Made by a program: the position numbers and the translations under genes. Below the pieces are notes generated by a model. It had not been told where the DNA came from and ran no database searches. It saw nothing but the letters and a program-made list of their open reading frames with translations. 64,000 bases of DNA from Opitutaceae bacterium (GTDB lineage Bacteria > Verrucomicrobiota > Verrucomicrobiia > Opitutales > Opitutaceae), in assembly GCA_030648295.1 (NCBI GenBank), contig JAUSID010000083.1, positions 23,338-87,337 of the forward strand. Direction: 5' to 3'. Shown here one piece after another: positions 1 to 64,000 of this stretch. Numbering within the stretch: the stretch's first letter is position 1; every line of letters starts with the position of its first letter.

Positions 1-34
1 CGTTCTTCCGCGTCTCCCCGTCTTCCCGTCTTCC

Positions 35-2194
35 TCAAGGGCTTTCCACCTGCGACCCGAACGTCTTCCGCAAATAGGAAAGCACGTCGTGGATTGATTG
101 CGCGGGCAGCACATTCCCGAAAGCCGGCATCTGCTGCTTGCCGTTCATGATCACAGCCAGCAGTTCGGCGTCGGGCCGGCGAAGCGGTCCGTCGGCCGCG
201 GTGTAGTCGGGCGTGCCGACCACTTTCGAACCTTTCCCGTCGGGTTGGTGACATGCCATGCAGTAGAGGCGGAAGACTGGCTCGCCCCGCTCCGGCCGGC
301 CCGGCTCGAGCGGTTTCTCCGCTTCGCTCATCAGCATCGTGGGTTTCACGACGGTACCGGGCAGCAGCCGGTTGGCGGTGTAATATGCGACTGGATTCAG
401 CAGCGGCCGGCCGGCCGCGCTCATCAGCTGCCCGTTGAGCTGGAGTTCATAGACGTAGTCCGACTGCAACTCGAGAAGGTCGATCTCCGTGGTGCGGCCA
501 TCGTCGACCTGCCGCACCGCCGTGATCGGCACATCAACTTCGTTCACGCGCAGCGAGCCATCGTGAATATGGTAATGGTACCGAAACCGCCGCATGCGGT
601 AGCTGCGGGCTTCTCCCGCGACGGTCGTCATGGCTTCCGTGAAATGCAGCGCGAATCCAGTGCGCGTCAGCCGCAGCCGGTGGATGTCCACCGGCGTCAC
701 ACCCGTCCACGCCACGCGTTGCAAACCCTCGCTGTTTTCTCCCGGCATCCAGCCGCGCACGGTCTGGCCGACATAGAGCGCGCCATCCGGTCCGAAGGCG
801 TGGTGCATGCCCCCGAGCCGCAGTCCCTGGCCGCGAATGAAGGGAAAGGCCGCGCCCTGGTAACCGCCGTCGACCCTTTCCAGGTCCACGCGCATGAGCA
901 AACTGGATACGTCACCCACGAACATCTGGCCTTCATAGGGTCCGAATTTTCCGCCCGTCGTGTCCCAGACCGGCTGGCCCGGCGAGGTGCCCATCAACCC
1001 GCGCGGCAGATAGACCGTCGGCGGCCGCCGCATCTTCGCGAGATCCGCCGGCGCAAGCTTCTGCTCGCGATAATCCGGGTGCCACTTCAGCCCGTCGGGA
1101 TGGCCGTAGAACGAGCCCGGCTCGATGTGCAGCAGCACGGAAGTCGGCACCCACGCACCGGAAACGTCGGTGATGAAAAGCTCGTCCTGCGGGCTGACGC
1201 CGACGCCAAGCGGCTGCCGCAGACCGGTGGCGAGCGGAACAAATGTGCCATCGCGATCCACGCGAAACGCCCAGCCTTGGTAGAGCGCCACGGAACTATG
1301 CGGATCACGGGGCGCGCTTCCGTCCGGCATCGGCACCGTCAGCGCTCGCTTCACCGGACCGCGAACCCAGGGGAATTCGCCTGTCGATGCCATGCCGAGC
1401 GAGCCGTAGAAATTTCCCGCACGATCGCGCGCGAGGCCGTACGAGAATTCGTGGTAGTTCCCCGTGATGCCCCAATCATCCGCGATCGTCTCGTAACGAT
1501 CCGCCTCGCCGTTGCCATCCGTGTCGACGAGCCGCGTGAGTTCCGGTCGCTGGAGCACCATGATCTCGTTCTCGCCCGGCGCGACAAGACCGAACCCTTC
1601 GTAGAGCCCCGATGCGAAGCGCCGCCAGCGGCCGTTCTGAATCGCGCGAATCCACACCTCGCCGCGGCGGTTACACACCACCAGGCTGCCGGCCGGGGTG
1701 AACGCCACGCCGGAAATCTCGGGTACCATCTGCTGCGGCAGCTCCACGTCCTCGACGCGATACGCGTAGGACGTGACGACCGGCTGCAGTTCGAAGTCAC
1801 GCTGGATGCCCTCGCCCGGCCGGAGGACGAGGTGCAGTTTCAGTTCCTCGAAATCGCGCGCCACCATCCAGATGTCGTAGGGGCCCGCTGGCACCTCGAA
1901 CTGGTAGCGACCGTCCGCATTGGAACGCGCAATGAGCTGGCTGTTTTCGCGCGCGGCCAGCCCGGGCCCCTCCACCTTGATTTCGGCGCGCGGAATCGGC
2001 GCGTTGGTGCCGGCCATCCGCAGGACACCGGACATTTTCGCGCGGTTTGCCGCGGCGGGGCTGGCAGCGGCGGCCGCAAGCGTGGTTTCGGCCGCAAGGC
2101 CGATTAGAAGCGCTGCGAAGATGACCGCGCGGAAAAACGCGGCGAAAATTCCTGCAAGCCCGGGAGCGCGGGCCTCCGGCCCGCTCCGAGCCAT
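35..2194 (-). CDS. PQQ-dependent sugar dehydrogenase-like / membrane-bound dehydrogenase with C-terminal cytochrome c domain
   Basis: Within ORF 35..3625: signal-peptide-like N-terminus, carboxypeptidase-regulatory-like stretch, beta-propeller-like repeats (AFGPDGALYVGQT), C-terminal heme motif YCMACHQPDGKG. Start taken at ATG 2194, which lies inside a REP pair; upstream part of the track ORF is probably not coding. Confidence 0.8.
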   Translation of the reverse strand: MARSGPEARAPGLAGIFAAFFRAVIFAALLIGLAAETTLAAAAASPAAANRAKMSGVLRMAGTNAPIPRAEIKVEGPGLAARENSQLIARSNADGRYQFEVPAGPYDIWMVARDFEELKLHLVLRPGEGIQRDFELQPVVTSYAYRVEDVELPQQMVPEISGVAFTPAGSLVVCNRRGEVWIRAIQNGRWRRFASGLYEGFGLVAPGENEIMVLQRPELTRLVDTDGNGEADRYETIADDWGITGNYHEFSYGLARDRAGNFYGSLGMASTGEFPWVRGPVKRALTVPMPDGSAPRDPHSSVALYQGWAFRVDRDGTFVPLATGLRQPLGVGVSPQDELFITDVSGAWVPTSVLLHIEPGSFYGHPDGLKWHPDYREQKLAPADLAKMRRPPTVYLPRGLMGTSPGQPVWDTTGGKFGPYEGQMFVGDVSSLLMRVDLERVDGGYQGAAFPFIRGQGLRLGGMHHAFGPDGALYVGQTVRGWMPGENSEGLQRVAWTGVTPVDIHRLRLTRTGFALHFTEAMTTVAGEARSYRMRRFRYHYHIHDGSLRVNEVDVPITAVRQVDDGRTTEIDLLELQSDYVYELQLNGQLMSAAGRPLLNPVAYYTANRLLPGTVVKPTMLMSEAEKPLEPGRPERGEPVFRLYCMACHQPDGKGSKVVGTPDYTAADGPLRRPDAELLAVIMNGKQQMPAFGNVLPAQSIHDVLSYLRKTFGSQVESP

Positions 2195-2220
2195 TGCGGG
2201 CGAGACGCCCGCGCTCCCAG
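2162..2220. repeat. Head-to-head REP pair, family A (GGAG + GCGGGCx hairpin)
   Basis: gggagcgcgggcctccggcccgctccg followed by inverted tgcgggcgagacgcccgcgctcccag; same unit recurs across the window. Confidence 0.85.
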
Positions 2221-2313
2221 GTGACAATCCCGCTCGCGCGGCCGTCGCGCGCAGGCTCGGGACCCTGAGCCTGCCGAACAGGCAAGCCGCTCCACCTCGA
2301 GTTCGCGAACTTC

Positions 2314-3741
2314 TCATGGCGCCACGACCCGCTTCGGCCGGATTTCCATTCGCACCACGGCCGCGTCGGCGCCCACGCTGAACGCGGTTGTATCCGTCGC
2401 ACGGGCACCTCCGCTCATTACGATGTCGGCACCGGCTTGCGGTTCGTGCCGATAAGACAGCTGCTGCCGGCCGGCGCCGATGCGCAGTTCGCGCACCAGC
2501 CCGATGCCGGACGCCGCGGGCCGCAGCTGTTCGCGAACTTCGCGATCGCCGACGCGATAGTGGAGTTCGGGGAATTCTTCCTTCACGCCGTAACCCATGA
2601 ACTGGAAGTTTGGCTCGGCTCCGACCGCATCCGTCCAATACGGGGAGCGGCCGGCATCGTGGAAGAATTGTTCCCCCGAAATCTTCGCGGGCTCGCCCTG
2701 TTTTGTAAGCCAGCGGGGGCGCAGGTCGACAAAGTCGCCGTCGCTCACGTGGCTCACGCCACCGCGCGCCGGGTCGAAACAGAGCGTCGGACCTTCGGGA
2801 AACGTGATCGCAATCGCCCCGGGGTATGCATTGGGGAGATACGTTCGCTGCACGAGCGCGCGAGCGCCGGGGATCGGCCGCCGCGCCGTCCACAGGAGCG
2901 TGTTCACGAGCAACCGCATGTAGCCAGGTTCGCCGAAAAGTTCCGTGCTCGCCGGCACGATGTGCGCGATCCGCCCGCGACCATTTTGCCGCAGCCAGCC
3001 GAGCGGTGCGGTCGCCTCCCCCACGGTGCCCTCCATCACGAGCATCGAGTCCGGCGTGAGTCCGGCATAAAGCGGCATCGACTGTCCGGTCTCCACGTAC
3101 CGGACGCCGGTGAAGATCGCGTGGCCAAACAAGTTGATGACGCGCATCGGCGCACCTTTCGCAAACGTGCCCTGACGTTTTGCGCCCAGCACCCCGGGTA
3201 GGAATTCGGGCCACGTCGTCCAGCGCGCGGTTTGCTCGCGAATGACGAGCAGGCCTTTCCCTTGCTGGACAAATTCCCGCAGGATCGCGGCGTCGGCGGC
3301 CGCCAGGTCCCCCGTGCCGCCATAGAGCACCGCGGCATCGGCGGTGCGCAAATCCGCGAGCGACGGCATCGCCCCCGCGCCGGTGGGCGGAAGTATCACG
3401 GCGGCGCTGACGTCGGGCTGTGATTCGAGTGCGCCACGTAATTTTCCGAGGCTCACCGCCGCATCCATTTCCGCCGGCTCCACGCCCGTGAACAGGGCGA
3501 CGCGAAGCGGCGTGGCCCATGACGACGGAATCGCGCAGAGGGCGGCGAATGCGACCGTCCATGATGCGGATACGAGCGAGACTGGAAACGCCGGCCGCCG
3601 GCCCGCGGCCGAAAATTGCGGGCAAGATGCCCGCGCTCCCAGGGAAAGGTGGCAGCCGAGGTGACGAGGCGGTCGGTTGTCGTTTACCTCGCGGCCAGCC
3701 TCCTCATGTCGGCTGCTACATTCGATGCGACGAGGCCACAT
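2314..3741 (-). CDS. ThuA-like domain protein (start uncertain; N-terminus overlaps a REP pair)
   Basis: Body reads LRVALFTGVEPAEMDAAVSLGKLRGAL...VLYGGTGDLAAADAAILREFVQQGKGLLVIREQTARWTTWPEFLPGVLG, ThuA/glutamine-amidotransferase-like. First ~50 codons include translated repeat LGARASCPQFSAAGRRPAF. Confidence 0.7.
   Translation of the reverse strand: MWPRRIECSSRHEEAGREVNDNRPPRHLGCHLSLGARASCPQFSAAGRRPAFPVSLVSASWTVAFAALCAIPSSWATPLRVALFTGVEPAEMDAAVSLGKLRGALESQPDVSAAVILPPTGAGAMPSLADLRTADAAVLYGGTGDLAAADAAILREFVQQGKGLLVIREQTARWTTWPEFLPGVLGAKRQGTFAKGAPMRVINLFGHAIFTGVRYVETGQSMPLYAGLTPDSMLVMEGTVGEATAPLGWLRQNGRGRIAHIVPASTELFGEPGYMRLLVNTLLWTARRPIPGARALVQRTYLPNAYPGAIAITFPEGPTLCFDPARGGVSHVSDGDFVDLRPRWLTKQGEPAKISGEQFFHDAGRSPYWTDAVGAEPNFQFMGYGVKEEFPELHYRVGDREVREQLRPAASGIGLVRELRIGAGRQQLSYRHEPQAGADIVMSGGARATDTTAFSVGADAAVVRMEIRPKRVVAP
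3592..3642. repeat. Family A REP pair (diverged partner plus aattgcgggcaagatgcccgcgctccc)
   Basis: Hairpin GCGGGCA-TCT-TGCCCGC: compensatory change relative to GCGGGCG-TCT-CGCCCGC. Confidence 0.8.
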
Positions 3742-3763
3742 GACAAAGCGGTGGCACGCCGGG

Positions 3764-4528
3764 TTAGCGCCCGGCCGGCGCCTGGGCGGGGCGCCGCGTC
3801 ACCCACAGCAGCGCATTCGCGATCGCACGGCTGAATTCGGGACGCGCGATCTCCTCCGGATATCCGAGCGCGAGGTAAAAGAGCCGCCGGCCATTCTGCT
3901 CGCGCGTCCAGCCCACGGGCACGCGGCCGTTCTGGTTTTCGCCCTCGACGATGACGTTCACGTCCGGGGCGACGCTCGTGATCCGATAGATGTCGCGCTT
4001 CGTATCGAGCCCGTGGGTACCCTCCCAGATCGGATGCGGGTTGAAGTGCAGTTTTTCCGCGTTGCCCCAGTTGCCCGATTTTCCCGGTGCGCCGTATTTC
4101 GCGCCCAGTATCTGGAGGTCGAACGTCGGCCAGTTTTCCCAGCCGTGCGAGGTCGAACGCAGGGCCACGAAACCCTTTCCCGACGCCATGAATTTCCTCA
4201 GCAGCGCGAGGTTTTTTTCGTCGAGCGTCTTGCGCCGCGAATGAAACACCGCGGTGTCCGCCTCGAGGAGCCGCGCACCGTCGAGAAAGCCGTCCTGCTT
4301 TTCGTTCATCCGCACGAGTTCGCACTGCATGCCGAATTCGCGCGTGAGGTACTCGCCCAGCCGCGTGAACGCCTCGTCGCTCTGGTACGTTTCGGCCGCC
4401 GAAACCAGGCACACCTTCAGCGGCTTGTTCGCCGCCGCCCCGAACGCCGCCGAAACGGCCAGACCCAGGGTAACGGCGACAATGCGGGTCCACCGGGACC
4501 CGGGGCGGACGCGAACAACGAAAGACAT
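3764..4528 (-). CDS. ThuA-like domain protein
   Basis: Signal peptide then KPLKVCLVSAAETYQSDEAFTRLGEYLTREFG...FMASGKGFVALRSTSHGWENWPTFDLQILGAKYG...HPIWEG. Confidence 0.8.
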   Translation of the reverse strand: MSFVVRVRPGSRWTRIVAVTLGLAVSAAFGAAANKPLKVCLVSAAETYQSDEAFTRLGEYLTREFGMQCELVRMNEKQDGFLDGARLLEADTAVFHSRRKTLDEKNLALLRKFMASGKGFVALRSTSHGWENWPTFDLQILGAKYGAPGKSGNWGNAEKLHFNPHPIWEGTHGLDTKRDIYRITSVAPDVNVIVEGENQNGRVPVGWTREQNGRRLFYLALGYPEEIARPEFSRAIANALLWVTRRPAQAPAGR

Positions 4529-4654
4529 AGGGGAAAGGGTAACCCACGGCCACACCCGCCGCGGCACAAACAACGCGAACGTTGTCGTTAGTTGCCGCAA
4601 CCGCCGTCAACCCATTTCGCACGTGCAGGGTTGGGCCCGCGCACCGATGGCCAT

Positions 4655-5329
4655 TTACCTCTCGCCGACGGCCAGCGCGGGACGAGCGGCCGGCGGCGGC
4701 GACGAGATACCCTTGAAGACAAACTGCAGCACCTGTGCGAGCGCCTGGGCCTTCACCTTAGGATCGCCGAGATCCATGTTCAGCCCCTGCGAGAGCGAAA
4801 ACCGGTTCGAATGATAGATGAAACACAATCCGATCAGGTGAATCAGGAGGTGCGGAATATTGATGTCGGGGCGGAATTCGCCCGATTCGATTCCACCTTC
4901 GACGATCTGCCGGAACCGTTCGAGAAATGGATTCTTCGTCAGCACGGCCTCCTTGCGTTTTCTGATGTGCTCGCCCTTCTCGAGGTTTTCCCATTGGAGC
5001 AGCCGGGTGAATTCCGGATTGTGATCGAGAAATTCGAAGTAGCTTTCGAGCAGCCGGGTTAGCCGCTCCCGCGGGCTGGAACCGCGCTCGACGGCGTGGA
5101 ATTCCACGGTCTCGAGCCGCCCGTAGACCTGTCGCAGCGCGGCGCGAAACAACTCCTGCTTGCTGCCAAAATAGTGGTACACCATCCGCTTGTTCACCCG
5201 CGCGACGGCGACAACCTCGTCCACCGAGACGCCGTGATATCCGCGCGCCGCAAACAGCCGAATCGCCGCCTGCAACAAACGATTGCGCGTACGACTCGCG
5301 TTGCGCTGGACGACTTTGGGCGAAGCCAT
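4655..5329 (-). CDS. TetR/AcrR family transcriptional regulator
   Basis: RNRLLQAAIRLFAARGYHGVSVDEVVAVARVNKRMVYHYFGSKQELFRAALRQVY is a classic TetR HTH. Confidence 0.9.
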   Translation of the reverse strand: MASPKVVQRNASRTRNRLLQAAIRLFAARGYHGVSVDEVVAVARVNKRMVYHYFGSKQELFRAALRQVYGRLETVEFHAVERGSSPRERLTRLLESYFEFLDHNPEFTRLLQWENLEKGEHIRKRKEAVLTKNPFLERFRQIVEGGIESGEFRPDINIPHLLIHLIGLCFIYHSNRFSLSQGLNMDLGDPKVKAQALAQVLQFVFKGISSPPPAARPALAVGER

Positions 5330-5470
5330 GGAAGAGCCTGCGTCTAGCAGGCGGCCTTCGGGCTGAGAAGAAAAATCCCGCCGCGAAGACGTCACGCCGA
5401 TCCTCGGCGGCAGCGGCATTTGCAGGAGTCGGCTTGTCTCCTCGCGGGCGTGGTGCGAGCGTTCCGAGCA

Positions 5471-5500
5471 GTTGCGGGCGGGACGCCCGCGCTCCCAGGG
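5471..5500 (-). repeat. Family A REP
   Basis: gttgcgggcgggacgcccgcgctcccaggg. Confidence 0.8.
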
Positions 5501-5606
5501 AAGCCACTGTTTCTTGGGCCGCATGGTTCACCCGACCGTCGCCTCGGCCCGTTTCTGCGCCGTTCTGGTTGCCGGTGTTTCTTGTTTCTTCTTTCTGCCG
5601 TTTCTT

Positions 5607-5664
5607 CTTTCCGCGTCTTCCCCGTCTTCCGTGTCTTCCCCGTCTCCCCGTCTCCCCGTCTTCG
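5607..5664. repeat. Degenerate CGTCTTCC-type tandem repeat (family F)
   Basis: ccgcgtcttccccgtcttccgtgtcttccccgtctccccgtctccccgtcttc abutting the stop of the minus-strand gene. Confidence 0.75.
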
Positions 5665-6552
5665 CTAAACAGAGATCGGTTCGCCTTTTTGCCGGAAGAT
5701 CGGTTCGGCGAGTCGCCGGAGGTTGCCGCCGAAAATCTGCATCCGCTGCGCGGTCGTCAGATCCGCGTCGAGCACCTTGGAGAATTCAGTCGCGAAGGAA
5801 CGCGACGGCCCGTGGCCGCCCCACACAATCCGATCGAGGCCGAGTTCCCGCACGGCGTAGTCGACTGCGCCGGAATGCGGATCGGACCCCGCAAACTCGA
5901 AGTACACGTTCTTCTGCGGACGCACCACCTGCGCGCCGAGTTCCCAATCGCCGCCGGAGTGGCCGCAGATCAACCGCAGGTCGGGAAAACGCTTCGCGAG
6001 TTCCACCACATCCATCGGTGCCGACTCGCCGGGCAGGTTTCCGCCCGCAGGCCGGCGCGGGTCACCACCAATTTTCATCCACGTATGGATGTAGACGATC
6101 GCCTTCAGTTCGCGCGCCAGCCGGATGATCGGGTCGGTGTTCGGATGGCTGCAAACGACGCCGCCTTTGTTTCCGCCGTAGAACTTGATGCCGACGCACG
6201 GTCCGTTGCGGATCCATTTTTCCATCTGCTGGCAGCTCCGGTCGGGCTCGGTCGGATCGACGCGCACCATCCCGGAGAGCCGATCCTTTTGTTCGAGCAG
6301 GATTCGTCGCTGGATGTCCTCGTTCGGCGACGTGGCCAGCAAGTCGGCCTTCGATCCGCCGATGTCGATCGCCAGCGATCGCTCGACCCCCATCCGCTCG
6401 ATGTAAAACCGCATCTGCTCGTGCTGCTGGATGTTTTCCACGTTCGGATAAAAGCCGTGGTAATGCAGGTCCCAGATGCGAAAGGCGCGGAGCTGTTCGC
6501 GCGTCGGCAGGCCGAAATCTGCGGGGTTCAGGGCAAACTCTTGGGGGCTCAT
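5665..6552 (-). CDS. Amidohydrolase family protein
   Basis: WDLHYHGFYPN..., KAIVYIHTWMKIGG, LRLICGHSGGDWE, DRIVWGGHGPSRSFATEFSKVLDADLT: amidohydrolase_2-like TIM barrel. Confidence 0.8.
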   Translation of the reverse strand: MSPQEFALNPADFGLPTREQLRAFRIWDLHYHGFYPNVENIQQHEQMRFYIERMGVERSLAIDIGGSKADLLATSPNEDIQRRILLEQKDRLSGMVRVDPTEPDRSCQQMEKWIRNGPCVGIKFYGGNKGGVVCSHPNTDPIIRLARELKAIVYIHTWMKIGGDPRRPAGGNLPGESAPMDVVELAKRFPDLRLICGHSGGDWELGAQVVRPQKNVYFEFAGSDPHSGAVDYAVRELGLDRIVWGGHGPSRSFATEFSKVLDADLTTAQRMQIFGGNLRRLAEPIFRQKGEPISV

Positions 6553-6751
6553 GAAAGTTCAGCGCAACGGGGCGGGCGCGGCGTGGGTCCAAGCCTGCGC
6601 TTGGCCCGGGAACGGCAAGTCAAATGTTCCGTGGCCCCGCGCGAGAAGATGATTTCGGTCGTAAATTCGGCCCGTTTTGACGGCGCGGCCGAGTTTCGTT
6701 TCTTGCGCCGCCGGATCAGCCTGTTACATCCACCGTTCCCCACCCACCCAC

Positions 6752-9322
6752 ATGGCTCGCTATACCCGTCGCCGTTTCCTTTCCCAATCCGTCACGCTCG
6801 CGCTCGGTTCGTGCGTGGCCGCCAAAGTTCCCGCCGCCAGTGCCGCGGCTCGCGGCGCGGAGTTCCGCAGTGGGTGGCCGCGCTGTCCCGATCGCGTGTG
6901 GTTGGGATCTGAATACTGGGCCAACCCGATGCAGGACTGGCGGGTTGCGTCCGGCCGCGTCGAATGCACCAACCCCGCGGGTGATCGCAACGTCCACCTG
7001 CTCGTACGTGAGCTCGCGAGCACTGCCGGCACGATCGATGTGCGAGTGCGACTCGGCCGGGTCGCCGCAAAATCGCTCGCCGGCCCCGGTTCGGCCGGAT
7101 TCCGGATCGGAATCCAGGGACCGCTGTCCGACTCGCGCAACCGGCTCATCTCCGGCCGCGGCCTCGATGCGGGCGTGACCGGCAAGGGGTCACTCTTCAT
7201 CGGCGATCCCGCCGGCGCAGGCGCGAAGACGATCAATCTCGATACGGAATCGATGGAACTCCGGCTCAGCGCGGCGCCCGACGGCGCGGAGTACACCATG
7301 ACACTCGTCGCTTTCGGCGCGGACGAAAATGAATTGGGCCGCGTCACGCAGCGCGTGCCGGCCGCGCGGCTCACGGGCAATATCGCGCTGGTGAATAATT
7401 TTGGCGCCTCGGCGCCGGGCGGCGGAGGCGGTGGCGGTAAAAAGGGAAAGGCGGCTGCCGGCCAGCCCGGCGGAAAATTCTGGTTCGCCGACTGGTCCGC
7501 CGGCGGAACGAAGGTCACCGCGCATCCCGAGCGTGCGTTCGGACCGATCCTATTCTCCCAGTACACGCTGAGCGGCGGGGTGATGAAACTCGCCGCGCAG
7601 ATGCCGCCCCTCGGCGCGGCGGACACGCCAACCGTCAGGCTCCAGGTGCAGCGCGGAGCCGGCTGGACGGACGTGGGCGAAGAACGGATACACGCTGACG
7701 CGCGCACGGCGACGTTTCGCGTCGAGCGGTGGGACGATCGCAAGGACACGCCCTACCGGGTGGCCTACACGTTGAAGTTCACCGACGGTGCGACGGAGGA
7801 GCACCATTGGACCGGCACGATCCGGCGCGATCCCGCCGACCAGCCCGTCATCGCGGTCGCGGACGTGTCCTGCAACATTCACGAGGCGTTTCCGAACGCG
7901 CCGTACGTCGAGCGCGTCGGGCGGATGAACCCCGACCTGCTCGCGTTTACGGGCGACCAGTTCTACGAATCGAGCGGCGGCTACGGGATCATTCGCGACC
8001 CCGTGCCCCTGGCGCAGCTGGATTACCTCCGCAAATGGTACCTGCACGGATGGACGTGGCGGGAAGTGATGCGCGACCGGCCGAGCCTTTCGCTGCCGGA
8101 CGACCATGACGTGTATCAGGGCAATCTGTGGGGGCAGTCGGGCGAAGGCCGGAAGACCACGCAGGCCGCGGGCGGATATGACATGCCGGTCGATTGGGTA
8201 AACACGGTTTACCGGTCGCAGACCAGCCACCATCCCGATCCGCATGAGCGGACCGCGGGCACGCGCGGCACGATCCAGTATTACGGATCGATGCTCTATG
8301 GCGGCATCAGTTTCGCGATCCTCGCCGACCGCCAATACAAGTCGGGTCCCGAGGGCAAGGTGCCGAACAAGGGCGAGCGCGGCGATCACGTCACCGATCC
8401 GAACTTCGATCCGAAAACGGCCGACGTCTCCGGCCTTTCGCTGCTGGGTCCGAAACAGGAAAAATTCCTGAGCGACTGGGTCCGTGACTGGCGCGGCGCC
8501 GAGATGAAGGCCGTGATTTCACAGACGCTCTTCAGCGCGCTGCCGACGACGCATGGGCGCGAGCGGATGATCCTCCGCGCCGATTTCGACACGAACGGCT
8601 GGCCGCAGGCGGCGCGCAATCGCGCTCTCCGGGAAATGCGGAAGGCATTCGCCTTTCACATCGCCGGCGATCAGCACATCCCTGCGGTCGTTCAATATGG
8701 CGTCGACGAGCACCGCGATGGACCGGTGGCGTTCGCGGGCCCGGCCGTGAACGTCGGTTATCCGCGCTGGTTCGAGCCGGACCAGGCGCCGTGGACGCAG
8801 CCAAAACAACCGGGCGTCACCGGCGATTTCACCGACAGCTTCGGCCATCCGGTATCGGTGATGGCGGTGAGGAATGGCGCGAAGGCGCCGCGATCCGGCG
8901 ACCTCATGCGCTTTCTCGACGAGAAGGCCTCGGGTCTTGGGATCGTGCGGTTCGACAAACCGAACCGCCGAATCGTCATCGAATGCTGGCCGTTCGTGCT
9001 GGATGCGTCCGCGCCCGACCGGCAGATGCCGGGCTGGCCGGTGACCGTGGACATGACCACGAATTACTCGCGGCGCGCGACCGCGCATCTGCCGATCCTG
9101 GAAATCAACGGGCTGAAGGATCCGGTCGTCGAGGTGATCGAGGAGAAGACCGGCGAGCTGGTATATGCGCTGCGGATCCGCGGCCAGCGATTCCAGCCGC
9201 ATGTGTTCGCGCCCGGAAAATACACGGTGAAAATCTCCGCCGGCGACGGCCGCCGTGCGACCGAGTTGAAGGGACTCGACGGCACGAGCGGAAATCGCGC
9301 GGTGCGAGAAGTGCGCGTGTGA
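6752..9322 (+). CDS. PhoD-like / alkaline phosphatase D-family metallophosphatase (Tat substrate)
   Basis: RRRFLSQS Tat-like signal; VIAVADVSCNIHEAFPN, DLLAFTGDQFYESSGGYG, LSLPDDHDVYQGNLWG, AFHIAGDQHIPAVVQYG. Confidence 0.8.
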   Translation: MARYTRRRFLSQSVTLALGSCVAAKVPAASAAARGAEFRSGWPRCPDRVWLGSEYWANPMQDWRVASGRVECTNPAGDRNVHLLVRELASTAGTIDVRVRLGRVAAKSLAGPGSAGFRIGIQGPLSDSRNRLISGRGLDAGVTGKGSLFIGDPAGAGAKTINLDTESMELRLSAAPDGAEYTMTLVAFGADENELGRVTQRVPAARLTGNIALVNNFGASAPGGGGGGGKKGKAAAGQPGGKFWFADWSAGGTKVTAHPERAFGPILFSQYTLSGGVMKLAAQMPPLGAADTPTVRLQVQRGAGWTDVGEERIHADARTATFRVERWDDRKDTPYRVAYTLKFTDGATEEHHWTGTIRRDPADQPVIAVADVSCNIHEAFPNAPYVERVGRMNPDLLAFTGDQFYESSGGYGIIRDPVPLAQLDYLRKWYLHGWTWREVMRDRPSLSLPDDHDVYQGNLWGQSGEGRKTTQAAGGYDMPVDWVNTVYRSQTSHHPDPHERTAGTRGTIQYYGSMLYGGISFAILADRQYKSGPEGKVPNKGERGDHVTDPNFDPKTADVSGLSLLGPKQEKFLSDWVRDWRGAEMKAVISQTLFSALPTTHGRERMILRADFDTNGWPQAARNRALREMRKAFAFHIAGDQHIPAVVQYGVDEHRDGPVAFAGPAVNVGYPRWFEPDQAPWTQPKQPGVTGDFTDSFGHPVSVMAVRNGAKAPRSGDLMRFLDEKASGLGIVRFDKPNRRIVIECWPFVLDASAPDRQMPGWPVTVDMTTNYSRRATAHLPILEINGLKDPVVEVIEEKTGELVYALRIRGQRFQPHVFAPGKYTVKISAGDGRRATELKGLDGTSGNRAVREVRV

Positions 9323-9339
9323 GGGTGCGCACGTCCCCC

Positions 9340-9364
9340 GGGAGCGCGGGCGTCTCGCCCGCAA
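9340..9364 (+). repeat. Family A REP
   Basis: gggagcgcgggcgtctcgcccgcaa. Confidence 0.85.
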
Positions 9365-9538
9365 CTGCCATCTGAATCGTTCTCTTTTCCCCGTTCTCTT
9401 TCTCCTTCCCGCAGAATGGGCCGGAGCACCGCGTTCCCGGGAGAATCCCAGCCTCGCCACCTCGGCTGCCACGGCCAGTGTGAGCGCGATCGCGCGTCCC
9501 TGAGCGCGAATTCGCGGGGGCTCATCGGCTCGCGCGGC

Positions 9539-10477
9539 TCAGATCTGGCCGAGGATGCGCCGCGCGTTGGCCGCCATGATCGTCTGCATCTGCTCGCGCG
9601 TGAACGGCGACTCGAACATCCGCAGCAAGGTGGCCTCCACCGGGAAATAGGGCGCATGCGAGCCAAAGAGCAGGCGTTCGATCGGAACCTTGCCCGCGAG
9701 ATTCCAGTGCTTCCCCTCGATGAGCCGGCCCACCGCGCCGACTCCCTCGAGGTTGGAGATATCATAGACCAGATTCGGCAGTTCCAGCAGCAGCCGCGCC
9801 TGCGGAGTCCGCTGCCAGGCAAACGATCCGTCCAGCAACTGCACGCGCGCCGCCGGCAGTTTCTGCAAGACGGCGGCGAGCGGAATCGGCGAGACGGATG
9901 GCGCGCGGATGATCGGGTGATGCACCCGGCTGTCCTCGAGTTCCAGCGCGATCTGCACGAGCAGTCCGCGCGTCGTGGCCTGCTCCAGCAGCTTCGCGAA
10001 CTGCGGATCATCCAGCGTGAAATTCTGATAACTGGGGTGCAGCCGGATCCCGCGCATCCGGTGAACCTCGTGACAGCGGCGCAAGTCCTCCTCCCATCCC
10101 GGCCAAGCCGGATTCACGCTGCCAAAGGGCAGGAGAAAACCGTCGCCATGTTTCCTGCACTCCTCGACCAGTCGCGCATTCGCGCCGGAGAGATCCTTCG
10201 AAAAAAGCCCGTCAAATGTTCCGGCCCACGCCTGCGTGATCCCGTGCCGCTTCAGTTTCGCCACGAGCGCGGGTGTAGTGCCGTACTTCAGGTGACGGAA
10301 CGGCCAATGGCCGAGGTGAACATTCGTGTCGATCAGCTCGGTGCGGCCGCCCCCGCCCGCGGTTTTTTTTGGCGCCGCGCCGCCGGTCTGGGCGATGGAC
10401 TCGAGCGTACCCGGCGCAGCCAGCGCCGCGGCGGACATCACGGTGGTTTTCAAAAAGCGCCGGCGATTGACATTCAT
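9539..10477 (-). CDS. Amidohydrolase family protein (Tat substrate)
   Basis: MNVNRRRFLKTTVMSAAALAAPG signal; ELIDTNVHLGHWPFR..., RGIRLHPSYQNFTLDDPQFAKLLEQATTRGLLVQIALELED, LLFGSHAPYFP. Confidence 0.8.
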   Translation of the reverse strand: MNVNRRRFLKTTVMSAAALAAPGTLESIAQTGGAAPKKTAGGGGRTELIDTNVHLGHWPFRHLKYGTTPALVAKLKRHGITQAWAGTFDGLFSKDLSGANARLVEECRKHGDGFLLPFGSVNPAWPGWEEDLRRCHEVHRMRGIRLHPSYQNFTLDDPQFAKLLEQATTRGLLVQIALELEDSRVHHPIIRAPSVSPIPLAAVLQKLPAARVQLLDGSFAWQRTPQARLLLELPNLVYDISNLEGVGAVGRLIEGKHWNLAGKVPIERLLFGSHAPYFPVEATLLRMFESPFTREQMQTIMAANARRILGQI

Positions 10478-10677
10478 GCGGGGAAAATTTTTGGGCTACG
10501 TATCGGCACTTCCACGACGGAAATGGTTCGCGCCGCGGGCGGCGATACCCGGGGCGGGGCACGCGAGCCAACGGTGATGGTCGGAAAACGTGCGGCAAGG
10601 AAAAATGGCCGGCGGCGTGAGTGCCGCGTCGGCGCGCGATGGGACACGGGCATCTTGCCGTAATTTCAATGCCCTGA

Positions 10678-10705
10678 TTACGGGCGGGACGCCCGTGCCA
10701 CTCCC
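10678..10705 (-). repeat. REP variant A' (GGAGTGGC-ACGGGCG-TCC-CGCCCGT)
   Basis: ttacgggcgggacgcccgtgccactccc. Confidence 0.75.
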
Positions 10706-10734
10706 GAACCAATATGCCGGCAATTCGGCGATCG

Positions 10735-10848
10735 AAGTGGCGGCGGCTTCCAGCCGCAGGGTCATTCGGAAAATGTCCATAAAACCAATTCCCGATTCTC
10801 CGACTTGTTCTCCGTCCGATCTGCGGCTGGAAGCCGCAGCCACTCCGA
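10735..10848. repeat. Inverted pair of family D REPs (GTGGC + GCGGCTTCCAGCCGC)
   Basis: agtggcggcggcttccagccgcag ... gatctgcggctggaagccgcagccactcc. Confidence 0.8.
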
Positions 10849-11087
10849 GCAGATTACGGTTCCGAAAAGCTTCTCGACCACCGGCGCGGCCGCGGCACGA
10901 CACCGGGCGGCGGAAATCCCTTCGTCGCGTCGTCCAGCACGAGCACCCAGTCGAGTCCGCCGCCGGGATTGGGCGCGAGGAACGTGCGCGTGCCCGTGTT
11001 CTCCGGCCGCCGTCGCGTCTCCATCCGCCTGATGGTGAACCGAGTTGTCCAGCCCCGTATCATGGCTACGGCGAAAAATCTAACCAG

Positions 11088-11114
11088 TTGCGGGCGAGAC
11101 GCCCGCGCTCCCAA
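11088..11114 (-). repeat. Family A REP
   Basis: ttgcgggcgagacgcccgcgctccc. Confidence 0.85.
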
Positions 11115-11202
11115 GGGCAGGCACGGGCGCAGATCTCGCAACAGACGCTTGAAGCCGGCGCGATTCCCCGTCCTTTTATGCGGTCCCACGCCGCCCCGGC
11201 TC

Positions 11203-14133
11203 ATGACGAGACGTTTCCCTACCTTTGGCTTCATCGGTCGCATTGCGCTTCTGCTTGCGCTGGCGGCGCCTTTGGCGCGCGCCACGACGCCGGTGGAGGC
11301 GGAACAGGTGTTCGTCCAGCACGTGCAGCCGCTGTTCAAAGCCAAGTGCCTGCCCTGCCACGGCGAGGACGAGGAAAAGATGAAGGGCGGGTTCGATCTC
11401 CGGACGCGCGCGACGATGCTCGAAGGTGGCGACAGCTTCACGCCCGCCGTGGTCGCCGGCCGGCCCGACGAAAGTCCGCTGTATCTTGCGGTGACGCGCG
11501 GGCATTCGGATTGGGAGCCGATGCCGCCGAAGGAAAACGACCGGCTATTGGACGACCAGATCGCGCACATTCGCGCGTGGATTGCCGGCGGGTCGCCGTG
11601 GCCGGACACGACCGCAGCGAAAAAAATCTGGACGGCCTACGACCAGAGCGGCGCCGAGGGCGTGATCGTCAAGACCAGCGGCGGACTTTCGGAGGATTGG
11701 ACGAACCGGCGCTACAGGCGCGAGGATCTGTGGGCGTATCAACCGCTGAGAAAGCCGGCGGTCCCAACGGTGGCCGGTGCCGCATCCGACGAGCGGGTGA
11801 GTCCGGTCGATGCGTTCATCAATGCGCGGCTCGCGGCCGAAAAGATTCCCGCGGCACCGGCCGCGGATCGGCGCACACTGATCCGACGCGCGACGTTTGA
11901 CCTGACCGGACTTCCGGCGACGCCCGAGGAGATCATTGTCTTCCTCAGTGACGCTGCGTCCGACGAGAAGGCGTTTGCCCGCGTCGTCGACCGGCTGCTC
12001 GCCTCGCCGCATTATGGCGAACATTGGGGCCGCCACTGGCTGGATGTGACGCGCTATGCGGACTCGAGCGGATTCGCCAACGACTTCGCCCGCGGCAGCA
12101 CCTGGCGTTATCGCGATTATGTCGTCCGCGCGTTCAACGACGACAAGCCCTACGATCAGTTCATCCGCGAACAGATCGCGGGCGATGAGATCGTCGAGGC
12201 CCGAAAGTCGGGTGGCGCGATCAACGCGAGCACGAAGACGCCCGACAGCGAGCTGCTGATCGCGACGGGATTCCTGCGCATGGGCCCCTGGGAGCTCACG
12301 GGCATGGAAGTCGCCAAGGTCGCGCGCCAACGATTTCTCGACGATGTGACCGACAGCGTAGGCCAGGTGTTTCTCGCCGCGCCGCTGCAATGCGCGCGCT
12401 GCCATGACCACAAGTTCGATCCGATTCCGACGCGTGATTATTATGGTTTCCAGGCGGTCTTCGGTACGACGCAGCTGGCGGAACGCCCCGCGGATTTTCT
12501 GCCGAATGAAAACACGCAGGGATTCGAGGAGAAGAAGTATCTCCAGCAGCGGGAGGAACACTATCGCGCGATCCTGAAGCGGCTCGACGCGAAGTCCATC
12601 GCGGCGGCGCGCGTTTGGTATGCGGAAAAGAAAATCGATCCCTCCGCGTTCGAACAGGCCATCGAAGAGACAGTGGGGAAGAAGTCGGGCCGCCGCGGCC
12701 GCGAGGCCGGGTTCGCCGAAGTCCGGTCGGCGCTGATGCGAAAGAAAATTCCCGAGGATCAGATTCCACCGAAATTGCTAGGGTTCACGCCGGAGGATTA
12801 CGGAATCGAGCGGATCGCGCGCAAAGGGCTCGAGCGACTGAAATGGGATTACGATCGCTACGAGCCGCTGGCGTTTTCGGTTTACAGCGGCCGGACGCCG
12901 GAGCTGCGCACTGTGACCGCACCATTGCGTATGCCGGGCGCTCCGACCGAGGAGGGCGAGCTCGAGCAAACCTGCATCCTCACGGGCGGCGATCCGTTCG
13001 CCGCCGGCCAGAAGGTCGCTCCGGGAGTGCTCAGCGCCGCGTCCGCCCTCGGTGATATGGAGCCCGCCCGTGCCAGCGTGCCGTCGGCGATCACGGGAAG
13101 ACGGCTGGCGCTAGCGGAGTGGATCGCATCGGCGGAAAACCCCATCACCGCGCGTGTCATGGCAAACCGGATATGGGGATGGCATTTCGACCAGGGCATC
13201 GCCGGCAATCCAAATAATTTCGGAACCATGGGGAAGAAGCCGACGCATCCGGAGTTGCTGGACTGGCTGGCCGCGCAGCTCGTCGAGGGCGGCTGGTCGA
13301 TCAAGGCGATGCACCGGTTAATCATGAACTCGGCGGCGTATCGCCGCGCGACGGAACATCCCGACCGGAAACTGCTCGCCGAGCGGGATCCGCACGGGAC
13401 GAGTTTCGCGGTGTTCAAACCGCGACGGCTCACGGCGGAGGAATTTCGCGACACGATGCTCGCGGTTTCGGGTGAATTGAATCGTACGCCGGGCGGAATC
13501 CCGGCGCGGCCGGAAATGAACCGCGAGGCGGCGCTGCAACCGCGCCAGGTGATGGGCACGTTCGCCGAGGCGTGGCAGCCCTCGCCGAAGCCGGAGCAGC
13601 GACACCGCCGCAGCCTGTACGCGCTCAAAATTCGCGGCCAGCTCGACCCCTTCATGGAGGTGTTCAACACGCCGAACCCCGAGCTTTCCTGCGAACGCCG
13701 CGACGCTTCCACGGTGACGCCGCAGGTGTTCGCACTTTTCAACAGCGAGGCAACGATGGAGCGGGCGCTCGCGTTTGCCGCCCGACTTCAGCGCGAGGCG
13801 CCCGGACGCGAGGCTGCGATCACGCGCGCGTTCCAGCTCGCGTATGGCCGAACGCCGGCGGCGGCGGAGCTCGAGGTGTGCCTCAAACACCATGACCAGA
13901 TGCTCGAACAGCATCGGCGGCTGACATTCGAGCGCACGGTTGCACTGCGCGAGGTGGTGCGCGAAGCGGTCGAGGAAAACACGGGGGAGAAATTCAAGTT
14001 CGTCGAACCGCTCGAATTTGCGGCGGATTTCGTGCCCGATCTGAAACTCGCCGACGCCGCGCCGGAAACGCGCGCTCTGGCCGAAGTCTGCCTGGTGCTG
14101 TTTAACTCGAATGAGTTCGCGTATGTGTATTGA
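11203..14133 (+). CDS. PSD1 and planctomycete cytochrome c domain-containing protein (DUF1549/DUF1553)
   Basis: [21 protein letters not shown] heme motif; [56 protein letters not shown]-terminus. Confidence 0.92.
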
Positions 14134-14140
14134 GGGCAAA

Positions 14141-14275
14141 GCGCAGAGGGCAGAGAGCGAGGGGCAATGGCAAATGGCCAATAGCCAATGGCGAATGCGT
14201 AATGGCAAATGGCAACGTGCAATGATCGTCGGCTAGAACCCAGAACCCAAAACTCAGAACTCAAAACCGCGCGCG
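14141..14275. repeat. Degenerate short-period repeats (AATGGC/AAATGGCCAATAGCC and AGAACCCAGAACCCAAAACTCAGAAC; family G)
   Basis: ggcaatggcaaatggccaatagccaatggcgaatgcgtaatggcaaatggcaacg...agaacccagaacccaaaactcagaactcaaaacc. Confidence 0.75.
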
Positions 14276-14296
14276 ACAGCGCGCCGTTTCACCGAC

Positions 14297-15739
14297 ATGA
14301 CCCCCTTCCCCTGCGCCGGACACCGGGCCCTCTGGGCCCCGACGCGGCGTGAATTCATCTACAGCCTGGGCGCGAGCATCGGAAGCGTGGCATTGACCGC
14401 GCTGCTGGCGCGGAATGCCGCGGCGGCGATCACGTCGACCGTGGCCGGTCCGCTGGCGCCAAAACCGGGACATCTTCCGGCGAAGGCGAAGAACTGCATT
14501 TTCCTGATGATGGAGGGCGGACCGTCACACATCGATACATTCGACCCGAAGCCAAAACTCGCCGCGCTGCACCTGAACGAGTTCACGCGCGAAGGAAAGA
14601 TGAAGTCGGCGATGGAAAGCGGAAAGCGCTACTACGTGCAAAGCCCGTTCAAGTTCCGGAAATGCGGGCAGAGCGGCGCCGACATGGCGGAAAACTGGGA
14701 GCACCTGCAGCGCGTGGCGGACGACCTCTGTTTTTACCGCGGTTGCCAGGTCGACTCGGTGAATCACCCGACGGCGATGTATCAGATGAACACCGGCAAC
14801 CGGTTCGGCGGCGATCCGGCGCTGGGTGCGTGGGTGAACTACGGGCTTGGCTCGTTGAACCAGGATTTGCCGGGGTTCATCGTTCTCCCGGAGGTATCGT
14901 ATCCGCAGGGCGGCGCCGCGAATTGGGGCAATGGTTTCCTGCCCGCGCATTTTCAGGGCACGCCGCTCCGGCCGAAGGGCTCGCCGATTCTCGACCTCAC
15001 CCCGCCGGCTGGAATCACACGCGGGCACCAACGGCAGAATCTCGATCTGCTCGCGCAGTTGAATGCGTCGCATCACGCGGCCCATCCGGAACACGACGAA
15101 CTCGCCGCGCGGACCGAAGCTTATGAGCTCGCCTTCCGGATGCAGATGCAGGTGCCGGGCATTCTCGATTTCGACCAGGAGTCGGCCGCGGTGAAGGAGA
15201 GTTACGGGATCGGGAGCGACGCGACGGATGCGTTTGGACGCAAATGCCTGATGGCGCGACGGCTGGTCGAGAAGGGCGTGCGCTTCGTGCAGCTGTATGC
15301 CGGCACTTGGGATTCACACGATTACATCGAGCGTGCCCATGGAAATCTGGTTCGGAACGTCGACAAACCGATCGCGGCGCTGATTGCGGATTTGAAGCAG
15401 CGCGGCTTGCTCGAGAATACGCTGGTCGTCTGGTGCGGCGAATTCGGCCGCTCGCCCGACAACGGCGTCCGCGGCGGCACGGCGTACGGCCGGGACCATA
15501 ATCCGAAAGCGATGACCATCTGGATGGCGGGCGGCGGCGTGAAGGCCGGCCATGTCATTGGCGCGACGGACGAGATTGGCGCGGAGGCGGTCGATTGCGT
15601 GCATCATGTGCGCGACCTGCATGTGACGCTGCTGCGGCTGCTGGGACTGGACGACAACCGGCTGACGTATTTCCACGGTGGCCGTTTCAAGCAGCTTTCG
15701 CAGTTCGGCGGTGAAGTGATCAAGGAGCTGATCGCCTGA
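14297..15739 (+). CDS. DUF1501 domain-containing protein
   Basis: TRREFIYSLGASIG signal; NCIFLMMEGGPSHIDTFDPKP; LVVWCGEFGRSPDNG; paired with upstream DUF1553 gene as is usual. Confidence 0.92.
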   Translation: MTPFPCAGHRALWAPTRREFIYSLGASIGSVALTALLARNAAAAITSTVAGPLAPKPGHLPAKAKNCIFLMMEGGPSHIDTFDPKPKLAALHLNEFTREGKMKSAMESGKRYYVQSPFKFRKCGQSGADMAENWEHLQRVADDLCFYRGCQVDSVNHPTAMYQMNTGNRFGGDPALGAWVNYGLGSLNQDLPGFIVLPEVSYPQGGAANWGNGFLPAHFQGTPLRPKGSPILDLTPPAGITRGHQRQNLDLLAQLNASHHAAHPEHDELAARTEAYELAFRMQMQVPGILDFDQESAAVKESYGIGSDATDAFGRKCLMARRLVEKGVRFVQLYAGTWDSHDYIERAHGNLVRNVDKPIAALIADLKQRGLLENTLVVWCGEFGRSPDNGVRGGTAYGRDHNPKAMTIWMAGGGVKAGHVIGATDEIGAEAVDCVHHVRDLHVTLLRLLGLDDNRLTYFHGGRFKQLSQFGGEVIKELIA

Positions 15740-15742
15740 GTC

Positions 15743-15832
15743 CTGGGAGCGCGGGCGTCCCGCCCGCTGAAGCGGCCGGCGAACCGACCGGATCGTGACG
15801 AAGGGGCGGGCGAGACGCCCGCGCTCCCAGGG
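15743..15832. repeat. Inverted pair of family A REPs
   Basis: gggagcgcgggcgtcccgcccgc ... gcgggcgagacgcccgcgctccc. Confidence 0.85.
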
Positions 15833-15854
15833 AAACCATCTCAGCGTGGACCTC

Positions 15855-15934
15855 AGAGTGGCTGCGGCATCCTTGCCGCAGAGACGTTCGATATCTGGCT
15901 CGATCTGCGGCTGGGAAGCCGCAGCCACTCCGAG
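15855..15934. repeat. Inverted pair of family D REPs
   Basis: gtggctgcggcatccttgccgcag ... ctgcggctgggaagccgcagccactccgagca. Confidence 0.8.
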
Positions 15935-15979
15935 CATGACCGTCGTCGCGGCGTAATGCTTCTCCGAACGGCACCCCTG

Positions 15980-16010
15980 ATGCGGGCGAGACGCCCGCGC
16001 TCCCGGGGGG
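15980..16010 (-). repeat. Family A REP
   Basis: gatgcgggcgagacgcccgcgctcccgg (coordinates approximate). Confidence 0.75.
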
Positions 16011-16185
16011 AACGGCGGCCCCGAATGTTATTCCGATCGGCCGCAACAGGGAGCGGGACGCCCGCGCCGCTCGACCATTCCACTTCTCTGCTCCAGCCAA
16101 CCGGATTGCTCCCGGCGCTCAAGTCGGGTTCCTTCAGCCATCTCGGGCATTGACGGGGATTTTCCGCGACCGTTTCCTGAGCGTT

Positions 16186-16923
16186 ATGCCAGATAAATCC
16201 GCCGAACCCCGTCCTCGATACAAGCGCGTCGTCCTGAAGCTTTCGGGCGAAGTGCTCCGCGGCGGCAAGACCGGTGATGCCATCGATGCGGCCACCATCG
16301 AAAAGGTCTGCACGCAGGTGAAGGAAATTCACGATTTGTCCGTGCAAGTCTGCGTCGTGATCGGCGGCGGCAACATCTTCCGCGGGCTGAACGGCGAGCG
16401 TCGCGGCGTGGACCGCACGACCGGCGATTACATGGGCATGCTCGCCACGGTGATCAACGGTCTCGCGCTGATGGACTGCCTCGAAAAACTCGGCGTCGAC
16501 ACGCGCGTCCAGAGCGCGATTCCGATGAACCAGATCGCCGAGCCGTTCATCCTGCGGCGGGCAATGCGGCACCTGGAGAAGGGTCGCGTCGTCATTTTCG
16601 TCGCCGGCACCGGCAACCCCTATTTCTCGACCGATACGACGGCCGCGCTTCGCGCCAGCGAGCTTCATGCCGACATCATCCTCAAGGCGACGAAGGTCGA
16701 TGGCGTTTACGACAAGGATCCCAAGAAATATCCGGACGCCGTGAAGTTCGAGCAGGTGAGCTTCATCGAAGCGTTGAAGCAGCGGCTGAACGTCATGGAC
16801 TCGACCGCGTTCTCGCTGTGCATGGACAACAACGTGCCGATTCTCGTATTCGACCTGAACGACGAACACGCCATCCGCAAAGCGATCCTCGGCGAAAAGA
16901 TCGGCACGCTGGTCCGCAATTGA
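16186..16923 (+). CDS. pyrH: UMP kinase
   Basis: [15 protein letters not shown]..., [61 protein letters not shown]. Confidence 0.97.
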
Positions 16924-17038
16924 GCCATTGCGACCGGTCGCGGCTTCAGCAATGAGTTGAAGAAGCCGCCGCCGATCGCTTGGCTTCGGCGGTTCCGATT
17001 CATCCAACCTCATTCGTCAACTCCAACCTCCAGCCACC

Positions 17039-17596
17039 ATGAGCCATCCGATTCTCGCCGACGCTCAAGCCCGCATGAAGAAAGCAGTGGATCACACGCT
17101 GCAAGAATTCAGCACGATCCACACTGGCAAGGCCACGCCGGCCATGGTCGAAGGGGTGATGGTCGAAGCGTATGGTTCGCAGATGCGGCTGAAGGAATGC
17201 GCCGCCATCTCCACCCCCGACGCGCGTTTGATCCAGATTCAGCCCTGGGATGTCAGCCTCGTCAAAGCGGTGGCCAAGGGCATCATCGACGCGAACATCG
17301 GTTTCAATCCGATCATCGACGGGAAATCCATTCGCGTGCCGCTGCCGGAAATGAGCCGCGAGCGGCGGCAGGAATTCGTGAAGACCGCGCACAAGCTGGC
17401 CGAGGAAGGCCGCGTGTCGGTTCGCAACACCCGCCGTGAAGCGATGGAGTCGGCGAAGAAATCGAAAAAGGAAGGCAAGCTCTCCGAAGACGACGAGAAG
17501 CGGCTGGAGAAGGACGTGCAGGTGGCCACCGACAAAGCCATCGCCGACATCAACTCCCACCTGGCCAACAAGGAGAAGGATCTCCTGACGGTATAG
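17039..17596 (+). CDS. frr: Ribosome recycling factor
   Basis: EFSTIHTGKATPAMVEG..., IQPWDVSLVKAVAKGI, PLPEMSRERRQEFVKTAHKLAEEGRVSVRNTRREA; follows pyrH. Confidence 0.97.
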   Translation: MSHPILADAQARMKKAVDHTLQEFSTIHTGKATPAMVEGVMVEAYGSQMRLKECAAISTPDARLIQIQPWDVSLVKAVAKGIIDANIGFNPIIDGKSIRVPLPEMSRERRQEFVKTAHKLAEEGRVSVRNTRREAMESAKKSKKEGKLSEDDEKRLEKDVQVATDKAIADINSHLANKEKDLLTV

Positions 17597-17675
17597 CAGC
17601 CCGCAAATCCAAGCCGTCAGCTTAACGAAACCATCATCAAGTCGTCCGTGTTGCCATTTGCGGGCTGGGCAAAAC

Positions 17676-17697
17676 CGCTTCGCGGTTTTGAGTCGTC
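17676..17697. terminator. Hairpin CAAAACCGC-TTC-GCGGTTTTG downstream of frr (terminator or repeat)
   Basis: Perfect 9-bp stem, no strong T-run; similar hairpin near 63961. Confidence 0.4.
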
Positions 17698-17779
17698 CCG
17701 CCGGCGAAACCCAATCGGTTTTCGCTCATCTCGTAGCTACGGGCGTGAGCGAGCGGACGGCGCGGACTGACCTCTGCTC

Positions 17780-18892
17780 GTGACCAACTCCAGCGCCCAG
17801 ACGACTCCCCGACGCGTCGTCGTCAAGCTTGGCACCGGCGTGCTCACGTCGGGTATTGGGGAACTGAACACAGCGCGGATCAGCGCGGTGTGTTCCGAGA
17901 TTGTGGCCTTGCGCGCGGGCGGCACCGAGGTTCTGGTCGTTTCATCCGGCGCGGTCGGGCTCGGGATGGGCGCGCTCAACCTGCCCAAGCGGCCAAAAGA
18001 ATTGTCGAAGAAGCAGGCGTGCGCGGCGGTAGGCCAGTCGCGGCTGATGCAAACATGGCAGGCGGGGCTCGCGCCTCATCAACTGACCGTCGCCCAGGTG
18101 CTGTTGACCCACGAGGACCTGCGCGTGCGCTCGCGATACCTCGGCGTGCAGGAAACTCTGCGCCAGTTGATCGCCTACGGCACGATTCCGATCATCAACG
18201 AGAACGACACCGTCAGCGCGGCGGAAATCAAATTCGGCGACAACGACACGTTGTCCGCCATGGTGGCGAGCCTCGTGCAGGCCGACTACCTGGTGATTCT
18301 CTCCACCGCGCCCGGGCTCATCGATCTGAAGGGCACGGGCAAGATTGTGCCGGCGGTCGAGCGGATCACGCCTGAAATCGAGGCCATGGCCGGTGGCACG
18401 ACGAGCGAGACGGCCGTCGGCGGGATGGTATCGAAAATCTCCGCGGCGAAACTCGCGACCAAGGCCGGATGCGGCGTGTTCATCGCGAGCGGAGCCGAGC
18501 CGGAGATCCTCCAGCGGCTGCTGTCGGGCCGCGGACCGGGCACGTTTTTCGTGCCGAGCGGGCTGCCGATGGGGGAGAAGAAGCGCTGGCTCGCGTATTT
18601 CCAGCGGCCCGCCGGGACAATTTTCGTCAACGCGTGCGCGGTTCCGATTTTGCGCGAGCAGGGCCGCAGCCTCCTTGCCGTTGGCGTGACGGGCGTGCGG
18701 GGCGAGTTTGGCGCCGGCGACATCGTCGACATTGCGGGTCCCGACGAGCGGGTTTTCGCCCGCGGCAAGGTGGGTTTCGATCGCGCGGAAATCGTGCGGC
18801 TGGCCGGCAAACACGGCGACGAAATCGCCGCCCTGTATCCAAAACGGAAACGCGTCGAGGTCGTGCACCGGAACGATCTCGTCGTACTCTAG
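17780..18892 (+). CDS. proB: Glutamate 5-kinase
   Basis: RRVVVKLGTGVLTSG..., VSSGAVGLGMGALNL, IPIINENDTVSAAEIKFGDNDTLSA, C-terminal PUA-like region. Confidence 0.95.
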   Translation: MTNSSAQTTPRRVVVKLGTGVLTSGIGELNTARISAVCSEIVALRAGGTEVLVVSSGAVGLGMGALNLPKRPKELSKKQACAAVGQSRLMQTWQAGLAPHQLTVAQVLLTHEDLRVRSRYLGVQETLRQLIAYGTIPIINENDTVSAAEIKFGDNDTLSAMVASLVQADYLVILSTAPGLIDLKGTGKIVPAVERITPEIEAMAGGTTSETAVGGMVSKISAAKLATKAGCGVFIASGAEPEILQRLLSGRGPGTFFVPSGLPMGEKKRWLAYFQRPAGTIFVNACAVPILREQGRSLLAVGVTGVRGEFGAGDIVDIAGPDERVFARGKVGFDRAEIVRLAGKHGDEIAALYPKRKRVEVVHRNDLVVL

Positions 18893-18902
18893 GTTTTCGC
18901 GT

Positions 18903-18929
18903 TGGGAGCGCGACCGCCCCCGGTCGCAA
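18903..18929 (+). repeat. Family B REP (GGAG + GCGACCG-CCCC-CGGTCGC)
   Basis: tgggagcgcgaccgcccccggtcgcaa. Confidence 0.85.
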
Positions 18930-18951
18930 TCGTCCAAGAGTCATTTCGGTC

Positions 18952-19161
18952 GACCTTGCTCCCGGAAATCGGCTCCGCAGAAAGCGCCACGTATGGCAGG
19001 TCGATTACTACGATCGTTTCATCCGCAACGAGCATCACTACCGCGCAGCCGTCGATTACATTCACAATAATCCCGTTAAGGCCGGATTGATCTCCAAAGC
19101 AGAGGACTGGCCGTGGAGCAGTGCCTCCGTTTGGAAAAACAACGATATCGGGTCGAAATGA
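18952..19161 (+). pseudogene. C-terminal remnant of a REP-associated tyrosine transposase (RAYT, Y1_Tnp/TnpA_REP)
   Basis: Frame of ORF 18469..19161 reads RKRHVWQVDYYDRFIRNEHHYRAAVDYIHNNPVKAGLISKAEDWPWSSASVWK; no N-terminal HUH domain; bracketed by family B REPs. Confidence 0.85.
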
Positions 19162-19163
19162 GT

Positions 19164-19245
19164 TGGCGACCGGGGGCGGTCGCGCTCCCAGGCTACGATC
19201 GAAATCGGTCCGTATCGTTGCGACCGGGGGCGGTCGCGCTCCCAG
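19164..19245 (-). repeat. Two direct family B REPs
   Basis: gcgaccgggggcggtcgcgctcccaggct twice, ~54 bp apart. Confidence 0.85.
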
Positions 19246-19282
19246 GCTGCAACCGAAACGGGCAGCCGACGCCACTTCAAAC

Positions 19283-20710
19283 CTACCGCCAGTCGTAGCG
19301 GACACGGTAAGTCACGATCCGCTCCTCATCCGGTTTCACCGGAATCTCGAACTCGATCGTCTGGGCGTCCTTTTTCGTGAAATCAGCGGACTTCTGGAGA
19401 ATCGTCCAGTTCGTCCAGCGATACAGGTGCTCGACGACGCGCACCTGCACGGGTTCGGCCTTGCGATTGCGGATTCGGATTTCGAATCCCTCTTCGGCGT
19501 AATCCTGCCGGTTCTGCCCCTGGAAATCGGTGCGAATCCGTTCGCCGACCACATCGAACGCGTCACCCGTCTTGACGCGGATTAATTCGTTCTTCGCGGT
19601 ATGATCGAGTTCGTTCTCACCGGTGAATTCGATCCGGCCATCGACGTCGTCGCGCCGGTAGAAACGCATCCGGCCTTTTGGCAGCGGCAGCCCGAGTTTG
19701 TTCGCCTCGCTGTTCTTGAACTCGCGCATGACCCAAACCTTCTTGTTCCCCTGCGTGCCGTAGCCGGGGTCGCGGATCATCCCGCCGTGGAAAACACCGA
19801 ACATCGCCCCGCCGTCATACACGTAAACCACCGGCGCGGTCACACCGGTGGCGCGCATGAACTCCACCTGCTTCGTCTCGCGATCCCGCAGCGTCACGGC
19901 ACGGCCGAGCGAGTAGAGATGAAATTCATCGAATGCCTTCTCGGTCACCGCCGCGCTGTCGGCCATTGCCATGACGGCCATCTCGCGGCGCATCGCCCCC
20001 GATCTCGCCTCCATCGGCTGCATCTTGTTGACGTTCCCGGCCATGAGTTTCACCGATGCCTGCTCGAACATTTTACCGCTCTGGTTGTTGACCGTCACCC
20101 ACCCGACGATGTCGAGCATGTCGCCCTTCTCGGGGGCCACGAGATTGTAGGCCGCCTGCCAGCTCATCCCGCCGGTGATGTATCCGAGTTCGGCTACGAA
20201 CTTCGCCGGCTGTGGTGCCCCCAGCTGCCACGTGAGCGTCGGCTTCAGGATTCCATCTCCCGCCAGGGCCGGAAACAGCGGTTCGCCCGGAAGCGAGAAG
20301 CGGAGTTTGCCATCAACCTCGATGATCGGCGTGGTCGACTGGCCGCCGGGATTGTAGCCGCTGCGGATGACTTTGCCGCGGATGGGATACTCCTTGTTGT
20401 TCTGGTCGCGAACAATGAAGTCGAGTTCCCTGCCCTCGTTGAGCGACAGCAACAACCCCTGCGACATCACGTCCGCGCGATAACTCTGCTCGAGGATGCG
20501 CAACTGCACCCGGCCCGCGGGATCGCGGAGCACCACTGAATCCGGTTCCACCTGCGCCGTGGCCCCGGCAAAGGTGATGGCGTTCTCACCCGCCTTGAGC
20601 TCGAGCGGCACCCGCTCGCGAACGACGGCGAAATTCTGGTTGTAAATCGTGAGCGCCGGCTGGGCGGAGGCGACGGCCGCGACGGAGAAAACGGCGAGCA
20701 GGGCTTTCAT
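19283..20710 (-). CDS. DUF4139 domain-containing protein
   Basis: Signal peptide; LTIYNQNFAVVRERVPLELKAGENAITFAGATAQVEPDSVVLRD; C-term KKDAQTIEFEIPVKPDEERIVTYRVRYDW. Confidence 0.85.
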   Translation of the reverse strand: MKALLAVFSVAAVASAQPALTIYNQNFAVVRERVPLELKAGENAITFAGATAQVEPDSVVLRDPAGRVQLRILEQSYRADVMSQGLLLSLNEGRELDFIVRDQNNKEYPIRGKVIRSGYNPGGQSTTPIIEVDGKLRFSLPGEPLFPALAGDGILKPTLTWQLGAPQPAKFVAELGYITGGMSWQAAYNLVAPEKGDMLDIVGWVTVNNQSGKMFEQASVKLMAGNVNKMQPMEARSGAMRREMAVMAMADSAAVTEKAFDEFHLYSLGRAVTLRDRETKQVEFMRATGVTAPVVYVYDGGAMFGVFHGGMIRDPGYGTQGNKKVWVMREFKNSEANKLGLPLPKGRMRFYRRDDVDGRIEFTGENELDHTAKNELIRVKTGDAFDVVGERIRTDFQGQNRQDYAEEGFEIRIRNRKAEPVQVRVVEHLYRWTNWTILQKSADFTKKDAQTIEFEIPVKPDEERIVTYRVRYDWR

Positions 20711-20815
20711 GGCTGAAAAACTAACTTGAAGCCACCAACGCGCGAGCCGGGAGTTTCTTAGGTCTGCGCTGTGCAAAAACCTTGTTTAGGTTTTCGCGTG
20801 GCGAAACCCTCCTGC

Positions 20816-22819
20816 ATGGAGTTCGTCCTCGACCCGTCATCCTCGCCGCACGGCATCCCGGCGATCGACTTCCGTGCCCAGCTCAACGACGAGCAATTCG
20901 CGGCGGTGACGGCGGAACCCGGGCCGCTGCTGGTGCTGGCGGGCGCGGGCTCGGGCAAGACGCGCACCCTCACCTATCGCGTCGCCTACCTGCTTTCCCA
21001 GGGCGTGCGCCCGGGCGAAATTCTGCTGCTGACGTTCACGAACAAGGCGGCGAAGGAAATGCTGCACCGGGTGCAGGATCTCACCGGGGTGGAACCCGCT
21101 CGTTTCTGGGGCGGTACGTTTCATAGCATCGGCCATCGCGCCTTGCGCATGCACGGCGAGACGATCGGATTGCCCCGGACGTTCACGATCCTCGACGCCG
21201 AAGAGTCGGAGGGGGTTTTGCGCGATGCCGTGGAGGCGAGCGACAAGACCTTTTTCAAGGACAAGACCCATCCGCGGCCGGGTCCGCTGCATTCCATCAT
21301 CTCGATGTCGCGCAACACCCAGCTTGCGATCGGCGAGACGATCAGCCGTTTTTTTCCCCAGCACCAGGAGATCGCCGACCGGGTGCCGCTGTTCGCGACG
21401 AAATACGCGGAGAAAAAACGCGAGGCCAGCGTCCTCGATTACGACGATCTGCTGGAACACTGGCTGGATCTGCTGAAGCGCTCGCCCGAAACGGCGGCGT
21501 ATTTTTCCCACCGGTTCCGCCACGTGCTGGTCGACGAATACCAGGACACGAACGTGCTCCAGTCGCAGATCGTCGATCTCATCGGCTCGCATCACCGCGT
21601 GATGGCGGTGGGCGACGACGCGCAGTGCATCTACACGTGGCGCGGCGCGAACGTGGAAAACATCCTGATGTTCCCCGATCGCCATCCGGGCACGCAGATT
21701 CACCGGATTGAGACGAATTACCGTTCGACGCCGCAGATCCTCAACCTGGCGAACGGCGTGCTGCTCGCGCAGCCGAAAGGCCGGGCGTTCGAGAAGGAAC
21801 TGCGGCCGCATCGCGCGAATTCCGAAAAACCGTATCTCGTCGAGGCGATGGACGGCCGCGAGCAGGCGCAGTTCATCGTGCAGCGGATTCGCGGGCTGGT
21901 GGACGAGGGCTGCTCCCTGCATGACATCGCGATCCTCTATCGCGCCCACTTCCAGGCGCTCGACATCCAGCTGGAACTGTCGCGGCTGCAAATCCCGTAT
22001 CAAATCACCAGCGGCGTCCGGTTTTTCGAGCAGGCGCATATCCGTGATCTCGTGGCCCTGCTCCGATTCGTGTACAACCCGAGCGACACCGCGGCGTGGA
22101 ACCGGATTGCGGTGCTGCTGCCGAAGGTTGGCGACAAGAACGCGCAAAAGCTGCACGCCGCCGCGCTCGATCATGCCCGGCTGATGCAGCAAAACCTCAT
22201 CGACGCGCTGGCGACTGACGACGTGCGGTCGAAGGTACCGACCGCGGCGAAGGAGGAATGGCCCAAGCTGATCGCTTCGCTGCAGCAAGTGAGCGAGATG
22301 ATGCGGACGATGAAGCCGCACAATGCGGTCGAGATTGCGATCGACGGCTGGTATGGCGACTACCTGAAGGGCGCGTTTGCGAATTACGTTTCGCGGCTCG
22401 ACGATTTGAAATCGATGATCGGTTTCGCGAGCCGGTACGAGGACATGCAGGATCTGCTCGCGCAGATCATGCTGCTGAATTCGGAGACGAGTGATCGTTC
22501 GGCCGATCCGGACGCGGATGCCTTGCGGCTCACGACGGTGCACCAGGCGAAGGGACTCGAGTTTTCAGCCGTTTTCATCATCGGGCTGGCCGAGGGCATG
22601 TTTCCGCTGCGCCGCGCGATCGAGAATAACGACGTCGAAGAGGAGCGGCGGCTCTTCTACGTGGCGGTGACGCGGGCGAGGGACGAGTTGTATCTGTGCT
22701 ACCCGAAGGTGAACACAAAAGGCGGCCCCGCGATGCTCATGACCCCGAGCCGTTTTCTCCAGGAGCTTTCGAGCAATCTATATCAGCCCTTGCGGATCCG
22801 GCGGAGCTTCGCGTGGTGA
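20816..22819 (+). CDS. UvrD/PcrA/Rep-family ATP-dependent DNA helicase
   Basis: LNDEQFAAVTAEPGPLLVLAGAGSGKTRTLTYR, VLVDEYQDTNVLQSQIV, VGDDAQCIYTWRGANVENIL, TTVHQAKGLEFSAVFIIGLAEGMFP. Confidence 0.95.
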   Translation: MEFVLDPSSSPHGIPAIDFRAQLNDEQFAAVTAEPGPLLVLAGAGSGKTRTLTYRVAYLLSQGVRPGEILLLTFTNKAAKEMLHRVQDLTGVEPARFWGGTFHSIGHRALRMHGETIGLPRTFTILDAEESEGVLRDAVEASDKTFFKDKTHPRPGPLHSIISMSRNTQLAIGETISRFFPQHQEIADRVPLFATKYAEKKREASVLDYDDLLEHWLDLLKRSPETAAYFSHRFRHVLVDEYQDTNVLQSQIVDLIGSHHRVMAVGDDAQCIYTWRGANVENILMFPDRHPGTQIHRIETNYRSTPQILNLANGVLLAQPKGRAFEKELRPHRANSEKPYLVEAMDGREQAQFIVQRIRGLVDEGCSLHDIAILYRAHFQALDIQLELSRLQIPYQITSGVRFFEQAHIRDLVALLRFVYNPSDTAAWNRIAVLLPKVGDKNAQKLHAAALDHARLMQQNLIDALATDDVRSKVPTAAKEEWPKLIASLQQVSEMMRTMKPHNAVEIAIDGWYGDYLKGAFANYVSRLDDLKSMIGFASRYEDMQDLLAQIMLLNSETSDRSADPDADALRLTTVHQAKGLEFSAVFIIGLAEGMFPLRRAIENNDVEEERRLFYVAVTRARDELYLCYPKVNTKGGPAMLMTPSRFLQELSSNLYQPLRIRRSFAW

Positions 22820-22829
22820 GAGCGGATAG

Positions 22830-23052
22830 ATGAAACGCTCACGGGTTCCACTGCGAAAGCCATTCAGATCGCCATCGTAGCGGAAGCCGTAAGGCTTTCG
22901 CCATGTGCGTTCGAGCGCGCATCGTGAAACGCTCACGGACTTTCGCTCAGGTACACGCGGCACGGCACATGGCGAAACGCTCACGCGTTCCGCTACAGAA
23001 TCCATTCCGATCGCCATCGTAGCGGAAGCCGTAAGGCTTTCGCCGTCTGCGC
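22830..23052. repeat. Cluster of family C REPs (GTAG + CGGAACGC-GTGA-GCGTTTCG and CGGAAGCC-GTAA-GGCTTTCG variants)
   Basis: Units at ~22830 (degenerate), 22877-22900, ~22922 (degenerate), 22973-22996, 23019-23042. Confidence 0.85.
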
Positions 23053-23804
23053 GCCGACGAAACGCTCACGCGTTCCGCTACGGGGCGCACGCTGAATTCC
23101 CGTCGTAGCGGAACGCGTGAGCGTTTCGTCGCTTGCGGGCACCGTCCTTGGACATTAATTCATGCCGCGTGCCCCATGACTCTACACGGCACGTAGGCCG
23201 TCTGCTCCGACTGCAGGAAGAATATTACCGCGGTCTGTCATTCGTCCATTGGTCGATGACGATGGAAAGCCGATCGCAGGGCTGGTTGGATGCACTGCAT
23301 CACGCCAAGGTGCGGGAGCTCTTGTGTCATGCGCTCGGCCGTTACGGTGTTGTTTGTCCAGCGTATTGTCTCATGCCGGATCACGGTCACTTTCTTTGGA
23401 TCGGGCTCAATGAGATGAGCGATCAAAGGCTCGCGGCCGCTGCCTTTCGTGAAGGGTGGAACTTTGAGCTGCGCCCGGGAGGCCGCCAGCTGCAGCGCCA
23501 GCCATTCGACCATGTGCTACGTGAAGAGGAACGCGAGCGGGGTGCGTTCGCCGCTGTTGCCCAGTATATTTTCGAGAACCCCGTGCGGGCGGGGCTGGTT
23601 GAAAAGTGGGAGAACTACCCGTTCCTCGGCGCTTTAGTTCCTGGCTATCCGATCCTGGATCCGCGTGAAGAGGATTATTGGGATCGGTTCTGGCGGATAT
23701 ACGGCAGACTTGCTGGATCGGTGTGAAGCCGACGAAACGCTCACGCGTTCCGCTACGGGGCGCACGCTGAATTCCCGTCGTAGCGGAACGCGTGAGCGTT
23801 TCGT
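23053..23804 (+). mobile_element. REPtron: RAYT gene bracketed by two identical 77 bp double-REP blocks
   Basis: 23053-23129 and 23728-23804 read identically: gccgacgaaacgctcacgcgttccgctacggggcgcacgctgaattcccgtcgtagcggaacgcgtgagcgtttcgt. Confidence 0.85.
23133..23726 (+). CDS. REP-associated tyrosine transposase (RAYT / TnpA_REP); N-terminus uncertain
   Basis: CPAYCLMPDHGHFLWIGL (HUH-type motif, read as H-G-H) and FAAVAQYIFENPVRAGLVEKWENYPF (catalytic Tyr helix). Confidence 0.85.
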   Translation: MRAPSLDINSCRVPHDSTRHVGRLLRLQEEYYRGLSFVHWSMTMESRSQGWLDALHHAKVRELLCHALGRYGVVCPAYCLMPDHGHFLWIGLNEMSDQRLAAAAFREGWNFELRPGGRQLQRQPFDHVLREEERERGAFAAVAQYIFENPVRAGLVEKWENYPFLGALVPGYPILDPREEDYWDRFWRIYGRLAGSV

Positions 23805-23872
23805 GCACGTTCGAACGGAACCACGCGAGCAGCGTTTCGTCTCGCTACCGGTGCTGCCGGTTCGCCAATCCT

Positions 23873-23896
23873 TCGAAAGCCTTACGGTTTCCGCTA
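23873..23896 (-). repeat. Family C REP, GGCTTTCG variant
   Basis: cgaaagccttacggtttccgctac. Confidence 0.75.
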
Positions 23897-26023
23897 CCCC
23901 GAACGTCTCTCGTCGGAACCCCGGAACCACGGCTTCTGTGGCTTCGGGCCGCGGCGCGCACATGGCGCGCCGGTTGATGGGCGGCCGCCTTCCCGCGTCG
24001 CGGGTCTGCCGCCGCACGATCCGGAGCCCGGTTGTCCCGAGTGCCAGCCGCTGCCGGGGCGCAGCCAGCCACCGCGATCGTCCTCCACCAGAATCTCCGC
24101 CTTCGCCCCGCCACCGAGCAGCTTCGCCGCCGCCTCGTCGAGACCGAGCCGCTTCATCGCGGTGCGGAGCGCGCCGCGCAGTTCCGGCTTGTACCAAAAG
24201 AAGAAACTCCGCTGCTCCTGCTTTTCCTCCGGCGTCTTCGCGACGCACACCGGCTGCCCGGTATACGGATGCAATCCCGTCGCGTAAATTTCCGTCGCCA
24301 CCGTCATCGGCGTCGGGGTGAAGTCCTGCACCTGCTCGAGTTTGAACCCGAGTTCCTTCGTCTTCACCGCGACGTCCGCCATGTCCTGCAGTTTCGACCC
24401 CGGATGTGAGCTGATGAAATACGGCACAATCTGGAGCTGGAGCTTCCCGAGCTTCTTTTTCGCCGCGTCGAACTTTTCCTTGAACTGGTAGAAATACCGG
24501 AACGACGGCTTGCGCATCACCCGCAGCACTTCGTCCGACGTGTGCTCCGGCGCGACCTTCAGCCGGCCGGAAACGTGATGCGCCACGAGTTCCTCCACGT
24601 ACCGCTCATGGCTTTCCTTCGCCTTTGGCTTCGCGTGCTCGTGCAGGAACAAATCGTAACGGATTCCGCTGGTGACGAACGCGTGCTTCACCCCCGGCGT
24701 CTCGCGCACCGCCTCGTAGATCTCGAGTAGCGGGCTGTGGTCCGTATCCAGATTCCGGCACACCTGCGGCCAGATGCAGCTCGGCCGGATGCACGCGTCG
24801 CACACGCTCTGGTCGATGCCCTTCATCCGGTACATGTTCGCCGACGGGCCGCCCAGATCCGTGATCGTGCCGTGGAAGTCGGGCATCCGCTTGATCACCT
24901 CCACCTCCTTCAGGATGCTTTCCTTGCTCCGGCTGGCGACGAACTTTCCCTGGTGCGCGGAAATGGTGCAGAAGCTGCAGCCGCCAAAACACCCGCGGTG
25001 CATGTTGATCGAGTGCTTGATCATTTCATACGCGGGAATCGGATCGCGCTTCCGATAGCGCGGGTGCGGCAGCCGCGTGTACGGCAGGTCGAAACTCGCG
25101 TCGATCTGCTGCTCGGCCATCGTCGGATACGGCGGATTCACCACCAGCAGCCGCTCGCCGGTGAGCTGCACCAGCCGCCGGGCCCTCACCCGGTTCGACT
25201 CGACCTCGATTTGCTTGAAGTTCTTCGCGTACCGCGATCGATCCGCAAGGCATTCATCATGTGAATACAGGATGTGATCCTCCCAGTTCTGGTTCTTCGG
25301 CGGCGGCCCTCCGGCCGGCAGCAGCACGGCCGTTTGCGGGATCGTCTTGAGCGATGCAAACGGCACGCCCTGTTTCAACAGCCGCAACGCCTCCACCAGC
25401 GGCGACTCGCCCATCCCATAGACCAGCAGGTCGGCGCCGCTTTCGGCGAGGATCGTCGGCTTCGTGGTGTCGGACCAGTAATCGTAGTGCGTCACGCGGC
25501 GCAGGCTGGCCTCGATCCCGCCGATCATCACCGGCACGTCCGGAAATAATTCCTTCAAGATTCGCGTGTAGACGGTCACCGCGTAATCGGGCCGGAAGCC
25601 ATGCTCGCCGCCGGGCGTGTATGCGTCCTCCGCCCGCAGCCGCTTCGCCGCCGTGTAGCGGTTCACCATCGAATCCATGCAGCCGGACGTGACGCCGAAG
25701 AAAAGCCGGGGCGCGCCCAGTTTCTTGAAATCGCGCCGGTCATCGCGCCAGTTGGGTTGCGGCACAATCGCCACCCGCAGACCTTCCCGCTCGATCAATC
25801 GGGCCACCACGGCGGTGCCAAACGCCGGATGATCCACGTAGGCGTCACCGGAGATCAGGATGACATCGACGTAATCCCAGCCGCGCGCCTTCAGCTCGTC
25901 GCACGATGTCGGGAGCCACCGGGCAGGATCCCAGGTGGCGTCCAAAATCGGAGGGGTTACACGCGATGGGTGCAAGGGGAACGGCCCGAGACGCTCAACG
26001 CGGTCGCCGCCCGGCGCAAGCAT
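23894..26023 (-). CDS. ygiQ: YgiQ-family radical SAM protein
   Basis: GWDYVDVILISGDAYVDHPAFG, MIGGIEASLRRVTHYDYW, HRGCFGGCSFCTISAHQGKFVASRSKESILKE (CX3CX2C), DFTPTPMTVATEIYATGLHPYTG. Confidence 0.93.
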   Translation of the reverse strand: MLAPGGDRVERLGPFPLHPSRVTPPILDATWDPARWLPTSCDELKARGWDYVDVILISGDAYVDHPAFGTAVVARLIEREGLRVAIVPQPNWRDDRRDFKKLGAPRLFFGVTSGCMDSMVNRYTAAKRLRAEDAYTPGGEHGFRPDYAVTVYTRILKELFPDVPVMIGGIEASLRRVTHYDYWSDTTKPTILAESGADLLVYGMGESPLVEALRLLKQGVPFASLKTIPQTAVLLPAGGPPPKNQNWEDHILYSHDECLADRSRYAKNFKQIEVESNRVRARRLVQLTGERLLVVNPPYPTMAEQQIDASFDLPYTRLPHPRYRKRDPIPAYEMIKHSINMHRGCFGGCSFCTISAHQGKFVASRSKESILKEVEVIKRMPDFHGTITDLGGPSANMYRMKGIDQSVCDACIRPSCIWPQVCRNLDTDHSPLLEIYEAVRETPGVKHAFVTSGIRYDLFLHEHAKPKAKESHERYVEELVAHHVSGRLKVAPEHTSDEVLRVMRKPSFRYFYQFKEKFDAAKKKLGKLQLQIVPYFISSHPGSKLQDMADVAVKTKELGFKLEQVQDFTPTPMTVATEIYATGLHPYTGQPVCVAKTPEEKQEQRSFFFWYKPELRGALRTAMKRLGLDEAAAKLLGGGAKAEILVEDDRGGWLRPGSGWHSGQPGSGSCGGRPATREGGRPSTGAPCARRGPKPQKPWFRGSDERRSG

Positions 26024-26046
26024 CGCGTGGGAATAGCGCTTCCCCT

Positions 26047-26072
26047 TGGGAGCGCGGGCGTCTCGCCCGCAA
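26047..26072 (+). repeat. Family A REP
   Basis: tgggagcgcgggcgtctcgcccgcaa. Confidence 0.85.
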
Positions 26073-26282
26073 CGGCTCGGCGCGAACCGGAGTCCCGTGG
26101 CCTCAGGATGGGGAAGAATGAACGAGAATGAGGAACGAGCCGGAGACGGCGGTGGGCCGTGGGCACAAAAAATGGACGACTTCTGCCTCACCCACGGCCG
26201 ACTACTGATCCAGATTGCGATCACGCCACGGTTGACCCGCGTGCCCGGGTATTTTTCGCTCCGTTCGATTTTCTCCGCCTCC

Positions 26283-27380
<1,098 letters not shown>

Positions 27381-27541
27381 CCCATCAGGGCGTGCGTCCG
27401 CGCCGCCATGCCGCGCGCCCAATGTCTCCGCGAGGTCGTGCAAACATGTCACGTATTACGTGACATGTTCGTTCACCGTTTCCTCCGTTTCCACCCGCTC
27501 GATCAACATGGCGCGCGAGTCACGCAGCTTCGGCTCGCCGG

Positions 27542-28027
27542 TTACAGCCGGCGGCCGCGAACGAGCAGCAGGTTCGTCGGCATCCGGAAGCACTCCGATG
27601 CCGGCACTCCCTGGCAAAACCGCTCCGCCTCCCTGATCACTTCGCGCAGAATCGCGGGCTGCGGATATTTCGCCAGGTAGCACTGCGCGCCGCATTGCAG
27701 CGCCTGCTTGATGTCCTGCGGATCGTCGGACGACGACAGCATGATCACCGGGAGGCCGTCGAGGGCGCTTTGCGTGCGAATCCAGCGCAGAACGTCATGG
27801 CCGGTCATGGCGGGCATTTTCACGTCGAGAAAACAGAGCAGTGGACGGATCGCTTTCATCGATCCCTGCACGAACGCGCTGAGCGTCGCGATCACTTCCT
27901 CGCCGGCGCGGAAAAATTGAATCGGATGCGGAACCGCGGCCTTGCGCAGCAGCAACTGAAGCAGGTTCACATCATCGGCATCGTCATCCACTGCGACGAT
28001 GATGCTCGCATCCGGGGTAGTACTCAT
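27542..28027 (-). CDS. Receiver-only response regulator (Rcp1/CheY-like)
   Basis: VDDDADDVNLLQLLL..., RPLLCFLDVKMPAMTGHDVLRWIRTQ, PVIMLSSSDDPQDIKQALQCGAQCYLAK. Confidence 0.9.
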   Translation of the reverse strand: MSTTPDASIIVAVDDDADDVNLLQLLLRKAAVPHPIQFFRAGEEVIATLSAFVQGSMKAIRPLLCFLDVKMPAMTGHDVLRWIRTQSALDGLPVIMLSSSDDPQDIKQALQCGAQCYLAKYPQPAILREVIREAERFCQGVPASECFRMPTNLLLVRGRRL

Positions 28028-28245
28028 GGCCGTAATTGACATGGCGCGACAGACCACAGCGCCCCGAATCAGAAACCGCCACCAATGCATTTCGGAATTT
28101 TTTGACGACCTTCCATCCGACATTTTAGTGCCGTGGCCAAGGGAACTTTCCCCACGGTGCGCGCAGGATTTGTGGACGACCTTCGGTTCCCACCGGACGC
28201 CCTGCGCCGAACCGCGGCAATCACCGGCACCACCGGGGCGCGATA

Positions 28246-28665
28246 TCAGGCGGTCCCCAATCGCTCGACCTCCGCCACGAGTTGGACGCGGTTGAACGGT
28301 TTCAGCAGCACCTGGTTTGCGCCAATCCCCTTCGCGATGCGCAAACACTCGCCGGCCGTCATGTATTTTCCGCCGCCCGAAATCGCGAGGATCTTGGTTT
28401 CAGGGCTCATCCGTTTTGCCGCGAGCAATACGTCGAGACCGTCGCCGTCAGGCATCAGCACGTCCGTGATGACGAGATCGATTTTGCGGTCCCTCATCAA
28501 CCGCACGACTTCATCCCCGCCCGCGGCGCAGATCACGGTGTGCCCGGCATCCTCGAGCCACTGCTTGGCCAGGAACGTGATTTCCTCCACATCGTCGGCC
28601 ACCACGATGGTCAGTGGTTTTGCAGTCCGGAACGAAAGATCCTGAGGTGTCGTCACCGGAATCAT
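28246..28665 (-). CDS. Receiver-only response regulator
   Basis: TIVVADDVEEITFLAKQWLEDAGHTVICAAGGDEVVRLMRDRKIDLVITDVLMPDGDGLDVL...LAISGGGKYMTAGECLRIAKGIGANQVLLKPF. Confidence 0.9.
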   Translation of the reverse strand: MIPVTTPQDLSFRTAKPLTIVVADDVEEITFLAKQWLEDAGHTVICAAGGDEVVRLMRDRKIDLVITDVLMPDGDGLDVLLAAKRMSPETKILAISGGGKYMTAGECLRIAKGIGANQVLLKPFNRVQLVAEVERLGTA

Positions 28666-28723
28666 GGTCTTTCCTATGCTTACAGTCCGTGGTTTCCGCC
28701 GGGGAAATCGAGCCGAAAAAAGT

Positions 28724-29140
28724 TCAGCGCGGGCTGACCTGATGCAACGCGGCGATCAATTGCGCGCGGTTGAAAGGCTTCTTGAGGATCTGGTCCGCGC
28801 CCACTCCCTTCGCCACCCGCAAACATGCATCCGCCGGCATGTTCCTGCCACCGCCGGAAATCGCCAGAATCCGTGTCGCCGGACGCAGCCGGTTCACCGC
28901 CAGGATCGCGTCCCAACCATCGCCCTCCGGCATGACGATGTCGGTGATCAGGACATCGAACGATTTCTCGCGGAGCAACCGCATGACGTCGCGGCCGTTC
29001 GCGGCACACGTCACCGTGTGGCCCGCTTCCTCGAGCCACCCTCTCACGAGTTCGACAATTTCGTGCACGTCATCGGCGATGACGATGTGCAAAGCTTTTT
29101 CCGCGGTCACAGTCGGTTGTTTTTTCCGGAGTGTAATCAT
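28724..29140 (-). CDS. Receiver-only response regulator
   Basis: HIVIADDVHEIVELVRGWLEEAGHTVTCAANGRDVMRLLREKSFDVLITDIVMPEGDGWDAI...LAISGGGRNMPADACLRVAKGVGADQILKKPF. Confidence 0.9.
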   Translation of the reverse strand: MITLRKKQPTVTAEKALHIVIADDVHEIVELVRGWLEEAGHTVTCAANGRDVMRLLREKSFDVLITDIVMPEGDGWDAILAVNRLRPATRILAISGGGRNMPADACLRVAKGVGADQILKKPFNRAQLIAALHQVSPR

Positions 29141-29248
29141 GGGGAGGAAGGGGGCTGTAATGCCGCGACCATAATGGCCGGCGGATACCCAGCAATGGGC
29201 AAGACTACCGCTTTTCCGGTAGATTGCGGGATTGCCGTCAGACCCAGG

Positions 29249-29395
29249 AACCGCGAATGGACTCCAATTCACGCGAATGAAGAGGGCGTCTTGGGGAGCA
29301 TGGAAACGATCAACCAAACGGTGACCACGGTTTCACTTGGGCAATCCTCCCCCTCCTCCTCTGGAATTTGCGTCCATTCGCGTTCATTCGCGGTT
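29249..29395. mobile_element. Foldback/MITE-like element with 10-bp iteron ends (family E)
   Basis: aaccgcgaatggactccaattcacgcgaat ... gaatttgcgtccattcgcgttcattcgcggtt; homologous to 63696-63843. Confidence 0.75.
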
Positions 29396-29418
29396 GTTCA
29401 CTGAATCGATCCGGCTGC

Positions 29419-29877
29419 TTAGCGAGTGACCTGAGCCACCGCGGTCAGGAAATCCACCCGGTTGAATGGTTTTCTCAATACGCCGATCGCGCCGGCGCCG
29501 CGCGCCACGCGGAGGCAGGCGCTTGCCGGCATTTCGCGCGTTCCTCCCGAAATTGCGAGTATCCGCGTCTCGGGGCGCAACTGGTGCACCGCGGCGATCG
29601 CATCCCAACCATCGCCATCCGGCATGACGATGTCGGTGACCAGAAGATCGAACGCCTGCGCCTGCACCAATCGCGCTATTTCCTGCCCGTTCGAAGCCCG
29701 GGTCACGGCGTGACCCGACTCCTCCAGCCACAGGGTGATGAGGTCCTGCAGATCACGCGCATCGTCGGCGACGAGGATCGTGAACTTCCGGGTGGTTTCG
29801 TGATTCGACGCGGAGTCCTTTCGTGGCGGGCTCATGCAGGCGGCGCTGGTGGCGCTGAGAATTTCAAGGGCAGACAT
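29419..29877 (-). CDS. Receiver-only response regulator
   Basis: TILVADDARDLQDLITLWLEESGHAVTRASNGQEIARLVQAQAFDLLVTDIVMPDGDGWDAI...LAISGGTREMPASACLRVARGAGAIGVLRKPF. Confidence 0.9.
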   Translation of the reverse strand: MSALEILSATSAACMSPPRKDSASNHETTRKFTILVADDARDLQDLITLWLEESGHAVTRASNGQEIARLVQAQAFDLLVTDIVMPDGDGWDAIAAVHQLRPETRILAISGGTREMPASACLRVARGAGAIGVLRKPFNRVDFLTAVAQVTR

Positions 29878-30119
29878 CGGGCATCCTGGCGAAGTGAGGC
29901 AATGTCCCACTCGCGCTATAATCAGCAGGAAAGGACGCCCACGAACGTCGGCTACCGGTGCAACGGCGACAATGTCCGATCTCGGCCCCAACGCAATTAG
30001 ACAACTGTTTTACTCGCGCCAGTGACACCTTTGGCACCGCCTTCTCCCGTGGTTGAGGAACCAAACCACCCGGCGCAACTCCCTCCGCCCGCAGCCACGC
30101 CAACCGCCTTGAAATCTTG

Positions 30120-30824
30120 CTACAGTATCTGCACCGGCCGGGTGTGCATCGCCCAAAGCGCCTCGGCGTAGGTCGCGCCACAGGTTGCCCCCCGATAACG
30201 CGCGAGCGTCGTCTTGGTCGTCAACGCCGGATCCGGAGCGGTACCGTCGCGCGGCTTCTCGCGCACGAACGCCATCAGCTGACCCAGCCATTCCATCGCT
30301 GAAGGCCACACGGGCGTGACATCCACAAACGTGTTTGGCTCGAAGCCTATCGTGTGGCCAGGGCCATTGTCATAGCAGTAGATCTGGCGCGGCACCTTCG
30401 CTTTGGCGTCGTCGCCAATCCGGCCGGCCAGACGCAGCGCGGCTTTGCTGATCGCCGACGCGGCCTCGTGATCCGGATGGCGGTCGTTGGGCCAGAGCAT
30501 GAACGCGACGTCGGGCTGCACCTCGGCCACGACTTTCGCCGTGGCTCGCTTGGTGTCCTCGTTGAAGTGAAATCGTCCCGAGGCAAGGTCGATGAATTTC
30601 ATCTCCACGCCGTGATGATGCGCGAGCGACTGGCTGAATTCGACCAATTCGCGCCCGCGCCCCTTGGCCGGCGGCCAGTTGCTGTAGTCACCAATCAATG
30701 ACAGCACCACGACCCGGTAGTTTTTCTGGACCGCTTGCAGCAGGATGCCGGGAATGCCGAACACGCAGTCGTCGTAATGCGCGCCGATCGCGAGGAGGGT
30801 TTTGGGAGAGGCGGCGGAAGACAT
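30120..30824 (-). CDS. PIG-L family (LmbE-like) deacetylase
   Basis: LLAIGAHYDDCVFGIPGILL..., FMLWPNDRHPDHEAASAISKAALRLA. Confidence 0.85.
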   Translation of the reverse strand: MSSAASPKTLLAIGAHYDDCVFGIPGILLQAVQKNYRVVVLSLIGDYSNWPPAKGRGRELVEFSQSLAHHHGVEMKFIDLASGRFHFNEDTKRATAKVVAEVQPDVAFMLWPNDRHPDHEAASAISKAALRLAGRIGDDAKAKVPRQIYCYDNGPGHTIGFEPNTFVDVTPVWPSAMEWLGQLMAFVREKPRDGTAPDPALTTKTTLARYRGATCGATYAEALWAMHTRPVQIL

Positions 30825-30905
30825 GGGAAGACGTCCGAAGACGCGGAAGACGGGGAGACGCACCCGAAGACTTGGAAGACGGGGAAGACTTGGGAGACGG
30901 GTAAG
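30825..30905. repeat. Degenerate GGAAGACG-type repeat (family F), immediately upstream of the PIG-L start
   Basis: gggaagacgtccgaagacgcggaagacggggagacgcacccgaagacttggaagacggggaagacttgggagacgg. Confidence 0.75.
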
Positions 30906-31088
30906 ACTCGGACAACGAAGAAACGCAAAACGAAAACCAATCGGAAAATGTCCTGCCCTTGCGGTCGGCGCGGGTTGGCCCAGCAACAAGGTGGACCGCG
31001 TTGACCTCAACGCGGTTTGGTACACGTCTAGTTACGTCCGCGGCGCAGAGATCGAGCCGCGTCACCTCCAATTCAGCTGATTGCGCCC

Positions 31089-32735
31089 ATGACCACGTTC
31101 ATCCGACGACTCGCGATTGTCCTCTTCGCGATGCTCGCGCTGCACCGTTCGACGTTTGCGGAGGAAACACGGCGGCCAAACATCGTGCTCATCCTCGCGG
31201 ACGACATGGGTTATTCGGATCTCGGCTGTTACGGCTCGGAGATCGCCACGCCCAACCTCGACCAGCTGGCGGCGCGCGGAGTCCGGTTCAGACAGTTCTA
31301 CACCTATCCCCGCTGCTGTCCCACGCGCGCTGCCCTGCTCACGGGACTCTATCCGCACCAGGCCGGGGTCGGTCACATGGTTGAACGCAGCGGGCTGCCC
31401 CTGCCCGACCACGGTTTCCCCGGCTACAAGGGCGAATTGAGCGGGCGAGCGGTGACGATTGCCGAGGTGCTGCGCGAGGCCGGATACCGCACCGCCATGT
31501 CGGGCAAGTGGCACCTGACGCCGTTCACCGACTCGAAGCAAAACTGGCCGCGGCAGCGCGGGTTCGAGGAGTTCTACGGCACGATTCATGGCGTCGGCAG
31601 CTTCTACGATCCGGTCTCGCTCACGCGGGGCAACGAACCGGAGAAACCCGGGAAGGAATTTTATTACACCGACGCGATCTCGGCGCACGCGGCCGGGATG
31701 ATTGGAAAATTCACCGCGGAACGGAAACCGTTCTTCCTCTATGTCGCGTACACGGCGCCGCACTGGCCGCTCCATGCCCGGCCGGAGGACATCGCGAAAT
31801 ACGAGGGGAAATACACCGCCGGCTGGGAGGCGCTGCGGGAGGCGCGCTATCGCCGGCAGGTCGAGCTCGGGCTGGTCGATCGTGCATGGCCGCTCTCGCC
31901 GCGCGATCCGGCCGTTCCCGCGTGGGCCGGCGTCCCAAACAAGGAGTGGGAAGCTCACCGGATGGCCGTCTACGCCGCGCAAATCGACCGGATGGATCAG
32001 GGTATTGGGAAGATCATGACACGGCTCCGCGAGACCGGCGTCGAGCGCGACACCCTCGTCGTTTTTCTGTCGGACAATGGCGGCTGCGCCGAAGGCTCCG
32101 GCGCGCCGCCTCCCGGCCGCACGCCGCCGCCCTACGTGCCAACCCACTCACCCGATGGGAAGCCGGTCCGGCGCGGCAATATCCCGGCGATCGTGCCCGG
32201 GCCGCCGGACACCTACGCCACCTACGGGCGCTCGTGGGCGAACGCCAGCAACACGCCGTTCCGGCTGTTCAAACACTGGGTGCACGAGGGCGGCATCGCC
32301 ACGCCCTGCATCGCCGCGTGGCCCGCCGGGATTCGCGCCCGCGGCATCACGCCGCACGCCGGCCACATCATTGATTTCATGGCCACGTTCGCGGAGATAT
32401 CCGGCGCTGCGTATCCGCGGACCTTTCACGGCCAGGCCATCCCACCGCCGGAGGGAAAAAGCCTGCTGCCGGTTCTCCAGGGCAAATCCGGGCCGCGCGA
32501 GGGCGAACTTTTCTGGGAGCACGAAGGCAATCGCGCCGTACGCCAGGGAAAATGGAAGCTGGTGGCGCGACACGGCACGCCGTGGGAACTCTACGATTTG
32601 GAAACGGATCGCACCGAGTTGACCAATCTGGCGGAGAGAAATCCGGCGAAGGTGCGCGGACTAGCCGCCAGCTACGAGGCGTGGGCCGGCCGCGTCGGCG
32701 TGGTGCCTTGGGACACGTATAACGCGATCAAATGA
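31089..32735 (+). CDS. Sulfatase (arylsulfatase)
   Basis: RPNIVLILADDMGYSDLGCYGSEIATPNLDQLA; CCPTRAALLTGLYPHQAGVGHM (CxPxR formylglycine motif); GKWHLTPF. Confidence 0.95.
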   Translation: MTTFIRRLAIVLFAMLALHRSTFAEETRRPNIVLILADDMGYSDLGCYGSEIATPNLDQLAARGVRFRQFYTYPRCCPTRAALLTGLYPHQAGVGHMVERSGLPLPDHGFPGYKGELSGRAVTIAEVLREAGYRTAMSGKWHLTPFTDSKQNWPRQRGFEEFYGTIHGVGSFYDPVSLTRGNEPEKPGKEFYYTDAISAHAAGMIGKFTAERKPFFLYVAYTAPHWPLHARPEDIAKYEGKYTAGWEALREARYRRQVELGLVDRAWPLSPRDPAVPAWAGVPNKEWEAHRMAVYAAQIDRMDQGIGKIMTRLRETGVERDTLVVFLSDNGGCAEGSGAPPPGRTPPPYVPTHSPDGKPVRRGNIPAIVPGPPDTYATYGRSWANASNTPFRLFKHWVHEGGIATPCIAAWPAGIRARGITPHAGHIIDFMATFAEISGAAYPRTFHGQAIPPPEGKSLLPVLQGKSGPREGELFWEHEGNRAVRQGKWKLVARHGTPWELYDLETDRTELTNLAERNPAKVRGLAASYEAWAGRVGVVPWDTYNAIK

Positions 32736-32874
32736 ATCGCGCGGAGTGCGCGACTCTCCGTCGATTCGCTGGCACTCGTCGCTACGGGCGCAACTTCCAC
32801 TCACGCTCGCTCGTGGCGATGTTGCCACGCCGTACTTACGAGCATGAGCGAATGGAAACGCCTCGGGCTGCGCG

Positions 32875-33813
32875 CTACTTTGCCTTCTTCGCTGCAGGCG
32901 GGCGCGGGGCGGGCTGCTTCTTCTCGTCGAGGTTCTGATACGCTTCCTCGTCGGTCACGCGCGCCGATTTGACGCCGCCCGGCGGGACCTCGAGCTTCGC
33001 GAGCCAGACGAGCGCGTTGAGCATCAGCCGCCGCTGGTCGTCATTCTGCCAGTTGAGGTGAAAGTGTCCGCCCGTGAAACCCAACCCCCGACCGCCGTCG
33101 CGGCGCTCGATCGCCCACATCATCGTTTCGGGCCGGCCCGTCGCGGCCTGGATATGTGGATACGGTCCCTTCGGGTGAACATACGGGCCATCGCGAACGG
33201 CGTCCGATGGCGTGGCCACGAGGATGTCCTTCACACCCGCCTTGCCGTCGCGGAACCGCATGTTGAAGTACCATTCGTCGTTTGTCTTGAACGGCTTCAC
33301 GCCGCGCGTGATCGGGTGGACCGGCAACTGCTTGTAGTCCGCGTCCCAGATCGGATTGCACGAAAACTCGTTTTCATAATGGCCGCCGATCCATTCCTTC
33401 CAGGCGTCGCCCGCGGGCCCCGCCACGACCTCGACCGCGTAATGCGCCATCCCGAGGCTGACGCCGCGGTTCACCAGCGCGCGGAGCACCTCCAGCCGGT
33501 TGCCCTGCACGGCGGGATGCTTCGGTCCGCCGTCGGAATAGATGAAAATCGCGTCGGCGCCATCGAACACCGAGTTGTCGTCGACCTGTTTTCCGTCGAC
33601 GCGTCTTGTGGGCCAGCCGTTCGTGACCAGCACGGTCTTGAGTCCCGGCACACGCTCGAGCCGTTTTTGCAGCAGGATCGAGCCGGCGCGGAATTCGTGC
33701 ATTAGCGGCGGATGGCTGACCGGGCCGGCGATCATCACGAGCTTGCGGTCAGCAGCGTGGAGCACGGTGGCGCCGGCGGCGAATGAGAGGGAGAGGAAAA
33801 CGCGAAGTTTCAT
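32875..33813 (-). CDS. ThuA-like domain protein
   Basis: Signal peptide; RKLVMIAGPVSHPPLMHEFRAGSILLQKRLERVPGLKTVLVTNGWP; GRGLGFTGGHFHLNWQNDDQRRLMLNALVWLAK. Confidence 0.85.
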   Translation of the reverse strand: MKLRVFLSLSFAAGATVLHAADRKLVMIAGPVSHPPLMHEFRAGSILLQKRLERVPGLKTVLVTNGWPTRRVDGKQVDDNSVFDGADAIFIYSDGGPKHPAVQGNRLEVLRALVNRGVSLGMAHYAVEVVAGPAGDAWKEWIGGHYENEFSCNPIWDADYKQLPVHPITRGVKPFKTNDEWYFNMRFRDGKAGVKDILVATPSDAVRDGPYVHPKGPYPHIQAATGRPETMMWAIERRDGGRGLGFTGGHFHLNWQNDDQRRLMLNALVWLAKLEVPPGGVKSARVTDEEAYQNLDEKKQPAPRPPAAKKAK

Positions 33814-33941
33814 CAGGGGGATTGGCGGCAGGAATACGGTGGTGGGGGGGGGGAATCGAGGCGGGGAGCAAGTGAGCGCAGCTGCGTAGCCAAGTCGAGA
33901 TTTGAGGTGACCGGCCCCGATGCGGGTGCGAATGTCGCGCC

Positions 33942-34547
33942 ATGGCTATTGATGGCGTTATCCACCATGTTTTCGTCGACCTCGAGAATGTGCCGACGGT
34001 CGATCTGGGACTGATCAGCGACAAACCGGTCCATGTCACGCTCGTCATCGGCGAGAAACAAAAACGGCTCGACCTGCGGCTGGTCCGGCAAATCCACCAG
34101 CACGCGGCAAAGGTGACTCTGATTGAAGTCGGCGCATCCGGTCACAACGCGCTCGATCTCGTGCTCGCGTGTCATCTCGGCCAGACGGTCGTCCAGCATC
34201 CGGGCGGACAATTTCTGATCGTTTCCAAGGACAAGGATTTCAATCCGCTCGTGGCCCACCTCCGCACCGACGGCATGGACGTCACGCGCCACGAAGCGTT
34301 CGCCGCGTTGCCATTCTTCAACCCCGTCGCGAAAGCGGTGGGCAGCGATGAACGGCTGGAAAAACTCATCGACGGACTGCGGCACCGGACGACGGCGCGA
34401 CCCGTCCGGCGCAAGACGCTGCTCTCCCACATCAACGCGTACTTTGCGAAGCAGCTTTCACCGGCCGACCTCGAAGCGATCGTCGACACCCTGGAGGAGC
34501 GTCAGGTGATCGCGATCGATGCCAACGACAAGGTGAGTTACCCCTGA
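33942..34547 (+). CDS. NYN/PIN-like putative nuclease with C-terminal helical domain
   Basis: IHHVFVDLENVPTVDLGLI..., GHNALDLVLACHLG, FLIVSKDKDFNPLVAHLRTDG. Confidence 0.7.
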   Translation: MAIDGVIHHVFVDLENVPTVDLGLISDKPVHVTLVIGEKQKRLDLRLVRQIHQHAAKVTLIEVGASGHNALDLVLACHLGQTVVQHPGGQFLIVSKDKDFNPLVAHLRTDGMDVTRHEAFAALPFFNPVAKAVGSDERLEKLIDGLRHRTTARPVRRKTLLSHINAYFAKQLSPADLEAIVDTLEERQVIAIDANDKVSYP

Positions 34548-34588
34548 GCGCCGCTAATCGCATTGATGTAGGAGCCCGCTTGCGGGCG

Positions 34589-34617
34589 ATTGGGAGCGCG
34601 ACCGTCCAAACAATCGC
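34589..34617 (+). repeat. Degenerate family B-like REP
   Basis: tgggagcgcgaccgtccaaacaatcgcctg. Confidence 0.45.
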
Positions 34618-34711
34618 CTGCGAGCAGCCTGTCTCCTACACGGACGGGCCATTCGGCTCCCGGGGTTCGGCGGAAAAGTTGACGCGGTGACGCGCAACGC
34701 CTCTGCTTGGC

Positions 34712-35767
34712 GTGCCTGACTGCCCCGGATCGGCTCCGCCGGACCAACCCCAACCCCTCGCGGGAGTCCGGGTCGAGGAAACCGCGACGGAAGGCAACGG
34801 ACCGGTCAATCAGCTCACCGCCGCGGAGCGCGCGCGGCGGACCGCATGGGGAACCGCACCCGTGACGGACGAGGAAGCGCAGCGGCGGGCAACCACCGAG
34901 TGGGGCGGTCGCACGCACGCGGAGGGAAAATATCGGAACGTGTTTCCCGGATTGCATTTCACCTTCGCACCGCGCGGCGGGCTGGTGGCGCGGCTCAGTT
35001 ATTCGACCAGCATCGGCCGGCCGCCGGTCACGTCGATCATTCCGAACCTGGCGGTCAACGACGAGGCGCAAACGGTGAGCATGGCGAACAACGCGCTGCG
35101 GCCGCAGCGGTCGGACAATTTTGACTTGAATGTGGAATACTACTTCGAGCCGATCGGGCTGCTCTCGGCCAGCGTCTTCCTGAAGGAGGTCGATGGCTTC
35201 ATCTATTCCACGAATCGTCTCATCGTGCCGTCCGGCCCGGACAACGGCTTCGAGGGAATGTATGAAGGTTACCGGCTCACCACGTCGCTCAACGGCGGTC
35301 ATGCGCGGTATCGCGGCTTCGAACTGAGCTATCAGCAGCAGTTCACGTTTCTGCGCGGCTTCTGGCGCGGATTCGGGGTGAACGCGAACTACACCCAGTT
35401 GGAAACGAAGGGCGATTATGGCGGCACGGTGGCAACGACGCAGGTCGCCGGGTTCCGGCCAAAGAGCGCCAACGCCGCGATCAATTACCAAAAGGGCAAG
35501 TATCGCAGCAGCGTGCAGGCGAACTGGGTCGACGCGTACCTGCTTACGGTCGCGGCAAACCCGGCGCAGATCGTGTACGAGGCGCCGCGAACCTCCGTCA
35601 ACGTGAAGTTCACCTACGATTATTCGAGCCGCACGAGTTTTTACCTGAACCTCGACAATCTCACCCGCTCGCCGATCAACAGCCGCTATTACACCTACCG
35701 CGATCGGATTGGCTACACGCGGCTGCCCTACCGATCGATCGCAGCCGGCGTGCAGGGTCGGTTCTAA
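34712..35767 (+). pseudogene. C-terminal barrel fragment of a TonB-dependent receptor (plug and N-terminus missing)
   Basis: FTFAPRGGLVARLSYSTSIGRPPVTSIIPN...RPQRSDNFDLNVEYYFEPIGLLSASVFLKEVDGFI...YRDRIGYTRLPYRSIAAGVQGRF; no TonB box or plug. Confidence 0.8.
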
Positions 35768-35788
35768 ACTCTTTCACCTTGGCTCCGA

Positions 35789-35844
35789 GTAGCGGAACGC
35801 GTGAACGTTTCGCCCTGAAACGAAACGCTGACGCGTTCCGCTAC
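35789..35844. repeat. Inverted pair of family C REPs
   Basis: gtagcggaacgcgtgaacgtttcg ccctgaaa cgaaacgctgacgcgttccgctac. Confidence 0.85.
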
Positions 35845-35895
35845 GATTAGTCTTTCAACGCCGCCTCTTCACCTCCGCCACGCCACTCATCGTCC

Positions 35896-36231
35896 ATGCG
35901 CTCACGTCCTTTTGCTCTTACCAGGACTCTCGTCCTGTTCACGACGCTGTCCGCGAATTTGCTGCTCGCGCAGGCCCCCGCGCGCCGGCCTGCGCCGCCA
36001 CCGGTCAACTCGCCGGAAGTCCACGCCGACCATCGCGTCACGTTCCGGCTCCGCGCGCCGACCGCCAACAAAGTCACCGTCTCCGGCCAGTTCCAGAAAG
36101 CCGCCGCGACGATGGCGAAGAACGATGATGGTCTCTGGACGGTGGCCGCTGGTCTTTCAGGAATCGAAGGCGCTGACGGCACGGTGAGGGTACGGCCAGC
36201 CGCATGCCGATGGCCGGGGCGTTCGATGTGA
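35896..36231 (+). pseudogene. N-terminal fragment of an esterase/CBM48-like secreted protein
   Basis: Signal peptide; HADHRVTFRLRAPTANKVTVSGQFQKAAATMAKNDDGLWTVAAG, then unrelated sequence. Confidence 0.65.
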
Positions 36232-36380
36232 TTGTAATCGGCGTCGGCGCGATGGGCGCGATTCAGCGCCACTTCCTGCCCGTGAACCAGCCGGAACGAC
36301 TACCTGGACGGCACGCCGCAGCGGCATTCAGCCCGGGCCTCACAGCGATGCACCCACAATCGACGCACTTCCCTGGCTGA
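36204..36380 (+). pseudogene. N-terminal stub of an FAD-dependent oxidoreductase
   Basis: Read directly: MPMAGAFDVIVIGVGAMGA (GxGxxG Rossmann start), then non-homologous residues and stop. Confidence 0.5.
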
Positions 36381-36537
36381 GGCTGTTCATGAATTGCGAA
36401 CGGCCAAAAATCAGACGCTGATGTCGTTTCACCGGTTCCCGCCGGCACCCGGTGTCTTGCCAACGCGACCTTCAACGACCACACACTCGCGGCGCATTCG
36501 GCTGCCCCACCTCGTTCCGCCGGCCAGATTCTTCACC

Positions 36538-37833
36538 ATGACACCCCAGGATCCGCGAAACCTGCCCTCGATTTCCCGTCGCAATTTTCTCGCGCGCTCG
36601 TTCGGCGCGATGGCGGCAATCTCCGCCATTGGCTCAACGCGCGCGAGCGGCATGCAAGAAAGTCCGGCACGCACGACCGGCCGCCGGACGATCGCCTACG
36701 TCGGCACGTTCACGCGCGGAACGAACTTTGCCGAACCGTACAATGCGTCGCCGGGAAACGGGCTCGGCATCCACCGGTTTGAAATGGATCCGGCGACGGG
36801 CAGCCTGTCGGCGCGCGACGTCCTGGTCGACGACTCGAGCCCGAACTGCCTCGCGTTCAACCCGGCCCGTACCCACTTGTATGTGACAAAGAAGGGTTCG
36901 GGCGGGGCGGGCTCCGGCGCGGTGAGTTCGTTCGCCGTCGATCCGTCCGATGGCCGGCTGAAACTGCTCAATACGGTCAGCGCCGGTGGCCTCGGGCCCA
37001 CCCACCTCAGCGTGCACCCGTCCGGCCGGCACGTGTTCGTGGCAAACTACATTGGCGGCTCGGTCGCGGTGCTCCCGGTTCGACCGAATGGCGAACTGGG
37101 TGAAGCCACCGACGTGAAGGAACTCCGCGGCGAAGTGGGACCGGTGCATGCGAGCAGCGCGCCGAAGGGCAGCTTCGCCATCAGCGGCCATGACAAGTCG
37201 CACGCGCACATGATCCAGCCGGACCCCGCCGGCCGTTTCGTGCTGGCGGCAAACCTCGGGCTGGATCGCATCCACGTTTGGAAATTCGACGAACGCGGCG
37301 GCACGTTGTTGGCCAATGATTCCGCCACCGTGGCGTTGCCGCCGGGCGACGGCCCGCGGCACTTCGCCTTTCACCCCAACGGCCGCTGGCTGTACTCCTT
37401 CCAGGAGGAAGGCTCGACGATTGTCTGGTTCGACTACGACGCCGCGACCGGCCGGTTGAGTGCACGGCAGACACTCTCGACGCTGCCGCGCGGTTTCACC
37501 GGCTCGAGTTTTGGATCCGGGATCATGGTTTCGCCCGACGGGAAATTCGTCTACGCCGCCAATCGGCTTCACGACAGCATCGCGTGGTTCGCCATCGCCG
37601 AAAGCGGATCACTCACGCTGGTCGCGACGGAATGGACGCGGGGCGATTATCCCCGGAGCCTCAACTTCGATCCGAGCGGAGCTTTTCTGTATTCGTGCAA
37701 TCAACGCAGCGATGCCATCACGTGTTTTCGGATCGACAGAAATACCGGCGCGCTGGCGTTCACCGGTGACTACACGGCCGTGGGCAGTCCGTCGGTGATC
37801 GCGTTTTTGGAATTGGGAAATCCGCTTCCCTAA
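36538..37833 (+). CDS. Lactonase family protein (6-phosphogluconolactonase/YbhE-like, Tat substrate)
   Basis: SRRNFLARSFGA signal; AYVGTFTRG..., GLGIHRFEMDPATGSL, HLSVHPSGRHVFVANYIGGSVAVLPV, GDGPRHFAFHPNGRWLYSFQEEGSTI. Confidence 0.88.
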   Translation: MTPQDPRNLPSISRRNFLARSFGAMAAISAIGSTRASGMQESPARTTGRRTIAYVGTFTRGTNFAEPYNASPGNGLGIHRFEMDPATGSLSARDVLVDDSSPNCLAFNPARTHLYVTKKGSGGAGSGAVSSFAVDPSDGRLKLLNTVSAGGLGPTHLSVHPSGRHVFVANYIGGSVAVLPVRPNGELGEATDVKELRGEVGPVHASSAPKGSFAISGHDKSHAHMIQPDPAGRFVLAANLGLDRIHVWKFDERGGTLLANDSATVALPPGDGPRHFAFHPNGRWLYSFQEEGSTIVWFDYDAATGRLSARQTLSTLPRGFTGSSFGSGIMVSPDGKFVYAANRLHDSIAWFAIAESGSLTLVATEWTRGDYPRSLNFDPSGAFLYSCNQRSDAITCFRIDRNTGALAFTGDYTAVGSPSVIAFLELGNPLP

Positions 37834-37927
37834 GTCGGCGGCTTGCGCGGCCGGAGCGGCGGGACCACGAGCGGCGCACATTTTTTGTGCGGTTTTCAGG
37901 GCAGCGGCTACTTACCATTGAAGCGCA

Positions 37928-39400
37928 ATGAACCTCCCCGCCGACGACACCGGACTGCTGCATCGCTACGCGGCCGAGGGTTGCGAGGAGGCATTCGGCG
38001 AACTCGTGCGCCGGCATCTGAATCTCGTCTACGGTTGCGCACTGCGCCGCGTCGGCGGCGACACCCATCTGGCGGAGGATGTGTGCCAGCAGGTCTTCTC
38101 CGCGCTGGCGCGAGACGCGTCCGTGCTTTCTCGCCGGGCCGTGCTCGGCGGGTGGCTTTTCACCACCACCCGGTTCATTGCCGCCCAGGCCGTGCGCACC
38201 GAACGCCGGCGCCAGAGCCGTGAGCAGGAGGCCGAAACCATGACCGAACTCACTGCCGAACCGGCGCCTGCTCCTGACTGGAACAGCCTGCGTCCTGTCC
38301 TCGACCAAACCATTGACGAACTCGCGGAGCCGGACCGCGAGGCTGTCCTGCTGCGTTTTTTCGAGGGCCGCTCGTTCGCCGAAGTCGGCGCGCGGCTGCG
38401 GCTGACCGAGAACGCGGCGCGGATGCGCGTGGATCGTGCGCTCGACAAGATGCATGCCCTGCTCTCGCGGCGCGGCGTGAATTCCACGACCGCGGCACTT
38501 GCGCTCGCGCTGTCTGGCCAGGCGAGCGCCGCCGTACCGGCCGGACTTGCCGCCAGCGTGACGACGGCAGCGCTGGCCGGCGGTGCGGTCGGAATGGTCA
38601 CAATGTCGACCGGTGCATTCAGCAGCGGAGCCACCGCGGCCGGAAAATTTATGAGCATGACCAAACTTCAGCTGGCTCTCAGTGGCGCGCTCGTGATTGC
38701 CTGCGTCACAGGTTTCATCGTACAGGCCGACACTAACGCGCACCTTCGCGAGGAGGCCATCCGGCTGCGCCAGGAAAACGCCGCGCTCGAGCCATCGCAG
38801 GAGCAGAATCGCCAGCTGGTCCGCGCGGCCGCCGAATTCGCCGAGATGCGGAGCGACGATGCGGAGTTCGCGAATCTCCAGCAGCAGGCGGACACGCTGC
38901 GGACCCGTTTGCAGCAGCTCGCCCGCGCCCATGACGCACGTCTCGCTGCGGAGGCGCAAAAGCCGCAGTTTGACCGGCTGCCGGTGCCACGTTTTCAGCT
39001 GCGGCCAGCGTATCCGGCGCAGATGCGCAAGGCCGGAATCTCGGGCGAAGTGATCGTAGACTTCATCGTCGACCCCAACGGCGAGGTGAGGAATGCGTCC
39101 GCGCGGCAATCTTCAAGGCCCGACTTCGAGTCCGCGGCGATCGAAGCCGTCAGCGGGTGGAAATTCAAACCGGGTGAGAAAGGCGCTCGCGCCGTATCCA
39201 CCCGGATGCAGGTTCCGGTTGTCTTCACCGTCAACGGAGGCGTTGCGCCGCCGCCGCTGGCGACAACGGACCCAGTGCCCCCGGGCGCGCCGAATGGGAC
39301 GGACGCTGCGGCGGGCGCTCCATCGAAAATAGAGGAATTCGTGCGGTTGAAAGCGTTCACCGTCGCGGTCGAACGCGAGTCAAACACCGGGCCGAGGTGA
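37928..39400 (+). CDS. ECF-type RNA polymerase sigma factor fused to TM helix, coiled coil and TonB C-terminal domain
   Basis: EAFGELVRRHLNLVYGCALRRVGGDTHLAEDVCQQVFSALAR (sigma r2), EPDREAVLLRFFEGRSFAEVGARLRLTENAARMRVDRALDKM (sigma r4), TM LQLALSGALVIACVTGFIV, coiled coil LREEAIRLRQENAALEP..., TonB_C RPAYPAQMRKAGISGEVIVDFIVDPNGEVRNASARQSS..AIEAVSGWKFKPG. Confidence 0.9.
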   Translation: MNLPADDTGLLHRYAAEGCEEAFGELVRRHLNLVYGCALRRVGGDTHLAEDVCQQVFSALARDASVLSRRAVLGGWLFTTTRFIAAQAVRTERRRQSREQEAETMTELTAEPAPAPDWNSLRPVLDQTIDELAEPDREAVLLRFFEGRSFAEVGARLRLTENAARMRVDRALDKMHALLSRRGVNSTTAALALALSGQASAAVPAGLAASVTTAALAGGAVGMVTMSTGAFSSGATAAGKFMSMTKLQLALSGALVIACVTGFIVQADTNAHLREEAIRLRQENAALEPSQEQNRQLVRAAAEFAEMRSDDAEFANLQQQADTLRTRLQQLARAHDARLAAEAQKPQFDRLPVPRFQLRPAYPAQMRKAGISGEVIVDFIVDPNGEVRNASARQSSRPDFESAAIEAVSGWKFKPGEKGARAVSTRMQVPVVFTVNGGVAPPPLATTDPVPPGAPNGTDAAAGAPSKIEEFVRLKAFTVAVERESNTGPR

Positions 39401-39406
39401 GACGAA

Positions 39407-39742
39407 ATGTCATCGCGTCACGAAAATCCAATCATGTCCTCCGCGCGCTGGTGGTCCGTCGCATTCGTCACATTGAGTGTCGGGCTGGGTGCCGGGATGC
39501 TGCTGCAAAGCCAGTCGGCATCCGCGTTGCGCACGGAAATCACGCTGCGGCGCGAAGAGAATCAAAAGCTTGGCCGGCTTCGCGCTGAATATTTGGAGCT
39601 TTTGCGAGCGCAGCCGTCCGACGCCGAGTTGCAGCGGCTGCGTTCCGATCATGCGGCCGTCTTGCGGCTGCGAGCCGAGATCAATGCGTTGAAAGCGCGC
39701 GCCGATGCCATGGCTCGGCAGCAAACCGCCGTGTCGCCATGA
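39407..39742 (+). CDS. Small membrane-anchored coiled-coil protein
   Basis: SARWWSVAFVTLSVGLGAGMLL TM; LRTEITLRREENQKLGRLRAEYLELL...LQRLRSDHAAVLRLRAEINALKAR coiled coil; 6 bp after the sigma-TonB gene. Confidence 0.75.
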   Translation: MSSRHENPIMSSARWWSVAFVTLSVGLGAGMLLQSQSASALRTEITLRREENQKLGRLRAEYLELLRAQPSDAELQRLRSDHAAVLRLRAEINALKARADAMARQQTAVSP

Positions 39743-39814
39743 AACGACCCGCGTTACGATCGCGCGAGCAGCGGCTGGGCCGCGCCCGCTGACGCGTGCT
39801 CCACCTGATTCTGC

Positions 39815-42800
39815 TCAGAACGTTGCCCTGATCCCAAACGTCCAGAGCGAGGCGTAGTCGATCCGCTGCCGGAATTGCGCATGCGCCGGGGTGCTCGGTC
39901 CGAAGATCTGGATGTCCTCGGTCGCGTCGCCGACGTTCCGCAGGTTCGCGTAGACGGCCCAACCCTTTCGAAACTGGTATTCGCCGAGGACGTCGACGTA
40001 GAGGCGCTTCGACCCCCATTGGAATGTACCCGGCTCGATACCGGTGCCGTTCACCGCGGCCCGGCGCTGGCGTCCGCGATAGTTCCAGTTGGTCCGCACA
40101 TTGAATTTCTGGCGCGTCAGACTGACGCCCCAGCTGGCGCTGCGGGGAATATAGCCGGCGAAATTGGCGGACGCGTCGCCAATCGCGCGCTGCGAGCTGG
40201 CATTGGCGAACACCTGGATGCCGCGCGCCCAGTGCGGCAGGAACGTCAGGACCTGCTTGTAGTTGAACTGGATGCCCTGCATCCGGACCCGGCCCTCGAT
40301 GTTGTGCTGGGTGGCCACGTCGTAGCCGTCATACAGCTCGGGGTTGAGGCCGTAGAGCGCAAGAAACTCGGGCGAGGCGGGAAACACCGTGTTGCCGAAG
40401 AAGTTTTCAAAATCGCGGCGAAACGCCGCCACGGAGATCTGGCCGACCCCTTGGAAATAATGCTCCAGCCGCACATTGAAGGTGCGCGCGCTCCACGCCT
40501 TGATGCCGGCATTGTTGACCCGGATGAGATTACTCGGGCCCGGCGGCTCGTCGGTATTCGGCAAGGTGAGGCCGCCAGCGTACTGGTTGAAATTCGGCCG
40601 CCCCACCGAGTGGTAGTACGCCGCGCGGGCAATCAGGTTCTCCCGGATGTTGTAGCTGGTGTTCAGGCTCGGGAAGAGCCGCAGATATTCCTTTTCCGTC
40701 CGGGTGCCGCGATCGAGGTACGTCAGCCGCGAGACCTCCAGCGCATCCGAGGTAATCGGCAGCGGCCGGCCGTTCGCCCCCAGCACGGGCCGGCCCTGCG
40801 CGTCACGCTGGATGTTGCGCGTCGGGTCGGTCAGCGGCCCCTCGGCCTTGATGTTCGTCTGTTCGCCGCGCACGCCGCCAACAAGCTTGAGCCGGCGGTT
40901 CAGCAAGCTGACGTCGCCCCGCAGGTAGAGGGCGGAAATAATCTCCTCGGCGTGCTTCGAGTTGCTCACCGCGGTGCGGTAGTTGTTGTTCTCGTTTTCC
41001 GAGAAGTGCGCCGGGTGGGCGCTGTAATACTCCCACACCTTGCGATTGCTCACGCTCTGCGCCTGGCCGAAGCCGAAGGGCATGATTCGCTCCGAGAAGA
41101 TCGGGTCGAGGAACTGCGCGGCGTTGTCATCGCCCGTCCCGGTGGAACTCCCCCGGCCGTCGGGCCCGACGAAATTATAGGCCAGGGTGTGGTCCCGCGC
41201 ATCGCGGATGGACTGGCGCAGGTCGAAGCCGGTCTTCAGGGTGAACGGAACGCGGGTGTAGAAGTTGCGCCGCAGGCTGCCATACGCCGTGCGCTGCAGG
41301 TCGCGGGTGACGTCGCGATCGCTCGACGCGGAAATCACGGAGTAGCTGGCAATCTGATACGGGTCCACCGGCGCGCCGCTGGAGTCCGTCACCGCGATCT
41401 CGCGCGGCCGCAGGTAAAAGATGTCGTCGAAGTCCACGGTCACGCCGGTGCGGCGCAGGGTGACGTTGCGGAAGAAGCCCTGCTCGGCGTCGCGGTTGTA
41501 GTCGCTTTGCTGCGACATGCCCAGGCCGCCCACGGCCCGCCAGACCGGCCCGTCGTGGCGCCAGACGAACGTGGGCATGTAGGTGCGGTTGAAGCGGTTT
41601 CTCTCCTGGTGCGCCGTGGTCACGTTGCCGGCGCCGCGGGCGCCCTGCGTCGACGTGGTGGTGAAACCGGCGATCCGCAGCGGATTGAAGGTGATGTTGT
41701 TCACCACGAAACGGCCGTCGAACGACGAGTACTGGAACGCGAAGGTCACGCGGTCGCGGGACGTGAGCTTGTAGTCCACCGTCGCCCCGAAGGAGCGCCG
41801 GGTGGTAACCTTGGGCGCATCCTGCACGCGGTAGCTGGAAAGATATGGCTGGTCGGGCGTGGTGTGCGGAAAGGCGTTGCCGTTGGTCGCCGCGCCGGCG
41901 CCCCGCCAGGTGTTCTGCGTATTGTCCTGCGGCGAATAGTTCGTCGAATAGCCGCCCGACACGGTATAGCCGAAACGCTTGCTCACCGGAGCCACATACG
42001 AGAAATCGAATCCCGGGTGCACATTGCGCGTCGGCGACGGCTTGGGACCGGGCACCTTCTTGAAGTCGCGCGCATTGTCACGCATCATGACGTAGACGCT
42101 GCCGTTGAACACGGGGCGCACGCGCTCAAACGAACTCCGCGGCACCATGTTCACCGAACCGGCCAGCGCCGAGCCCTGGGACTCGGGCGTCGGTGAATAC
42201 ATCACCTCGATCCGCGAAAGGTTGTTGATCGAGATCATGTCCGACTGCACCGCCCGGCCCGTGCCGAGGTTCGCCGCGGTGGCGACACTGAAGCCGTCGA
42301 CCGTGACCGGAACGTTGGAGGAGGGCACGCCATTGATCGAGATGTCGCGGGCGTTGCCGCCGGTATAGTCGATGGTCACGCCGGGAAGAAACTTCAGGAA
42401 CTCCGCCGCGTTGCCCTCGGCCACGTTGCCAAATTCCTCGGTCGAGACCACCTCCTTCATATTGGCGGCGAAGCGCTGCTCGTTGATCGCCAGGGCGGCG
42501 CCCTCCATCTCGCGGTAGGTCTCCACCACCATCTCGTCGAGCTTCACCACGCCTTCATCGGGCCTGGCCGGGGAGGCCGCGAACGTCACGTCATGTTCCA
42601 CGCTCCGGCCGCCCGTGACCGTGACGGATGTTGTCTGCGGCGGCAGTCCGGTGAAGAACGTGGTTACCCGCGCCGTGCCGGCCGGTACATTGTTCAGCTG
42701 ATAATTGCCATCGGCATCGCTGAAGGTTTCGAGCTTCGTGCCTTCAACGGTGATCCGCGCGCTGGCGAGATACTCACCGCTGCGCGAATTGAGCACGCGC

Positions 42801-42916
42801 CCCTCGATGGCACCAAGCGACGCGGTTTGCGCCACAAGCGGGCAGTGATGCAGGAATCCGATGGCAACGGCGACGCACAGGGAGAATACGGGCGAAACGA
42901 AAGATCGAGGATTCAT
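39815..42916 (-). CDS. TonB-dependent receptor with N-terminal carboxypeptidase-regulatory-like domain
   Basis: GAIEGRVLNSRSGEYLASARITVEGTKLETFSDADGNYQLNNVPAG; plug VVSTEEFGNVAEGNAAEFLKFLPGVTIDYTGGNARDISINGVPSSNVPVTVDG; C-terminal ASLWTFGIRATF. Confidence 0.92.
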   Translation of the reverse strand: MNPRSFVSPVFSLCVAVAIGFLHHCPLVAQTASLGAIEGRVLNSRSGEYLASARITVEGTKLETFSDADGNYQLNNVPAGTARVTTFFTGLPPQTTSVTVTGGRSVEHDVTFAASPARPDEGVVKLDEMVVETYREMEGAALAINEQRFAANMKEVVSTEEFGNVAEGNAAEFLKFLPGVTIDYTGGNARDISINGVPSSNVPVTVDGFSVATAANLGTGRAVQSDMISINNLSRIEVMYSPTPESQGSALAGSVNMVPRSSFERVRPVFNGSVYVMMRDNARDFKKVPGPKPSPTRNVHPGFDFSYVAPVSKRFGYTVSGGYSTNYSPQDNTQNTWRGAGAATNGNAFPHTTPDQPYLSSYRVQDAPKVTTRRSFGATVDYKLTSRDRVTFAFQYSSFDGRFVVNNITFNPLRIAGFTTTSTQGARGAGNVTTAHQERNRFNRTYMPTFVWRHDGPVWRAVGGLGMSQQSDYNRDAEQGFFRNVTLRRTGVTVDFDDIFYLRPREIAVTDSSGAPVDPYQIASYSVISASSDRDVTRDLQRTAYGSLRRNFYTRVPFTLKTGFDLRQSIRDARDHTLAYNFVGPDGRGSSTGTGDDNAAQFLDPIFSERIMPFGFGQAQSVSNRKVWEYYSAHPAHFSENENNNYRTAVSNSKHAEEIISALYLRGDVSLLNRRLKLVGGVRGEQTNIKAEGPLTDPTRNIQRDAQGRPVLGANGRPLPITSDALEVSRLTYLDRGTRTEKEYLRLFPSLNTSYNIRENLIARAAYYHSVGRPNFNQYAGGLTLPNTDEPPGPSNLIRVNNAGIKAWSARTFNVRLEHYFQGVGQISVAAFRRDFENFFGNTVFPASPEFLALYGLNPELYDGYDVATQHNIEGRVRMQGIQFNYKQVLTFLPHWARGIQVFANASSQRAIGDASANFAGYIPRSASWGVSLTRQKFNVRTNWNYRGRQRRAAVNGTGIEPGTFQWGSKRLYVDVLGEYQFRKGWAVYANLRNVGDATEDIQIFGPSTPAHAQFRQRIDYASLWTFGIRATF

Positions 42917-43138
42917 AAGCAGCCAGGGGTTGGGCCCAAACGCACGCCGTGTCGGCGACATGCGCCGGCGCAGCCGGTTTAGGGACGTCGGGTGACGCAG
43001 TGGTTGCGGGAGTGCGCTTCACCACGCGTCCAGCGTCGACGCGATTTGCCTGACAAATCCGTAAGCTCCGGGCAGCCCGCCCTCGTGCGCGCAGGCCCGC
43101 ATTGGACGCAGCGCCTTCGCGTTCGGCCAGGCCGTGGA

Positions 43139-44857
43139 TCAGGCGTGCCCCGCGCGAACGCGCCGGCGCTTCGGTTGCGTGCGGCGCGATGCCCGCTTTG
43201 CCGCAGGCTTGTTGCTTGTGCGCCGCTTCGCGGTCTTGGGCGCAGCCGGTCCCCTTTTATCTTCCTTTGAGCGCCGGTTGCTCTGCCATTCGGCATCATT
43301 GTCCGCCGCAATCCGCGCCATCGACCTGCCCGTCAATACCGAGCGATCGTCCTGCCGCGCCGAAACCGCTTTCGCCGGCGGGCCTGATTTGGCCAGGAGC
43401 CACATCGGTTTCGATGAGTCGCTCTTGATCCGAAAAATATGCCATTCCCCTTTCATCTTCTTTCCGTGCAGCCGAAGCTTCAGGTCTCCTTTTTCGTGGC
43501 TGCCGCGCAGCAACTCGTAGGTACCGATATCCCAGACCATCACCGTGCCGCCGCCGTATTGTCCTTTCGGGATCGTGCCCTCGAACCGCAGGTAGTCGAT
43601 TGGATGATCCTCCACTTCGAACGCAGCCCGCTTCACGCCAAGTTCATACGGCGGACCTTTCGGGACCGCCCACGATTTCAGCGTGCCGTCCATCTCGAGC
43701 CGGAAATCATAATGCAGGTGGCTCGCCGCGTGTTTCTGGATCACGAAGCGAAGCGCTCCTTCGGGCGCGGCCGCGGCCGGCGCAGCGGCACCCGGTTCCG
43801 CCGTTTGGGTGAAGTCCCGTTTCGCGGCGTAGCGGGCGAGCGAGGAGCGACGCCCCTTCGTGGGCGGGGGTGATGAGGCCGGCGGTTCGGCCGTTGCGTC
43901 ACGCCCACGCCAACCCGGCGAGGGGCGGCGTGAACGCCGACGCGGTTTCAGCTGGAGGAACGCATCGGGGAGTTGCTGCTTCGTCGTCAGCACCGGCGCG
44001 AAAAGGTCGCCGAGCTTCCGCACGCGTTTCAACGCCTCGTCCGGCGTGAAAAACAACGCGTCGCGGTCTTTCGCCTTTCGCGCCTTCGTCAGCTCCACCC
44101 ACGTGAGCGGCATCGAGATGTACGGCTCGTCGCGTTTGCCGCGCATGGCGTACACGCACACCGTCGTCTTCGACTGCGTGTTCTGCGACCAGTCGATCAT
44201 CACCTTCTTTTTGCGCAGCGCCTTTGCCATCGCGCTGATGATCAGTCCGGGATGCTGGCGCTCGAGCAACTCCGCCACGCTCTTGGCGAACGGCTGCGTT
44301 GCCGCATAGGTCACCGGCGTGTTCAACGGCACATAAATCTGGATACCTTTCGAACCAGAAACTTTCGGAAACGACTCGAGCCGCAGCCCGTCGAAAACGT
44401 CCTTCAGGAGCATTGCGACTTCGATGCAGGCGAAAATGTCGGCCCCCTCGCCCGGATCCAAATCGAACGCGACATGGGTCGGCGTATCGATATCCGGCAC
44501 GCGATGCAGAAACGGGTGAAACTCGATCGCGCCGAGATTCGCGCACCACGCGAGTGTTTCCGGATTGTTGACGAGGATGTAATTGATGTAGCCCTCGTGG
44601 CGATTCCGCGGCACGCGAAACGTCGTGATCCAGTCGGGCGCGTGCTTCGGCGCGTCCTTCTCGTAGAAACTCCCGCCCTTCACCCCGTCGGGAAACCGGA
44701 TGAGGGTAACCGGCCGGTTCTCGAGGTGGGGCAGGATGAACGGCGCGACCTCGAGGTAATAGCGGATCATCTGGCCCTTGGTGAATCCGTTGGGGAAATA
44801 GAGCTTGTCCGGATTCGAAAACGAAACCGGACGGAGGGCTTTCGCTTGATGCGGCAT
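43139..44857 (-). CDS. LigD-like protein: N-terminal polymerase (LigD_Pol) and C-terminal 3'-phosphoesterase (LigD_PE) domain, no ligase domain
   Basis: NPDKLYFPNGFTKGQMIRYYLEVAPFILPHLENRPVTLIRFPDGVKGGSFYEKDAPKHAPDWI (Pol); LRFVIQKHAASHLHYDFRLEMDGTLKSWAVPKGPPYELGVKRAAFEVEDHPIDYLRFEGTIPKGQYGGGTVMVWDIGTYE (PE); Lys/Arg-rich tail. Confidence 0.88.
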   Translation of the reverse strand: MPHQAKALRPVSFSNPDKLYFPNGFTKGQMIRYYLEVAPFILPHLENRPVTLIRFPDGVKGGSFYEKDAPKHAPDWITTFRVPRNRHEGYINYILVNNPETLAWCANLGAIEFHPFLHRVPDIDTPTHVAFDLDPGEGADIFACIEVAMLLKDVFDGLRLESFPKVSGSKGIQIYVPLNTPVTYAATQPFAKSVAELLERQHPGLIISAMAKALRKKKVMIDWSQNTQSKTTVCVYAMRGKRDEPYISMPLTWVELTKARKAKDRDALFFTPDEALKRVRKLGDLFAPVLTTKQQLPDAFLQLKPRRRSRRPSPGWRGRDATAEPPASSPPPTKGRRSSLARYAAKRDFTQTAEPGAAAPAAAAPEGALRFVIQKHAASHLHYDFRLEMDGTLKSWAVPKGPPYELGVKRAAFEVEDHPIDYLRFEGTIPKGQYGGGTVMVWDIGTYELLRGSHEKGDLKLRLHGKKMKGEWHIFRIKSDSSKPMWLLAKSGPPAKAVSARQDDRSVLTGRSMARIAADNDAEWQSNRRSKEDKRGPAAPKTAKRRTSNKPAAKRASRRTQPKRRRVRAGHA

Positions 44858-44914
44858 CCCCCGAAAGACCCGTGCGCGCGACGAACGTTCGCTCGTAAAC
44901 CGCGAAGCCAGAGT

Positions 44915-45007
44915 TAACCGCGAATGGACGCCAAGGGACGCGAATCCAGAGACACGAGGAGCGGCGGCAAAGCTTCCTTTTCGCTCCATTCGGGTGGATT
45001 CGCGGTT
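44915..45007. repeat. Short/diverged family E foldback element
   Basis: aaccgcgaatggacgccaagggacgcgaat ... gctccattcgggtggattcgcggtt. Confidence 0.65.
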
Positions 45008-45018
45008 AAAGTCTTGGA

Positions 45019-46110
45019 TTAGCGGATTACTTTGCGCAGCACACGGACGCGATGAGCCTCGCTGTCGCCGATGAAAATGGAGCCGTCGACATCCACGAAA
45101 ATTCCGTGCGGTCGTGCCATACCACACTGGAGCGGATCGCCGTCCGGCCCGTTGCCCTTCTGGCCGGTGCCGACCATCAGCCGCAACCGGCCGGTGCGCG
45201 CTTCAATCATCCGGATGGTATGACTCTCCGTATCGACCAGCCACGCATTGCCATCGCGATCGATGGCGATGCCCTTCGGCCCGCTCAGCGTTGCCTTCGT
45301 CGCCGGACCGTCATTGCCGGTGAATCCTTTTTGACCTGTCCCGGCGACATGTTGGATCCGACCCAGCTTCAAATCGAATTTGAAAACCTGGTTTCCCTCG
45401 CGGGTCACGAGCCACAGGTTTCCGGCCCGATCGAAATCAATCGAGCGCGGCCCGCGCAGCGGCGTTCCAGCGATGGGCGCGCCATCGGGCGTATCGCCCG
45501 GTTTCCCCGTGCCGGCGAACGTGCTAATCACGCCGCGGCGGACGTCCACGCGGCGAATGACATGATTCCCGATGTCGCAAACGTAGAGATGCCCGTCCCG
45601 GCCGAACTGAATGCTGTGCGGTGACGACAACGAAGCCTGATTCGCCGGCCCGTCATCGCCCGCATATCCACGTTTCCCGTTCCCGGCGAAGGTGGTGATG
45701 ATGCCGGTCTTCGCGTCGATCCGCCGGATGGCGTGGTTCATCATGTCCGCGATATAAATATTTCCCGCGTCATCGAACCGCAGCTCATGCGGCCGTTGGA
45801 AGGACGCTTTGAGGGCGGGACCACCGTCGCCCGAATAACCGCGTTCGCCATTGCCGGCCACGGTGCTGATCGTGCCGTCGGCAGCGACGCGCCGGATTCG
45901 CTGGCCCGTGTATTCACAAAACCAGATCGCACCGTCCGGCCCGCGCACGACACCGAACGGGTCGTTGACCTGGGCGGAAGTCGCCGGGCCGCCGTCACCG
46001 CTGAATCCGGCCACGCCGGTACCAGCAAAGGTGGAAACGCGCCAGTCGGCGCCAAAGGCGATCGAAGCGAAGGCAAATGCCAGCAGCGTGGGGCGCAGCA
46101 GTGGGGTCAT
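45019..46110 (-). CDS. NHL-repeat beta-propeller protein
   Basis: Repeated STFAGTG..GFSGDGGPATSAQ.., STVAGNGERGYSGDGGPALKASFQRPHELRFDDAGNIYIADMMNHAIRRID. Confidence 0.9.
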   Translation of the reverse strand: MTPLLRPTLLAFAFASIAFGADWRVSTFAGTGVAGFSGDGGPATSAQVNDPFGVVRGPDGAIWFCEYTGQRIRRVAADGTISTVAGNGERGYSGDGGPALKASFQRPHELRFDDAGNIYIADMMNHAIRRIDAKTGIITTFAGNGKRGYAGDDGPANQASLSSPHSIQFGRDGHLYVCDIGNHVIRRVDVRRGVISTFAGTGKPGDTPDGAPIAGTPLRGPRSIDFDRAGNLWLVTREGNQVFKFDLKLGRIQHVAGTGQKGFTGNDGPATKATLSGPKGIAIDRDGNAWLVDTESHTIRMIEARTGRLRLMVGTGQKGNGPDGDPLQCGMARPHGIFVDVDGSIFIGDSEAHRVRVLRKVIR

Positions 46111-46295
46111 CCGGCAGCGGTTTAGCGACCGGCGGATTTGCGTCGACTGTTTTTAATCCCGGCTCGGGGCGGCCAGGCCCGTGGATAGAGGTCGCGAGGT
46201 CGCCCCTGACCCGGTGTGACGTCGAACCGCGGAAGTTTTTCAGAGCCGTTTCTAGTTTCACCGCGGCTTATCCTGATTACGTTCGTGCCGCCCCG

Positions 46296-47348
46296 ATGAA
46301 AGCGCCCCGCTCCAAACGGTTCTGGTCACCGGCCACCCGATACTCAATCGGTCTTACCCTGGCCGTGATGGGCAGGTGTGCCATGGCTGCACCGCCCGCG
46401 GCCCCGCGCCCCAACCCGTCGCCGGTGTCCCGGCTCCAGCAGCCCGGTCCTTGGGACCAGGACATCGTGGTGTATCGCGTGCCGGAACAAGGACGAGCCA
46501 CGGCGCTGGCGACATTCGAACGCGCCGGCGTCGCCACAATCGCCCGGTTGCGCGACGGCCGGCTCGTCGTCGCGCACCAACATTTTCCCGCCCATCAGCC
46601 GGACGACTTCGACAAGGTGGCGGTCCGATTCTCGTCCGACGACGGCAAATCGTGGACTGCGCCCGTCGTGATCCGGTTGCGCGGACTGCCCGAGGGGATG
46701 CGGTTCCCCTTCGATCCGACGCTGGTGCCGCTGGCCGACGGCCGCGTGCGGCTCTACTTCACCTCGCTGCGCGGCCGCCGCTTCGAGGAGGCAACGCCGG
46801 CGATCTACTCGGCGGTGTCGTCGGACGCAGTCGAGTACACGGTCGAACCAGGCATGCGTTTTGGCATCGACGACCGGCCGGTAATCGATTGCGCAGTCGT
46901 GCTGCATCACGGGGTGTTTCACCTCTATTCGCCGGACAACGGGAGGGGATTCCCACCCGGCGGTCGCCGCAACGATTCGCAATCGCCGGCGGACCGTCCG
47001 CGTGAAGGCGTGGCCTATCACGCGACGAGTGTTGACGGTTTGAAATTCGAGCGCGCCGACGATGTGCAGATCGAGGGTCGCCGTCGCTGGCTCGGGAACG
47101 CGCAGTCCGATGGAAACACCATTACGTTTTTCGGCACGGGCGAGGGCGGCATCTGGACCGCCACGAGCACCGATGGATTCAGGTGGACGCTTGGGCGCAC
47201 GTGGGGCGGATTCGCCGCCGCCGATCCCGGCGCCATCGCGCTTGAGGACCGCACTCTCCTTGTGGTCGGAACATCGCCGCCGCGTCCCGGCACGAATTCG
47301 GAACGCCGCGGTCGTCCGCCACCACCTCCGCGCCGCGCGCAACCATAG
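46296..47348 (+). CDS. Exo-alpha-sialidase/glycosidase-like secreted beta-propeller protein
   Basis: Signal peptide; ATIARLRDGRLVVAHQHFP..., VRFSSDDGKSWTAPVVIRL, DPTLVPLADGRVRLYFTS. Confidence 0.75.
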   Translation: MKAPRSKRFWSPATRYSIGLTLAVMGRCAMAAPPAAPRPNPSPVSRLQQPGPWDQDIVVYRVPEQGRATALATFERAGVATIARLRDGRLVVAHQHFPAHQPDDFDKVAVRFSSDDGKSWTAPVVIRLRGLPEGMRFPFDPTLVPLADGRVRLYFTSLRGRRFEEATPAIYSAVSSDAVEYTVEPGMRFGIDDRPVIDCAVVLHHGVFHLYSPDNGRGFPPGGRRNDSQSPADRPREGVAYHATSVDGLKFERADDVQIEGRRRWLGNAQSDGNTITFFGTGEGGIWTATSTDGFRWTLGRTWGGFAAADPGAIALEDRTLLVVGTSPPRPGTNSERRGRPPPPPRRAQP

Positions 47349-47442
47349 CTGCACCGCGTGATTCTTCCTTAGCACGACCAGGTCTCGCGCCTTTCTCCCG
47401 TCAAAACTCCACGCGCCACGGCATCACCATTCCCTTCCCACC

Positions 47443-47844
47443 ATGGAAATCATCCGCGTCGAAACTCGAAAGACCGAATCCGGGCGTGCCGACTATTTCA
47501 CCGGTCATGTCCTCCTGGATCCGATCGCATCGCCTCCCCTTCCCTCGCGCGTCCGAGCCTTGCGCGTGACCTTTGCGCCGGGGGCACGGACCGCGTGGCA
47601 CACCCATCCGTTCGGGCAGGTCTTGCACATCCTCGCTGGCATCGGCGCGGTCCAGCGCGCCGGCGAGCCCATCCAAACCGTGAAACCGGGCGACACGGTT
47701 GTGATCGGGCCAGGCGAGCGGCACTGGCATGGCGCCGATCCCACGCATTTGATGGTTCATCTCGCGATCCAGGAAGCCGATGACGCCGGCGTTCAAACCA
47801 CGTGGTTTGAACATGTGACGGATGCCGAATACGGCGTCCGTTGA
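47443..47844 (+). CDS. Cupin domain-containing protein
   Basis: VTFAPGARTAWHTHPFGQVLHILAGIGAVQRAGEPIQTVKPGDTVVIGPGERHWHGADP. Confidence 0.9.
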   Translation: MEIIRVETRKTESGRADYFTGHVLLDPIASPPLPSRVRALRVTFAPGARTAWHTHPFGQVLHILAGIGAVQRAGEPIQTVKPGDTVVIGPGERHWHGADPTHLMVHLAIQEADDAGVQTTWFEHVTDAEYGVR

Positions 47845-47887
47845 TCGAAACAGCGCCAACGCCGGTTGCAGTAACCTGGCACGCGCC

Positions 47888-47963
47888 TGTTGTCGCCGCC
47901 TCTTCCGCCTCTTCCACGTCTTCCGCGTCTTCCACGTCTTCCGACGTCTCCCCGTCTTCCGGA
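47888..47963. repeat. Degenerate CGTCTTCC tandem repeat (family F)
   Basis: cctcttccgcctcttccacgtcttccgcgtcttccacgtcttccgacgtctccccgtcttccgg, ending at the stop of the minus-strand gene. Confidence 0.75.
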
Positions 47964-48506
47964 CTACTCGCCGAGCTTGCGGCGGATTTCGTCCGGGATC
48001 TCGAGTGGTGATGCACCGATCCTCCGCACCGTCGTGTTCGACAACTGGCGGACATGAACCCGTTTCCGATCGACGAAGAGGATGCCCCAGTTCCCGCCGC
48101 CGGTCCCCCAACTGCCCGCCGTGCTGCGCGGCATCACCCACACTGTGTCGGCATCGATCCAGTCGCGGTGCTTCTTCGGCAGTTCGCTCAAGGTCTGCCA
48201 CCCTTTGTCGGTCCGGATCACGAACGCTTCGTTGCCTTTGAAAACCGCCTCGACCTCCACCTCCGCGTCCCGGCCGAGCCGCTGCGCGATTGATTTCACC
48301 ATCGGGAGCCGCATCCACGTCCATCCGCGCTGATCGGTCTTGCCTTCGATGGCATACGTTCGGGCGTCGTCCATCACGGTGGACGTCCAGCTGTAGTTCG
48401 GTTTTTCGGACAATTTCATGGCCGCGACAATGGCCTTTTCGGTCGGACCGGCAGGGCAGGTGGCGGCGGCCAGGGCGACTAGCGTAGCAACAGACAGGGG
48501 CTTCAT
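47964..48506 (-). CDS. Hypothetical secreted protein
   Basis: Signal-peptide start MKPLSVATLVALAAATCPAG, coherent ORF; no family recognised. Confidence 0.65.
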   Translation of the reverse strand: MKPLSVATLVALAAATCPAGPTEKAIVAAMKLSEKPNYSWTSTVMDDARTYAIEGKTDQRGWTWMRLPMVKSIAQRLGRDAEVEVEAVFKGNEAFVIRTDKGWQTLSELPKKHRDWIDADTVWVMPRSTAGSWGTGGGNWGILFVDRKRVHVRQLSNTTVRRIGASPLEIPDEIRRKLGE

Positions 48507-48667
48507 GGCGCGCGGACTTCGATCGGGGTGGAGGGGAACGCAGGCAGTTTCTCACGCGCGTGCCCCCTCCCGGAATGGGGTCGGAGTTGCCTCGCCGATG
48601 TGGCATTGACCCACCACCGGAGTCGGTGATTACCCACCACCGATTATTGAACGATCTGTGCGAGCCG

Positions 48668-50122
48668 TTATCCCGGAAGCGATTTGCCAAACACCCGCTG
48701 GAGGACGGTTCGGGCGGCGAAGTACCCGCACATCCCGTGAACGCCACCGCCCGGCGGAGTTGAACTCGAGCAGATGAAGAGCCGCGGATTCGGCGTCGCG
48801 TAGGGATTCCACCGCGGCACGGGGCGAAACAGGAAATTCAGGAGGCCATTGTCGCCGCCGGCAATGTCGCCGCCGATCATGGTCGGGTTATGGGTTTCAA
48901 CGGCCGCCGGGTTGAGCGTATGCCGCGCGAGGATGCGGTCGCGAAACCCGGGGGCAAAGCGTTCGACCTGCATCTCGATGCGCGAGGTCATGTCCTCGGC
49001 GCAACCAGCGGGCACGTGGCAATACGCCCAGCCCGTGTGTTTTCCCGCCGGACTGCGCGACGGATCGATTTGCGACGGCTGGGCCACGAGGACGAAAGGC
49101 TGCGACGGCGCACGCCCGTGCGCGACATCCGACTCGGCGGAAAGAACATCCTCGAACGCGCCGCCCACGTGGACGGTGGCGGCGCCGGCGCATTCGGGAT
49201 TCCGCCACGGAATCGGCCCATCCAGCGCCCAATCGATCTTAAACACGCCGCTGCCGTGCTTGAAGTTCGAATACCGGCGGTGAAATCGCGGCGGCAGCTC
49301 CCCGGCGCACAGCGCGGCGATCTGGCGGGGGCTCAGGTCGAAGAGAATCGCGCGCGCCTCCGGCAACTCGCCCAGGCTGGTCACCCGCATCCCCATCCGC
49401 AGCTCGCCACCCGCCGCGGTGAAGGCCCGCGCGAGGGCATTCGCGATCGCCTGTGAACCGCCACGGGCGCACGGCCAGCCGGCGATGTGCGCCGAGAGCG
49501 CCAGGACCATCCCGAACGCCGCCGTGCCGGCGCGATTCAGCGCCAGGATCGAATGCGCAGCGCAGCCGGCAAAAAGCGCGCGCGCGGCATTGCCGCGAAA
49601 TCGCTCGCGCGCGATCCGCTCTGCCGGTTGCAGGCCGGCCAGCCCGAACCGCAACTTTCGGCCCAGCGATGCCGCGCCCCCCTGCCACATCGGCTGCAGC
49701 AGCCCGTCGATGAAGCGGCTGTCCGCAAACGGGCCGAGCAACCGCTCCCATGCTGCACCGTCGGGACCGAGCCGCGCGGCCGTTGCGCTCAGCGATTTCT
49801 CCAGCACCGCAACTTCGCCGTCCGGCAGCGGATGCGCGAGCGGCACGCTGGACCACACCCAGTTCACGCCCAGTTTTTCCAACCCGATCCGGCGAAAAAC
49901 CGGCGACAATACGGCCATCGGATGGATGGCCGAGCAGATGTCGTGAACGAAACCTGGCAGCGTCAATTCGGCGGAACGACATCCGCCGCCAGGCACCGTC
50001 CCGGCTTCGACGATGACAACCGACAGCCCGGCCTGCGCGAGCAGGACGCCCGCCGTGAGCCCGTTGGGCCCGCCGCCAACGATCACGATGTCGGGAGTAC
50101 GCACTGGAGTGCCCGCGGCCAT
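48668..50122 (-). CDS. FAD-dependent NAD(P)/phytoene-desaturase-like oxidoreductase
   Basis: DIVIVGGGPNGLTAGVLLAQAGLSVVIVEAGTVPGGGCRSAELTLPGFVHDICSAIHPMAVLSPVF; C-term PPGGGVHGMCGYFAARTVL. Confidence 0.9.
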   Translation of the reverse strand: MAAGTPVRTPDIVIVGGGPNGLTAGVLLAQAGLSVVIVEAGTVPGGGCRSAELTLPGFVHDICSAIHPMAVLSPVFRRIGLEKLGVNWVWSSVPLAHPLPDGEVAVLEKSLSATAARLGPDGAAWERLLGPFADSRFIDGLLQPMWQGGAASLGRKLRFGLAGLQPAERIARERFRGNAARALFAGCAAHSILALNRAGTAAFGMVLALSAHIAGWPCARGGSQAIANALARAFTAAGGELRMGMRVTSLGELPEARAILFDLSPRQIAALCAGELPPRFHRRYSNFKHGSGVFKIDWALDGPIPWRNPECAGAATVHVGGAFEDVLSAESDVAHGRAPSQPFVLVAQPSQIDPSRSPAGKHTGWAYCHVPAGCAEDMTSRIEMQVERFAPGFRDRILARHTLNPAAVETHNPTMIGGDIAGGDNGLLNFLFRPVPRWNPYATPNPRLFICSSSTPPGGGVHGMCGYFAARTVLQRVFGKSLPG

Positions 50123-50387
50123 CGAGGAAGACTCTACGCGGCGTCATGAATTGCAACCGGTCAGCCAGCCGAAGGATCGAGGTCTGCGCCGGTCGCAACT
50201 CCAAGCCCGGGTGCATCGCTTCCCCGCGGCAGGCACCGGCCTCTGGAGCCAGTTCGATCGATGAAACTAGGGAAACGTCCCATGCCCGCTTCAGGGTTTT
50301 CACAGAGCCAGTCGCGGAACGGGCCCCACGTGCATCGGTCTGCCCTCCTACTCTCTCAACCAAACTTAACCTCGAAAGGAACATCCC

Positions 50388-50642
50388 ATGGAAATCATCA
50401 CCATGTTAGTCATCGGTCTCCTCGTCGGCATTGTAGCCAAATTCCTGATGCCGGGAGACGATCCAGGCGGAATCATCATGACCATCGTGCTCGGCATCGC
50501 CGGCTCGTTTGTAGCCGGTTTTCTGGGCCGGGCGGCGGGATGGTATAGCGCCGGTGAACCGATCAGCTTCATCGCCTCCGTGGTGGGAGCGATTGTGTTG
50601 CTGCTGCTTTACCGGCTCATGTTCCGTCGCCGGCGGCTGTAA
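50388..50642 (+). CDS. GlsB/YeaQ/YmgE family (transglycosylase-associated) small membrane protein
   Basis: LVIGLLVGIVAKFLMPGDDPGGIIMTIVLGIAGSFVAGFLGRAAGWYSAGEPISFIASVVGAIVLLLLYRL. Confidence 0.92.
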   Translation: MEIITMLVIGLLVGIVAKFLMPGDDPGGIIMTIVLGIAGSFVAGFLGRAAGWYSAGEPISFIASVVGAIVLLLLYRLMFRRRRL

Positions 50643-50666
50643 GGCTGCGTAGGCATTCACATTCGA

Positions 50667-50702
50667 CTCCGCGTCCCGGTCCGCCGGGCGCGGAGTTTTT
50701 TA
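50667..50702 (+). terminator. Rho-independent terminator downstream of the GlsB-family gene
   Basis: actccgcg-t-cccgg-tccg-ccggg-cgcggagt followed by a T-run (tttttt). Confidence 0.85.
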
Positions 50703-50767
50703 TTGCCAGGCCGATTTGCCGCGCCGCTCCGCCCCGCACCGACGCGCGCCCCGGCGGTCTAGGCCTC

Positions 50768-51463
50768 ATGCCTACATCCCCGAATATTGCGGAAGGAAAC
50801 GTCGCGCGCAGTCTACACGCCGTCGTTGCGCAAGTGCCGTCGTCCCACGAAAACCCGGCCCCCCATCCCCTGGAGCGCGCGCAGCGGCTCACCCAGCGGG
50901 CGGCCCTTGCGGGCGCCGCTGTATCCGGCACAGCCGCACTGCCGCCCGGGCCCCTGGGACTCGCGACGGTGTTGCCCGATCTGCTTTCCATCTGGGGCAT
51001 TCAGCAGCAACTCGTCGCGGATATCGCCGCCGCGTACGGCAAGACCGCCACCCTCACGCCCGAGGTGATGGTCTTCTGCCTCTTTCGGCACGCGGACGAT
51101 TCCGTTTCGCGGATGCTGCTCAGCCGCCAGGGCGAGAATGTCGTCTTCCGCCGCGTGGCGAATCGCACGCTCCAGTTGCTACTGGAGAAGATCGCCGTTC
51201 GCGTGGCGCAGCGAGTCGTGACCAAAGGCCTCGCGCGATGGCTGCCGATCGTCGGCGCACTTGGCGTGGGCGCCCATTCCTTTTACGACACGTCCAAGGT
51301 CGGTCGCAACGCCATCGAGCTGTTTTCGCGTCCTCAGCAGCACGCCGCATCGCCCCGCGCCACCGGGTCGAAATCCATTCACCCGGGGCGCAAGCGAAAA
51401 CGCGCCGCAACCAAGAAGCGCGGGCAAGTTCGCCGCCGTTCCGCGCGCCGCGTGAAAGCGTAG
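50768..51463 (+). CDS. EcsC-family-like protein
   Basis: AALPPGPLGLATVLPDLLSIWGIQQQLVADIAAAYGKTATLTPEVMVFCLFRHA...IVGALGVGAHSFYDTSKVGRNAIELF. Confidence 0.65.
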   Translation: MPTSPNIAEGNVARSLHAVVAQVPSSHENPAPHPLERAQRLTQRAALAGAAVSGTAALPPGPLGLATVLPDLLSIWGIQQQLVADIAAAYGKTATLTPEVMVFCLFRHADDSVSRMLLSRQGENVVFRRVANRTLQLLLEKIAVRVAQRVVTKGLARWLPIVGALGVGAHSFYDTSKVGRNAIELFSRPQQHAASPRATGSKSIHPGRKRKRAATKKRGQVRRRSARRVKA

Positions 51464-51565
51464 GCGGAGTTGTATCGACCCTGCGTCCGGATGGAGTGAA
51501 AACCCACCGTGATCTGCGGGATCAAGACCCATTCCCCGCACGCCGCGAAGCGCTACAATCGCCTG

Positions 51566-51757
51566 ATGAGTACGACCCCAACTCGTTCCGCACCGGCCGC
51601 GTCCACGTCTTCGATGGCAGCGGCGCCAGCCGTTTTCGTCATCAATACCGTGCAGACTGAAACCGTCGCCACGAATACGGAACTCACGCCCGAAGAGCAA
51701 TGGGCGCTCTTCGAATTCGAATTGAAATACAGTGACTCCGGACATCAGCCCTGTTGA
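51566..51757 (+). CDS. Small protein (63 aa) with C-terminal LTPEEQWALFEFELKYSDSGHQPC
   Basis: Paralogous to the next small ORF; shared C-terminal signature ending in Cys-stop. Confidence 0.7.
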   Translation: MSTTPTRSAPAASTSSMAAAPAVFVINTVQTETVATNTELTPEEQWALFEFELKYSDSGHQPC

Positions 51758-51843
51758 GGGAGCCAGCGATTATTCCTCCGATTGCTCCGCGCACCGCGGG
51801 CGCGAGCGTGACTTTGTCGCGGTTTCGCGTACGTTCGTAGCGG

Positions 51844-52053
51844 ATGTCGCCATCGCCCACTGATCCCCCGCGGCCAGATCCTCCGACCGACGCAATCGTC
51901 TCGGCCCAAACTGGGATTGCTTCAACCGCAGCGGCTGGTAACGCGGCTGCAGCCGGAGTGAATCCTTCCGACCAGACGCTTTCTCCAGCAGAACAAATGG
52001 CGGCATTTGAAAAGGAGCTGAAGGAAAACGACTGGGGCCACCAGCCCTGTTGA
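51844..52053 (+). CDS. Small protein (69 aa) with C-terminal LSPAEQMAAFEKELKENDWGHQPC
   Basis: 16 of 24 C-terminal residues identical to the 51566-51757 product; N-termini diverged and low-complexity. Confidence 0.7.
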   Translation: MSPSPTDPPRPDPPTDAIVSAQTGIASTAAAGNAAAAGVNPSDQTLSPAEQMAAFEKELKENDWGHQPC

Positions 52054-52307
52054 GGCAGCCAGGATCGCGTCAGCGCCAATCGCGTCGGCCGGTTAAACCG
52101 GGATTTCACGATTGTGTGACGTATCCGTGTCCCGGGCACGCTGGATTTCGTGCCAACTTTGTTCCCACCCCGCGGTGATGATCGATTTTTACAATTTCGA
52201 AATCACCTAGTTTCGGCGCCTCAACTTACTCAAGGGTATCTCCTTAGCTAAATCTGAGGGTGGGACCGGATAGGCACCGAAGGGCGATTAGATTACCATC
52301 ATGCGCG

Positions 52308-52820
52308 ATGTTGCCCGTCGTCCCCACCTCGTTCGATCGCCCCCCTTCCGCGCTGTCCACGGCGCGGGCGGCTTTGCAACGCGGCTTCACGATCTTCGAA
52401 GTGACGGTCTCGGCAACCATTCTCGTGCTCGTCATCGCGACATCACTCACCGTCCTGCAAACGGGCATGCGCGCTGTGGATACGGCCCGGAACATGACGC
52501 TCGCCGGCCAGATCAGCCAGAGTGTCCTCGAGGTGCTCCGGCTACAGAACTGGTCCCAGATCAGCGTCCTGCCTGCGTCGGCGACAATCAACATTGGGGA
52601 TGCCATCAGCTCGGGCAATGTCACCGCGCTCGACGTCGCGCTCAACACCGTGACCAGCCGGTTCACGTGCACGCGCACGATTTCCTCCCCCAAAACCGAC
52701 ATGCGGCTGATCTCCGTCACCGTCAGCTGGCGCGGCAACGATGGTCGTTTCCACTCCGTCTCCTCCCAGGCGAGGTATGCGAAGAAAGGGCTCAATGATT
52801 ACATCTACATCTCGCACTAA
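52308..52820 (+). CDS. Type IV pilus/pseudopilin-like protein (PilV-like)
   Basis: RGFTIFEVTVSATILVLVIATSLTVLQTGMRA: prepilin cleavage G/FT.xE. Confidence 0.85.
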   Translation: MLPVVPTSFDRPPSALSTARAALQRGFTIFEVTVSATILVLVIATSLTVLQTGMRAVDTARNMTLAGQISQSVLEVLRLQNWSQISVLPASATINIGDAISSGNVTALDVALNTVTSRFTCTRTISSPKTDMRLISVTVSWRGNDGRFHSVSSQARYAKKGLNDYIYISH

Positions 52821-53376
52821 CGCGCGCCGGCGCGGATTCACCCTGGTCGAGATTATGGTTTCGACCGGGCTCTCCACCATCGTGATGACCGGCGTGTTGT
52901 CGTCGTTCATCCTGATGGGCAAGAACAGCTACAACGCCGCCAACTACAGCGTGATGGAGGCGGAGTCGCGCCGCGCGCTGGAGACGTTCACCGAGGAGGC
53001 GCGGATGGCCAGCAACATTACCTGGACAAGCTCGAACAGTGTCACGCTCTCGGTTGTGAACGACACCAGCACTTACCTCGTCACCTACGCATACGATACG
53101 GGGAGCAGCGGCAGCACGGCGAAGTGTTTCTACCGACGCCTCGGCGACTCGAGCAGCACGCAGCCAGCGCAAATTCTCGTGCGTAGTGTCACCGACTTCG
53201 CATTTCGCCGCTACAAAGTCGTCAACGGGTCGGACTTCAGTGCCGCGAATGATCTCGAGACGAAACAGCTTCAGATCACGTTGCGCACGGTCCGGACCGG
53301 CACGACCACGGTCAACGCGACCAACGCCGTGCTGTCGGCGCGGGTCGTGTTGCGCAACAAGCACGTCTCGACTTGA
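52795..53376 (+). CDS. Prepilin-type protein (PilW-like)
   Basis: RRRGFTLVEIMVSTGLSTIVMTGVLSSFILMG. Confidence 0.88.
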   Translation: MITSTSRTNARRRGFTLVEIMVSTGLSTIVMTGVLSSFILMGKNSYNAANYSVMEAESRRALETFTEEARMASNITWTSSNSVTLSVVNDTSTYLVTYAYDTGSSGSTAKCFYRRLGDSSSTQPAQILVRSVTDFAFRRYKVVNGSDFSAANDLETKQLQITLRTVRTGTTTVNATNAVLSARVVLRNKHVST

Positions 53377-53386
53377 GGCGCGATCG

Positions 53387-54745
53387 ATGAACCCGAAACC
53401 CAATTCCCGACGCGGCTCGATCCTCGTGGTGGCAATGCTGTTTGGCACGCTGATGGTGGTGGCGCTGAGCAGTTATGTCGCGCTGAACACTCACTCGTTG
53501 AAGATGGCCAACCGTTCGTTTTACGCGAGCGAGGCGATGAACATGGCCGAGAGCGGACTGGAAGAGGCGGTGTGGTCGTTCAATCAGGCGTACCAAGGTG
53601 AAGCGAGTGCCTGGAATGGCTGGAGCATCAGCGGCACGGCCGCGACCCGTACGTTCACCGATTTCACGCTCGGGACGAATGCCACCGGCTTCGTGAAAGT
53701 GTATGTGGACAACTACAATCCTGCGCCGGCCATTCAGCCGAACGTCATTGCCGAATCCACCGTCACTCTGCCGAACAGCCAGGGCAGGGTCAGCCGGATG
53801 GTTGAAATCAAGATGCGCCGCCGTTCCTATTTTGCCGCGGGGTTGGTGGCGAAGAATGCGATCAACTTCACCGGCAACACGGCCAGTGTGGACAGCTGGG
53901 TGTCGGATCCGGACAACGATGCCTCGACGGCGGCCGTGCCGTACGGCTCATCGGTGCGCCGCGACAAGGGAAGCATCGGCGCCACGTCAGTTACCGCCAC
54001 GATTTCGGTCGGCAATGCCGACATTTGGGGGACGGCCTCGGTCGGCGGTTCAACGGCAACCAACATCACCGTCGGCTCCAACGGCCGCGTTGGTCCTTTC
54101 TCGACCGGCGCCGGCATCAAAGATCCGAACAGCGTCGCCAGCGACTTCAATGCCAGCCTCGACATCGTATCAAATCCGACCACAGGCACCGTGCTCGCGT
54201 CGATTGGGTCGACGATCGGGACCGAGGGCACGACGACCGTCTGGCGCACCGCGTCGTGCATCACGTCGAGCCTTACCGTCTACGGCAACGTTACTCTCAT
54301 CCTGACCGCCGGTGCCGGCGTCGACGCCATCGACATCGCGGGCTCGGACGGAATCACCCTCGCCCCTGGAGCGACGCTCACCATCTACACGGAGGGCGAC
54401 GTGAAGATTGCCGGCAACGGGCTGGCGAACCCGAACGACCGGCCGGATGCATTTCAGCTGTGGGGTACGAGCACCAGCACGATTCCTCAAGACATCCAGA
54501 TTGCGGGGAATGGGGCGCTCAAGGGCGTGATCTATGCCCCGAACGCGAATGTAAGGATCAATGGCAACGGCGATGTGATGGGCGCAATCGTCGGCCAACA
54601 AATCACGTTGGATGGCACGGCCAACTTTCATTACGACGAATCACTCGGAACCCGGAACGAAAACACGCCGTTTGGCATCACCAAGTGGCGCGAGCTCCTC
54701 ACTCCCACCGACCGGGCGGTATACGCGAGCAACCTCGCGTTTTAA
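53387..54745 (+). CDS. PilX-like minor pilin/surface protein with C-terminal beta-rich domain
   Basis: RRGSILVVAMLFGTLMVVALSSYVALNTHSLKMANRSFYASEAMNMAESGLEEAVW; IQIAGNGALKGVIYAPNANVRINGNGDVMGAIVGQQITLDGTANFHYDESL. Confidence 0.82.
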   Translation: MNPKPNSRRGSILVVAMLFGTLMVVALSSYVALNTHSLKMANRSFYASEAMNMAESGLEEAVWSFNQAYQGEASAWNGWSISGTAATRTFTDFTLGTNATGFVKVYVDNYNPAPAIQPNVIAESTVTLPNSQGRVSRMVEIKMRRRSYFAAGLVAKNAINFTGNTASVDSWVSDPDNDASTAAVPYGSSVRRDKGSIGATSVTATISVGNADIWGTASVGGSTATNITVGSNGRVGPFSTGAGIKDPNSVASDFNASLDIVSNPTTGTVLASIGSTIGTEGTTTVWRTASCITSSLTVYGNVTLILTAGAGVDAIDIAGSDGITLAPGATLTIYTEGDVKIAGNGLANPNDRPDAFQLWGTSTSTIPQDIQIAGNGALKGVIYAPNANVRINGNGDVMGAIVGQQITLDGTANFHYDESLGTRNENTPFGITKWRELLTPTDRAVYASNLAF

Positions 54746-55284
54746 GGCCTCGGCGCTGCGGCCCGCGGCGCGTTTGAAGCGGCGGGCCGCGATGTGACGT
54801 CGCGCGCCGGGCTCCGGGTGAGCCCGCTCAAGTCGAGCTCGCCGGAACTTGTCACCTGCAGCCGGCCAAACGTGCTGCCTTTCGCAGAGTGAAGCCGGCT
54901 CTCGAGCCGGTAGCCAATGGCGGGCGCCGTGGAATTGGACAATTCCGCCGCCTTGCGGAAGAGCGTCAGGTTTTCGAGGTGGACCACCACGGTCTGCGTA
55001 TTCGTGCCGAGCGCGGGAATCGTCAGCCGCTCACTGCTTACGGCGCGGCCCACGTAACTGCCGTTCAGATACAGCCGGTGCGATCCCCCGGACAGCACCA
55101 GCGGCTGGGTCGATTCATTGGTGAACCGCAGCTTCAGCGACGCGCTGGTCTCGAAGAGCGACGCCTGCGTCGGCAGCAGATCGACGACACTGAGGCTCAC
55201 GCCTTCGTGCTCGCCGAGCGTGGCACAGCCGCCCACCCATCCGGCCACCAGCGCGGTCACCAACGCCATCAACAATCGTTTCAT
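54742..55284 (-). CDS. LEA type 2-like lipoprotein
   Basis: Lipobox WVGGCATLG; SLFETSASLKLRFTNESTQPLVLSGGSHRLYLNGSYVGRAVSSERLTIPALGTNTQTVVVHL. Confidence 0.75.
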   Translation of the reverse strand: MKRLLMALVTALVAGWVGGCATLGEHEGVSLSVVDLLPTQASLFETSASLKLRFTNESTQPLVLSGGSHRLYLNGSYVGRAVSSERLTIPALGTNTQTVVVHLENLTLFRKAAELSNSTAPAIGYRLESRLHSAKGSTFGRLQVTSSGELDLSGLTRSPARDVTSRPAASNAPRAAAPRP

Positions 55285-55361
55285 CCCTCCTGCGACAGCA
55301 GCGCCGCACGATCGCTCCAAGGCGTTTTGCTTCCCGTCGCGACGCGAGGGTTGCGCTCCGC

Positions 55362-55619
55362 TCAGCGCCAGCTCGCGGTACCCGCGATTTCACGGAGTGC
55401 AATCTGGCCGTCGATCATGTCGGTGATGACCCGGATGGCCGGGTTGCCGACATCGAAATCGCCGCGAATGCGCTGGCGAAGTTCGAGAATCTGGTAGATG
55501 GAAACCTGCTTAATCGCCTGTCCAATCGCCGCCTGCATCGCCTCGGCTTGCTCGGTTTCCGGCAGGGCCGCGAGCGACGCGAGGAGGCGGGAGGTGACTT
55601 CGTCGTGCGCGTTCATCAT
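55362..55619 (-). CDS. Hypothetical protein
   Basis: MMNAHDEVTSRLLASLAALPETEQAEAMQAAIGQAIKQVSIYQILELRQRIRGDFD; coherent small ORF. Confidence 0.5.
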   Translation of the reverse strand: MMNAHDEVTSRLLASLAALPETEQAEAMQAAIGQAIKQVSIYQILELRQRIRGDFDVGNPAIRVITDMIDGQIALREIAGTASWR

Positions 55620-55760
55620 CGGTGTGGCCGCGTGATCAGAAACGGTGCACCGGAAGCGGTTCCAGTCTCGTGGCGGCATCAACATGGGGGCCTACCCTAC
55701 CGATTGCAGCGTCGCGCGGTGGTTCAGCCCTCGATCGACCAGCCCGCACGAACAACCGAG

Positions 55761-56534
55761 CTACTGGCGGGCCGCTGCCGGGGTCGCGAGACCGGCGTGT
55801 TTCCGAAGCACCAGGATGTGCTGCCGGGGCAAAACCGCCGACACGCGCTCGAGTTTCAACGCGTGAATGGACATCTCCTTCCGCACCTGCGCAACGGTCA
55901 TCTTGTGCAACGGCTTGATTGGAACGGCCGGATCCTCGCCACGATACTCGACGAGCACCAGCCGTCCACCGGGTTTCAGCGCCGCCACGAGGGAACGCGT
56001 CATTTCATAAGGGAAATCGAATTCGTGGTAAACGTCCACGAGGAGGATAAGGTCAATCGCGGCCGCGGGCAGCCGCGGGTCCTGGACCGTGCCGAGCACA
56101 GGCTCCACGATGGCGCGGACATTGCGGCGCTCCATGTTCGCCATCAGCAAATCCAGCATTTCCTGCTGAATCTCGACGGCGAACACCCGGCCGCGCGGTC
56201 CAACCGCCTGCGCCATCCGCCACGAAAAATATCCGGTGCCGGCGCCGATATCCGCGACCACCTGGCCCGGCTCGAGCGCGAGCGCCTGTATCAGCAAATC
56301 CGTCCGCTCTTCCTCCTCGCGTTCCGGCCGCTCGAGCCAATCCGCCCCCTGGTGTCCCATCACCTGCGCGATTTCGCGGCCAAAATAGATTTTCCCAATG
56401 CCGTCGCGCGTGCGCCGCGCCGCAACTTGGTATTGCGCTTCCGGCGGCCGCACCTCCTCCGCGGCGCGGGTAAACGCGGCCGCGAGACAACAGAACGGCA
56501 CGAGCACGAAGGTTGCCAATGAAGAGTCGCGCAT
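55761..56534 (-). CDS. Class I SAM-dependent methyltransferase with signal peptide
   Basis: ERTDLLIQALALEPGQVVADIGAGTGYFSWRMAQAVGPRGRVFAVEIQQEMLDLL. Confidence 0.88.
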   Translation of the reverse strand: MRDSSLATFVLVPFCCLAAAFTRAAEEVRPPEAQYQVAARRTRDGIGKIYFGREIAQVMGHQGADWLERPEREEEERTDLLIQALALEPGQVVADIGAGTGYFSWRMAQAVGPRGRVFAVEIQQEMLDLLMANMERRNVRAIVEPVLGTVQDPRLPAAAIDLILLVDVYHEFDFPYEMTRSLVAALKPGGRLVLVEYRGEDPAVPIKPLHKMTVAQVRKEMSIHALKLERVSAVLPRQHILVLRKHAGLATPAAARQ

Positions 56535-56694
56535 GGGTCGTGGGGTTGACGCAATCAACCGGAACCGCCGGTATTGTCGAATCCGGCGTAGTTATGAATC
56601 CGTGGTCAGCGCAATTGAACCCACGCGACGACCTCTGCGTTTCGCGAAATCCGTGGTTGAGTTGGCTGGCGGCTACGGCTCGTTAGAGAGCACC

Positions 56695-57762
56695 ATGATG
56701 CTGCCCCGCGCTTTTCTTGCCCTGCTAACCTTCGCCTGTGCCCGGGTGGTGGTCGCGGCGGATTCAACCATGACCTACCCGGCACCGCCGGGCCCCGGCA
56801 ACGGCCGGCACCTGGTTTTTCTCACCGGTGACGAGGAATATCGCTCGGAGGAGGGTCTGCCGATGCTGGCGAAGATTCTCAGCCAGCGGCACGGGTTTCG
56901 CTGCACCGTGCTTTTCCCGCTGGATGCGGACGGCACGATCAATCCGGACAACAACACGAGCATCCCGGGCATCGAGGCTTTGGATACGGCAGATGGAATC
57001 GTGATGTTGCTGCGCTTCCGGCAATGGCCGGACCGCGCGATGAAACACTTTGCCGATGCAGTGACCCGGGGCGTGCCGATGGTCGCGCTGCGCACGAGCA
57101 CTCACGCGTTTCGGTTTCCGCCCAACCGCCCGGGCAGCTACAGCCGGTTCAACGATTTTGGCCGGAATGTGCTCGGCGAAAACTGGGTCAGCCACTGGGG
57201 CGCCAATCGCCGCGGCGCGACCCGCGGAATCATCGAACCCGGGGCCGGCGACGATCCAATCCTGCGTGGCGTGGCGGACGTGTTCGGAGACTCCGGGGTG
57301 TATGAGACGCACCCGGCGCCGGGCTCCAAAATTCTGCTGCGGGGCCAGGTGCTGCGCGGAATGAGTCCGACCGACGAGCCGGACCGTGACCAAAGGAAGA
57401 AGCGGAAAGCCGACGGACAGGAACAGCCCATCAACGACCCGATGATGCCGATCGCCTGGACGCGCATGGATCAATTGGAGAACGGAAAAACCCGCCGCGT
57501 GTTCTGCACCACGATGGGAGCAGCGACGGATCTCGGGAATGAAGCGTTCAGGCGGCTGGTCCTCAACGCTGTGCTCTGGAGCGGCGGGCTCGACGTGCCG
57601 GAAAAAACCGATGTGCGTTTCGTGGACCCGTACGCACCGGGCAACTACGCCTTCAAGGGGTTCCGCCGGGGGCTGCGGCCGTCCGATCATGCACTCGGAA
57701 GGGTGCTGCCCGCCGGTCAACCGGTGCCTCCTTCGCCGCCCAGGGCCGCGAAGAAGCGATAA
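56695..57762 (+). CDS. ThuA-like domain protein
   Basis: RHLVFLTGDEEYRSEEGLPMLAKILSQRHGFRCTVLFPLDADGTINPDNNTSIPGIEALDTADGIVMLLRFRQWPDRAMKHF...GVPMVALRTSTHAF. Confidence 0.85.
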   Translation: MMLPRAFLALLTFACARVVVAADSTMTYPAPPGPGNGRHLVFLTGDEEYRSEEGLPMLAKILSQRHGFRCTVLFPLDADGTINPDNNTSIPGIEALDTADGIVMLLRFRQWPDRAMKHFADAVTRGVPMVALRTSTHAFRFPPNRPGSYSRFNDFGRNVLGENWVSHWGANRRGATRGIIEPGAGDDPILRGVADVFGDSGVYETHPAPGSKILLRGQVLRGMSPTDEPDRDQRKKRKADGQEQPINDPMMPIAWTRMDQLENGKTRRVFCTTMGAATDLGNEAFRRLVLNAVLWSGGLDVPEKTDVRFVDPYAPGNYAFKGFRRGLRPSDHALGRVLPAGQPVPPSPPRAAKKR

Positions 57763-57795
57763 TCCGCGGTTGCGCTCCGCGTCACCGCATTTCAA

Positions 57796-58440
57796 CTACG
57801 GCAGCGTCGGCGTAATCAGGGGAACGAAGCGGACGCCGCAGAGCTCGGTTTGCTCGACCCGGCCGGACAAGTCCTTCGCGAACCGATAGAGCGTTTGATC
57901 ATTCGGAGTGGAGCCAACCGGCGCGACCATCCGGCCGCCCGGCGCCAGCTGCTGCAAGACGAGGTGCGGCACCTGGGTGGCCGCAGCCGTCAACACAATC
58001 GCGCCGAAAGGTGATTCCTCCGGCCAGCCCAGCGCGCCGTCGCCGATCCGAAACGCGATGTTGCGGTACCCGAGCTCGAGCAGCAGCGACCGTGCGCGCT
58101 CGCCGAGCTGCGGCACCCGCTCGACGGTGAAAACGTCCGCGGCAATTTCGGCCAGAATGGCGGTCTGGTAACCTGACCCGGTGCCGATCTCGAGAACACG
58201 CATGTCTCGCGCGAGGGCGAGTTGCTCGGTCATGAAACGCACGAGCGAGGGTTGGGAGATGGTCTGCGCGAATCCGATGGGAAGCGCCATATCCTCATTT
58301 GCATGCGAGCGTTGCTCCGCCGGAACGAAGCGTTCGCGCGGCACTGCACGAACCGCGCGCCCCACCAACGCATGTTGTTCACCCCAGCTCATGGGCAGCA
58401 AGACCCGCCCAAACCTTGGACGATCAGCGCGGAATGGCAA
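57796..58440 (-). CDS. pcm: Protein-L-isoaspartate O-methyltransferase
   Basis: RAVPRERFVPAEQRSHANEDMALPIGFAQTISQPSLVRFMTEQLALARDMRVLEIGTGSGYQTAILAEIAADVFTVER. Confidence 0.93.
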   Translation of the reverse strand: MPFRADRPRFGRVLLPMSWGEQHALVGRAVRAVPRERFVPAEQRSHANEDMALPIGFAQTISQPSLVRFMTEQLALARDMRVLEIGTGSGYQTAILAEIAADVFTVERVPQLGERARSLLLELGYRNIAFRIGDGALGWPEESPFGAIVLTAAATQVPHLVLQQLAPGGRMVAPVGSTPNDQTLYRFAKDLSGRVEQTELCGVRFVPLITPTLP

Positions 58441-58479
58441 TCACGCGGGCGTAAGACCTACCGCCAAAAACCGGCCGTC

Positions 58480-58770
58480 ATGATTGCAAAACCAACGCCG
58501 AATCCGGATCGTGGTGACGTGACAGGTGACCTGTGGCCAATCATCGATGACATCGCGAGTCGTGCCGACGAATTTTTGCTCGGCGTGCGCGATCGGCGCC
58601 AGGCCCGCGCCGGAATCGAGGAGTTGCTCACCATGGATTACCCGGGCGTAATCGGAAGCGATCGCACCGTGGTGATTACCGGCGTGATGAGTGTCCTCAA
58701 GGACGAGGATTATTTCGGCACGGAGTACGTTGGCGATGCGTTTCGCGACGACGATGAGGCGGAAGGTTGA
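58480..58770 (+). CDS. Small hypothetical protein
   Basis: MIAKPTPNPDRGDVTGDLWPIIDDIASRADEFLLGVRDRRQARAGIEELLTMDYPGVIGSDRTVVITGVMSVLKDEDYFGTEYVGDAF. Confidence 0.55.
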   Translation: MIAKPTPNPDRGDVTGDLWPIIDDIASRADEFLLGVRDRRQARAGIEELLTMDYPGVIGSDRTVVITGVMSVLKDEDYFGTEYVGDAFRDDDEAEG

Positions 58771-58997
58771 ATGGTAGCGCAGTTCGGTCCCGGCCCCGCA
58801 GCGACTTGGCTGCCCGGGAGGTGATTGCAGCGCCTCCATCCTCGCGCGTGTCCGCCCAACGTCCCGTGCGGCGAGTGGAATCGGGCGGGCACACGTTTGG
58901 AAGATTGCGCATTTCCGCGCTCCGCATCTGTTTTCGCCGGTGTGGCGCGGCATTTGACGCCCCGGCGAATTTGTCGCGTTATTTGCACCTTCATTCC

Positions 58998-60764
58998 ATG
59001 ACGTCGTCCGCATCGTCCACGGTCGAGATTCCTGATTCCGCGGCTGCCTCGCTGCCGCGGATGTTTGCGCTGCTCGCCTTCAATTCGAGCAACCAGCTGG
59101 CCGTGCGCGGACTCGGTTCGAAAAAGGGGCTCGCGTTCACCGGTAGCGATCTGGCGATGGCGGTGACGAGGCTCGAATCCGCGTTCAGGGAACACACCGC
59201 GCCAGCGGAGTATTTCAGCGCGGTCGCCGGAGGACGCTGCTACCGGGTGTTTTTCGTCCAGGTAAACGGAGCCCCGGCGGATTCGGAAATCGTTTTTCAA
59301 TCGATCGAAGCCCTCGCCCGCCAGCCGGCCACGCTGGCGCCGTCGCTGGCGACGCTGTTGCATGCGCTCGAGCCGCATCTCGTCGACATCCCCTATCTTC
59401 ACCTCGGCGAGAATGATTTCATCTACAAGTTCCGTCCGGCCCAGGAGCGGAACACCGCGATTTACGCGCAGGACGAAGGCGCGGGATCGCTCTATCAGTC
59501 GCAGCTCTGCGCCGCGATCAAGGCGCTCGCGCGCCAGCACGAACGCACGGCGGCGGCACCCGTGACACTCGATTTCGCGGCGGTCCGCTACGTCATCCCC
59601 AGCCATTTTGGCTTTTGCCTCGGGGTGAAAAACGCGATCGAGCGGGCTTATGAAACGCTGGCGGAGAATCCCGGCCGCCGCGTCTTCATGCTGTCCGAGT
59701 TGATCCACAATCCGTTCGTCAACGAGGATCTCCTGCGGCGCGGGTTGCGTTATCTGCAAACCGACAAGGGTGTGCCCTACGCCCCCGACGGGACGGTGGC
59801 CTCGGGCCGGCCGGGTGAAACCGCGCTCTGGGACACGCTGAGCCCCGATGACATCGTCATCATCCCGGCCTTCGGAGCGACGGATGAGGACAAGCGCCGG
59901 CTCGTGCGCAAGGGCATTGCCGTTTGCCAGTACGATGCCACGTGCATGCTGGTGGAAAAGGTGTGGAAGGCGGCCCGCACGTACGGCCGGGAAGGATACA
60001 CGGTCGTCATTCACGGCAAGCACGAGCACGAGGAAACCAAGGCGACGTTCTCGAACACCCGCCGCTACGCGCCCGCCGTCATCGTGCGCAACCTGGAGGA
60101 GGCGCGGCAGCTGGGTGAAATCATCGCCAGCGACGATGCGGCGCAGCACCAGCGGTTCTACGAGCTGTTTGCCGGCCGCCACACGCCGGGATTCGACGTC
60201 GTGCGGCATCTCGAGCGCGTCGCGATCGTGAACCAGACCACGCTGTTGATGAACGAGACGCTCGCGATCATCGAGCACCTGCGCGCGGTTTACCGCGCAA
60301 AATTCGGCGATACTGATCGCGTCGGCGGCGGCGGCCGACGCGACACGTTGTGTTACGCGACCCAGGTGAACCAGGACGCGTTGACCCGCGCGCTCGCGGA
60401 GCCGCTCGACGCCGCGTTTGTCATCGGTGGAAAAAATTCCTCGAACACCTATCAGCTCTTCCGGCTGTGCGAGCAGGTCCTCGGAGCAAAGGCGTTTTTC
60501 ATCCAGTCGGAAACGAGCATCCGCTCGCCGGAGTCGGTGGAGCATCACCTTTACGTCGGCAGCGGCACGGGCCGGACGGAAACGCGGCCGCTCTGGCCCG
60601 CGGGCGCAACGAGCGGTGGCGAGCCGAAGAAAGTCCTGATTACCGGCGGCGCGAGCTGTCCGGACGGGATCATCCAGCACGTGATCACGCGGATAAATTC
60701 GTTCTTTCCGCCCGGCAAGCTGCGACCCGTGGCCGCAGTCTTGGGCGACTTGGAACCGGCGTAA
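58998..60764 (+). CDS. ispH: 4-hydroxy-3-methylbut-2-enyl diphosphate reductase with ~200-residue N-terminal extension
   Basis: IPSHFGFCLGVKNAIERAYET, CQYDATCMLVEKVWK, ITGGASCPDGIIQHVI: the three cluster cysteines; unrecognised N-terminal region. Confidence 0.9.
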   Translation: MTSSASSTVEIPDSAAASLPRMFALLAFNSSNQLAVRGLGSKKGLAFTGSDLAMAVTRLESAFREHTAPAEYFSAVAGGRCYRVFFVQVNGAPADSEIVFQSIEALARQPATLAPSLATLLHALEPHLVDIPYLHLGENDFIYKFRPAQERNTAIYAQDEGAGSLYQSQLCAAIKALARQHERTAAAPVTLDFAAVRYVIPSHFGFCLGVKNAIERAYETLAENPGRRVFMLSELIHNPFVNEDLLRRGLRYLQTDKGVPYAPDGTVASGRPGETALWDTLSPDDIVIIPAFGATDEDKRRLVRKGIAVCQYDATCMLVEKVWKAARTYGREGYTVVIHGKHEHEETKATFSNTRRYAPAVIVRNLEEARQLGEIIASDDAAQHQRFYELFAGRHTPGFDVVRHLERVAIVNQTTLLMNETLAIIEHLRAVYRAKFGDTDRVGGGGRRDTLCYATQVNQDALTRALAEPLDAAFVIGGKNSSNTYQLFRLCEQVLGAKAFFIQSETSIRSPESVEHHLYVGSGTGRTETRPLWPAGATSGGEPKKVLITGGASCPDGIIQHVITRINSFFPPGKLRPVAAVLGDLEPA

Positions 60765-61237
60765 GTTCAGAACGGTTCGTGTCCAGAATCGTTCTTGTTT
60801 GGAACGCGCGTTTACGCGGCCAGGGACGGCCAGAATAATCGGCTCGCCATGTGGACACCGGGGACCAAGGGTCAGCTCCCTTCCCGCGGCCCAAGCCGCT
60901 ATGTCCGCGTTAATAGCTCGTGTTGGTTTTCCCGCTGCGCCCGTGAGGACGTTTCAGCCACTGGATTCCTTTTGGGGACATCGCGACATCGGACGCTTCA
61001 GGGCTAAAGAAGGCGACGCCCAACAGGGCCGAGGGCAGCGGCGGCCTTACTCTTTGCTATCTGCCACGTGGGCCGGGGTCAGGCCGTTCGCCGTTTCCTC
61101 CTCCCGGCGTGCCTCACACGAAAATAAAAACGAAGCGCGAACGGCCTGACCCCGTGCGCCAGTCCCCTTCGGACTCGCGTCGCGGAGACTGATTCACAGC
61201 ACCAGGCCATGGACGGCTTCATACTTGGATCCGATTA

Positions 61238-61615
61238 ATGGATACGCACGCTCCCAGAGCGGTGTTCCTCAGCTACGCATCCCAGGATGCGGAGGCGGCG
61301 CGGCGGATTGCGGATGCGTTGCGGGCTCCGGGCGTCGAAGTGTGGTTCGACCAGAGCGAGCTGCGCGGCGGCGACGCCTGGGATCAGAAGATTCGAAGAC
61401 AGATTCAGGAGTGTGCGCTGTTCCTGCCGGTAATTTCGGCGACGACGCAGACGCGGCTCGAGGGCTATTTTCGGATCGAGTGGAAGCTGGCCGCTCAACG
61501 CACTCACGCGATGACGGAGGCGCGGTCGTTCCTGCTCCCGATCGTGATCGACGCAAGGGGTCGATGTGAGGCACACAGGCGGGCCGCTGCGGCGCAGCAT
61601 GCACACAAAATCTGA
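61238..61615 (+). pseudogene. Truncated TIR-domain protein
   Basis: RAVFLSYASQDAEAARRIADALRAPGVEVWFDQSELRGGDAWDQKIRRQIQECALFLPVISATTQTRLEGYFRIEWKLAAQRTHAM...FLLPIVID, ends shortly after the TIR domain. Confidence 0.8.
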
Positions 61616-61667
61616 GGCGGGAGATTCTGCGCCTTGCCAAGGCCGCCTGCGCGGCTAGTTTTCCGCC

Positions 61668-61886
61668 ATGAATTCCGCTGCCGCCCCCGCACTGCGCGAC
61701 CTTTCGTTCTCCGAAAAACTTTTGCTCGTTGAAGACCTTTGGGACGAACTCGCGAGCCAGCCCAACGGCATCCCGCTGTCCGCGTCCGTGAAGGCCGAGC
61801 TCGACCGCCGCTACGCCGGGTATCTCGCGAATCCGGCCGAGGGCAGCTCGTGGGAGGAAGCGAAACGCCGGCTCGCCGGCTCGTGA
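61668..61886 (+). CDS. Addiction module antitoxin (TIGR02574-like)
   Basis: LSFSEKLLLVEDLWDELASQPNGIPLSASVKAELDRRYAGYLANPAEGSSWEEAKRRLAG. Confidence 0.85.
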   Translation: MNSAAAPALRDLSFSEKLLLVEDLWDELASQPNGIPLSASVKAELDRRYAGYLANPAEGSSWEEAKRRLAGS

Positions 61887-61951
61887 GATCGCACCGGCTG
61901 ATCGTCCGCTCGTGCGCTGAGCGCGACATCGCGGCAGCCATGGGCGAATAA
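61881..61951 (+). pseudogene. Truncated RelE/ParE-like toxin N-terminus
   Basis: Overlapping frame from GTG: (M)RSHRLIVRSCAERDIAAAMGE-stop, about 22 residues. Confidence 0.6.
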
Positions 61952-62016
61952 CCTCAACGACTCACTGGATTAGTGGGCACTGGTCGTGGTCGCCTTCTCT
62001 GCTTTGCCCTCCTCTG

Positions 62017-62050
62017 AGATTAGCGTTCATTCGCGTCCATTCGCGGTTCC
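62017..62050. repeat. Half of a family E iteron element
   Basis: gattagcgttcattcgcgtccattcgcggtt. Confidence 0.65.
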
Positions 62051-62320
62051 TCACCGCATTGATCCGGCTGAGGTCCATGCGTCCGATTGGCGGAGCGGCC
62101 AATCGGTTGAATGAAAAATCACCGGCGCGTGTATAAGCGTTCCCATGACGCTGGTTTTCGAACACCGCGTTTTCACCGGGCGGCCGGGCCGAGGGCTTTC
62201 TCGTCCGACGTGCATTAGCTGTGCTTGGGTCGAGGCAAGGGGTGCACCCAATTCACCCTCGCGTGGCGGTGGCACGCACGCTGAATCGGATGTGAGCCGA
62301 GCGCTTCTCTTTTTGATCTA

Positions 62321-62430
62321 ATGGAAACGCACGCTCCCAGGGCGGTGTTCCTCAGCTACGCATCCCAGGATGCGGAGGCGGCGCGGCGGATTGCGGATGC
62401 GTTGCGGGCGCCCGTAGTCGAGGCGTGTTT
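62321..62430 (+). pseudogene. TIR-domain N-terminal stub, near-identical to 61238-61347
   Basis: METHAPRAVFLSYASQDAEAARRIADALRAPVVEA versus MDTHAPRAVFLSYASQDAEAARRIADALRAPGVEV; homology ends abruptly. Confidence 0.8.
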
Positions 62431-62473
62431 CGTCCTTTCTGCCCGAAATCCAACTCAACCCGAAGGAGTCGTC

Positions 62474-63676
62474 ATGCATGCCCGAACCTCGTTCGTTGCC
62501 GCGGCCGCCTGCGCCGCATTCTGCGCTGTTGCGTTCTTCACCGCTTCCCCGCTCCGCGCCGCGGAAAAACCGGACTATAAGGCGACCGCCGAACGCATCG
62601 TCGGCCAGTGCGCCGGCGTGAAGGAGGGCGATCGCGTCGTCGTGCGCGGCGACCTCCGCGACATCGAATTCGTCGAGGAACTCACGCTGGCGGTATGGCG
62701 GCGCGGCGCCGAACCGATCCAGGTGCTCGGCCGCGAGCGGGCCCTCCGCCGTTACTTCGACGAGGTTCCGGCGAAGGTCGACACCCTGCCTGCTTCGTTG
62801 TCGCTCAAACTGGCCGGGATCCAGACCGTCGACATCTCGATCTACGGCGAGGAGTTCCCCGGCCAACTCGACTCCGTCGCGCCGGCGCGGATCGCCGCCA
62901 CAGGCCAGCGCAGCAGCGATGTCTTCCACGCCAGTCTGAAGGCGGGCGTGCGGCATGTCAGCATCGGCAACGGGCTGTACCCGACCGACGCCACTGCGAA
63001 GCAGCACGGCCTCTCCAAGGCGCAACTGGCCGACCTCTACTGGAAGGGCATCAACGTCGACTACGCGCAGATGCAGGCCAAGGGCGCCGCGCTCAAGGCG
63101 ATCCTCGCCGCGGGCAAGGAAGTGCGCGTTACCCACCCGAACGGCACCAATCTCATCTGTCGCATCGCCGGGCGGCCGGTATTTGTGAGCGCCGGCGTAA
63201 TCTCCGCCGAGGACGTCGCGAAGGGTGGGGCGGCGTTGCAGGCCTGGCTCCCGGCGGGCGAAGTCTACCTCGTACCTGTGCCGGGCACCGCAGAGGGGAA
63301 AATTGTGCACGACACGCTGCGCTTCGCCGCCGGGGTGATCCGTGGAGCCACGTTCACCGTCAAGGCGGGGAAGATGGTGGCGCACGCCGCGCAGCCCGGT
63401 CCCGAGTACGAACTCTGGAAGAAGCGTTATGCCGCTGCGCCGGCGAGCCGGGATGACTTCGCGTACGTCGACATCGGCATCAATCCCAACGTCAAGGTCC
63501 CGGCCGGCTCGAAGCTCACCTCGTGGGTGCCGGCGGGCGCGGTGAGCCTGGGTTTTGGCGGCAACGTCTGGGCCGGCGGAGCGAACACGATCAGTTGGGC
63601 CACCGGAGGCTCGATCAATGGCTGCACGCTGACGGTCGACGGCAAGGTCGTCGTCGAAAACGGCGTGCTGAAATGA
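62474..63676 (+). CDS. M29-family-like aminopeptidase (secreted)
   Basis: Signal peptide; ATAERIVGQCAGVKEGDRVVVRGDLRDIEFVEELTLAVWRRGAEPIQVLG; FAYVDIGINPNVKVPAGSKLTSWVPAGAVSLGFGGNVWAGGANTISWA. Confidence 0.75.
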   Translation: MHARTSFVAAAACAAFCAVAFFTASPLRAAEKPDYKATAERIVGQCAGVKEGDRVVVRGDLRDIEFVEELTLAVWRRGAEPIQVLGRERALRRYFDEVPAKVDTLPASLSLKLAGIQTVDISIYGEEFPGQLDSVAPARIAATGQRSSDVFHASLKAGVRHVSIGNGLYPTDATAKQHGLSKAQLADLYWKGINVDYAQMQAKGAALKAILAAGKEVRVTHPNGTNLICRIAGRPVFVSAGVISAEDVAKGGAALQAWLPAGEVYLVPVPGTAEGKIVHDTLRFAAGVIRGATFTVKAGKMVAHAAQPGPEYELWKKRYAAAPASRDDFAYVDIGINPNVKVPAGSKLTSWVPAGAVSLGFGGNVWAGGANTISWATGGSINGCTLTVDGKVVVENGVLK

Positions 63677-63695
63677 GCCTAAGCCAATTCAGTTC

Positions 63696-63843
63696 AACCG
63701 CGAATAAACGCCAATTCACGCGAATGCAGAGTAGGGTTCTTTGAATCGTTGAACCGACTAACCAAACAGTGTCCCCGGTTTCACTCGGGCGATCCTCGTC
63801 CTCCTCCTCTGAAATTCGCGTCCATTCGCGTTCATTCGCGGTT
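63696..63843. mobile_element. Foldback/MITE-like element with 10-bp iteron ends (family E)
   Basis: aaccgcgaataaacgccaattcacgcgaat ... attcgcgtccattcgcgttcattcgcggtt; interior matches 29249-29395. Confidence 0.75.
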
Positions 63844-64000
63844 GTCCACTGAATCGATACGGCTAACCCGGACATTTCACACTCTCCTCGCAAATCAAGC
63901 TACACGGTGTCCGCGAATTGCATTGGAATTCTCCGCCTTCACCGATGTCCGGGCTAAGTTCAAAATCGCCTGGCGATTTTGTTTTAGCCCGCATGACCGC

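What the first reader, a model, noticed from the sequence alone, without database searches (positions are those of the whole stretch)
51566..52053. Tandem small proteins sharing a C-terminal ...FExELKxxDxGHQPC-stop signature
Two consecutive ORFs (63 and 69 aa) have diverged Ser/Thr/Pro/Ala-rich N-termini, but their last 24 residues align without gaps: LTPEEQWALFEFELKYSDSGHQPC and LSPAEQMAAFEKELKENDWGHQPC (16/24 identical). Both end in Cys directly before TGA, and downstream DNA is also similar (cagccctgttgaggg/cagccag). A conserved tail with terminal Cys suggests a peptide tag, metal/thiol ligand, processed peptide or interaction motif. No family was recognised and no maturation enzyme is adjacent; neighbours are an EcsC-like gene and pseudopilin genes.
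Basis: partly seen in the sequence, partly recalled or inferred. Interest (0 to 1): 0.7.

Follow-up and report, generated by a model that had tools for sequence, protein, structure and literature searches.

The report
Portable Verrucomicrobial GHQPC protein tail
A 24-residue protein ending (…DWGHQPC), of no known family, is kept almost letter for letter in scattered Verrucomicrobiota while everything in front of it changes, and it has been grafted onto many unrelated proteins and picked up by phages, which suggests a small stand-alone docking peptide whose cellular target is still unknown.

Summary
ORFs 51566-51757 and 51844-52053 end in related 24-residue tails (16/24 identical). The tail is a real, undescribed family: 72 loci in GTDB genomes, all Verrucomicrobiota by title, and 53 of 252 genomes of the host family, nearly always one copy per genome. 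Selection acts on the tail protein: in close pairs it shows 20 synonymous and 0 non-synonymous changes, while the Pro/Ala/Ser-rich N-termini are nearly free. The tail is portable: it ends an O-methyltransferase, a CDGSH protein, the genome's only DHFR, a YhbY protein, a cupin, a CxxC protein and a Gfo/Idh/MocA oxidoreductase. One T4-like phage carries a clean ~79-bp insert coding only for the tail, absent from four sister phages; another viral contig carries a whole host-like gene. Stand-alone genes often share a gene-specific promoter (GTGACA-17-TAnnnT) 6-12 nt before ATG. No neighbour recurs; the downstream gene is usually convergent. PqqD and MNIO maturases are absent from all or most carriers. 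Best reading: a trans-acting C-terminal docking peptide (helix plus DWGHQPC hook), comparable to CP12 in working but not in sequence. The target is unknown.

The parts
51566..51757 (+). small ORF, copy 1 (63 aa), disordered-type N-terminus plus diverged tail
   Evidence: W19->S and other departures from the family consensus
51683..51754 (+). 24-codon tail of copy 1: LTPEEQWALFEFELKYSDSGHQPC
   Evidence: profile match E 2.2e-16
51554..51559 (+). possible -10 box TACAAT, 6 nt before ATG of copy 1; no GTGACA -35
   Evidence: sequence; comparison
51844..52053 (+). small ORF, copy 2 (69 aa), canonical member of the family
   Evidence: AlphaFold2: only helix is residues 48-61
51979..52050 (+). 24-codon tail of copy 2: LSPAEQMAAFEKELKENDWGHQPC
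51808..51813 (+). -35-like box GTGACT of copy 2, matching the family promoter GTGACA
51830..51835 (+). -10-like box TACGTT of copy 2 (16-bp spacer), 8 nt before ATG: near-leaderless transcript predicted

Best explanation
The functional unit is the tail, not the ORF. It is a C-terminal docking peptide: an N-capped amphipathic helix ([ST]PEEQM..[FY]E..LKE) followed by the hook D-W-G-H-Q-P-C at a free carboxyl end. It acts in trans in the cytosol on a partner encoded elsewhere in the genome. The Pro/Ala/Ser-rich N-terminus is only a spacer, so any protein can serve as the carrier. My choice of mechanism: the helix lays the hook into a pocket of a host enzyme or regulatory protein and switches it (inhibition or assembly), possibly with redox or metal dependence through His21/Cys24; phages acquire the tail to control the same host target. 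Shown: protein-level selection confined to the tail, the strict terminal position, portability, the lack of a linked partner, a conserved gene-specific promoter, and presence on two viral contigs. Inferred: that the tail binds a protein, that binding is the function, and what it does to the partner.
For: Tail conserved over 72 loci plus the two window copies: E5, Q6, L14, D18, G20, H21, P23 in 74/74, M7 and W19 in 73/74, C24 in 72/74; stop always next; TGA, TAG and TAA all used. Close pairs L065/068, L076/094, L077/081, L079/080, L096/100: tail 20 synonymous, 0 non-synonymous; N-termini about 31 against 73. AlphaFold2: a single helix exactly on the tail, the rest without structure. Carriers: O-MTase, CDGSH, DHFR, YhbY, weak cupin, Gfo/Idh/MocA; one tail per genome in the fusion genomes searched, so the fused copy stands in for the stand-alone gene; the DHFR-tail is its genome's only DHFR, so the tail is cytosolic and no strong degron. 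Phage L213: ~79-bp insert coding only the tail, against sisters about 95% identical in DNA; L144: a host-like gene inside a GC-rich island of an AT-rich contig. No recurring neighbours.
Against: No partner was identified. Patchy presence (53/252 genomes) means the partner is not essential, or does without the tail in most relatives. A peptide substrate (carrier or unusual RiPP) is also compatible with a tail-only function. The lack of a linked partner is unusual for dedicated inhibitor-target pairs.
Confidence: 0.45

Rival explanations
1. Precursor or carrier peptide: an unlinked enzyme recognises the helix and modifies the DWGHQPC end, or builds a metabolite on it (as with pearlin carriers, LysW/AmCP, MNIO or PQQ-type RiPPs).
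For: Variable N-terminus with a fixed C-terminus and a terminal Cys; MNIO enzymes act in the known pathway in which Cys is appended to a carrier's C-terminus (PMC9303977); LysW ends in EDWGE (PMC10433800), and the tail shares DWG; L102/L104 put it behind a CxxC..CxxC segment.
Against: MNIO (PF05114) in only 7 of 20 carrier genomes, PqqD in 0 of 20 (its controls rang), Lant_dehydr_N in 0 of 20 (its controls did not ring, so inconclusive). No enzyme is adjacent. The terminal Cys or His is lost in GHQPG and GNQPA members. A phage gains little from a precursor.
Confidence: 0.2
2. Immunity or self peptide: the tail keeps an unlinked toxin or defence effector inactive; a phage that shuts off host genes brings its own tail to avoid triggering it.
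For: Patchy presence within genera; two viral acquisitions, one of the bare tail only; function in trans from any carrier.
Against: No recurring toxin or effector neighbour; PADLOC models give nothing for the window proteins; antitoxins are normally next to their toxins.
Confidence: 0.2
3. Ribosome arrest peptide or attenuator: the conserved 24 residues lie in the exit tunnel at the stop codon and control the next gene.
For: Right length, strict position before the stop, N-terminus irrelevant.
Against: The downstream gene is convergent in 44 of 69 loci and never the same; DNA after the stop is not conserved; tails on long enzymes and at the end of a phage gene set.
Confidence: 0.05
4. Tag that sends its own carrier somewhere: degron, compartment-targeting or secretion signal.
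For: A disordered linker plus C-terminal helix resembles cargo tags (general knowledge, not tested).
Against: Most copies carry no cargo; the cargoes are unrelated cytosolic proteins, one the genome's only DHFR; one copy per genome.
Confidence: 0.07

Closest known systems
CP12 (conditionally disordered regulator of GAPDH and PRK)
   Same: Small, disordered, with a C-terminal region of one helix that becomes ordered; also found fused to other domains (CBS); its C-terminal region is carried by cyanophages (PMC3906501).
   Different: No AWD_VEE motif and no Cys pairs; a single terminal Cys; no sequence match; partner unknown.
Amino-group carrier proteins LysW/ArgW
   Same: Small protein with an essential, conserved C-terminal tip containing DWG (EDWGE) (PMC10433800).
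   Different: LysW ends in Glu, the attachment point; this tail ends in HQPC; no Zn-ribbon globular domain in most members; no linked LysX-type ligase seen.
Pearlin carrier peptides (TglA, TmoA)
   Same: C-terminal end of a small peptide is the working part; Cys chemistry at the end (PMC9303977).
   Different: There Cys is added by a PEARL; here it is encoded. No gene cluster.
Pup/UBact modifiers (from memory)
   Same: Disordered small proteins, conserved C-terminus.
   Different: No GG[EQ]-type end, and no proteasome or ligase neighbours.

Membership tests
CP12 | AWD_VEE core motif | tested here: not met
   absent from every aligned tail and N-terminus
CP12 | N- and/or C-terminal cysteine pairs | tested here: not met
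   one terminal Cys in the conserved region
CP12 | binds GAPDH/PRK | not testable with these tools
   no complex prediction available
LysW/AmCP | C-terminal EDWGE ending in Glu | tested here: not met
   all members end in GH[QR]P[CG] or GNQPA
LysW/AmCP | Zn-binding Cys in an N-terminal globular domain | tested here: not met
   only L102/L104 carry CxxC..CxxC; L102, the one scanned, has no Pfam match
Pearlin carrier peptide | PEARL (Lant_dehydr_N) in the genome | tested here: inconclusive
   0 of 20 carrier genomes, but no control genome rang
MNIO-type RiPP | DUF692/MNIO enzyme in the genome | tested here: not met
   7 of 20 carrier genomes
PQQ/SPASM-type RiPP | PqqD recognition protein | tested here: not met
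   0 of 20, controls rang; fused recognition domains not excluded
Arrest peptide | conserved co-directional downstream gene | tested here: not met
   44 of 69 convergent, no common gene
Toxin-antitoxin pair | adjacent partner gene | tested here: not met
   no recurring neighbour
Selenoprotein | in-frame TGA read as Sec | tested here: not met
   the stop is TGA, TAG or TAA, nothing conserved after it

The most novel reading that the evidence does not exclude
A phylum-restricted, fully portable 22-24-residue C-terminal module that is by itself a complete trans-acting gene product, selected as a bare cassette by phages (a ~79-bp insert), and controlling an unknown host target, possibly an anti-phage effector.
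Probability: 0.35. Interest if true: 0.85.

Novelty: new variant of a known kind. Interest (0 to 1): 0.72.

Why it matters
It shows a minimal functional unit of about 24 codons that evolution keeps while swapping everything in front of it, and that phages carry. Finding its target should reveal a control point of cell physiology or phage interaction in aquatic Verrucomicrobiota, which are poorly studied. It also gives a ready tool: the tail works on any C-terminus and can be used as bait.

Tried and rejected
Operon partner: blastp clustering over 73 loci found at most 8 loci sharing any family, and a Pfam tally of 114 nearest genes showed no theme. Solved structures: only weak helix matches. 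Literature for GHQPC: nothing relevant. Phages and plasmids in GenBank: no match. Wider viral pattern DWGHxPC: the other hits are chance or internal to a carbamoyltransferase. Regulon search with the strict promoter pattern: 4 sites in 252 genomes, three at tail genes and one at a GYF_2 gene beside a tail gene, so no wider regulon; only a minority of tail promoters match the strict pattern, so looser regulon members could be missed. Sliding-clamp motif (QL.LF): considered from memory; rejected because position 4 is often Arg and the motif lies in a predicted helix. AlphaFold2 of the phage carrier was too poor to use.

Full report
What is there. The window carries two consecutive small ORFs on the + strand, 51566-51757 (63 aa) and 51844-52053 (69 aa). 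Their last 24 residues align without gaps, 16 identical. The window genome holds only these two copies plus one member of a paralogous family on another contig, ending in ...LEAHDPGNQPA (L003). Copy 2 is canonical. Copy 1 has lost features that are otherwise almost invariant (W19->S, M7->W).

It is a family. A profile of the tail finds 53 of 252 genomes of the same family (a few of the 53 are weak matches) and, by degenerate pattern plus tblastn, 72 loci in GTDB representatives, all Verrucomicrobiota by title, many of them lake, groundwater or peat MAGs. An even draw over the phylum finds few. Presence is patchy inside genera. Each of 20 carrier genomes holds one copy, except one with two.

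Selection. Over 72 loci plus the two window copies, E5, Q6, L14, D18, G20, H21 and P23 are invariant, M7 and W19 occur in 73 and C24 in 72, with free use of synonymous codons; the stop follows directly and is TGA, TAG or TAA; the DNA after the stop is not conserved. In five pairs of close relatives the tail has 20 synonymous and 0 non-synonymous changes, while the N-terminal parts have about 31 and 73 (pooled ratios in that call include poor low-complexity alignments and are not used). The N-termini are Pro/Ala/Ser-rich and not alignable between genera. AlphaFold2 on a 50-sequence alignment gives one helix, residues 48-61 of the window protein, followed by an extended NDWGHQPC (moderate confidence).

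The tail is portable. In a minority of loci it is the C-terminus of another protein: O-methyltransferase (L037/L038), CDGSH iron-sulphur protein (L069, L087; also L130, L192 by sequence), dihydrofolate reductase (L078), CRS1/YhbY (L088), weak cupin (L098), Gfo/Idh/MocA oxidoreductase (L198), and a CxxC..CxxC protein without a Pfam match (L102/L104). In L026 the same methyltransferase stops before the tail and the tail is a separate gene. The fusion genomes searched whole have no second tail. The DHFR with the tail is the only DHFR of its genome. So the tail works in the cytosol, tolerates any carrier and does not destroy it.

Viral copies. IMG/VR contig L145/L213 is T4-like (UvsX, DnaB-like helicase, carbamoyltransferase, QueC). 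Against four sister contigs, three of them about 95% identical in DNA, it has one clean insert of about 79 bp at the 3' end of a methyltransferase-like gene (no Pfam match; that label is by eye) that codes for NEISKEEQMKRYEDSLKEDDWGHQPC-stop and nothing else. Loss in the sisters cannot be formally excluded. Contig L144 carries a complete stand-alone gene similar to that of L090, in a stretch of about 60% GC within a contig of 34-42% GC; a chimeric assembly cannot be excluded for this one.

Expression. Many stand-alone genes have GTGACA, a spacer of 16-18 bp (mostly 17) and TAnnnT, ending 6-12 nt before ATG, which predicts near-leaderless transcripts. The window's copy 2 has GTGACT-16-TACGTT-8-ATG. 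A strict form of the motif occurs 4 times in 252 genomes: three at tail genes and one at the gene next to a tail gene. It is a property of this gene rather than of a detected regulon.

No partner nearby. Clustering and Pfam tallies of neighbours find nothing recurrent; EcsC and pseudopilins are incidental. The downstream gene is convergent in 44 of 69 loci, which argues against a leader or arrest peptide.

Mechanism. The anatomy is that of a short linear motif with an obligatory free C-terminus. I conclude that it is most likely a docking peptide acting on an unlinked partner, comparable to CP12 (disordered, C-terminal helix that folds on its target, domain fusions, phage copies; PMC3906501), but without CP12's sequence features. 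Precursor or carrier models were tested by enzyme content: MNIO in 7 of 20 and PqqD in 0 of 20 carriers, Lant_dehydr_N in 0 of 20 with silent controls. An immunity-type peptide against an unlinked effector remains open and would explain patchiness and phage capture, though no effector is linked.

Limits. No target is known, nothing shows binding, and the searches were limited to one phylum plus viral collections. Other phyla were reached only through two degenerate patterns.

Noticed in passing
G000 contig C155:42616-42822 (locus L003/L187) and L143/L186: Paralogous small proteins ending LTPKAxAKAANKLPxAEQLxxFExxLEAHDxGNQPA: same frame of the tail with W19, H21 and C24 replaced; found clearly in only two of 252 genomes.
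   Followed up: partly
L049:5164-5803: A GYF_2-domain gene directly upstream of a tail gene carries the same rare promoter (GTGACAGCGGAGAATTTTGCTGCTA); the only non-tail strict match in 252 genomes.
   Followed up: partly
L079, L080: Two close relatives end in GHQPG instead of GHQPC, so the terminal Cys can be lost.
   Followed up: no
window 52260-54745 +: Pseudopilin-like operon (GspI/PilV-like and followers), a likely type II secretion or pilus cluster next to copy 2; its relatives lie near the tail gene only in L026.
   Followed up: partly
window near 61237 and 62320, and near 23080 and 23755, minus strand: Two other pairs of ORF ends with identical or nearly identical stretches (22/24 and 16/24), probably DNA repeats.
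   Followed up: no
L145:1903-5075: T4-like phage with a carbamoyltransferase-QueC-methyltransferase set; the tail insert sits at the end of this set, facing a convergent gene.
   Followed up: partly
L144:4000-5000: GC-rich island of about 1 kb in an AT-rich viral contig, holding the host-like tail gene and a Q/P-rich ORF.
   Followed up: partly
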